DNA from: a virus
Length of the DNA stretch: 25,072 nt
Reading direction: 5' to 3' (one strand)
Virus record (IMG/VR): IMGVR_UViG_3300049491_000893
Span: 1 to 25,072 of that record
Of the stretch, positions 1 through 25,072 are shown piece by piece (positions within the stretch are counted from its first letter, which is position 1; each line of letters opens with the position of its first letter). The position numbers and the translations under genes were made by a program. Under the pieces are notes generated by a model. That model was given only the letters and a program-made list of their open reading frames with translations. It searched no databases and was not told the origin of the DNA.

Positions 1-557
1 GGTTGGGGGAACGCGTGCGCGCGTACGCGGGGGGTATCCGGTGGGGTATCGGTAGGGGTATCTGATACCCCTACGGATGGGTATCCGCTTGTGTCTCCGA
101 AGTCGGTACGAAGAGCTTCAACGACCTGTGTCACTGCTGCTCGGGTGCCATTCGGTAACTGGTGCAGCGGTAGTCGAGATAGTTCCGTGAGGAACGCGTC
201 CCTCAGTTTCGGGGACTCAATCTGTTTGGCGTCCTCACGAAGTCTGAGCATCACCTTGGGTTGCTTGTAGACACCGTCATTTCTGACCATGGTGCGGACC
301 AACACTTCTTCGGTGTCGCGGTCGATGACGAGGAAACGTGCGTCGGCGAGGACGTCCAAACGTTCCTCGAGTTGGGTCGCGGTCAGCCCTGCGGCTTTGT
401 TCGCCCACCTCCGGACCCGTAGGGGTACCAGTCCGGCGTGTGACAAGTCGGGTTGGGACAGGACGAACAGGTAGAGGCGCTGCGCTCCCTCGTCGAGAGC
501 CACGAATTCGGGGTCGGTCCAAATGTCGGAGAGGATGCGTCCGTGTGATCGGGGCAT
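1..557 (-). CDS. Phage replication initiator, winged-helix-like (3' part cut by window edge)
   Basis: The minus-strand frame is open from an ATG at 557-555 to the window edge, giving at least 185 residues. The N-terminus (MPRSHGRILSDIWTDPEF, then a LDEGAQRLYLF stretch, SQPDLSHAG and a KQPKVM segment) matches from memory the N-terminal DNA-binding domain of actinophage replication initiators, which recruit the replisome to the phage origin. It is the last gene seen in the early minus-strand operon, a usual place for replication genes. The visible C-terminal part becomes repetitive (DTP every four residues) because the coding DNA holds the 12-bp repeats described separately. Upstream SD is weak, and the start overlaps the stop of a 13-codon ORF as TGATG, suggesting coupling. 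The family call is recognition by eye, not a search. Confidence 0.75.
   Translation of the reverse strand, partial: MPRSHGRILSDIWTDPEFVALDEGAQRLYLFVLSQPDLSHAGLVPLRVRRWANKAAGLTATQLEERLDVLADARFLVIDRDTEEVLVRTMVRNDGVYKQPKVMLRLREDAKQIESPKLRDAFLTELSRLPLHQLPNGTRAAVTQVVEALRTDFGDTSGYPSVGVSDTPTDTPPDTPRVRAHAFPQ
31..85. repeat. Iteron-like GGGGTATC repeats inside the replication initiator gene (candidate origin)
   Basis: GGGGTATC occurs at 31-38, 43-50 and 55-62, exactly 12 bp apart. It occurs inverted as GATACCCC at 64-71, and a seven-base copy (GGGTATC) is at 79-85. The third and fourth copies form a perfect inverted repeat, TAGGGGTATC (53-62) and GATACCCCTA (64-73), around one central base. An alternating purine-pyrimidine run (11-29) lies beside the array. 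Lambdoid phages place origin iterons inside the initiator gene (lambda O), so a self-contained origin is a reasonable inference. The alternative is that the repeats only reflect a DTPx peptide repeat. Confidence 0.6.
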
Positions 558-598
558 CAGGTCGTCACGTCGGGGGTTGGCGTGGGGTGACTGTTCAT
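557..598 (-). CDS. 13-aa leader mini-ORF upstream of the replication initiator
   Basis: An ATG at 598-596 is preceded by a purine-rich SD (AAGGGAAAG), better than anything in front of the initiator itself. It opens a 13-codon frame (MNSHPTPTPDVTT) whose TGA stop at 559-557 shares a base with the initiator ATG (TGATG). This arrangement would let ribosomes load at the good SD and re-initiate on the initiator. The peptide is proline/threonine-rich with no recognisable function, and may only serve as a translational coupler. Confidence 0.35.
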   Translation of the reverse strand: MNSHPTPTPDVTT

Positions 599-633
599 GA
601 TCTTTCCCTTGTCGGGGGTGAGAAGGGCGGGTG

Positions 634-837
634 CTACTCGGTGTCGGGCAGGTTCGGTGGTGCGGTGAGGCGTGCGATGTGGTTTCGGAGTTGGTTGGGG
701 TCGGGCCATCCGTAGGCCTCACCGATTCGTTCAACCGTCTTTTCGGGTTGTTGGACGGCGACGCTTGTCCAGGTGACGCTGCGGCCCTTGGCCAAACATT
801 TGAGGATGGTGATCACCTCAGGTTTGGTGAGGGTCAT
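634..837 (-). CDS. Small early protein, possible DNA-binding
   Basis: A 67-residue protein starting MTLTKPEVITILKCLAKG. Its second half reads like a helix-turn-helix (VERIGEAYGWPD, NQLRNHIARLTAPP), but I do not recognise a named family. The ATG at 837 overlaps the stop of the upstream 30-aa gene as ATGA, and an AGGTGA SD lies about 12 bases upstream. An alternative GTG at 849 would add four residues but has its SD directly abutting it, so I prefer 837. It sits between the zinc microprotein and the replication initiator in the early operon, which points to a role in replication or early regulation. Confidence 0.6.
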   Translation of the reverse strand: MTLTKPEVITILKCLAKGRSVTWTSVAVQQPEKTVERIGEAYGWPDPNQLRNHIARLTAPPNLPDTE

Positions 838-926
838 GTGCAGCGACACTCACCTGTCCACGGGTCGATGGGACGGTCACAGGACCCACACAGGCGGGTC
901 GGGGGCTTCTCACGAGGTGGGGTCAT
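834..926 (-). CDS. 30-aa zinc-knuckle microprotein
   Basis: An ATG at 926-924, preceded by an AAAGGG SD about eight bases upstream, opens a 30-codon frame. The core (CGSCDRPIDPWTGECRC, residues 13-29) has C13-x2-C16 and C27-x-C29, the ligand pattern of a miniature zinc ribbon or knuckle. The TGA stop overlaps the next ATG as ATGA, as expected for a genuine operon member. Such short Cys-rich proteins are common in actinophage early regions and are usually missed by gene callers. Function is unknown; metal-dependent binding to DNA or to a partner protein is an inference. Confidence 0.6.
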   Translation of the reverse strand: MTPPREKPPTRLCGSCDRPIDPWTGECRCT

Positions 927-1011
927 CGGTGAGCCCTTTCTGGTTGAGATGATTGGGCCGAACGGTACATCTGTTTCGCGGGTTTAGGTGTTGTGTTTCG
1001 CCGATTCGTAG

Positions 1012-1025
1012 CAACAATTTTGTTG
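1012..1025. promoter_or_regulatory. 14-bp perfect inverted repeat CAACAATTTTGTTG downstream of an HTH gene
   Basis: CAACAA (1012-1017) and TTGTTG (1020-1025) flank TT, giving a perfect AT-rich palindrome in an otherwise GC-rich 118-bp gap (927-1044). It lies just after the stop of the minus-strand HTH gene and before the 30-aa gene. A dimeric repressor operator is the simplest reading. The stem is too short and AT-rich for a strong terminator. I see no other feature in this gap. Confidence 0.35.
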
Positions 1026-1044
1026 TGAACAAAGCAAGCGGGGG

Positions 1045-1308
1045 TTAGCGGCGTAGGAATGTGGCGATGTCGATGTTGAACACTCGGGTGAAGACCACCA
1101 ACTCTTCGACGTTCACCCGGCGCGGCACACGTCCTGGGATGGGGTGTTCAATTTTCCACAGCGAACTGGAACCGATCGGGCAGCCCTCGTCGGCCATCAG
1201 TGCGGCTAGCCGGCGGTAGGACCAGCCTCGCTTCTGTCGTTCCTTCGCTATCCGGCGGCCCACCGCCAACTCAACATCGATCGCGGCACATTCACGGACC
1301 CGGCCCAT
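1045..1308 (-). CDS. Small HTH (XRE-type) DNA-binding protein
   Basis: An 87-residue protein starting MGRVRECAAIDVELAVGRR. The segment around residues 17-57 (RIAKERQKRGWSYRRLAALM, then SSSLWKIEHP) has the helix pattern of an XRE/Cro-like helix-turn-helix, followed by a residue run (VNVEELVVFTRVFNI) typical of the end of this domain. The start ATG at 1308 overlaps the stop of the Gp3-like gene (TGATG, with a GTG one codon earlier at 1311), so the two are translationally coupled. It is probably an early-gene regulator. Which promoter it controls cannot be told; the palindrome at 1012-1025 is a candidate target. Confidence 0.75.
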   Translation of the reverse strand: MGRVRECAAIDVELAVGRRIAKERQKRGWSYRRLAALMADEGCPIGSSSLWKIEHPIPGRVPRRVNVEELVVFTRVFNIDIATFLRR

Positions 1309-2342
1309 CACAACCTGCCCAGTTGTTGGTCGAGGAGGTCACCCAACTCGGTGAGGACACCGTCAGGTCCGGTGACGAGTTCGTCGAGGACCCCGGCTGT
1401 GGTGGCGGCTTCTTTCAGGGCGGCGACGACCCGGGCCGACGCGGTGGCCAGTGCTTTGGCGGCGATCGTGTCCGGTGACATTTGCCCGGAAGGGTCCGAC
1501 GTAGGCAAGGGCGCCTTCGAGGTGGGGACTGCCCCGGGTGTGCGGGCTGGTTTCGCTGTTAGTTCGGGCAACGACTCCGGTGCCGGCAACGCTTCCCGGT
1601 CTGTTCTTGTCGGGAGGGCTTCCGCGAATGACCTGGGGCCTTGTCCGGTCAAGATTTGGCGCATGGACAGGTCCACATCGATGACCACAACGGGGAATTG
1701 TTTGGTTTGCTGCTGGTTGGTGTGGACGTCGATGACTTTCCGTTCCCGCTGTTCCAACCTGAGCCGGGCCGGGAGGACAGTGCCCGATTCGGCTGCGGCC
1801 TGCAGTAGTCGGGCGGTGTCCGCGATTTCTAGGGCGGCGTAGTAACTGCCGGTGTCGAACCGCCACACACCTAAACCTGCGAGGTCGGGGAGGATGACGT
1901 TGATTCGGGTTTTCGGTTTGCACGCCTTCCCTGTCTGGGCGGCCTCAGCGCGTTCCACACCGCCCTCTGGGCATAGGCAGGGTGATTGCCTCAACTGTTC
2001 GGTGAAACCGTCACAGCGGCGCACGCAGCCTCCGCCAGACCACATTTCGTACCACTGGTTGATGGGCTCGCCGGGTGGGATGACGATGGGCAGTTCGGTG
2101 ACGTCAGTGACAACTTCCCACTGCCGCCCGGTGCCGTCGTCCTCTAACTGTCCTGGCGCCCACGCGTGGACGGTGCCACCGAAGTGCTCGGCGACAGAGT
2201 CGGCGGCGACACGAGACCCGGTTGTTAGCCGGAAGGTGTCCAGTTTCGTCGGACGCTTGCTGCCGTTCTTCGACAGTCCCATGGCGCCGATGCGGATACG
2301 GCCGATCTGGCGGCCTTGTTTCTGCAAATCAAGTAAAGGCAT
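1308..2342 (-). CDS. Gp3-like protein (recombination directionality factor family)
   Basis: A 344-residue protein with the layout of the phiC31 Gp3 family: an N-terminal RIGRIRIG segment, an ETFR-like segment (LDTFRLTT), QWEVVTDVTELPIVIPP, then WYEMWSGGGCVRRCDG and a PCLC motif, with a further KACKPKTR and GVWRFDTGSYYAA. C106, C110, C122, C124 and C141 are the likely metal ligands. In phiC31, Gp3 switches a serine integrase from integration to excision. Homologues also occur in phages without serine integrases, where the role is less clear. The C-terminal third (about 235-344) is Pro/Ala-rich and then helical. It sits directly downstream of the exonuclease in the early operon. An SD (GGGAG) lies about ten bases before the ATG. 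Confidence 0.8.
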   Translation of the reverse strand: MPLLDLQKQGRQIGRIRIGAMGLSKNGSKRPTKLDTFRLTTGSRVAADSVAEHFGGTVHAWAPGQLEDDGTGRQWEVVTDVTELPIVIPPGEPINQWYEMWSGGGCVRRCDGFTEQLRQSPCLCPEGGVERAEAAQTGKACKPKTRINVILPDLAGLGVWRFDTGSYYAALEIADTARLLQAAAESGTVLPARLRLEQRERKVIDVHTNQQQTKQFPVVVIDVDLSMRQILTGQGPRSFAEALPTRTDREALPAPESLPELTAKPARTPGAVPTSKAPLPTSDPSGQMSPDTIAAKALATASARVVAALKEAATTAGVLDELVTGPDGVLTELGDLLDQQLGRL

Positions 2343-2375
2343 AACAGTTGCTCCCTAGGTGAGTTCGGGTGGTGT

Positions 2376-3383
2376 TTAGGCGGCTTGCTGGGCGGGTTCG
2401 CCGAGGATGCGGATCATCAGAAGTGACTTCGCCCCAATCCCCTTGATGGACATCAGCTGCGCGTCGGTCAGGGCGAGGACTTCCTCGAGGGTCCGCAACC
2501 CGGCGGCAATCAACGGGCCCCGTGCCCGCCCCAGGTCGTCGATGTCCTCAATCAGTGGGGACGGCTGAGAACCGTCCGGGAGTGGCTTGTACAAGGCTCT
2601 CGTGCGGAGCTTCGCGCCCTTCCCGGCCCGAACAACCGCCACCCGGTGCAAAAAGCGGTCGAACGCCTCTTGTTCCTGCTCGGGGGTGTCCACGATTTCG
2701 AACAACTTGTACCCATCGGGATAGTCACAGGACAGGTGCAGCACAGCCCTGCCGTCCACCTCTGGCATTGGTGCTTTTTGGCCGTTCGGGAGCCACACCT
2801 CATCGCAACGCCGGTACCCGATGAGTTGCTCGCCGATGGTGTCGTCAAGGTTCTTCCCCGACTTGATATCCACAAGCAGACGGCGGCGCATCGCCGGGAA
2901 AGCCATGACGCTGTCCAGCGTGCCGGCGTAGCCGTAGATGACGTTCGCAACGGTAGCTTCGGACATTTCGATGACCGGTTCGTGGTCACACAAGAACGCC
3001 ACGTAGCCGTCGACGAACTCGTCAACTTCGGCCAGTTCTTCGGCGTTCAACTCGTCGAAAGAAGGCAACGGGAGGTCGAGGTTCAGGTTCTCGGCCATGT
3101 TGTGAATCCGGGACCCCAGGTCGCGGCGGTAGTTCCGGTACCTCTCCGAGGCGTTCGCGATCAGGTTCTTCGCGGCGTCCGGGCCTGCCTCGTTCAAGGT
3201 CATGCCGACGAGGTCGTAGTGGTCGACGGCGAAATCTGCGGCCAGGCGGGCTGCCCACCCGGTCAGGTAGGCCTTGTTCGTGGTGGCCCCGATGATCGTG
3301 GTGACCGAGTCGTAGACCAGGTCGGGGTTCGCGGGGTCGACGTAATACCTACCGTCATGGGCGTCGACACGCCCGACTGTCAC
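2376..3383 (-). CDS. PD-(D/E)XK exonuclease (RecB/Cas4-like) with C-terminal HhH
   Basis: A 335-residue protein with a PD-(D/E)XK nuclease core. H94 lies in IHNMAE, the first acidic residue is D157 in GYAGTLDSV, D172-x-K174 is in VDIKSGK, and Q186-x3-Y190 is in EQLIGYR, the arrangement of RecB/Cas4-type nucleases. Residues 311-328 (SIKGIGAKSLL) form a helix-hairpin-helix DNA-binding motif. Phage enzymes of this kind degrade duplex ends for recombination or replication-coupled repair. No single-strand annealing protein is seen beside it, so a partner may lie outside the window. The GTG start overlaps the Cro-like gene's stop (GTGA), with AGGTG SD five bases upstream. Confidence 0.85.
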   Translation of the reverse strand: MTVGRVDAHDGRYYVDPANPDLVYDSVTTIIGATTNKAYLTGWAARLAADFAVDHYDLVGMTLNEAGPDAAKNLIANASERYRNYRRDLGSRIHNMAENLNLDLPLPSFDELNAEELAEVDEFVDGYVAFLCDHEPVIEMSEATVANVIYGYAGTLDSVMAFPAMRRRLLVDIKSGKNLDDTIGEQLIGYRRCDEVWLPNGQKAPMPEVDGRAVLHLSCDYPDGYKLFEIVDTPEQEQEAFDRFLHRVAVVRAGKGAKLRTRALYKPLPDGSQPSPLIEDIDDLGRARGPLIAAGLRTLEEVLALTDAQLMSIKGIGAKSLLMIRILGEPAQQAA

Positions 3384-3715
3384 GGTGACACCTGGGCGGT
3401 GTGAAGAGTGCCGTTCACGGTGTTTCTCCTTGTGGTGTGTTGTCTGGTTTCCGCAACTGTTTCGCGGATAGCGGGCATGAAAAAGAGTTCGTCGGCTGGC
3501 ACGTCCAACCGATCTGCGATGAGTAGGGCCGTGGTGCGTCGGCAGCCGTTGATTTCTGGGCGGTTCGTGGAGCGGAGGGCGGAGATGAATTGGTGCGCAA
3601 CCCCTGCGTGCGCAGCAAGTTCAACTGTTCCGACCCCCGCCCAAGTCATGGTGTCAATCAAGTGTTGCTTTGACTTCAAACGCGCTGTTTCACGCTTTCG
3701 CTGTTTGTGTCCCAT
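3380..3715 (-). CDS. Cro-like HTH regulator, first gene of the early operon
   Basis: A 111-residue protein: basic N-terminus (MGHKQRKRETARLKSKQHL), then a Cro/C1-type HTH around residues 22-76 (GTVELAAHAGVAHQFISALR, then CRRTTALLIADRLDVPADEL). It is the first minus-strand gene after the divergent control region, facing a plus-strand repressor candidate, which is the classical cro position in a lysis-lysogeny switch. Its likely job is repression of the lysogeny promoter and tuning of early transcription. A GGGGTGG SD precedes the ATG. Its coding DNA holds a TTCCGCAACTGTTT sequence (3449-3462) that recurs near the attachment site. Confidence 0.8.
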   Translation of the reverse strand: MGHKQRKRETARLKSKQHLIDTMTWAGVGTVELAAHAGVAHQFISALRSTNRPEINGCRRTTALLIADRLDVPADELFFMPAIRETVAETRQHTTRRNTVNGTLHTAQVSP

Positions 3716-3744
3716 CTGTCCACCCCTGGATGTTGAGTGCGCTT

Positions 3745-3756
3745 AGTTGCGCAACT
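3745..3756. promoter_or_regulatory. Palindromic operator candidate AGTTGCGCAACT
   Basis: A perfect 12-bp palindrome in the divergent 3716-3925 control region. It sits about 12 bp downstream of the -10 box of the candidate early promoter, where a bound repressor would block transcription initiation. It is the clearest dyad symmetry between the two opposing regulators. Binding by either the plus-strand repressor or the Cro-like protein is inference. Confidence 0.5.
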
Positions 3757-3767
3757 GTCTTGCGGGA

Positions 3768-3796
3768 AACCTACATGTCAATGCACTCACGGTCAA
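3768..3796 (-). promoter_or_regulatory. Candidate early promoter (leftward)
   Basis: On the minus strand, -35 TTGACC (3796-3791) and -10 TAGGTT (3773-3768) are separated by 17 bp. This would start transcription near 3760, about 45 bp before the Cro-like gene. A second TTGACA (3781-3776) lies 10 bp further on but has no good -10. The other side of the divergent region has a TTGACT at 3816-3821 for rightward transcription, without a convincing -10. Confidence 0.45.
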
Positions 3797-3925
3797 GAAA
3801 TTACACCCATGTGTTTTGACTGCCCCACACCCGTTGGTGTTCCGTGGGGGCATCATGCGGACGAGAACCCCCATGGGGGAACCCGTTGTGGTCCGTTGCT
3901 CACAGTCAGCAGAGGTGGTCTGGAC

Positions 3926-4312
3926 GTGCCCCCGAAACCCTCGCAGAATCAACGCGTGGACCCACTCGCCCGATTGATCCGGGAACGGATGCAAGAACGC
4001 GGATGGAACTACGAAGACGTCGGACGCCAAGGCAACATCCCCGCCAGGACTGTTCTGCAGTTGGCTAACCCCAGGGCACCAAGGAAACAAACACCACGCC
4101 CGAAAACGTTGGAAGGCCTCGCCGCCGGCCTCCACATGAGTCTGACCCTTGTGCAGCGCGCAGCTGCCGAATCCGTGGGCTACAAGTTCACCGACGCCCC
4201 CACCTCACACACCCGCACAGTGGTATCGGTGATGGGGGAACTCGACGAGGACCAGCAACGCCGAATCGCCGAGTTCGTGCTGTCCATGGCCGAGTCCTGG
4301 AAGAAGCCGTGA
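3926..4312 (+). CDS. HTH repressor candidate (immunity repressor)
   Basis: A 128-residue protein starting at GTG 3926, chosen because AGAGGTGG lies seven bases upstream; the frame is open further upstream but the extra residues are Cys/Pro-rich and unlike protein. Residues 12-70 (LARLIRERMQERGWNYEDVG, then ARTVLQLANP and PKTLEGLAAGL) form an XRE-type HTH domain, followed by a C-terminal helical segment (MGELDEDQQRRIAEFVLSM) that may dimerise. Divergent from the Cro-like gene, it is well placed as the lysogenic repressor. A second HTH gene at 4542 is the alternative. Confidence 0.75.
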   Translation: MPPKPSQNQRVDPLARLIRERMQERGWNYEDVGRQGNIPARTVLQLANPRAPRKQTPRPKTLEGLAAGLHMSLTLVQRAAAESVGYKFTDAPTSHTRTVVSVMGELDEDQQRRIAEFVLSMAESWKKP

Positions 4313-4399
4313 GTTATCCACAGGTTGTGTCCGCCGGTCAGTGTTGGATGCGTCGAGGGCCGAGAATGGCCCTTCAACGACCACACCGGAAGGACGAGG

Positions 4400-4561
4400 G
4401 TGCAGGTAAGAGTCGCGGGGGAAGAGTTGGGTGTGCGCATGGCGCTAGTGAGGAGGGACGACACAACAGTGTTGCTCCTGGCGCCAGGCGTCATGACGTC
4501 CACGGATATGGCGATTTTGGGTGCCCTGCTCGGGGACGTGCATGAAAGAGACCCTGACTGA
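4400..4561 (+). CDS. Small protein of the repressor cluster, unknown function
   Basis: A 53-residue protein beginning MQVRVAGEELGVRMALVRRD. The GTG start at 4400 is chosen because GGAAGG lies six bases upstream; the frame is open back to a TTG at 4325. The sequence looks like two beta strands, a hydrophobic strand (TTVLLLAPGV) and a helix (TDMAILGALLGDV). I do not recognise a family. Its end overlaps the start of the next HTH gene by 20 bases, so it is translated with the repressor cluster and is probably expressed in the lysogen. Confidence 0.5.
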   Translation: MQVRVAGEELGVRMALVRRDDTTVLLLAPGVMTSTDMAILGALLGDVHERDPD

Positions 4562-4871
4562 CCTTGTGCTGCGGCGACGTAAAGAGTTGGGGATGAGTTT
4601 GCGTGCAGTCGCCGACGCCTCCGGTGGGGCGTTCACCTCGTCGACGGTGCACAGCATTGAGCATGCGAAGTTCGGGAAGGTGAACCCGGACGTCATCGCA
4701 GGGTTGGCGAAAGCCCTTCGTCTGCCGGAGAAAGACGTTCGGGAAGCGGCCGGGCTGCAACAGTTCAAACCGCCCCCGTTCGTCCTGCCTGCCCGGGCGA
4801 ACGAGTTGAACGCCCGCGAACGCGCCCTCGTCATCGAACTCATAGGGACCTTGTTGGCAGCCCATGACTGA
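4542..4871 (+). CDS. Second HTH (XRE) regulator / repressor candidate
   Basis: A 109-residue protein starting at ATG 4542, with GGGGA seven bases upstream. Residues 5-60 form an XRE-type HTH (LVLRRRKELGMSLRAVADAS, then TSSTVHSIEHAKFG and NPDVIAGLAKALRLPEKDV). The C-terminal portion (ARANELNARERALVIELIGTLL) is a helix likely to mediate oligomerisation and resembles the tail of several actinophage repressors. It overlaps the genes on both sides. Either this protein or the one at 3926 is the main immunity repressor; the other may modify its action. Confidence 0.75.
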   Translation: MKETLTDLVLRRRKELGMSLRAVADASGGAFTSSTVHSIEHAKFGKVNPDVIAGLAKALRLPEKDVREAAGLQQFKPPPFVLPARANELNARERALVIELIGTLLAAHD

Positions 4872-5082
4872 CCTGGTGACATCGAGGGCACGTGCAGCGC
4901 AAGCAGCGTTGGATGCGGGGATGCCCCCTGGGCTTGTGATCGTGGTTGTCGATGCGTCAGCTCGTTGGCGGGGCGGGGCGGAGGTCGAATACGAACCTTC
5001 GGTTCAGCAGGCCTGCGCGCACGAATCGGCATCGCTGATCGATGAGGTGTTCGTCAGGTACGTGCGGCGCCACACATGGTGA
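4864..5082 (+). CDS. Small protein of the repressor cluster, unknown function
   Basis: A 72-residue protein (MTDLVTSRARAAQAALDAGM ...) whose start overlaps the preceding HTH gene by eight bases. It has an Ala-rich helix, a hydrophobic strand (PPGLVIVVVDAS), and a mixed C-terminal part ending RYVRRHTW. No known family recognised. It closes the plus-strand repressor cluster just before a strong inverted repeat. SD is weak, so expression probably depends on coupling to the upstream gene. Confidence 0.5.
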   Translation: MTDLVTSRARAAQAALDAGMPPGLVIVVVDASARWRGGAEVEYEPSVQQACAHESASLIDEVFVRYVRRHTW

Positions 5083-5123
5083 AGGTGGGCCCGGAAATGC
5101 AGCAATCATCTCCGGACCCACCT
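5083..5123. terminator. Hairpin between the convergent repressor cluster and xis
   Basis: AGGTGGGCCCGGA (5083-5095) pairs with TCCGGACCCACCT (5111-5123), 12 of 13 positions, around a 15-base loop. It begins right after the stop of the last repressor-cluster gene and ends six bases before the xis stop, where the two transcripts converge. There is no T-run on either side, so it may terminate imperfectly or act as an RNA end-stabiliser. Confidence 0.5.
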
Positions 5124-5128
5124 CGCTG

Positions 5129-5368
5129 TTAGGAACCTTTCGGGCGCCCGACCGGTTTACGGCCCCTGGTCAACCAGGCGTCGAGGTCGGCTCGTTTGAA
5201 CCTCCACCGGCCCTTCGCGGCGTCGGACATCTTGTGCCCGACTAAACCGGACTTGTCATCAGCTGCGAGGCGGGTCAACCAGTAGGTGGAGATCCCGAGG
5301 TAGGCGGCGGCGTCGGATGACCTCAGCCACGGGTCGTCCGTGGTTGCTTTGTCATGTACTTTCAGCAC
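5129..5368 (-). CDS. xis: Excisionase, MerR/HTH_17-type
   Basis: A 79-residue protein with the excisionase-type winged HTH: WLRSSDAAAYLGISTYWLTR at about residues 14-33 and RWRFKRADLDAWL at about 54-66. It ends in a basic GRKPVGRPKGS tail with an AT-hook-like GRP core. It would bend DNA at the attachment region and turn the integrase toward excision. The GTG start at 5368 has GGAGGG six bases upstream. Unusually it is divergent from int rather than co-transcribed, sharing a 77-bp intergenic region with it, and convergent with the repressor cluster. Confidence 0.85.
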   Translation of the reverse strand: MLKVHDKATTDDPWLRSSDAAAYLGISTYWLTRLAADDKSGLVGHKMSDAAKGRWRFKRADLDAWLTRGRKPVGRPKGS

Positions 5369-5392
5369 AGCAAACCCTCCGCACTCGTTGTT

Positions 5393-5427
5393 ATTACTTG
5401 CGGAAACACTACATCATTACTTGCGGA
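5393..5427. repeat. Two 12-bp direct repeats ATTACTTGCGGA between xis and int
   Basis: Exact copies at 5393-5404 and 5416-5427, 23 bp apart start to start, about two helical turns. They fill the short region between the divergent xis and int starts, so a protein bound here could control both. Candidates are excisionase (autoregulation), integrase arm binding, or one of the phage repressors. No strong promoter hexamers are visible in this gap. Confidence 0.6.
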
Positions 5428-5445
5428 CCGGGAAAGGGTTGTCAG

Positions 5446-6576
5446 GTGGGTTGGCCGGAGGCGCACAGAGGTGAATGGCGAGGTGTCTACCGAGACGCCA
5501 ACGGGAAGCGCAGGAAGTCGACGACGACGTTCCGGTACAAAGCGCAAGCACGTGAGTGGGCAGAGTCCCAAGAACGCGCAGCCAAAACGGGCCGTGACCC
5601 GGACGCCGGACGTGTCCTGTTGAAAGTGTGGATCAGCCGGTGGGAAACCGGGAGAGTAGTCGAGCGCACCACCGAGGCCTCCGACGCCGGCCGCATTCGC
5701 GAGATTGTTGACCGGTTCGGTGACACCCCACTCGAGGACCTGTCACCGATGGCCATCTCGACGTGGTGCAAACAGCAATCGAAGGAGGGGCGGGGCCCGG
5801 CCACTGTCGCGAAGTACCACCGGCTCCTCTCACGCATTCTGAACGACGCCGTCCAGGAGCGGTTGATCACCGAGAACGTCGCGAAGTTCGTGAAGGTCTC
5901 GCTGCCGACCACGCACAAGGAGACGTATCTGACGCGGGGGCAGGTCGACGAGCTGATGCGACTGTCCGAGTCCCCTGTGGTGATTCGCACGTTGGCGTAC
6001 ACCGGGCGCAGGTGGGGGGAGTTCGCCGGCCTACACAAGGGCGACGTCGATTTTCTGCGCGGCGTGATGACGGTGTCCCAGACGGTCACGGAGGTGTCCG
6101 GGAAGTACATGATCAAGCCTTACCCAAAAGGTCGCCGCCCGATCCTGGTCCCGGTCCCTCAGCACGTGCTGGACGCCCTGGCCGGGCACATGGCGCAGAC
6201 TCCGCCGATCGTGTGCGGCCTGGAACGTGAGGACGGGAAGCCCCACAGGTGCTCGGGTCTGATCTTTCACACAGACCGCGGGAAACCCCTCTCACGCTGG
6301 GTGTGGCCCAGGACTCATCTTCTTCCACACCTGAGCGCTGCTGGGTGCCCACCAGAGACCACCACACACGACCTTCGGCACACCTACGCGTCGTGGCTGA
6401 TTCAGGACGGCGTGTCCCTACGTGTCGTGCAGAAGCTGCTCGGTCACAAGTCGATCGTGACGACGGAACGGTATTCCCACTTAGAGGCCGACACTGGGCT
6501 AGAGGCGGTCCGGAAAGCCCTGGACACCACATCTGACCCCACAGATGGACAACAAGAAGGACAGTCTTTCGCCTGA
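5446..6576 (+). CDS. int: Tyrosine-family site-specific integrase
   Basis: A 376-residue protein from GTG 5446, chosen because GGAAAGGG lies seven bases upstream and because upstream residues of the open frame are not integrase-like and would overlap xis. N-terminal arm-binding segment (GVYRDANGKRRKSTTTFRYK), a SAM-like core-binding domain (about 60-150), then the catalytic domain: R189 in TGRRWGE, K228 in the PYPKGRR beta-hairpin, H308 and R311 in HDLRH, H334 in LLGH, and nucleophile Y343 in ERYSH. All six catalytic positions are present, so it should be active. It catalyses recombination between attP, just downstream at 6601, and the host tRNA gene. Confidence 0.95.
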   Translation: MGWPEAHRGEWRGVYRDANGKRRKSTTTFRYKAQAREWAESQERAAKTGRDPDAGRVLLKVWISRWETGRVVERTTEASDAGRIREIVDRFGDTPLEDLSPMAISTWCKQQSKEGRGPATVAKYHRLLSRILNDAVQERLITENVAKFVKVSLPTTHKETYLTRGQVDELMRLSESPVVIRTLAYTGRRWGEFAGLHKGDVDFLRGVMTVSQTVTEVSGKYMIKPYPKGRRPILVPVPQHVLDALAGHMAQTPPIVCGLEREDGKPHRCSGLIFHTDRGKPLSRWVWPRTHLLPHLSAAGCPPETTTHDLRHTYASWLIQDGVSLRVVQKLLGHKSIVTTERYSHLEADTGLEAVRKALDTTSDPTDGQQEGQSFA

Positions 6577-6600
6577 AACTGTGTCTGACCTGGGGTTTTG

Positions 6601-6650
6601 TGGGGCCGACGAGGGGACTCGAACCCCTAACCCCCGCTTTACAAGGGCGG
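6601..6650 (-). other. attP: attP core: 3' half of a tRNA-Thr(UGU)-like gene
   Basis: Read on the minus strand, this stretch folds as tRNA positions 27-76. It has an anticodon stem CCGCC/AGCGG with one C-A mismatch, a loop CTTGTAA carrying anticodon TGT (6643-6641), a five-base variable loop, a perfect T stem AGGGG/CCCCT with loop TTCGAGT, an acceptor strand CGTCGGC and a CCA end. The D-arm half and 5' acceptor strand are missing, so it is not a tRNA gene. A tRNA 3' half right after a tyrosine integrase is the usual attachment core, rebuilding the host tRNA on integration. The exact crossover is not determinable here. Confidence 0.85.
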
Positions 6651-6663
6651 GTTCAGGTGCTGG

Positions 6664-6699
6664 TTCCGCAACTGTTTACGATTCCCGCAGGAAAACAGT
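6664..6699. repeat. Inverted repeat beside attP (candidate integrase arm sites)
   Basis: ACTGTTT (6671-6677) and AAACAGT (6693-6699) form inverted arms 15 bp apart immediately beside the tRNA-like core. The left arm lies in TTCCGCAACTGTTT (6664-6677), which is repeated exactly inside the Cro-like gene at 3449-3462. Arm-type integrase or excisionase binding is plausible, given the position. The rest of 6577-6769 holds no gene that I can support. Confidence 0.35.
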
Positions 6700-6769
6700 G
6701 CGTACGGTTGTTGTTTTGTTTAGGTAGGTGGTGACCATTCAGACACCACACCAGACACCACAACCAGCG

Positions 6770-8218
6770 CTACAGCTCCTCGTAGTGGAACCACTTGACA
6801 TACCACTCACACGCGGCCCCGCCGCCGTACGGGAAGCCGAAGCCAAAGCGAGTTGGCGTCGTCCCATTTGACCTAGTGGCGGACCAAGAAGACCAAGTTA
6901 GCCCGTTGAATGACCACCGCATCGAATAGTCGGTGCCGACCTTCCGGTGTGACATCCAAAGAGTTCCGTTAGAGCCGGTGACGTGAGAGCCGTCGCCTGC
7001 CACTGATGCCGTGGAATATGCGTAAGCGCTAATGTCTGAGAGCAACTTAGACGAAGCGTTGCCGACATAATCCAACGCTCCCGAACCCGTGCCCGCATTG
7101 GAAAACGACACGAGTCCCAGCATTTGTGTGGCCCCACCAAAAAACGTCCACGAGTAACACATTGACGTAATCCAGTCCCCGCTGGGGATGGCCTGCAGCA
7201 TTGCGTACGCGGCGGAGCCGACCTCGTGTCTAATTTTGACGGCTTTGTCGCCAACGGTACTGACAGTCGGGCTGGCGTTGTAGACGGTCCACTTGCTATC
7301 GATGGTGCCCGAGTCGAAAGCGTCTGAGTATGGAGACGAAAAGTCAGCGGGTCTGAGCAGATCGTCGTCGGACCCGCCGCCCGCACTAGAAAAACCCGGC
7401 ACCACCAACCAAACATCGTTAGCGATGTGGAGTACCTGGGCGGCCTGGTTTTCGGCCAACACAAGTTCGTCGCCGTCGACCGTCACACCGGACCCGGGGG
7501 TGATCGTGACCGGCCCTGCGCCGATGTTCACCAACTTCAACACAGCCATCGGGTCGACGGAGAACGGCACTGACGAGAAGGGCGGAATCGTGGCCGCGAC
7601 CGGTGATGCGTTGTCGAACGTGACCGCCTCCACCGCATCCGCAGCGACGAACGTGTAGGACACCCCGGTTTGGGTGTTCACCTCGCGGTGATCGGTGAGC
7701 GACCACACCGAATCGCCACGCAAAGACTTCGTGGCATCCGCAGTCCCAGAACCCAGACGGGCAGCGGCGAACGTGCCCGAGTTGGTGTCGGATGCGGCGT
7801 GGTTGTGGGCGTTGGGGTCGCGGTCATCACTCAGGCGAGGGTCGTCGCCGGCCGCGACTTCCCCAGCTCCTGTGCCGACGTCCAGGACTGAGGCGTCCCC
7901 CAAACCCAGGTTCGTGCGGGCCGTCGCCGCGTTCGCGAGGTCGGAGAGGTTGTTCGACTTCAACGGGTACTGCGTGTGCGGGTTACCGACAGTCAGATTC
8001 GACAGGGCCGCATGATCGGTGGTCCCCGCAGGACCAGTCGGCCCCTCAGGACCTTCCGGGCCCTCAGGTCCTTCCGCACCGGCAACGCCCTGAATTCCTT
8101 GCGGGCCTTGCGCACCGGCAGCGCCAGCAGCCCCGGCGGGGCCTTGAGGGCCGACGTCACCTTCCGCACCGGGTATCCCGGGTGGGCCTTCGGCGACGTA
8201 AACAATGTCAGTTGCCAT
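6770..8218 (-). CDS. Collagen-like tail fibre / minor tail protein
   Basis: A 482-residue protein. Residues 11-64 are 18 uninterrupted Gly-X-Y triplets, a collagen-like triple-helical stalk. Next comes a tail-fibre linker ([19 protein letters not shown], then an [11 protein letters not shown] motif, [18 protein letters not shown]) and a segment ending in SLRGDSVW, all common in phage fibres. After a Gly/Ser/Asp-rich hinge near 278-290, residues 295-482 look like an aromatic-rich beta-sandwich, perhaps a lectin-like receptor-binding domain. It is likely a homotrimeric fibre at the tail tip recognising the cell surface. Its ATG overlaps the upstream gene's stop (TGATG). Confidence 0.85.
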
Positions 8219-8592
8219 CAGTCAGTCACTCCTTGAGAGACACGGATTTGGCCCATCGCCCACCGTTCACGGCCGTACGGCCCGTCCAGTTCGATCTGGT
8301 AGTGACCGACCATCCACAGCCACTCGTCGGATTCGGCGTGGGTGGCGGAGACTGTGATCCAAATATCGGTCGGATAGTCAGGGTCGTCGACGATGCTGAC
8401 CGTCAATTCGGCCAAAAGTTCACCTGAAAGTTTTTGGGTCTTCCTCACTTGGCAGGCACCTGTGAAATCAGCCGCCGTCAAGTTCACCGTTTCGCGGTGA
8501 CGCCGCCAACCATGCGAAAAGTCGGCACCCTGAGGGACCAAAAGGTCCTGTTGGACGATTGCCGGTTCGTCCACGACCCGCAATTTCGGCAT
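8218..8592 (-). CDS. Small tail protein, BppU/LtfC-like beta-sandwich
   Basis: A 124-residue protein from ATG 8592; the open frame extends to 8802 but the extra residues are Cys/Arg-rich and would overlap the divergent gene at 8722. The pattern ([15 protein letters not shown], then [22 protein letters not shown], then [19 protein letters not shown]) fits the beta-sandwich domains found beside actinophage tail fibres. It likely forms part of the tail-tip attachment of the fibre encoded directly downstream. SD is weak, and a 14-bp palindrome lies eight bases upstream. Confidence 0.65.
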
Positions 8593-8600
8593 GCGTGAAG

Positions 8601-8614
8601 TGTCCCACGGGACA
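8601..8614. promoter_or_regulatory. Inverted repeat TGTCCC-AC-GGGACA in a divergent gap
   Basis: Six-base perfect arms separated by two bases, placed between the minus-strand tail fibre unit and the plus-strand accessory cassette. A related dyad (GTGTCC/GGAACAC) lies upstream of the endolysin gene around 12551-12566. A regulator operator is possible. I find no convincing -35/-10 pair in 8593-8721 on either strand. Confidence 0.3.
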
Positions 8615-8721
8615 ACGAACAGAACCCGTGAGGCGCAGCGACAACTCTCAAACCGGTAAACACCCCATGTACAGGTCTGTGGTGTGCCTACAGTCACCCG
8701 AAACAGCACACGGGGGCACAT

Positions 8722-9111
8722 GTGAGAACAGCTGCAGTGTTGGCGCTCGCCGGCGGAATCATCCTGTTCGGTTTCGGCGCCCGAACAGCCATCGACGGGC
8801 AAGGCTCAGACGCTGGTGAAGTGTCGTTCACATCGGATTGTGACTACGTCCTGGACTTCGACAACGGCCACCAGCTCGTCGCCACAGCGTTCGTCACGAA
8901 CACGTCTAACGGGCCGGTTGAGGTTGATGTGGAAGCGGTGTGGCGGCAGGGCGGGAACCCGCCCATCACCGCATCGCGGACTTTGACTCTGGCCGAGGGA
9001 CGCGCCGACGTTGAGGTACACCTCAAACAACCGGCCACCAACACCGAAATCGAACTCCTCCAAACACTCGACAATGCAGACCAGTGCGCCGTCACCGCAA
9101 CCCTCAAATAG
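8722..9111 (+). CDS. Exported or membrane-anchored protein of the accessory cassette
   Basis: A 129-residue protein starting at GTG 8722 with GGGGG seven bases upstream. Residues 4-20 (AAVLALAGGIILFGFGA) are a single hydrophobic segment, a signal anchor or signal peptide without a clear cleavage or lipobox motif. The rest (33-129) is beta-rich (ATAFVTNTSNGPVEVDVEAV, ASRTLTLAEGRADVEVHL), resembling an immunoglobulin-like sandwich, with C40 and C122 placed to form a disulfide outside the membrane. No family recognised. It opens the plus-strand cassette, opposite to the late genes around it, so it could be expressed in the lysogen. Surface exclusion of other phages is a guess from location and topology only. 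Confidence 0.65.
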   Translation: MRTAAVLALAGGIILFGFGARTAIDGQGSDAGEVSFTSDCDYVLDFDNGHQLVATAFVTNTSNGPVEVDVEAVWRQGGNPPITASRTLTLAEGRADVEVHLKQPATNTEIELLQTLDNADQCAVTATLK

Positions 9112-9123
9112 AAGGATTTGGAC

Positions 9124-9378
9124 ATGGCTGATGTGACAGTGAAATACACCGGCGGACCTATGGGTGCGAGTGCGTTGGCGCAGATGCTCCGGGCCGAGGG
9201 CGTCACAGTCGACTACGAGGCGCCCATGGAGCGACGTTCGGCTGAAACGATGGTTGAGTACGTGGTCCTCTACTACTTCTGCAAGGGCGGGGATGCTGCG
9301 ATCGCGGCGGCCTTGGCGAAGTTCCGTCAGTCCAGGTTCGGTGGGACGTCGACAGCAGAACCAACCGACAACGACTAG
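9124..9378 (+). CDS. Small alpha/beta protein of the accessory cassette, unknown function
   Basis: An 84-residue protein from ATG 9124, with AGAAGGA seven bases upstream. It has a strand (ADVTVKYTGG), a helix (ASALAQMLRAEG), a strand (VTVDYEAPMERRS), a hydrophobic helix (ETMVEYVVLYYFCKGG), an Ala-rich helix and an acidic tail. Short actinobacterial proteins with this layout and a YExPxERR-type segment exist, but I know of no assigned function. It follows the exported protein by 12 bases and is probably co-transcribed with it. Confidence 0.65.
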   Translation: MADVTVKYTGGPMGASALAQMLRAEGVTVDYEAPMERRSAETMVEYVVLYYFCKGGDAAIAAALAKFRQSRFGGTSTAEPTDND

Positions 9379-9404
9379 GTGCGAGCATCCGTGCTGTGTT
9401 TGGG

Positions 9405-9433
9405 TTGACAGTCAAACAGACCGGGGATAGTTT
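9405..9433 (+). promoter_or_regulatory. Consensus-like sigma70-type promoter for the accessory cassette
   Basis: A perfect -35 TTGACA (9405-9410), a 17-bp spacer and -10 TAGTTT (9428-9433) lie 55 bp before the next gene's start. This is the best promoter match noticed in the window. The -35 overlaps a small dyad, TTGAC-A-GTCAA (9405-9415), a possible operator. A host-polymerase promoter here implies that genes 9488-10608 can be expressed independently of the phage late programme. Confidence 0.7.
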
Positions 9434-9487
9434 CATCTCACAAGGGAAGCCGACCAGGGCAAGCCCAACCCTCCCCGGGAGAACACC

Positions 9488-9808
9488 ATGGCCGACCCAC
9501 GCTGGGACCGCCTCATCCAGTCACTCGCCGAAGCCGGAATCGAAGCGAAACTCACCGAACGCGACTACGTCCAAGACGGCCCTTGGGGCCAAGGGATCCG
9601 CTACGGCGTCTCAAGGTCCATCATCATTCGCACACCAACCGGTGCCGTCGAGATCAGTGACCGGTGGTGGAGAAAGAACCGCGACGTCTGGATCGGATGG
9701 GACGTCACCCGCGAAGACCGCCAAGGCATCGTCAAACGCCAGTGGGGACCAACTAAGAAACGCGCCGAAGTCCGGTCCGCAGTACTCACAGCGTTGGAAG
9801 AGTCCTGA
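9488..9808 (+). CDS. Accessory-cassette protein of unknown function
   Basis: A 106-residue protein from ATG 9488 with GGGAG six bases upstream. The N-terminal helix (RWDRLIQSLAEAGIEAKL) is followed by a beta-rich, Trp-rich middle (SIIIRTPTGAVEISDRWWRK, DVWIGWDVTRED) and a C-terminal basic helix (KKRAEVRSAVLTALEES). It looks cytoplasmic, with no TM or Cys motif. No family recognised. It is the first gene after the strong promoter. Its TGA overlaps a 10-codon ORF (TGATG) that leads into the next gene. Confidence 0.65.
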   Translation: MADPRWDRLIQSLAEAGIEAKLTERDYVQDGPWGQGIRYGVSRSIIIRTPTGAVEISDRWWRKNRDVWIGWDVTREDRQGIVKRQWGPTKKRAEVRSAVLTALEES

Positions 9809-9840
9809 TGCAACTACGAGACACGGAGGAGGGAAGCTGA
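9808..9840 (+). CDS. 10-aa linking mini-ORF
   Basis: The ATG at 9808 overlaps the preceding stop (TGATG). Ten codons later the frame ends in TGA at 9838-9840, overlapping the next gene's ATG, again TGATG. It contains the GGAGG that serves as SD for the next gene. It may merely carry ribosomes across the 31-base gap. A coincidental frame is quite possible. Confidence 0.25.
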   Translation: MQLRDTEEGS

Positions 9841-10049
9841 TGGCACGTCTCCCGCTCCCATCCGGGCCAGCAGGTGAGTTGGTTTATGTGGCGTCGACGA
9901 TGACCAAATATTTCCAGGTCCGCCGTGACAGTGAAGGCTTCGTCGTTGAAGAGAAGTACTACGCCGACTCGGAGTGGCACCGCTTAGCGTGGTTCGCCGA
10001 CCAAGACGATGCCGTGACCTACGCCGACAAGAGGAACTGGGACTCATGA
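9840..10049 (+). CDS. Small accessory-cassette protein, unknown function
   Basis: A 69-residue protein from ATG 9840 with GGAGG about six bases upstream. The sequence (GELVYVASTMTKYFQVRR, then VVEEKYYADSEWHRLAWF, then DDAVTYADKRNWDS) looks like a small beta-sheet followed by a helix, rich in aromatic residues. Its stop overlaps the HTH gene's ATG (ATGA), so the two are coupled. No family recognised; pairing with an HTH gene is compatible with an antitoxin-like or co-regulator role, but nothing in the sequence shows that. Confidence 0.6.
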   Translation: MARLPLPSGPAGELVYVASTMTKYFQVRRDSEGFVVEEKYYADSEWHRLAWFADQDDAVTYADKRNWDS

Positions 10050-10444
10050 CGCCCATCGAGTTGAAGGCCCGCCGTGAGGCGTTGGGGTTGTCCCAGTCGG
10101 CGTTGGCCGGCATGTTGGACGTCGCCCAAAACACTGTGTCTCAGTGGGAGGGTGGGCAACGCAGAGTCCCTGACGGGATCGACGCCGAACTCGCGGCATG
10201 CGAGGACCTGGTCGAAGAGTTTGTGGACCTTACGTTGAGGCACGTCACGAGGAATCCCGGTTCTGATTTCGTGTCCACCCACGCCACGGACACAGCCATG
10301 TGGGCGGCGCAGCCTCAGCTTGAAGGGAAGGCCGCAGTACTGCACAGGGTTGCTATGGCCCGGGCCGCGACCATCCTGCGCCGCGATTATCACCCAGTGG
10401 CGATTGTGGACTGGTCACACGCCGACTTTGCGGATACCCCGTGA
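10046..10444 (+). CDS. HTH (XRE/DUF1870-like) regulator of the accessory cassette
   Basis: A 132-residue protein with a clear XRE helix-turn-helix at residues 3-45 (IELKARREALGLSQSALAGM, DVAQNTVSQWEGGQRRVPDG), followed by a helical part (LEGKAAVLHRVAMARAATIL) and DYHPVAIVDW. The two-part layout recalls DUF1870-type proteins. It probably regulates the accessory cassette; the TTGACAGTCAA dyad at the upstream promoter is a candidate site. Its ends overlap both neighbours (ATGA and GTGA). Confidence 0.75.
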   Translation: MTPIELKARREALGLSQSALAGMLDVAQNTVSQWEGGQRRVPDGIDAELAACEDLVEEFVDLTLRHVTRNPGSDFVSTHATDTAMWAAQPQLEGKAAVLHRVAMARAATILRRDYHPVAIVDWSHADFADTP

Positions 10445-10608
10445 CCGGCGTGCGTTGCTTGAAGCAGCGATACCCAGATGCCATTGCTGCGAAACTCGCG
10501 CTGGCTGTGCTCCAGCGGCAAGACAAGGCAACTCACACTGAGCGGAGGGCGTATCGCTGCCCTCTGTGTCGCGGGTGGCATCTGACAAGCAAGGGGAAGC
10601 GCAAATAG
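10441..10608 (+). CDS. 55-aa zinc-ribbon protein
   Basis: A GTG start at 10441 overlaps the HTH gene's stop (GTGA). The 55-residue product has a basic helical start (RCLKQRYPDAIAAKLALAVL) and a C-terminal AYRCPLCRGWHLTSK, with a C-x2-C plus an upstream Cys6 and a His, the pattern of small zinc ribbons often seen in actinophages and actinobacterial mobile elements. It may bind nucleic acid. It is the last cassette gene and is directly followed by a terminator that overlaps its 3' end. Confidence 0.65.
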   Translation: MTGVRCLKQRYPDAIAAKLALAVLQRQDKATHTERRAYRCPLCRGWHLTSKGKRK

Positions 10609-10625
10609 CGGGGGTTGCGTTTTTT
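10600..10625 (+). terminator. Intrinsic terminator of the accessory cassette
   Basis: CGCAA (10600-10604) and TTGCG (10615-10619) can pair, followed at once by six T residues (10620-10625). This ends the plus-strand cassette. The stem is short, so it may work together with the stronger inverted repeat at 10638-10662. Confidence 0.5.
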
Positions 10626-10637
10626 CGATTGATTCGT

Positions 10638-10662
10638 CAACTACAACTCGGAGTTGTAGTTG
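10638..10662. terminator. Perfect 11-bp stem between convergent transcripts
   Basis: CAACTACAACT (10638-10648) and AGTTGTAGTTG (10652-10662) form a perfect hairpin with a CGG loop. It lies ten bases beyond the last minus-strand lysis gene and just after the plus-strand cassette's terminator. No T-run follows on either side, so a bidirectional barrier or an operator are both possible. Confidence 0.5.
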
Positions 10663-10671
10663 CGTTGGAGT

Positions 10672-10872
10672 TCAGACTTCGCGGCCTTGGGTGAGGTGTT
10701 GTCCGAGCCAAACCCCGCCGCCTGTGCAGACGACGGTCACCACGGCCCGCCCGGTGCGGGTGTCGCATCTGGTGAGGCACCGCAGGGTGTCGGTGAGGGT
10801 CCGGCCCCTGCCGTGTCGCCACGCCAAGACTTCGAGCGCGGCACCTGTGACGCCTAGGGCGGCCCAGGGCAT
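10672..10872 (-). CDS. Small membrane protein of the lysis cassette
   Basis: A 66-residue protein with two hydrophobic stretches (MPWAALGVTGAALEVLAW and AVVTVVCTGGGVWLGQHL) separated by a segment with basic residues (RTLTDTLRCLTRCDTRTG). This matches by eye the small membrane proteins near holins in actinophages. The ATG overlaps the upstream stop as TAATG. A role in lysis (second holin or antiholin) is inferred from position. It is the last gene of the lysis transcript before the hairpin. Confidence 0.6.
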   Translation of the reverse strand: MPWAALGVTGAALEVLAWRHGRGRTLTDTLRCLTRCDTRTGRAVVTVVCTGGGVWLGQHLTQGREV

Positions 10873-10997
10873 TAGCGTCGGCCCTTCGTGCGGTTGTAGA
10901 CGTACGCGCCGGCGAACACTCCGGCCATGCCGCCTGCGAACACCATGGCACCCGCGAGGATTGCCGACAGTGCCATCCCACCGGCTAGCGGTGTCAC
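10872..10997 (-). CDS. 41-aa single-span membrane peptide
   Basis: A GTG at 10997 with GAAGG about seven bases upstream opens a 41-residue frame. One long hydrophobic helix (MALSAILAGAMVFAGGMAGV and on to about residue 33) is followed by a basic tail (YNRTKGRR), giving an N-out, C-in topology by the positive-inside rule. Its TAA overlaps the next ATG (TAATG). Placed right after the holin, it may be an antiholin or accessory pore subunit. That function is inference from location and size. Confidence 0.6.
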   Translation of the reverse strand: MTPLAGGMALSAILAGAMVFAGGMAGVFAGAYVYNRTKGRR

Positions 10998-11000
10998 AGC

Positions 11001-11237
11001 TCAGCCTTCGGCCCGGTCGGGGTTGGTGAACAGGGCCTCTTGAACATCAGCTTTGTGGCGAGGCACCGGAACAACTTTCGCGCGGGCCACAACAGCGGCA
11101 ACGGCGATGATGGCGGTGTTCACCGCGGCCTGCCATCCGTTGGGCAGTTCGAGTCCGAACAGGACACCGAGTTGGAGGACGGCGATCGCGGCGGCGCTCC
11201 AAGCGACGGGTTCGATCGAGAAGTTGAATCGGCCCAT
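11001..11237 (-). CDS. Holin, two transmembrane segments
   Basis: A 78-residue protein with two TM helices: about 12-29 (AWSAAAIAVLQLGVLFGL) and 36-52 (QAAVNTAIIAVAAVVARA). A PVAW motif precedes the first and a KVVPV basic-hydrophobic segment follows the second; the C-terminus is charged. This is the pattern of the common actinophage holin family with PVAW and R-x-x-VTP features. It would assemble holes in the cytoplasmic membrane and release the endolysin. It lies downstream of the endolysin gene in the lysis cassette. Confidence 0.75.
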   Translation of the reverse strand: MGRFNFSIEPVAWSAAAIAVLQLGVLFGLELPNGWQAAVNTAIIAVAAVVARAKVVPVPRHKADVQEALFTNPDRAEG

Positions 11238-11249
11238 GATGGTTCTCTC

Positions 11250-11561
11250 CTATTTGTCGTCGACGTGGATGTCGAAGCCTTTAGCGATTTTGCGGACCAG
11301 GTCGTAGGTGGATTGGCCGTGGTTGGGGCGTAGTTCGGCCATCGCTTCCTCAACCTTTTTGAGTCGCACATCGGCGGCCTTCAGGCGGATGTCCAACGGT
11401 TCGACCAACTCGTGGTTGATGCGGCCAACGGCGTCTGAGATTTCGTTCTTCAACGGTGTGACGATCGTGAATTTCACGATCGTCCACAACACCCCGCCGA
11501 TCGCGGCTACTGCGAGGGCGATGCTGCCTAGATCCACGACGGCCTGCGCATATCTGTCCAC
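11250..11561 (-). CDS. Membrane protein with coiled coil, DUF2746-like
   Basis: A 103-residue protein with one TM helix (LGSIALAVAAIGGVLWTIV, about residues 12-30), a heptad-like helix (NEISDAVGRINHELVEPLDI, ADVRLKKVEEAMAELR) and the RPNHGQSTYDLVRKI signature, which recalls DUF2746 proteins of actinophage lysis regions. I place the start at GTG 11561, two bases after the stop of a 28-codon ORF; a TTG at 11642 would add 27 residues unlike the family and lacks an SD. The likely role is modulation of the holin or of lysis timing. Confidence 0.65.
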   Translation of the reverse strand: MDRYAQAVVDLGSIALAVAAIGGVLWTIVKFTIVTPLKNEISDAVGRINHELVEPLDIRLKAADVRLKKVEEAMAELRPNHGQSTYDLVRKIAKGFDIHVDDK

Positions 11562-11563
11562 GG

Positions 11564-11650
11564 CTACGCCGTCGAAATGACAACCACTGGACGCGTGAAC
11601 GTCTCGCAGTCGTCTGTTCTGGCGCCCCCACCAGGTGTCCAATCAGTCAT
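11564..11650 (-). CDS. 28-aa ORF between endolysin and DUF2746-like gene
   Basis: An ATG at 11650 with AAGGGG seven bases upstream opens a 28-codon frame beginning MTDWTPGGGARTDDCETFTR and ending in a short hydrophobic stretch (VVVIS). The SD is stronger than that of the gene behind it, whose GTG follows two bases after this stop. It may be a real small protein or a coupling leader. No homologue recognised. Confidence 0.4.
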   Translation of the reverse strand: MTDWTPGGGARTDDCETFTRPVVVISTA

Positions 11651-11664
11651 GCGGTGTCCCCTTG

Positions 11665-12525
11665 TCACTTCGCGTTGGTCCGTGACTTGAGGATGTAATT
11701 GCCAGAGACCAGCCGAATCCACTGCTCCCCAGCAGTGTTCGTGGTCGTCTTCGTGTACAGGAGCTGTGAACGGAACCCGCGGTAGCCGACGATTTTGGCT
11801 TTCGTCGACGGCATGTTCCGGGCGTAGGTGCCGGGGAAGGCGGTCACGACGGCCCCCAGGATCGGGACTTTGCCGAGGCCGACAGTCACGTAGTGGTCGG
11901 TGAGTTTTTGGACTTCTGGGAGCCGGGCCCAACCCTTGTCTCCAGGGCAGGCCTTCGCCGACACGCAACGGTGACCGTGCCACCGGGCGTTCGGTGTGGC
12001 CAGTCCGGACCGGATCTGTGCGGCAGCCCACCTCGCGGACAGGTCCACTTGAACGTCGGTGACGGGGTCGGCTTCCATCTGTGGCAGGCACAGGGCGCGG
12101 GCGGTGTAGTTCAGGTTCAGACCGGACTCGCCACCCTTGGGGAAGGTGACGCCCTTCGATGGGCACCCGGCCCGGTCACAGCTGCGACGCTCACGATCGT
12201 TGTAGGTGTGCGCCCCGCGCCGAGTCAACGGCTGGCCCTCCATCAGGCCGTTGCCGTTGAACACGGCGGCGTCGTAGGAGTACCAGGTGTTCGGGAAACG
12301 CGCCCGTCCGATGCGTTCAATGTTGCGCATCACCTGGTCTTCGCTACCGATCAGGTCGGAGGGGTCGTTGACGACGGCGATGTGCCAGAAAAACGCCTGC
12401 GCCGGGTCGACGACGGTCCGGTCGCTTGAGTAGAAATCTGGGTCTGCGCTCCCCCACTGTTCACGGGTCCGCATCGTCAGCCCTTGGGCGGCGAGCAGAG
12501 CACGTTCCCGAGCCACGTCAGTCAT
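11665..12525 (-). CDS. Endolysin, zinc amidase (PGRP/amidase_2-like)
   Basis: A 286-residue lysin. The catalytic domain (about 15-215) carries the zinc ligands H48 in FFWHIAVVND, H185 in WHGHRC and C193 in ACPG, with WYSYDAAVFNG corresponding to the conserved Tyr region, so it should cleave the amide between N-acetylmuramic acid and L-alanine. Residues 240-283 (STKAKIVGYRGFRSQLL, then EQWIRLVSGNYILKS) resemble an SH3-like cell-wall binding domain. No signal peptide, so export depends on the holin downstream. The ATG has GAGGGG nine bases upstream. The 86-bp gap to the tail gene upstream holds no gene. Confidence 0.85.
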   Translation of the reverse strand: MTDVARERALLAAQGLTMRTREQWGSADPDFYSSDRTVVDPAQAFFWHIAVVNDPSDLIGSEDQVMRNIERIGRARFPNTWYSYDAAVFNGNGLMEGQPLTRRGAHTYNDRERRSCDRAGCPSKGVTFPKGGESGLNLNYTARALCLPQMEADPVTDVQVDLSARWAAAQIRSGLATPNARWHGHRCVSAKACPGDKGWARLPEVQKLTDHYVTVGLGKVPILGAVVTAFPGTYARNMPSTKAKIVGYRGFRSQLLYTKTTTNTAGEQWIRLVSGNYILKSRTNAK

Positions 12526-12611
12526 CCGGTGAGACCCCTCGGTGTGTGCTGTGTCCAGTGGAACACTTCACAGACTACGGAGGATTCGGCCTATTCAGTT
12601 GCGGCGCGCCA

Positions 12612-15600
12612 TTAAGTGAGCGTGAAAGGTGCAAGCCACAGGCCGTACCAGTCTGTTGAGCCCGCTTCGTCGTAGTAGATGGGGGCCACGGCAAGTCCCC
12701 GATCGGTCTCGGCCGCGACAGTGACATTGCGGGGGTCGACTTCGATGTCGTCGTTGACTGCATCCCACGTCGCCGGGGCAGGTACAGCTGACACCGATGA
12801 GGTCGCGGACGTTCCGGTGGCGCAGGTGATGATCTCGAGCCCCGCCAAACCGCGAGGCGCTGAGGATTCGACGCGCACCCCGTAGGCGTTGATTAACCCT
12901 GCCGGTGTTTGCTGGAAGGTCCCACCCCCGCCCCTATAGGCGTGCCCGTTCTCGTCCAGGTAGGTCGAAGCACCAGACCCGACAGAACCGTCTGTGAGGT
13001 CGGTGGCGTGAGTGGACACCAGCAGCCCACTGACGGAGGCCTGCATGCCCTCCCCCAACTCGCTCAGCCCAACCTTCGGGTGCCCGGTCTCGTCGGCGAC
13101 GTCGATCGGGGTTCCGACTGTCAGTGTGGCGCCGTCGAACTCGATCGGGAACAGCCGGGTTTGGTACACCAAACTCGACGACGACGAGGACCCAACGATT
13201 TCGGCGAGGTACTCCCCCGTTGCGGTCTTGAACAGGTTCCTGGGGATGTTGTCCGCATAGGACGGTGTACCGGTGTGGGTGGGGCCGACGACGTCGATCG
13301 AGTCAATCAACGTGCCGGCGGCCCGGTCGATGGCGTAGGCCTTGACCTTGACCTTGCGGTGGCCAGCAGTGTCGTTCGTCGTGCGCCAACCGGCAATAAC
13401 GATCAGGTAGTCCCCATCAACCAGAGACGTTGAGAGCAGGTTGGAGTTCGTGAACTGCGCGGCCTGCGTGAACTCCCACAAAGACGTTTCGCCGGCGAAC
13501 AAACCCCAACCCGCAGCTGGTGCACCGGTCATGTCGAAGTGCTGCACAACCAGGCCACGATCAGCTGTAGAGGACCGCCTGGATGGTGAGGCGACGTAAA
13601 GGTTCCCGGCGCCGTCCCCGATGACACTCGAGGCTTGCCAGGAGTTGATGGTGTCGGCCATGCCGTTGAACGTTTGCTCGGTGCCCATGGTGGGGGTTCC
13701 GTCGATGGCGACGTCGACTGTGACGGCCCACCACGGGGTGTACGACACACCTGGGGAGACAGCCCTGGGGACAACAACTCCGTATTTCCCGATGTCGATT
13801 TGACCGCACCACACCACTGTCGGGTTCGGGACAAGTTCGTTGACGATGTCCCCTGATGTTCTCAACGGAGCGAACCAGTCGGCGCCCACGATTTCAACAC
13901 CGGTGTCGACATCGTCTGAGGTGTCTGGGGGGATGGGTAGCCGCATCGTGACCATTTTCGTGGGGACTGGGGAGGTGGACAGCATCCGGCCGGTGATTCC
14001 GGGGGCGGTTTGGGATTGAGACCTCGTCATGCGCTGCCCGAACACCGTCGGGGTTTTCCGCATCACCTCTCCCCACACTGGGTGCCACACCACAGGTCCT
14101 TGGCCGTCCCACGACCCACCCAACGCGAGGAGCCGGGTTGAGACTTGTTGCCCAGGTGGGCCGACTAGGCATTTGTCGGAGACAACGAAGTCGACGTAGG
14201 GGGTGGCGAATTGTTCGGCGAGGAATTCGCCTTGCAGTACCTCTTGGTGTTTGGCCAGTCCGTCCTCGAGTGAGGCGAGGACCAGGTTCCCGCCGTGAAC
14301 AAGTGAAGGGGCCGTCCCCAACTCGACCATCGTTTCTCGGCGCCCCAGTTCACCTGCAGCCACGGTTTCTGTGACGGTTGTCCACCCGCTGCGGGTGAAC
14401 AGGTTCGCGACGCACCCAAGGGCTGGGACGCCGCGGGCGACTAGCGATGTGTGTTGTTTGACCCACACGGGCGCGGTGCCGTCAGACAAGTTTTCCCCGC
14501 CGCGCCACACAGCTTGCAGGACTTTGTCGGGGGTGATTTTCACGGACAGTCCAAGGTCGGACAGGGCGTCGGCGACGTTGAAGATGGTGGTCCCGTACCT
14601 GTGGACCGTTTCTTGGGCGTCAACCCAGGTGGTGCCCTCCGAGTCCACTGTTCCGGTGAAGTCGACACTGAGTTCGAGGAGGGTGGAGTCTTGTGACTCG
14701 TCCGATGCCCTCGTTTGGGCCTCCGACAGCAGGGTGATCAAGATGGCGCCCGGGGTAGGGCCGGGGGCCCGAGCTCCTGCCCCAGCCAAATGGAGTCGGC
14801 AGGATTGGGTGTTGGCGTCGGTGACCATCAACCAGGACGCGTTGTTCCCGTCATCGTTCAGGGTGCACACAGCCAAGATGACAGGGTCGACGACGTCCCC
14901 CTCGCCACCTGTCTGCCTATGTGTGACGGTGTCAATCCCGACGGCGTAGGTGCCGGCGTTGTACGTCCGCTCCGCTGTGTGGACGTTCCTTTTCCCGAAT
15001 TCGACATCGGAGGTGGACAGGATCGCTTCGCCGGCGCACCACAACGTCGCGGACTCGTCGGATGAGAACCAGAACCGCACGACGGTGTCATCCGCGCTGA
15101 TGGTGATCCAGTCCCGGAACAGTTTCCGGTTCCCGGCCCCTCCTTGCGGGGTCAACCACCTCGCCCCAGCCGAAGCGGCTGCTTTCGGGAACTTCGGGGT
15201 TTGGTAGGTCCTCTTGCCGTCCTCAGTCCAGTAGTAGCGGGCTGCACGGCTGATGGGGACGGAGTTGTCCCAAATCGTTGGGTCATCGTCAGGGTCATAT
15301 GAGGACGATGGCCAGCCGAAGATTCGTTCTTGTCCGGCGTCTTGTGGCATGTCCGCACCGGACGCTTCCGGGTTCACCCCACCATCACTCAGCCACACTT
15401 CGGTTGCGTGTTTCGCGCCCGAAATGGTGATGTCCAAAGCGGCCGGGCCGTCCCTGTGAACCAGGGTCCGGGTGTGGTCGCCCCGCAACACGAACATCTC
15501 AATCTCCGTGAGTGCTTCCCCTTCGACGAGGGGCACAGCAACGGTCACGCAGCAGTCGTCGAGCAGGTGCGGGTCGTCAACTATTTGGGGTAGCCAAGTG

Positions 15601-15731
15601 GAGACGGTGAACCCGATCCCACCTGTGCCGCCGGCCTCAAAGGACCATTGGAGGTTGGTGACGGGCAGGATCGCGAGGCATTCGTTTTTGAATGTGTCCC
15701 ACACCCGGATTTGGGCGAAGCCGCAGATCAC
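12612..15731 (-). CDS. Large minor tail protein (tail tip)
   Basis: A 1039-residue structural protein. The N-terminal part (about 5-115: QIRVWDTFKNECLAILP, then WSFEAGGTGGIGF and EIEMFVLRGD) fits the tail-associated hub that follows Dit. A PA14-like beta-rich insertion is seen at about 190-270 (DWITISADDTVVRFWFSSDE, TYNAGTYAVGIDTV), a domain often used for carbohydrate contact. The C-terminal 350 residues have repeated short beta blocks that could form a beta-propeller or similar fold. Its GTG start overlaps the Dit-like gene (GTGA). It is likely the tail-tip protein that contacts the envelope and may help DNA entry. Confidence 0.8.
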   Translation of the reverse strand: MICGFAQIRVWDTFKNECLAILPVTNLQWSFEAGGTGGIGFTVSTWLPQIVDDPHLLDDCCVTVAVPLVEGEALTEIEMFVLRGDHTRTLVHRDGPAALDITISGAKHATEVWLSDGGVNPEASGADMPQDAGQERIFGWPSSSYDPDDDPTIWDNSVPISRAARYYWTEDGKRTYQTPKFPKAAASAGARWLTPQGGAGNRKLFRDWITISADDTVVRFWFSSDESATLWCAGEAILSTSDVEFGKRNVHTAERTYNAGTYAVGIDTVTHRQTGGEGDVVDPVILAVCTLNDDGNNASWLMVTDANTQSCRLHLAGAGARAPGPTPGAILITLLSEAQTRASDESQDSTLLELSVDFTGTVDSEGTTWVDAQETVHRYGTTIFNVADALSDLGLSVKITPDKVLQAVWRGGENLSDGTAPVWVKQHTSLVARGVPALGCVANLFTRSGWTTVTETVAAGELGRRETMVELGTAPSLVHGGNLVLASLEDGLAKHQEVLQGEFLAEQFATPYVDFVVSDKCLVGPPGQQVSTRLLALGGSWDGQGPVVWHPVWGEVMRKTPTVFGQRMTRSQSQTAPGITGRMLSTSPVPTKMVTMRLPIPPDTSDDVDTGVEIVGADWFAPLRTSGDIVNELVPNPTVVWCGQIDIGKYGVVVPRAVSPGVSYTPWWAVTVDVAIDGTPTMGTEQTFNGMADTINSWQASSVIGDGAGNLYVASPSRRSSTADRGLVVQHFDMTGAPAAGWGLFAGETSLWEFTQAAQFTNSNLLSTSLVDGDYLIVIAGWRTTNDTAGHRKVKVKAYAIDRAAGTLIDSIDVVGPTHTGTPSYADNIPRNLFKTATGEYLAEIVGSSSSSSLVYQTRLFPIEFDGATLTVGTPIDVADETGHPKVGLSELGEGMQASVSGLLVSTHATDLTDGSVGSGASTYLDENGHAYRGGGGTFQQTPAGLINAYGVRVESSAPRGLAGLEIITCATGTSATSSVSAVPAPATWDAVNDDIEVDPRNVTVAAETDRGLAVAPIYYDEAGSTDWYGLWLAPFTLT

Positions 15732-16477
15732 GTCGCATCCCAGTGCTCAACAACGACTGTCCCTGCGGCGGTCCAGGTGAATGTGTTCCCACCGGGCACC
15801 AAAGCCATGACGTGCCCGTCAACAAAGTTGGATCCCAAGATGCGCCCGAGGACGTTGGATCCGCCGTTGGTGGCGGTGCACCACTGTGCATCCACGGTTG
15901 CGACGCCTGTGGTGACCAACGAGTGACCTGTAGTGGTGTTCGTCAACGTCCCGGCCCCGGGCAGGGTGATCGTCATTCGGTGGGTCCTGCGACGTCCTGT
16001 TGAGGTGACTGTGGCGCCGGAGCTGGTGACGTTCGTCGACGTCGACGCTACGGAGTGCCATGCGGCGTCCAGGGTTGCGAACCTGAGCAGGACTCGGCCG
16101 ATGCGGTTTGATCCGCCGACCATCGTTGGGTCTACACCGCCAACGAACTTTGCGCGTTTCGTCCACGTCTCAGTGGTGACATCAACGGTTTGCTGTTTGC
16201 GTAGGTCGAGAGTGGCTAAGGGTTGGTCGACGAGTTCTTCCAACGTGTGGAGGCGGTCCAAAAATTCGGCCCTCGTGTCACCGTGGATCAGCATCCCGAT
16301 GTTCACCTGCCGGGGCCGCGGGACCAAATCGAACGCGGGTAGTGACTCACCTGGAAGGTCGGGTTGGTCGTCGGAGTACTCCACCCCGAACGCCCCTTCC
16401 CACAGGGTTTCCACAGCCCCTATCGCCTCGAGCGGGGTCGCACCGATGAGGATCGTGTCTGTCGTGTCCACAGGCAT
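15728..16477 (-). CDS. Distal tail (Dit-like) protein
   Basis: A 249-residue protein between the tape measure and tip genes, the invariable Dit position in siphoviruses. It shows the N-terminal Dit-like barrel (about 1-150: FGVEYSDDQPDLPG, RPRQVNIGMLIHGDTRAEFL, DRLHTLEELVDQPLATLDLR, LLRFATLDAAWHSV) and a C-terminal beta-rich half (HRMTITLPGAGTLTNTTTGH and beyond) like a carbohydrate-binding galectin fold. It would form the hexameric ring joining tail tube to tip. ATG start two bases after the tape measure stop. Confidence 0.8.
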   Translation of the reverse strand: MPVDTTDTILIGATPLEAIGAVETLWEGAFGVEYSDDQPDLPGESLPAFDLVPRPRQVNIGMLIHGDTRAEFLDRLHTLEELVDQPLATLDLRKQQTVDVTTETWTKRAKFVGGVDPTMVGGSNRIGRVLLRFATLDAAWHSVASTSTNVTSSGATVTSTGRRRTHRMTITLPGAGTLTNTTTGHSLVTTGVATVDAQWCTATNGGSNVLGRILGSNFVDGHVMALVPGGNTFTWTAAGTVVVEHWDAT

Positions 16478-16479
16478 TT

Positions 16480-18942
16480 CTAGGCCCCTAACCCTCGGTA
16501 GCGGGCCTCTTGAAGGCCGGTCACAACATCACGGCGGACTTCTTTCGGGTAGCCGACCATGTTCACTACAGGCCCGCCTTGCGCCGATGGGCGGCCACTA
16601 AAGGACGTTCGGTAGTCCTGCCCTCCCGGTGGTAACCGGATGGTGGAGTCGAGTGTCACGGGGCCGCCCTGGGCGAGGCCTAGTACCCCGGCGCGGGCAC
16701 GCCTTCGCAGTTCAATCATCGCGCCATGGCCACCGACTGCTTCGGTTTCTTGGGCGGTCCACATGTGTTCACCGTTACTGGCCAAGATCGGCACCGAATC
16801 CGACGTCGCAGTACCGGCACCAAAGATCGGGCCACCTGTGGCGCGGCGTCCGGGTTCGTTGTCCAACACGTCCTGGGAGCGCAACAGGCGGTGGAACTCG
16901 TTCACCTCAATGGTGACCCGCTTGCCCTTAATTCTGGCGATGGCGGCCATCAGGGCGTCAATCCGGGCGCGTGCTGTGGACGTGTCAACTGTCACGGCAG
17001 TTTTCGCGGTCTTCGGGATGCCACGAATCTTGTCCGCCAAATCCCTAGCTTCTTCTTTCGTTGCGCCCATCGCGATCGCGGAGTCGTACAGCTCATCAGC
17101 CATTTGGTCTGCGGCAACAGCGGCTTTCTCTTGCGCTATGACAGCGCCGTTCGTGGCTGTTTCGTCCTCGATCAGGGCCTCGATGCGTTTCTTCGCCGCC
17201 CCAATCTGACGGTTGATCGACTCCTGGTTCTCACGGCCAGCCTCAGTGGAAAGGTCCAAACCCTTGGTGTACGTGTCGAGTTCGTCGTTGAGTCGTTCGA
17301 GTTCTTCGCGGACCCGCTTCTTCGCCTCAGGGGAATCAGCCCGGGCTAGTTCTTTCTCAGCCGCGGTGATCTCTTTCGTCAGTTCGGCCCGTTTAGCGAC
17401 CCGCTCCCCCACATCCGCCACTGACTGTGCGTACGCAACCTCCGCATCCGAGAACGCCAACGCGGCGTCGATGGCGTCGTAGTAGGCGTCGTTCAGTTCG
17501 TTGAGCATGTCCGCCTGCTCTTGCGTCGCGATCGTCGCTGCGCGTTGTTCCTCGGCGGTTTCAGCGACAGCACCGGACAGATCCGTCGACGCATACCGCG
17601 CTTCGTAGGATGCCCGGGCGGAGTCGTCGATCGCCGCGGTCAAATCCTCAGTTGCATCCTCGCCACCAGGCCACCAGTCGGGCGGGTTCGTCGCAAGGTC
17701 GAAGAACGTTTTCGTCTGGTCAATGATGCTGGAGGTGAGTTTCGGGACGTTGTTCTTCTCGGCCTCCGCATTCATCTCGTTCAGTCCGGATGTGACGGCC
17801 GTCAAGACCTGCACGAGACTCCGCAAAGGCCCGTCCGCTGATTCCCCGGTACCGATCGCCAGCACTTCGATGGCGCCGACGAGTTCCTCAATGTCACCTT
17901 TGAGGTTGTCCATTTTGATTGCGGCGGTTTCGGCTGCGAATCCGGCGTCGTTGACCTCGTTGGTCCAGTTCTCGATTCCCTTCGCGCCTTCGGCGTACAG
18001 GACGTTCGCACCCCGGATCGCGTCGGACCCGAAGATAGTGGCCAAAGCGGCGTCGCGTTCGGCTTGTTCTTTACCGGACAGGGCCGCCTGGAGTTGTCCG
18101 GCCAATGCGATGGTTCCGACGAAGTTTCCGCCGGCGTCGTAGGCCTCGATGCCGAGGCGTTTCATTGCGTCGGCGGCTTCACCGGATGGGTTGGCGAGGC
18201 GGAGGAGCATGGTGCGGAATGAGGTGCCAGCATCGGACCCGATGAGGCCGACTTTGGCGAACGCCGCCAAGGTGCCGGTTGTTTCTTCGACCGACAGGCC
18301 CATCTGGCCGGCGACCAGGCCGGTCTGGTTCAGGGCTTGCCCCATGTCCGCAACAGACCCTTGAGCCTTCCCAGCTGCTGCTGCGAGGAGGTCGGCGATA
18401 TGGGGGATGTCTTTACCTTCGAGGCCGAACTGGGACATTGTCGAGGCGGCGATCTCAGCGGACGCGGCGACATCGTCCATCCCAGCAGCGGACAGTGCCA
18501 AAGCCCCGTCCAAACCACCGGCGAGGATGTCGGTCGTACTGACCCCGGCCTTCGCCAACGCATCGATACCGCCGGCGGCCTCCGTGGCTGAGTATTTGGT
18601 GGTCGACCCCGCTTCCAACGCGGCGGCTGACAGCTCAGCCATGTTCTCTGTTGTTTCATGCGTCGACGCGGCGACGGCATCCATCGCGACGTCGAACTCC
18701 GTGAACTTCGATACCGCAAACACAGCACCCAGACCGAGGGCCGTCATGGGGGTGGCGGTGGCGTTCAACCTGCCTGGGATGACGCCGATGTCGTCGGCGA
18801 GGTCTCGGAACCCTTGCTGGGACTTAGCTGTGTGGGTCTTGGTCGTTTTCCCGAACCCGTCAACGGTGCGCCCGGCCTGTGCGAACACCGCGTCGAAGCG
18901 TGGGTCTTTGATGGCACCCAAACGGACTTCGACGGTGCTCAT
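16480..18942 (-). CDS. Tape measure protein
   Basis: An 820-residue protein, the second longest here. Residues about 80-330 form the TP901-type core (ALEAGSTTKYSATEAAGGID, GLVAGQMGLSVEETTGTLAA, GTSFRTMLLRLANPSGEA). Long charged helices follow at about 480-620 (AEKELARADSPEAKKRVREE) in coiled-coil style. There is a hydrophobic stretch near 65-77, and the C-terminal end is Gly/Arg-rich. At roughly 1.5 angstrom per residue it predicts a tail of about 120 nm. The ATG overlaps the preceding chaperone frame. Confidence 0.92.
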   Translation of the reverse strand: MSTVEVRLGAIKDPRFDAVFAQAGRTVDGFGKTTKTHTAKSQQGFRDLADDIGVIPGRLNATATPMTALGLGAVFAVSKFTEFDVAMDAVAASTHETTENMAELSAAALEAGSTTKYSATEAAGGIDALAKAGVSTTDILAGGLDGALALSAAGMDDVAASAEIAASTMSQFGLEGKDIPHIADLLAAAAGKAQGSVADMGQALNQTGLVAGQMGLSVEETTGTLAAFAKVGLIGSDAGTSFRTMLLRLANPSGEAADAMKRLGIEAYDAGGNFVGTIALAGQLQAALSGKEQAERDAALATIFGSDAIRGANVLYAEGAKGIENWTNEVNDAGFAAETAAIKMDNLKGDIEELVGAIEVLAIGTGESADGPLRSLVQVLTAVTSGLNEMNAEAEKNNVPKLTSSIIDQTKTFFDLATNPPDWWPGGEDATEDLTAAIDDSARASYEARYASTDLSGAVAETAEEQRAATIATQEQADMLNELNDAYYDAIDAALAFSDAEVAYAQSVADVGERVAKRAELTKEITAAEKELARADSPEAKKRVREELERLNDELDTYTKGLDLSTEAGRENQESINRQIGAAKKRIEALIEDETATNGAVIAQEKAAVAADQMADELYDSAIAMGATKEEARDLADKIRGIPKTAKTAVTVDTSTARARIDALMAAIARIKGKRVTIEVNEFHRLLRSQDVLDNEPGRRATGGPIFGAGTATSDSVPILASNGEHMWTAQETEAVGGHGAMIELRRRARAGVLGLAQGGPVTLDSTIRLPPGGQDYRTSFSGRPSAQGGPVVNMVGYPKEVRRDVVTGLQEARYRGLGA

Positions 18943-19202
18943 GTGCCGATCCTTTCGAGGACGACGGAGACGCCGTGCCCGTTGGCATCTGTGGGGATGG
19001 TGGCCCGGATTTGTTCGACCTGCTCACACACCGAACACCTCTTGAGGGTGGGGCTGTATTGGTGTTGTTCGGTGTGGTGCACCCCGCATCCGGGGCATAG
19101 ACCTTTCTGCCATGCGAGGTAGGCCACGATCTCGTCTTGGTCCTGTTCGGGCCACGACCGGAACTTCGAGGGGGCGATGCCCTTCTCCACGCAGTGGGAC
19201 AT
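18939..19202 (-). CDS. Tail assembly chaperone, frameshift (T-like) part with zinc motif
   Basis: The open frame contains CPGCGVHHTE and RCSVCEQVEQI, two Cys pairs of a zinc-binding module. Reading upstream in the same frame without a stop reaches the GGGAAAA slip site (19238-19232) through an HDPEWGLIMSHC segment typical of actinophage T-chaperones. The functional product is therefore most likely a 238-residue fusion (19654-18939) made by -1 frameshifting. An independent start at ATG 19202 is possible, but no strong SD precedes it. The chaperone pair coats the tape measure during tail assembly. Confidence 0.75.
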   Translation of the reverse strand: MSHCVEKGIAPSKFRSWPEQDQDEIVAYLAWQKGLCPGCGVHHTEQHQYSPTLKRCSVCEQVEQIRATIPTDANGHGVSVVLERIGT

Positions 19203-19204
19203 GA

Positions 19205-19654
19205 TCAGCCCCCATTCCGGGTCGTGAATCCTTTTCCCAGGTCCACCTGCCGGCGGGTGACGTTCAAGTTCTCAGCAGTCAAAACGAGGGCGTTGTATTC
19301 GGCTAGTTCCCAGTCGTCACAAATCTCGTCGACCAAATCATCAGTTGGTTCGGGTGAGGTGATTGACGCCTTCAACAGGGCGCGGGGGAAGGTGTCGGGG
19401 TTCCACCGGTAACCGTCCAGGGCCGGGTGCTCAGCAACCAGGGCGGCGTAGGCGTTCCGACTGAGCGCGGTCAACTCGAACAGGACAGATGCTTCTGCGG
19501 CGGCCTCACGGGCCTCACGCAGGATGGGTTGGAGCCGGTCAACGTCTGATTTGGACTTGGCTTGCAGCATCGCCTGCTGCGCGTCGTACAAGGCCTGGAC
19601 TGGTTCATCTGACAGCCATACCCGGAACTGCGCTTTCCGCTTCTGTCTCAACAC
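19205..19654 (-). CDS. Tail assembly chaperone (G-like)
   Basis: A 149-residue helical protein between the major tail protein and the tape measure genes. I start it at GTG 19654 because GGGAGG lies five bases upstream. The frame is open to 19804, but those residues overlap the tail-tube gene and are Cys/Pro/Trp-rich. Motifs: VWLSDEPVQALYDAQQAML, EAREAAAEASVLFELTAL, YAALVAEHPALDGYRWNPDT. It ends VDLGKGFTTRNGG, with the GGA-AAA codons of LGK on the slip site. It probably folds and delivers the tape measure and tail-tube subunits. Confidence 0.8.
   Translation of the reverse strand: MLRQKRKAQFRVWLSDEPVQALYDAQQAMLQAKSKSDVDRLQPILREAREAAAEASVLFELTALSRNAYAALVAEHPALDGYRWNPDTFPRALLKASITSPEPTDDLVDEICDDWELAEYNALVLTAENLNVTRRQVDLGKGFTTRNGG
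19232..19238 (-). promoter_or_regulatory. -1 programmed frameshift slippery site GGGAAAA
   Basis: In the zero frame the heptamer reads G-GGA-AAA, an exact X-XXY-YYZ slip site near the 3' end of the G-like gene. After a -1 slip, reading continues for 97 more codons into the T-like frame. The lambda G/GT site differs at one base (GGGAAAG). The ratio of the two products normally matters for tail assembly. Confidence 0.85.
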
Positions 19655-19701
19655 TTCGGCCTCCCAAGGACAACTGCCGAACCAACCCGGAAGGTTTATA
19701 G

Positions 19702-19717
19702 CCCCAGGCCCCTGGGG
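19702..19717. terminator. GC-rich hairpin after the major tail protein gene
   Basis: CCCCAGG (19702-19708) and CCTGGGG (19711-19717) pair around two bases. It lies in the 115-bp gap between the tail tube gene and the chaperone. With no T-run it is more likely an attenuator or RNA-stability hairpin that raises tail-tube mRNA relative to downstream genes. Confidence 0.4.
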
Positions 19718-19769
19718 GAACACCTGCCGTGAAGGTTCAGCCCTGGTGAGTGGGGCCAAACACTTGTTG

Positions 19770-20258
19770 TTATGCGGATACGACGGCTTCCTTGTCAGGG
19801 TCACCGGTGATCGCGAACTGCACGACGTAGCGACTCGCTTCGGCGTCCAAGGACCATGTGCGGTTCCGGGCGCCGATCTTCACTGGCCAAATCTCCACAA
19901 TGTCGGAGGCGACGAGGGTTTGCTTGTTCGGGTGGAACACGATGTACCCGGACGCCCCTTCGACCATGACGTCGGAAATGTCGTTCCGATCGACTGAGTC
20001 CTGGTCGGAGCCGGTGCCGTCGTCCTCGATGAACGTGATGGTGGCGTCCCCGAAAGTCTCAGGGCCGTCCAGTTGGAGTTCGCGGCGGTACTTCAACACC
20101 GGGGTGTTGATGCGGTTCAGTTGGGTGTCGAACCCCGTCACCCCAGCGAACGCGGTGTGGAGTTCCTGCCCGGCGGTGATCTCGGCGATGTTCAACGGCA
20201 AGGCGATGGTGGGGATCCACCATGCCCCTGCCTGTCCGCGTCGGAAGAACAGGGACAT
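19770..20258 (-). CDS. Major tail (tube) protein
   Basis: A 162-residue protein, ATG at 20258 (MSLFFRRGQAGAWW), chosen because it overlaps the upstream stop (TAATG); a longer frame to 20333 lies within the preceding gene. The content is typical of tail tube subunits: VLKYRRELQLDGPETFGDAT, a DVMVEGASGYIVFHPN strand pair, DIVEIWPVKIGARNRTWSL and VVQFAITGDPDKEA. It lies directly upstream of the chaperone pair, the standard position. Hexameric rings of this protein stack around the tape measure. Confidence 0.85.
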   Translation of the reverse strand: MSLFFRRGQAGAWWIPTIALPLNIAEITAGQELHTAFAGVTGFDTQLNRINTPVLKYRRELQLDGPETFGDATITFIEDDGTGSDQDSVDRNDISDVMVEGASGYIVFHPNKQTLVASDIVEIWPVKIGARNRTWSLDAEASRYVVQFAITGDPDKEAVVSA

Positions 20259-20416
20259 TAGGACTCCTTGGAGGGCTTGGCGGCGGACTTGGCGGGTTCG
20301 TCGGAGACGACCTGCCAGCCCTTCTTCGACCACACACGGTCAAAGGCGCGTTGTGTGGTGTTCGCCGGTGCGGCCGGCGGCAACTTCGGGTGTGTGATGC
20401 GAATCAGATCGGCCAC
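20258..20416 (-). CDS. Small structural-module protein, unknown
   Basis: A 52-residue protein from GTG 20416, chosen for the GGGAG eight to nine bases upstream; the frame is open to 20491. Pattern: RITHPKLPPAAPANTTQRAF, DRVWSKKGWQVVSDEPAK, then a Lys/Ser/Ala tail. Similar short proteins with a (T)HPxLP...VW..KGW motif occur among actinophage head and tail genes. Role in assembly is unknown. It is tied to the tail tube gene by TAATG. Confidence 0.65.
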   Translation of the reverse strand: MADLIRITHPKLPPAAPANTTQRAFDRVWSKKGWQVVSDEPAKSAAKPSKES

Positions 20417-20504
20417 CGGTATCGCTCCCTGGACGTTGGACTGTCTACAGGTGAACGGTAGTTCTGGTGACCGTGCTGCGTTTGACGGCACGCCGAACGC
20501 GAAC

Positions 20505-20918
20505 CTAATTGGGTTGGACGGTGAACAGGTACCTGTCGTGGCGTTGGGGAAGTTTTTCTTCCCCTGCAGGGGTGGAGTCGTAGTGGTCCCTGTGGGTCAC
20601 GAGCCCTGTGGTGAGGGGGATGTCAACGATCCACGTGCCCCGGATTTGTCCGCATGCCCACCGGGTGACCTTGTCCGCCAACAATCTCGCTTGCGCGTCA
20701 GTCACCCCGACACTGGTGATTTGTACGCCGATGGACACGTAGGAGTTTGACCCCAAACCGGTCATGGTTCGAGGGGTGCCCATCATTGCGACCGCACAGA
20801 ACGGGGCCAACACGTCCCCGACATCCCGACCGTCAACCACGGGCAGACTCAGATGTTCAGCCAGAGCTTCGATCAGTTCGGTGACAGTCCTACCCGCGTC
20901 GACCCACCCGTCACCCAC
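20505..20918 (-). CDS. Tail terminator / tail completion protein
   Basis: A 137-residue protein placed just upstream of the tail-tube gene, where the tail terminator is encoded. It has an N-terminal helix (TVTELIEALAEHLSLP) and beta-alpha segments (SYVSIGVQITSVGVTDAQAR, GTWIVDIPLTTGLVTHRDHY, DRYLFTVQPN) matching the general fold of such proteins. It would cap the tail tube and dock it to the connector. It overlaps the preceding gene by eight bases. Identification rests on position and fold-like pattern. Confidence 0.65.
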   Translation of the reverse strand: MGDGWVDAGRTVTELIEALAEHLSLPVVDGRDVGDVLAPFCAVAMMGTPRTMTGLGSNSYVSIGVQITSVGVTDAQARLLADKVTRWACGQIRGTWIVDIPLTTGLVTHRDHYDSTPAGEEKLPQRHDRYLFTVQPN

Positions 20919-21375
20919 CGGTAGGTCCTCTCCGTGCTCGGCGTCCGTCGCCTTGGCCGCGTAGCGCAGCTGCTGTGGCTTTGGCGACTGCGGTGTCTAG
21001 GGCTGTGGCGAACTGGGGGGCGGTCTCGTCCAACGCCGGTTGGAAGTGCGGTAGCGGGGCCTGGGCGTAGTTCCGCCCGAGCGAGTCCGCGCCGACGAAG
21101 CCGAACTCCAACCTTCGGCCTTGAACGGAGTTCGTTCCAACGACGGCCGTGTAGGCCCCACGTTCGCGGGTCATCTGTAGCCCGATGGACCTGCGGTAGT
21201 CACCGGTCACGACGCGGGGCCCTGGACGGCCTGAGGCCCTAGCCCGAACCCTGGTTCGCAGGAGTGAGCCGTATTGCTGTGTGGTGCGGTTCATGGCCCG
21301 CTCCACCCCCGGGGAAACGTCCTTGAGTAACTTGGCGACCTCGGCGGCGTTGCTTGTGATCGCGATGCGGGTCAC
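20911..21375 (-). CDS. HK97 gp10-like tail completion / neck protein
   Basis: A 154-residue protein: helix (AAEVAKLLKDVSPGVERAMN), basic segment (SLLRTRVRARASGRPGPRVV), TGDYRRSI, AVVGTNSVQGRRLEFGFVG, and YAQAPLPHFQPALDET with a C-terminal Ala-rich helix. The TGDYRRSI and GxNSxxxxxLEFG pattern is typical of HK97 gp10-like neck proteins that join head and tail. The C-terminus is very basic (GDGRRARRGPTGG). The start overlaps the upstream gene by four bases. Confidence 0.8.
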   Translation of the reverse strand: MTRIAITSNAAEVAKLLKDVSPGVERAMNRTTQQYGSLLRTRVRARASGRPGPRVVTGDYRRSIGLQMTRERGAYTAVVGTNSVQGRRLEFGFVGADSLGRNYAQAPLPHFQPALDETAPQFATALDTAVAKATAAALRGQGDGRRARRGPTGG

Positions 21376-21794
21376 GGGGACACCTGCCCTGGTGTGAACC
21401 CGGTCAATATCAACGTTTGGATTGCGTTAGCCGACCCACCAGTGACGGATAGGACCGAGAACCGGCGGCCTTGGAGTCTCTCGTCGAGACACACGCCGAC
21501 CTCGACGAGGTCCCCCGCCTGGGCGGTGATGACGGTGGGGAGTATGACGCACTTGTACGTCTCCTGGGAGACCTGCACACCAGGTGCCCGATCTGTCTGT
21601 CGGGCGTTAGTTGCATCAACGATGACCGCGGGTTCGTCCTGGGCGACGATCGTTGAGGTGCGGCTGACTTCCAACGTCTCAGGGTCCACCGTGGTGGACC
21701 CGTCAGGGCGCCGTATGGTCACGAACGTCCCCGAGCTCGTGATGGCGTCAGAGGCCAACTGTCGGCCGATACCGAACAGCGACTCCAAGTTCAC
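21372..21794 (-). CDS. Head closure protein, DUF6093-like
   Basis: A 140-residue protein beginning MNLESLFGIGRQLASDAITS and containing TFVTIRRPDGSTTVDPETLE, a QDEPAVIVDA strand, and AGDLVEVGVCLDERLQGRRF. This matches by eye the DUF6093 family encoded between adaptor and gp10-like genes in actinophages, which probably acts as head-closure or stopper protein in the connector. Its ATG overlaps the upstream gene's stop. Confidence 0.75.
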   Translation of the reverse strand: MNLESLFGIGRQLASDAITSSGTFVTIRRPDGSTTVDPETLEVSRTSTIVAQDEPAVIVDATNARQTDRAPGVQVSQETYKCVILPTVITAQAGDLVEVGVCLDERLQGRRFSVLSVTGGSANAIQTLILTGFTPGQVSP

Positions 21795-22030
21795 CGCAAC
21801 TCACCAGCCAACTCGGCCAACGTGTCCAGGATGGCCTGCCCCACAGGAACCCGCCCAGATGTCTTATTCAGGGCATCTTTCGTGAGCTGCTCCGCATCAA
21901 GGGAACACAGCCACTCCTGAACCGCTGAGGCGAAGTCAAACCCTAGTTCGGGTTCGGTGACGGTTTGGTGCCACGCCAAATGCGTGTCCTCATCAGCAAC
22001 AAGGGATGAGCACACCCGGCACGTCTGCAT
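21791..22030 (-). CDS. Small zinc-finger protein of the head-tail module
   Basis: A 79-residue protein. The N-terminal CRVCSSLVADEDTHLAWHQ has C4-x2-C7 and H17-x3-H21, a compact C2H2-like zinc site. The remainder is helical (FDFASAVQEWLCSLDAEQLT, GQAILDTLAELAGELR). Small zinc-finger proteins with a CxxC...HxxWH pattern are recurrent in actinophage head-tail regions, without established function. It overlaps the head closure gene by four bases. Confidence 0.7.
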   Translation of the reverse strand: MQTCRVCSSLVADEDTHLAWHQTVTEPELGFDFASAVQEWLCSLDAEQLTKDALNKTSGRVPVGQAILDTLAELAGELR

Positions 22031-22047
22031 TCAAACAGGTTAGCCGT

Positions 22048-22239
22048 TCACTGTCCTGCGGGACGGTAGACAGGCCCTCCGATGAGCGCCATGCGCCGGT
22101 TGTACTCCACGACAGACTCCGCCGATCCGAACTGGGCGGCGAAAAGCAGTTGCTCAACGGACATCGAGGCGACGTCCAAATGCTTCGTCTGCTCAATTGC
22201 GTCCCGGACCGAATCCGGAACCTCGCCGGAAATCATCAT
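22048..22239 (-). CDS. Small helical protein downstream of the MuF fusion
   Basis: A 63-residue protein from ATG 22239, which overlaps the MuF gene's stop (ATGA) and has GGTGGA as SD. Sequence: SGEVPDSVRDAIEQTKHLDV, SMSVEQLLFAAQFGSAESVV, RRMALIGGPVYRPAGQ; all helical, no Cys. Tight coupling to a gene with a toxin-like domain would fit an immunity protein, but a small structural protein is equally possible. I recognise no family. Confidence 0.55.
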   Translation of the reverse strand: MMISGEVPDSVRDAIEQTKHLDVASMSVEQLLFAAQFGSAESVVEYNRRMALIGGPVYRPAGQ

Positions 22240-23840
22240 GGTTTCCACCCGTAAAACTCGTGATAGACCTGCCCCAACGGGTCGGTCTTGTCGAGCTGCC
22301 ACTTAGCGTACGCCTCGGCGTAGCCTTCCGCCACGGACGATTGGCCGTAGGCGGTGTTGGCGTCCTTCGTGATCAGCCAGAACAGTTCGTCCTGTGTGTT
22401 GGTGAGCAACGTGACAGGGTTACGGGTGTCTGAACGGAGTCGGTCCACGATGTGCCCCATCTCGTGGATGTAACTGTAAAAGTCGATGTCCGCTTGGCTC
22501 TGGGACAGTTCTCCGCGGGCCAGGCGCGGGTTGACGTAGATCGCCAACGGAAGTTCAGGCGACGGGTACACGAACGCCATCACCACACCCTTGGGTTGTG
22601 GCGTGAAGTGTGGGCTGTCTTGAACTGACATGCCTATGGCGGCGCCGACCAGGTCGTCGGGGAGGGTCTCCAACGCCTGATCGAACCCTTGAAGGACTCT
22701 GGCGGTTTGTTCTTCGGTGAGGTCGACTTCGATTTCGACGCTGCGGTTTCCGTTGGAGTACTTCTTGATCGCTGTTCCCGTCGCGGGGTTCCCGAGCAGG
22801 TCCACCCCGAACTTTGTGTCAAGTGCCGGGTCGGGCGTCCATTTCCCAGGCGTGTAGGTCTTCGGTGCCGCCTTCGCGGCCATCTTCTTGGCGTGCTTGA
22901 TTGCGGCAGGCGACTGCGCCTTACTTCCCCGGTCGCTGATGATGCCGTTGCGGGCTAGCCGTCGTCGTTCCACAGTTGCGGCGTGACGCTTCTCCGCGGA
23001 TGACTGGTCGGCTCGTTGGGCTGCGGTGGTGGAGGGTTGCGCCTTTTTCGCTTGGGCTTTGGTGGTGATGTCGGGGCGCGGCGATGAGGACCTTCTGCAC
23101 CGCGGGTGCGACAAGGGGTAGGCGCGGGCTTCTTCGACGGTGACGATTTTGCCGTTTGCCGGGTTGGGGTCTTGGTGTGACGTCCACCCACACGAAGCGC
23201 CGTCAAAGATTTCCATGTATTTGATGCCGAACGCGTCGGCCTGGTCGAACCCGCCGATCTGGTGCACCTCCGCGGTGCGGGTCCTGATCAGCATGTCGGT
23301 GTAGTCGGCCAACGTGCGGGTAGAGCCGTCTTTGTAGGTGACTGCTGTGATGCCCTTCGACGCGAGGTCTTGGGCTAGTTCTTTCGCGGCCTGGGCGGGT
23401 GTGGTGCCCCTGATCAACCGGTCGGCGATGCGGTCCTTCGCCAAATACCGGATTTGGTCCTTCGCAGTACTCCTCACATGAGTCGTAGCGCTCAACAGGT
23501 CTTCGAAGGTGTCTTGGACAACCAAGTTCAGGGCGTCAACGGCGACTTGGGTGAACACCGGGCTTGTTCCTGCGGCGGCGGTTGCTGCCGTGGTGGCACC
23601 CAACGTGTACGCCTCCGGGAGGCCCCGCTGCGCCCATCTGAGGGCTAACTGGTCCGCCGCGGCCATGAGTTCGTCAACGGTGGCCTGCAACTCCCGCAGC
23701 CGGGAGAGGCGGGCTGTGCGGGGCATCGTGGGCCACTCCGCGATGATGCGGGCCTGTTCGGCGTCTAACCGGTCCTGGGCGGCCTGGAACGTTCGCCGGA
23801 TCGCCTGTGAGGTGGCCTCCAAACCTGGCACATCAGGCAC
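22236..23840 (-). CDS. MuF-like minor head protein fused to an HExxH metallopeptidase-like domain
   Basis: A 534-residue protein, GTG start with AGGTAA seven bases upstream. The first about 260 residues are a MuF-like head morphogenesis domain: helical N-terminus, LIRTRTAEVHQIGGFDQADA (184-203), an EIFDGASCGWTSHQDPNPAN segment and LSHPRCRR (243-250) with the usual HPxCR ending. A Lys/Ala-rich linker (260-330) follows. Residues 335-534 form a separate domain with IHEMGH (458-463), the HExxH zinc-peptidase motif, and VAEGYAEAY (503-511), whose E505 or E509 could be the third ligand, a gluzincin-type layout. This is the design of phage MuF polymorphic toxins: a capsid-borne protein that carries an effector into the cell. 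The position after, not before, the capsid gene is unusual. Confidence 0.8.
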   Translation of the reverse strand: MPDVPGLEATSQAIRRTFQAAQDRLDAEQARIIAEWPTMPRTARLSRLRELQATVDELMAAADQLALRWAQRGLPEAYTLGATTAATAAAGTSPVFTQVAVDALNLVVQDTFEDLLSATTHVRSTAKDQIRYLAKDRIADRLIRGTTPAQAAKELAQDLASKGITAVTYKDGSTRTLADYTDMLIRTRTAEVHQIGGFDQADAFGIKYMEIFDGASCGWTSHQDPNPANGKIVTVEEARAYPLSHPRCRRSSSPRPDITTKAQAKKAQPSTTAAQRADQSSAEKRHAATVERRRLARNGIISDRGSKAQSPAAIKHAKKMAAKAAPKTYTPGKWTPDPALDTKFGVDLLGNPATGTAIKKYSNGNRSVEIEVDLTEEQTARVLQGFDQALETLPDDLVGAAIGMSVQDSPHFTPQPKGVVMAFVYPSPELPLAIYVNPRLARGELSQSQADIDFYSYIHEMGHIVDRLRSDTRNPVTLLTNTQDELFWLITKDANTAYGQSSVAEGYAEAYAKWQLDKTDPLGQVYHEFYGWKP

Positions 23841-23844
23841 AGGG

Positions 23845-24174
23845 TTACCTGATTGTTGGTGTGCGGGTCAGGCGGGTCACCGTCACACCACCGGAACTAC
23901 CCGGGTCCTCCAGGCCCAACGAGGCGGCGCGGGCTTCCAGGCGGCGGATGTGGGCGTCCAGGAGTTCAATTTCGCCGTTCGTCACAGACAGGACACCAGT
24001 CAACGTGAAGGACTTCGGCTTCCCCAACAGATCCCCGCGCCTACGACGGAGTACTCGCAACGAAACCAGAACGGTCGCACCCAGCTCGTCGAAGAACGCA
24101 TCCACAGTTGCGTCGTCCGGTTCCGAACCGACCTCGTCACGAATCTCCGCCAGTTCTGTGTCTGTCATCGCCAT
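23845..24174 (-). CDS. Head-to-tail adaptor
   Basis: A 109-residue helical protein: MAMTDTELAEIRDEVGSEPD, TVLVSLRVLRRRRGDLL, then SFTLTGVLSVTNGEIELLDA and HIRRLEARAASLGL. This is the pattern of actinophage head-tail adaptor proteins encoded shortly after the major capsid gene; it would bind the portal and receive the closure protein. ATG 24174 or 24168 are both possible starts; neither has a close SD, and two hairpins lie immediately upstream with an AGGAGGTGA inside one of them. Confidence 0.7.
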   Translation of the reverse strand: MAMTDTELAEIRDEVGSEPDDATVDAFFDELGATVLVSLRVLRRRRGDLLGKPKSFTLTGVLSVTNGEIELLDAHIRRLEARAASLGLEDPGSSGGVTVTRLTRTPTIR

Positions 24175-24175
24175 G

Positions 24176-24198
24176 CTGTCAAGTGTTGCACTTGACAG
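24176..24198. repeat. Perfect inverted repeat just before the adaptor gene
   Basis: CTGTCAAGTG (24176-24185) and CACTTGACAG (24189-24198) form a 10-bp stem with a three-base loop, directly abutting the adaptor start codon. TTGACA is present on both strands. It could be a repressor site (its TGTCAAG core recalls L5 stoperators) or an RNA hairpin controlling the adaptor's translation. Confidence 0.55.
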
Positions 24199-24201
24199 GA
24201 A

Positions 24202-24236
24202 GATGCCCTAGCAGGCTCACCTCCTGCTAGGGCATC
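24202..24236. terminator. Strong hairpin after the capsid genes with an SD in its loop
   Basis: GATGCCCTAGCAGG (24202-24215) and CCTGCTAGGGCATC (24223-24236) form a perfect 14-bp stem with a 7-base loop. On the minus-strand transcript the stem-loop contains AGGAGGTGA, a full consensus Shine-Dalgarno, with no start codon at the right distance. It follows the major capsid gene and its 67-aa partner, where a partial terminator or mRNA-stabilising element is expected. No T-run follows. Confidence 0.6.
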
Positions 24237-24280
24237 CCTCGTTGTTCACACCCGGCACGGGGGGATTCGGGTGCGAACCG

Positions 24281-24484
24281 CTATTCGGTGTAGATGTGTT
24301 CCCCAACAACTGCGTCGTCTGGGAGCACGTCACCCTTCACGTACAGGGTTGAGGACCCTTCGTGGTGGATGAACACCGCTGGGACTCGGACGATGCGGGC
24401 AGCGGGGGTCTGCGTATCCGCACCGTCCGAGTCTTCAGACGCGCCCAAGTCTGCGGCCGGGGCGCTTACTTTCCGGGTGGCCAT
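24281..24484 (-). CDS. Small protein following the major capsid gene
   Basis: A 67-residue protein from ATG 24484, four bases after the capsid stop. It has an acidic, Ala-rich first half (APAADLGASEDSDGADTQTP), then IVRVPAVFIHHEG and STLYVKGDVLPDDAVVGEHI. Similar small proteins with a YxKGDxLPD segment follow capsid genes in some actinophages. It may be a capsid-associated or head-decoration protein, but the sequence gives no proof. Confidence 0.6.
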   Translation of the reverse strand: MATRKVSAPAADLGASEDSDGADTQTPAARIVRVPAVFIHHEGSSTLYVKGDVLPDDAVVGEHIYTE

Positions 24485-24488
24485 CGGT

Positions 24489-25072
24489 TTACTTGACGTC
24501 CGACACGAACAGCGAGTTGATCTCGCCGGCGACGGGCATCGCGACCGCGGTGGCCTTCGACCAGCGGGTGACCGGGTCGGTGGCCTTGTACACCGCGGCG
24601 AAGATGCCGGGGGCGTCTTGGCGGGTGAAGTCCACGGCGTTTGACCCGGCCAACTCCAACGCATCCGCGGTGGCCCCAAACTGGGTTTCGCCCAGGTTGT
24701 TACCTCCGAGGATGAAGTAGTCCTCGCCGATGAACCTCGTTGACACCGCACCGAGGTTGGCTCGGTTGTCGTTGACACTGATCGGTGGCAGGCCGTAGCC
24801 GGCGCGGACACTGTTCAGTTGGTCGAGGTTCAAATCCGGGCGGTCGGTCGCCGCACCGAAGTACGACGTCTTGTACTGCGTGTTCGCCTGCATCAAAGCC
24901 AGAACTGCGGAGCTGGTGACGGCGAAGGACACGTTCCCGCCGTCAGTGCGGATGAGGTCCGCCCAGGCCCGTTCGTTCGTCAACGGCACAGCGGTGACGG
25001 TGTTGGACCACAGAATTGCTGGTGCCGCGGTGTGCGGGGCAGGCAAACCGTAGTCGGCCTCCAACGTGAGGC
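24489..25072 (-). CDS. Major capsid protein (5' part cut by window edge)
   Basis: The minus-strand frame is open to the window edge; about 194 C-terminal residues are seen. Motifs: GLPAPHTAAPAILWSNTVTA, AWADLIRTDGGNVSFAVTSS, AVLALMQANTQYKT, LNLDQLNSVRAGYGLPPISV, and LGETQFGATADALELAG, the C-terminal pattern of HK97-fold capsid proteins of actinophages, in which a test-epitope-like helix and the strand before LGET are conserved. The true start lies beyond the edge; a TTG at 25064 is internal. It forms the icosahedral shell. Confidence 0.85.
   Translation of the reverse strand, partial: LTLEADYGLPAPHTAAPAILWSNTVTAVPLTNERAWADLIRTDGGNVSFAVTSSAVLALMQANTQYKTSYFGAATDRPDLNLDQLNSVRAGYGLPPISVNDNRANLGAVSTRFIGEDYFILGGNNLGETQFGATADALELAGSNAVDFTRQDAPGIFAAVYKATDPVTRWSKATAVAMPVAGEINSLFVSDVK

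What the first reader, a model, noticed from the sequence alone, without database searches (positions are those of the whole stretch)
8722..10608. Plus-strand accessory cassette with its own promoter and terminator inside the late region
Six small genes run against the surrounding late genes: an exported protein, four small cytoplasmic proteins including one HTH regulator, and a zinc ribbon. A near-consensus promoter (TTGACA-17-TAGTTT at 9405) and a terminator (10600-10625) bracket its second part. Chained stop-start overlaps (TGATG, TGATG, ATGA, GTGA) tie the genes together. This looks like a lysogenically expressed moron, where defence or exclusion systems are often found, and most members have no recognised family.
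Basis: partly seen in the sequence, partly recalled or inferred. Interest (0 to 1): 0.6.

Follow-up and report, generated by a model that had tools for sequence, protein, structure and literature searches.

The report
Phage operon with anti-CRISPR-type regulator
A temperate phage of an actinobacterium carries, against the direction of its virion genes, a small self-contained operon of unknown small proteins ending in a regulator related to the one that controls anti-CRISPR genes, so it probably makes proteins that disarm the host's defences, although that activity is inferred and not shown.

Summary
The cassette is real. Six plus-strand genes lie between minus-strand lysis and tail-fibre genes. 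Five are conserved and under purifying selection in the only close relative found (L002); the sixth matches a phage zinc-ribbon family. The promoter at 9405-9433 is the only TTGACA-N16-18-TANNNT site in 25 kb and is conserved in L002. A 12-bp hairpin with a T tract ends the operon.

The main new point is gene 5 (10046-10444). It is not a generic HTH protein: it is a distant member of the Aca2/YdiL (DUF1870) regulators, over its full length, including the C-terminal dimerisation region. Aca2 is the repressor that ends and shuts down anti-CRISPR operons. Genes 3-5 have that layout: a promoter, small fast-changing unknown proteins, one gained in the relative, then the Aca2-like gene. Sixteen Streptomyces-type elements carry the same kind of regulator behind small, very acidic proteins and one shared promoter-operator block.

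I therefore favour a counter-defence operon, self-limited by its regulator, over a defence moron expressed in lysogeny. Only about 15% of Aca-like genes lie next to known acr genes, no effector here resembles a known inhibitor, and the operator in this phage is marginal (p about 0.05). Expression timing and activity are untested.

The parts
8722..9111 (+). g1: membrane-anchored or exported small protein (129 aa, GTG start), no known family
   Evidence: ORF; 72% identical protein in L002, dN 0.19 / dS 1.11; no hit in Pfam, PHROGs, NCBIfam or PADLOC
9124..9378 (+). g2: 84-aa protein, no known family
   Evidence: 84-85% identical in L002, dN 0.15 / dS 0.69; only sub-threshold Pfam hits
9395..9420 (+). 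candidate operator: imperfect inverted repeat TGTGTTTGGG-TTGACA-GTCAAACAGA around the -35; marginal
   Evidence: same axis in L002; scored as 10-nt arms with a 4-nt spacer at 9396-9419, 7/10 and 8/10 complementary; p about 0.05 by column shuffles; a first, stricter joint test gave p 0.80; only match of its consensus in the window (pattern derived from this site)
9405..9433 (+). promoter of g3-g6: TTGACA-17-TAGTTT
   Evidence: only TTGACA-N16-18-TANNNT in 25 kb; both hexamers and the 30 nt GGGGATAGTTTCATCTCACAAGGGAAGCCG identical in L002
9488..9808 (+). g3: 106-aa basic protein, candidate effector
   Evidence: 67-69% identical in L002; 36% homologue on a Tsukamurella plasmid, E 7e-7; conserved RWDRL and VW(I/V)GW-V-RED-W-TKKR motifs
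9808..9840 (+). 10-codon mini-ORF joining g3 and g4 by TGATG overlaps
   Evidence: sequence
9840..10049 (+). g4: 69-aa acidic protein, fastest-evolving gene of the cassette, candidate effector
   Evidence: 51-55% identical in L002, dN/dS about 0.47; pI 4.7; no family
10046..10444 (+). g5: Aca2/YdiL-like (DUF1870) HTH regulator
   Evidence: 73% identical in L002; PF08965 19.6 bits over profile 1-93 of 118, below cut-off 23.8; Gilgamesh gp87 4e-8, itself hit by ZF40 Aca2 at 9e-6; profile of 18 relatives matches g5 at 1.8e-26 and its C-terminal part alone at 4e-6
10441..10608 (+). g6: 55-aa zinc-ribbon protein (CPLC...H), absent from L002
   Evidence: PHROG 15216, 2.6e-10; homologues in Microbacterium and Rhodococcus phages; no match in L002
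10593..10626 (+). intrinsic terminator overlapping the end of g6
   Evidence: 12-bp stem, 10-nt loop, T tract, z -2.95; absent from L002

Best explanation
Genes 3-5 (plus 6 here) form an auto-repressed accessory operon of the acr-aca type. The promoter at 9405 is free when phage DNA enters the cell, so g3 and g4 (and gX in the relative) are made at once from tightly coupled genes. They are small proteins that most likely block a host defence (CRISPR-Cas, restriction or another system) or otherwise help takeover. g5, the last conserved gene, then accumulates, binds as a dimer at the promoter and shuts the operon down, in infection and in the prophage. Shown: operon layout, promoter, terminator, and the homology of g5 to Aca2/YdiL. 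Inferred: promoter binding, timing and counter-defence activity. g1-g2 are probably a separate accessory unit of unknown role.
For: Homology of g5: full-length homology to Aca2/YdiL proteins, by several routes. Pfam PF08965 matches over 93 positions, in both phages. ZF40 Aca2 links to Gilgamesh gp87, which links to g5. Plasmid homologues are annotated DUF1870. One profile matches both g5 and ZF40 Aca2, matches the C-terminal part of g5 alone, and not the other repressor-like genes tested from the window. Aca2, SO3848 and YdiL head the fold search, although that model is poor. Layout: promoter, small unknown genes, regulator last in L002; the effector slot changes fastest, with gX inserted and g4 most diverged. 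Related operons: 16 Streptomyces-type elements pair the same regulator with small proteins of pI about 4.1 and one dedicated promoter-operator block, found once per element in the 12 where the exact pattern matches.
Against: g5 is below the Pfam cut-off (19.6 against 23.8 bits). Only 386 of 2599 Aca-like genes lie near known acr genes (PMC9410906), and Aca2-like regulators occur in diverse contexts (PMC8434428). The operator is marginal (p 0.05; a first test gave 0.8). g3 is basic, unlike many acidic DNA mimics, and its homologue on the Tsukamurella plasmid has no Aca2-like gene in that record. No effector matches a known inhibitor. Only two phages carry the cassette in the collections searched.
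Confidence: 0.45

Rival explanations
1. [quoted passage not shown]
For: A promoter opposed to the late genes and a position in the late region near the integrase. Centrally located genes of actinophage prophages are known to be lysogenically expressed and to defend (PMC6426596). g1 has a membrane segment.
Against: No homology to a known defence protein. An Aca2-type regulator suggests shut-down in the prophage. The composition is not foreign.
Confidence: 0.22
2. g5 is a phage regulator of its own late or lysis region, and the small genes are virion or lysis accessories without an anti-immune role.
For: The block sits in the lysis/tail-fibre region and diverges to a similar degree as the adjacent lysis genes. 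YdiL-like regulators can stand alone (PMC8434428).
Against: The genes run against the late genes from their own promoter; no structural or lysis family matches; the promoter-operator block of related regulators occurs once per element, at their own operon.
Confidence: 0.18
3. A toxin-antitoxin or addiction module: g3 or g4 as toxin, g5 as antitoxin and repressor.
For: Tight coupling; HTH antitoxins are common, and HipB/MqsA-type HTH models give partial hits.
Against: Those hits cover only the HTH and are far below cut-off. No toxin family matches g3 or g4. g5's closest family is Aca2/YdiL, not an antitoxin family.
Confidence: 0.1

Closest known systems
acrIF8-aca2 operon of Pectobacterium phage ZF40
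   Same: Own promoter; small effector gene(s) followed by an Aca2-family HTH; lies near the lysis genes in a temperate phage (PMC8434428).
   Different: g5 is only 23% identical to ZF40 Aca2. More genes, with no acrIF8 homologue seen. The clear promoter inverted repeats of ZF40 are not matched here; only a weak repeat is present.
Aca2-like HTH operons of Streptomyces-type elements and Streptomyces phage Gilgamesh gp86-87 (found here)
   Same: Homologous regulator (34-40% identity over 108 aa) behind small proteins of unknown family.
   Different: They share a perfect operator and leader hairpins and very acidic effectors; the window cassette has neither that operator nor related effectors.
Sbash gp30-31 / CarolAnn gp43-44 prophage defence systems
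   Same: Accessory genes within an actinophage genome, expressed in lysogeny in those phages (PMC6426596).
   Different: No sequence relation is known; lysogenic expression is not shown here; those systems were not described with an Aca2-type regulator (from my reading of the passages).

Membership tests
Aca2/YdiL-like regulators (PF08965, formerly DUF1870) | N-terminal XRE-type HTH | tested here: met
   HTH_3, 34.6 bits, above its cut-off
Aca2/YdiL-like regulators (PF08965, formerly DUF1870) | homology continuing into the C-terminal dimerisation domain | tested here: met
   PF08965 over positions 1-93; C-terminal part of g5 alone matches a profile of 18 relatives at 4e-6, full length 1.8e-26; other repressor-like genes of the window do not match
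Aca2/YdiL-like regulators (PF08965, formerly DUF1870) | score above Pfam's own gathering cut-off | tested here: not met
   19.6 against 23.8 bits; 12 of the 20 related records searched do pass, so g5 is placed as a distant relative by homology and not called Aca2 itself
acr-aca operon | small genes upstream of, and co-transcribed with, an Aca-family HTH gene | tested here: met
   sequence, promoter, coupled starts and stops; co-transcription itself is inferred
acr-aca operon | inverted-repeat operator within the core promoter | tested here: inconclusive
   imperfect repeat around the -35 in both phages, p about 0.05; p 0.80 in a first, stricter test
acr-aca operon | an upstream gene with anti-CRISPR activity, or homologous to a known Acr | not testable with these tools
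   no homologue in the libraries searched; activity needs an experiment, so it is not filed as an acr-aca operon, only as working like one
prophage-expressed defence module (Sbash type) | expression in the lysogen and protection against other phages | not testable with these tools
   no transcript data
type II toxin-antitoxin module | a recognised toxin family next to the HTH | tested here: not met
   no toxin family for g3 or g4 in Pfam, NCBIfam, PADLOC or PHROGs

The most novel reading that the evidence does not exclude
Aca2-like regulators mark a large, unrecognised set of counter-defence operons in actinobacterial mobile elements. g3, g4 and gX of this phage, and the very acidic proteins of the 16 Streptomyces-type elements, would be new families of inhibitors of actinobacterial defence systems. 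In the Streptomyces set the regulator would act both on a dedicated DNA operator and on hairpins at the ribosome-binding site.
Probability: 0.3. Interest if true: 0.72.

Novelty: new member of a known kind. Interest (0 to 1): 0.5.

Why it matters
My keyword searches of the open library turned up no characterised Aca2-regulated operon in an actinobacterium. A regulator that marks such operons, with a visible operator in related elements, would give a direct route to candidate inhibitors of actinobacterial defence in Streptomyces and mycobacteria, where phage biology and phage therapy matter. The effectors are small and can be tested one by one.

Tried and rejected
RNA hairpins in the 5' leader of g3: folding is no better than shuffles (z about +0.4), so rejected for this phage.

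A shared operator counted as jointly paired columns gave p 0.8. A test of the best inverted repeat on one axis gave p 0.05. I keep it only as marginal, since it is the second test of the same region.

A recently acquired foreign insert: rejected on composition and on retention in L002.

Structure of g3: AlphaFold model too poor (mean pLDDT 56); Foldseek against viral and PDB libraries gave nothing. g4, g2 and g1 gave no credible PDB relatives.

Relatives: both genome-contig scans and the scans with g1, g2, g3 and the tail protein found only L002 as a close relative. Gilgamesh gp86 does not match g3. A search of bacterial genomes by taxon was not possible.

Full report
Setting. The window is a whole IMG/VR record of 25,072 bp with no near match among phage records. 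It carries an integrase, an excisionase, repressors, an exonuclease, a major head protein, a tape-measure protein, a collagen-like tail fibre, an amidase-type endolysin and a holin. It is therefore a temperate tailed phage or prophage. An actinobacterial host is my inference from GC of about 62% and from the relatives of g3, g5 and g6.

Observation. Six plus-strand genes (8722-10608) lie between minus-strand lysis genes and the minus-strand gene at 8218-8595 plus the tail fibre. The one close relative found (L002, IMGVR_UViG_3300049491_000833) keeps g1-g5 at the same place. dN/dS is 0.17 (g1), 0.21 (g2), 0.27 (g3), 0.47 (g4) and 0.15 (g5), and changes fall mainly on third positions except in g4. 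L002 has an extra gene, gX (7598-7822), between g3 and g4. It lacks g6 and the terminator, so there the HTH gene is last. The early half of the two phages is 95% identical and the tail genes 83-86%. The tail fibre and small holin genes have no nucleotide match, and the cassette is 73% identical. The cassette is thus an old, kept part of a variable region, not recent foreign cargo; its GC and GC3 fit the phage.

Control elements. TTGACA-17-TAGTTT at 9405-9433 is the only site of its kind in the window. Both hexamers and 30 nt around and after the -10 are identical in L002. The terminator at 10593-10626 is a 12-bp hairpin. Coupling is by ATGA and GTGA overlaps; between g3 and g4 it runs through a 10-codon mini-ORF bounded by two TGATG overlaps.

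The regulator. g5 has an ordinary HTH plus a C-terminal region. Pfam gives PF08965 (Aca2/YdiL-like) at 19.6 bits over positions 1-93 of 118, below its cut-off of 23.8, in both phages. Independent routes agree. The best phage homologue is Gilgamesh gp87 (4e-8), which is itself found with ZF40 Aca2 as query (9e-6). Plasmid homologues are annotated DUF1870, the old name of the family. A profile of 18 relatives matches g5 at 1.8e-26, its C-terminal part alone at 4e-6 and ZF40 Aca2 at 3e-14 (E-values for an assumed 1000 sequences), but not the other repressor-like genes of the window. A Foldseek search with a poor model (pLDDT 57) still put Aca2, SO3848 and a YdiL-family structure first, with E-values that are not significant on their own. 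The two phages' HTHs are identical across the recognition region. In the alignment to the Aca10 structure (7xi5; that this entry is Aca10 is from my own knowledge), Q17, Q33 and R39 of g5 line up with Aca10 residues implicated in DNA recognition (PMC9410881).

What the small proteins are. g1 has an N-terminal membrane segment; g2 is small. Neither has a family. g3 is basic (pI 9.6) with a 36% homologue on a Tsukamurella plasmid in a run of small unknown genes. g4 and gX are acidic (pI 4.7 and 4.6). g6 is a zinc ribbon seen in other phages. No fold could be assigned.

Related operons. A search for distant g5 relatives gave 15 Streptomyces-type IMG/VR elements with homologues over most or all of g5. 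Fourteen of these, together with plasmid NZ_CP109588 and phage Gilgamesh, make 16 records with one layout: a TTGCGC-like -35, an inverted repeat TTCCTA-WWW-TAGGAA, a TANNNT -10, a leader with GGGG...CCCC and CCGG-AAGGA-CCGG hairpins (the ribosome-binding site in the second loop), one or two small proteins, then the Aca2-like gene. 'Streptomyces-type' rests on the plasmid and phage hosts; the IMG/VR hosts are not named. The proteins next to the regulator have pI 4.1-4.4 and no Pfam family. The exact operator pattern occurs once in each of 12 records and never when read backwards; the other four records have variants. Helix 2 has paired substitutions, but in one record only, so the covariation support is slight. 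L029 fuses the acidic protein and the regulator. This shows that actinobacterial Aca2-like regulators sit in dedicated, apparently autoregulated small-gene operons, the same design as g3-g5. It does not show anti-CRISPR activity.

Interpretation. The best reading is an auto-repressed counter-defence operon. Limits: only 386 of 2599 (15%) Aca-like genes lie next to known acr genes (PMC9410906); Aca2-like regulators occur in other settings (PMC8434428); the window's own operator is marginal; the g3 homologue on the Tsukamurella plasmid has no Aca2-like gene in that record. Small-gene anti-defence clusters around aca genes are established in other phyla (PMC7648647).

Verdict. This is a new member of a known kind, with a lead on Streptomyces-type elements that may deserve more attention than the cassette itself.

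Noticed in passing
L020-L032, L034, L043, L013 (regulatory blocks listed): Sixteen Streptomyces-type elements share one promoter-operator-leader block in front of small acidic proteins and an Aca2-like regulator; the exact operator occurs once per element where the pattern matches. A candidate family of counter-defence operons.
   Followed up: partly
L029:4229-5218: The acidic small protein and the Aca2-like HTH appear fused into one 329-aa open frame.
   Followed up: no
window 10638-10662: Perfect 12+1+12 inverted repeat CAACTACAACTC-G-GAGTTGTAGTTG between the cassette terminator and the convergent minus-strand gene; folds strongly on both strands; absent from L002 together with g6.
   Followed up: partly
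window 6762-11888: Mosaic region: tail fibre and small holin genes are replaced or diverged between the two phages, while the early half is 95% identical.
   Followed up: partly
window 1 and 25072; L010: Both phage contigs appear to begin and end at nearly the same genome positions (about 25 kb, breaking within or next to the major head protein gene), perhaps an assembly break between co-existing strains.
   Followed up: no
window 6545-6727: Downstream of the integrase, the frame reads ADEGTRTPNPRFTR, a typical translation of a tRNA 3' end, so the attachment site may be a tRNA; ARAGORN finds no whole tRNA.
   Followed up: no
L042:4998-5570: The Tsukamurella plasmid g3 homologue is in a run of small coupled unknown genes; the annotated gene starts later (5100) than the homology (5001), so its start is probably mis-annotated.
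   Followed up: partly

What the first reader, a model, noticed from the sequence alone, without database searches (positions are those of the whole stretch)
22236..23840. Virion MuF protein carrying a metallopeptidase-like effector domain
The 534-aa protein joins a MuF head domain to a C-terminal domain with IHEMGH (458-463) and a downstream EGYAE (505-509), the ligand layout of zinc peptidases. Phage MuF polymorphic toxins are an established idea (a capsid-attached protein bearing a variable C-terminal toxin). Here the domain would be delivered with the DNA. Target and function (anti-host, anti-competitor or host takeover) are inference. The gene also lies after the capsid and adaptor genes rather than next to the portal, as if inserted as a module.
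Basis: partly seen in the sequence, partly recalled or inferred. Interest (0 to 1): 0.75.

Follow-up and report, generated by a model that had tools for sequence, protein, structure and literature searches.

The report
Phage head protein carrying a protease
A phage with an integrase makes a head protein with a zinc-protease-like end domain that moves between phages together with a small partner gene, which fits a protein injected with the phage DNA and a partner that keeps it in check.

Summary
The 534-aa protein at 22236-23840 (-) has an N-terminal minor-head domain (PF06152, above cut-off) and a 205-aa C-terminal domain with HEMGH (459-463), Tyr498, Glu505 and Glu509, the metal-site pattern of lethal-factor/PPEP-type gluzincins. 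Motif statistics and two moderate-confidence models support a gluzincin-like domain; no curated model names it. MuF-plus-metallopeptidase proteins are published (20% of 191 MuF toxins, Jamet 2017), so this is a new member of a known kind. The gene's place behind capsid and adaptor is shared with relatives lacking the peptidase, so it is no sign of insertion. The C-terminal domain is the mobile part: short relatives end near residue 328, and in relative L198 peptidase plus a small ORF form a block missing from two similar phages. The new element is that small ORF (here 22048-22239, overlapping the muf stop). A profile of ten partners built without the window's copy finds it as best other hit among 31,329 ORFs (E 9.5e-5). 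It is a candidate immunity or inhibitor family; the window copy has no Pfam, PHROG or NCBIfam match. Delivery, protease activity, target and immunity are inferred.

The parts
23046..23840 (-). MuF-type minor head domain, residues 1-265
   Evidence: PF06152 residues 48-236, 7.8e-10; phrog_37388 6.5e-32, phrog_4611 4.8e-19; 97.0% identical in L002
22854..23045 (-). linker, residues 266-329, shared with short relatives that end here
   Evidence: L055, L116 and L140 end at the position of about residue 328
22236..22853 (-). C-terminal gluzincin-like peptidase domain, residues 330-534, with stop codon
   Evidence: models; fold comparisons
22452..22466 (-). HEMGH, residues 459-463: two predicted zinc ligands and the general base
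   Evidence: H, E, G and H invariant in A6 and A8
22347..22349 (-). Tyr498, aligned with a Tyr of the lethal-factor chains
   Evidence: invariant in A6 and A8; PDB alignment
22314..22328 (-). EGYAE, residues 505-509: E505 predicted third ligand, E509 second-shell Glu
   Evidence: E505, A508 and E509 invariant in A6 and A8
22048..22239 (-). small partner ORF, 63 aa, ATG overlapping the muf stop (ATGA); candidate immunity or inhibitor protein
23845..24174 (-). upstream adaptor-like gene (109 aa), same place in relatives without the peptidase
24489..25064 (-). major head protein, C-terminal part, at the end of the record
   Evidence: phrog_29, 2.8e-31, profile positions 174-358 of 439
21791..22030 (-). 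next gene (79 aa) after the partner; beyond L002 no clear homologue in the loci compared
21372..21794 (-). head-tail gene (140 aa), conserved downstream anchor
5317..6576 (+). integrase: phage probably temperate
   Evidence: phrog_1, 6e-66

Best explanation
The protein is a MuF polymorphic effector of a temperate phage. The N-terminal domain is built into the head (inferred from family membership). The C-terminal 205 residues are a zinc-dependent gluzincin-like peptidase with a lethal-factor/PPEP-type metal site (shown as sequence pattern and, with moderate confidence, as predicted fold; activity not shown), probably carried in the head and released into the next cell with the DNA (inferred). 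The peptidase and a small ORF overlapping its stop codon form one exchangeable cassette (shown in L198 against two phages without it; in the window by position and profile). The most likely role of the small protein is to bind and silence the peptidase in the producing cell until assembly, like an immunity protein (inferred). The target is most likely a bacterial cytosolic protein cleaved early in infection (inferred, weakly).
For: Head domain. Metal-site pattern kept across very different phages. Purifying selection on the catalytic part, dN/dS 0.015/0.38. Lethal-factor chains are the best PDB sequence match, though weak (E 0.077 and 0.059). Cassette: L198 against L057 and L088 aligns at 84% before and 82-86% after a block of about 985 nt that holds peptidase and partner; the bases after the partner stop in L198 closely match those after the muf stop in L057 and L088. 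Polymorphism: L137 (HEFGH domain) and L077 (PI3/4-kinase match) share flanking DNA at 69-75% but differ in the C-terminus. Partner: with a profile of ten partners that leaves the window out, the window copy is the best other hit (E 9.5e-5), and the next hit outside its own copies and L002 (L194, E 0.07) is also an ORF at a peptidase stop; leave-one-out, 9 of 11 members rank first among non-training ORFs of 31,329. Integrase. [quoted passage not shown]
Against: No Pfam ATLF or other peptidase model names the window domain. The models have mean pLDDT 64 and 67; M1 aminopeptidases and M30 lugdulysin tie with lethal factor in the structural alignment, and the second model's Foldseek match is weaker (E 0.016). 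The zinc geometry was not measured. A single-sequence search with the window partner found no relative beyond L002, and a narrow profile gave only third place of 5,001 against its shuffles. The profile members of the last scan were picked by eye for likeness from 21 ORFs that overlap peptidase stops, which flatters leave-one-out for those members, though not for the window copy. 17 of 37 peptidase ORFs have no downstream ORF scoring above the controls, and six of the 20 that do score only 3.8-6.6 bits, so the partner is not universal. Two of 11 members did not rank first. The partner sits in the late head operon, so it would not be expected in a quiet lysogen; that fits self-protection during assembly better than lysogen immunity. 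[quoted passage not shown] No activity, delivery or toxicity was tested.
Confidence: 0.62

Rival explanations
1. The domain is a head-assembly protease: it trims capsid or MuF proteins during maturation, and the small ORF is its cofactor. Nothing is delivered.
For: It is part of a head protein, and some MuF-like PHROGs bear the label head maturation protease. Zincin domains in polyvalent phage proteins are proposed to process such proteins (PMC5512222, passages).
Against: Relatives with a short MuF (L057, L088, L140, L055, L116) do without it, so it is not needed for assembly in this group. The same peptidase type sits on several unrelated carriers.
Confidence: 0.15
2. The domain is an injected effector with an early, mild role for the phage (cutting a host defence or regulatory protein, or tipping lysis-lysogeny) rather than a weapon. 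The small ORF is a chaperone or packaging aid.
For: Jamet et al. propose such a role for MuF proteases (PMC5576092, discussion section read). The phage has an integrase. The partner lies in the late operon.
Against: No target evidence. A dedicated partner gained or lost together with the domain fits immunity as well or better.
Confidence: 0.3
3. The small ORF is an ordinary head-operon gene that happens to follow muf, unrelated to the peptidase.
For: Phage genes overlap often; 25.5% of short muf genes are also followed by a small ORF. 17 of 37 peptidase ORFs show no partner above controls.
Against: In 131 MuF-only controls no downstream ORF exceeds 2.5 bits, and in L057, L088, L140 and L116 no such ORF is seen behind muf. 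It follows the peptidase onto carriers without a MuF match, L188, L206 and L207.
Confidence: 0.1

Closest known systems
MuF polymorphic toxins of temperate phages (Jamet et al. 2017, PMC5576092)
   Same: PF06152 head domain, C-terminal extension, metallopeptidase type (20% of their 191), small ORF downstream, phage with an integrase
   Different: muf follows capsid and adaptor, not portal; domain is in no curated model searched; a partner family recurs with this domain on several carriers; toxicity unknown. Their supplementary tables were not open to me, so this peptidase type may be among theirs
Lethal-factor/PPEP-type gluzincins (Pfam ATLF; ALF-MPTase toxin domains of Zhang et al. 2012, PMC3482391)
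   Same: HExxH, Tyr, ligand Glu and second Glu in the same order and similar spacing; best PDB sequence and Foldseek matches
   Different: Not detected by the ATLF model; about 15% identity in structural alignments; phage carrier. Zhang et al. list this type for PVC and T2SS delivery, not MuF (passages)
Zincin domains of polyvalent phage proteins (Iyer et al. 2017, PMC5512222)
   Same: HExxH zincin domains in phage proteins, thought to process polyproteins or act as effectors (passages)
   Different: Those are multidomain proteins with 12 zincin clades of their own; membership of this domain not tested
MuF Apk2 toxins and Bxa with cognate immunity proteins (PMC12226406, PMC11699363; abstracts)
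   Same: Prophage-encoded C-terminal toxin with neutralising partner proteins
   Different: Different enzymes (pyrophosphokinase, ADP-ribosyltransferase); immunity there shown by experiment

Membership tests
MuF polymorphic toxin | MuF head domain at the N-terminus | tested here: met
   PF06152 38.6 bits over cut-off 26.3
MuF polymorphic toxin | C-terminal extension that varies between related MuF proteins | tested here: met
   13 of 119 stretches (a capped scan) have 200 or more residues from the motif on, two of them because of inteins seen by eye; L137 and L077 differ in C-terminus within alike flanks
MuF polymorphic toxin | Small ORF directly downstream | tested here: met
   63-aa ORF, ATGA overlap; family by leave-one-out
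MuF polymorphic toxin | Temperate phage | tested here: met
   integrase phrog_1, 6e-66; lysogeny itself not shown
MuF polymorphic toxin | C-terminal domain is toxic to bacteria | not testable with these tools
   needs expression
Pfam ATLF (lethal-factor/PPEP type) | HExxH plus downstream ligand Glu | tested here: met
   H459, E460, H463, E505
Pfam ATLF (lethal-factor/PPEP type) | Tyr seven residues before the ligand Glu and second Glu four after | tested here: met
   Y498, E509; alignment with PDB chains; that these are catalytic features of the family is recalled
Pfam ATLF (lethal-factor/PPEP type) | Match to the curated model | tested here: not met
   no ATLF row at E up to 1 for the protein or up to 10 for the domain
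Pfam ATLF (lethal-factor/PPEP type) | Same fold | tested here: inconclusive
   lethal-factor best Z 8.0 and 8.9 in the two models, tied with M1 and M30 peptidases; models pLDDT 64 and 67
Polyvalent-protein zincins | Membership of one of the 12 described clades | not tested
   their alignments were not at hand

The most novel reading that the evidence does not exclude
Phages share one exchangeable protease-plus-partner cassette, a gluzincin of lethal-factor/PPEP type and a dedicated inhibitor of about 47-71 aa from an undescribed family. It has been loaded onto several different carriers (MuF types, other head proteins, and proteins of unknown type), so that virions deliver a protease whose partner protects the maker.
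Probability: 0.4. Interest if true: 0.68.

Novelty: new member of a known kind. Interest (0 to 1): 0.52.

Why it matters
MuF metallopeptidases are a fifth of published MuF toxins. The passages and abstracts I read name no tested MuF peptidase and no partner for one; the tested MuF toxins named there are pyrophosphokinases and an ADP-ribosyltransferase. A partner family that follows the peptidase from carrier to carrier gives a direct, cheap test (peptidase with and without partner) of whether virion-borne proteases are toxins with immunity, and a handle for finding the target.

Tried and rejected
Insertion of the whole gene: rejected, the order is shared with relatives lacking the peptidase. 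Head-maturation protease: judged unlikely, see rivals. Named family for the domain: Pfam, PHROGs and NCBIfam gave none for the window domain. Named phage or plasmid with the C-terminal domain: no credible match in the phage collection with the window domain (three records at E 4-8) and none with L206's; in plasmids the full protein matched only in its MuF part, and L198's domain had no match. Near-identical phage DNA: no match. Host genomes: domain profile A2 matched 0 of 396 genomes of one order (the tool warns that an empty answer without a positive control shows nothing); A8 matched 3 of 394 of the class weakly, places L208-L210, of which only L210 showed the full motif in my scan and none a partner; L208 and L209 were not pursued. 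The search of that order with the whole MuF protein gave no answer. Small-ORF link: a single-sequence search with the window copy found only L002's; pairwise with L198's, 8 of 2000 shuffles did as well; the three- and four-member profiles did not reach significance for it (third of 5,001 against its own shuffles); the ten-member profile did. The ten include six that I picked by eye from 21 ORFs overlapping peptidase stops and trimmed at starts of my choice, so scores of members are circular and leave-one-out flatters those six; the window copy and L194 were not picked that way. A weak likeness of one partner (L216) to DUF6887 (E 0.0011, below cut-off) led nowhere; the library held no paper with the term. 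Structure could not settle which gluzincin family. A paper search for PPEP with M34 found nothing.

Full report
What is there. The window is a whole virus record of 25,072 bases. The ORF at 22236-23840 (-) encodes 534 aa. Residues 48-236 match PF06152 Phage_min_cap2 above its cut-off, and the N-terminal part matches several head-protein PHROGs. Residues 330-534 match no Pfam, PHROG or NCBIfam peptidase model. The phage carries an integrase at 5317-6576 (+), so it is probably temperate.

Is the metal site real? The one near relative found, L002 (90% identical overall), keeps the ligands. Identity falls in the linker and the first part of the domain (82.8% and 73.6%) and rises to 96.4% over residues 451-534, with dN 0.015 and dS 0.38. 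A scan of viral contigs with only the downstream motif found 24 stretches. Of the 23 newly read, 22 have HExxH within 90 aa upstream, against 1497 of 200,000 random ORF positions; several of the 23 are near-duplicates. A last scan returned 24 loci, of which 20 were new, 20 of 20 with HExxH, also with near-duplicates; one of its two search patterns contained HE. In the PDB the recurring match is the lethal-factor catalytic stretch, weak by itself (E 0.077 and 0.059); there HExxH, Tyr498, Glu505 and Glu509 fall on equivalent residues. Two AlphaFold2 models (pLDDT 64 and 67) place HEMGH in one helix and EGYAE in a later one, behind several strands. The structural alignment ties lethal factor (best Z 8.0 and 8.9) with M1 aminopeptidases and M30 lugdulysin. 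I therefore call it a gluzincin-like domain of lethal-factor/PPEP type in its metal-site pattern, not a member of the ATLF family, whose model it does not match.

The gene order is ordinary. L057 has capsid, adaptor, muf and the 140-aa head-tail gene in the same order with a short MuF, and L139, a Streptomyces linear plasmid, has capsid, adaptor and muf; L140 in Sanguibacter inulinus and L055 share the adaptor-muf part. The nearest MuF relative in the bacterial genome scan is L140 (39% over residues 7-327), so the host is probably an actinobacterium (inference).

The C-terminal domain is the module. L055, L116 and L140 share the linker and end near residue 328. Others carry a PI3/4-kinase match (L077), a DUF3626 match (L130), a peptidase-like domain with an ATLF score below cut-off (L060) or a HEFGH domain without a family match (L137); L120 and L121 look RelA-like and L068 ART-like to my eye only. 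L137 and L077 have alike flanks (69-75%) but different C-termini.

The cassette. L198 has the same MuF type and a related peptidase (score 119 against a shuffle mean of 31, 0 of 500). Its DNA aligns with L057 and L088 at 84% up to position 699-705 and at 82-86% again from 1688-1690. The block between holds the peptidase and a 47-aa ORF that starts inside the muf stop (ATGA) and ends at 1688. The bases after that ORF's stop closely match those after the muf stop in L057 and L088. So peptidase and small ORF were gained or lost together there.

The partner family. The window has a 63-aa ORF at the same place, also with an ATGA overlap. Small ORFs of the same kind follow the peptidase in L188, L206 and L207, whose carriers match no PHROG, and in several loci of the last scan. 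The link of the window copy to them was not visible at first: alone it finds only L002's, and narrow profiles miss it. A profile of ten members without the window finds it at E 9.5e-5, best after the training members; the next hit after L002's copy is L194's ORF at its own peptidase stop (E 0.07). Leave-one-out over 11 members puts 9 first among non-training ORFs of 31,329 in 233 sources; L226 comes third and L228 fourth. Six of the members were picked by eye, which flatters them but not the window. Against 131 MuF-only controls (maximum 2.5 bits), 20 of 37 peptidase ORFs have a higher-scoring downstream ORF; 11 of these are profile members, L002 and L230 are near copies of members, and of the rest only L194 (14.9) is clearly above, the other six scoring 3.8-6.6. 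17 of 37 show none, so the link is strong for part of the group only.

Carriers. Of 10 proteins from the first motif scan that I submitted (of 23 loci), L193, L197, L203 and L191 match PF04233 MuF above cut-off, L186 just below, and L198 matches PF06152 just below. Of 10 submitted later (nine from the last scan and L012), 7 match head-and-packaging PHROGs. L206, L207 and L221 share a YHWKHG.IPL start, and L187, L195, L227, L231 and L232 share HDQS.HG-like motifs (read by eye).

How it most likely works. Shown: architecture, conserved metal site, exchange as a block with a partner gene in a relative, integrase. Inferred: incorporation in the head through the MuF domain, release into the infected cell, proteolysis of a bacterial protein, silencing by the partner in the producing cell. 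The partner lies in the late operon, so protection during assembly is likelier than immunity of lysogens.

What is known. Jamet et al. 2017 (two sections read and passages) define MuF toxins, give 20% metallopeptidases among 191, 89.4% with a small downstream ORF against 25.5% of 952 short ones, and suggest delivery with DNA; I could not open their tables. Zhang et al. 2012 (passages) describe ALF-type peptidase toxin domains, listed there for PVC and T2SS delivery. Iyer et al. 2017 (passages) describe zincins in polyvalent phage proteins. Cognate immunity has been shown for Apk2 and Bxa (abstracts). So the architecture is known; in the listings and the passages read I did not meet this partner family.

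Noticed in passing
L095, L036, L014 (MuF ORFs): By eye, inteins or HINT-like insertions interrupt the MuF gene at the conserved HPN-C motif in three different phages, as if this site is a repeated target.
   Followed up: no
L227, L229, L231, L232 (also L187, L195): Repeats of a GxHDQSxHGxWA-like motif; in L227 and L229 copies precede two tandem HEWGH domains, in L232 a HEWGH and a HEIAH domain, in L231 another domain. It may be a packaging or cleavage tag for virion cargo.
   Followed up: no
L219, downstream ORF from about 4312: A partner-like start is fused to a longer protein with NPNRDPKGRF and, by eye, an ART-like end, as if the partner leads into a second effector gene.
   Followed up: no
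L007-L009, L011, L013, L015-L017, L019: A family of glycine-rich proteins with HE(L/M)GH domains, apparently from isolate genomes and not fused to MuF in the frames read; the carrier function is unclear.
   Followed up: no
L218 1-6304: A 2101-aa open frame (cut at its start) that looks portal-like at its start and holds two HExxH sites.
   Followed up: no
L137 and L077: Related phages with alike flanks carry a HEFGH domain and a kinase-like domain respectively at the end of MuF.
   Followed up: partly
L208, L209: Weak matches of the peptidase profile inside open frames of 2919 and 3298 codons in genomes of the same class as Sanguibacter.
   Followed up: no
window 12612-15731 (-): 1039-aa ORF without a Pfam match and with only a marginal PHROG match, perhaps a tail protein by its position behind the tape measure.
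   Followed up: no
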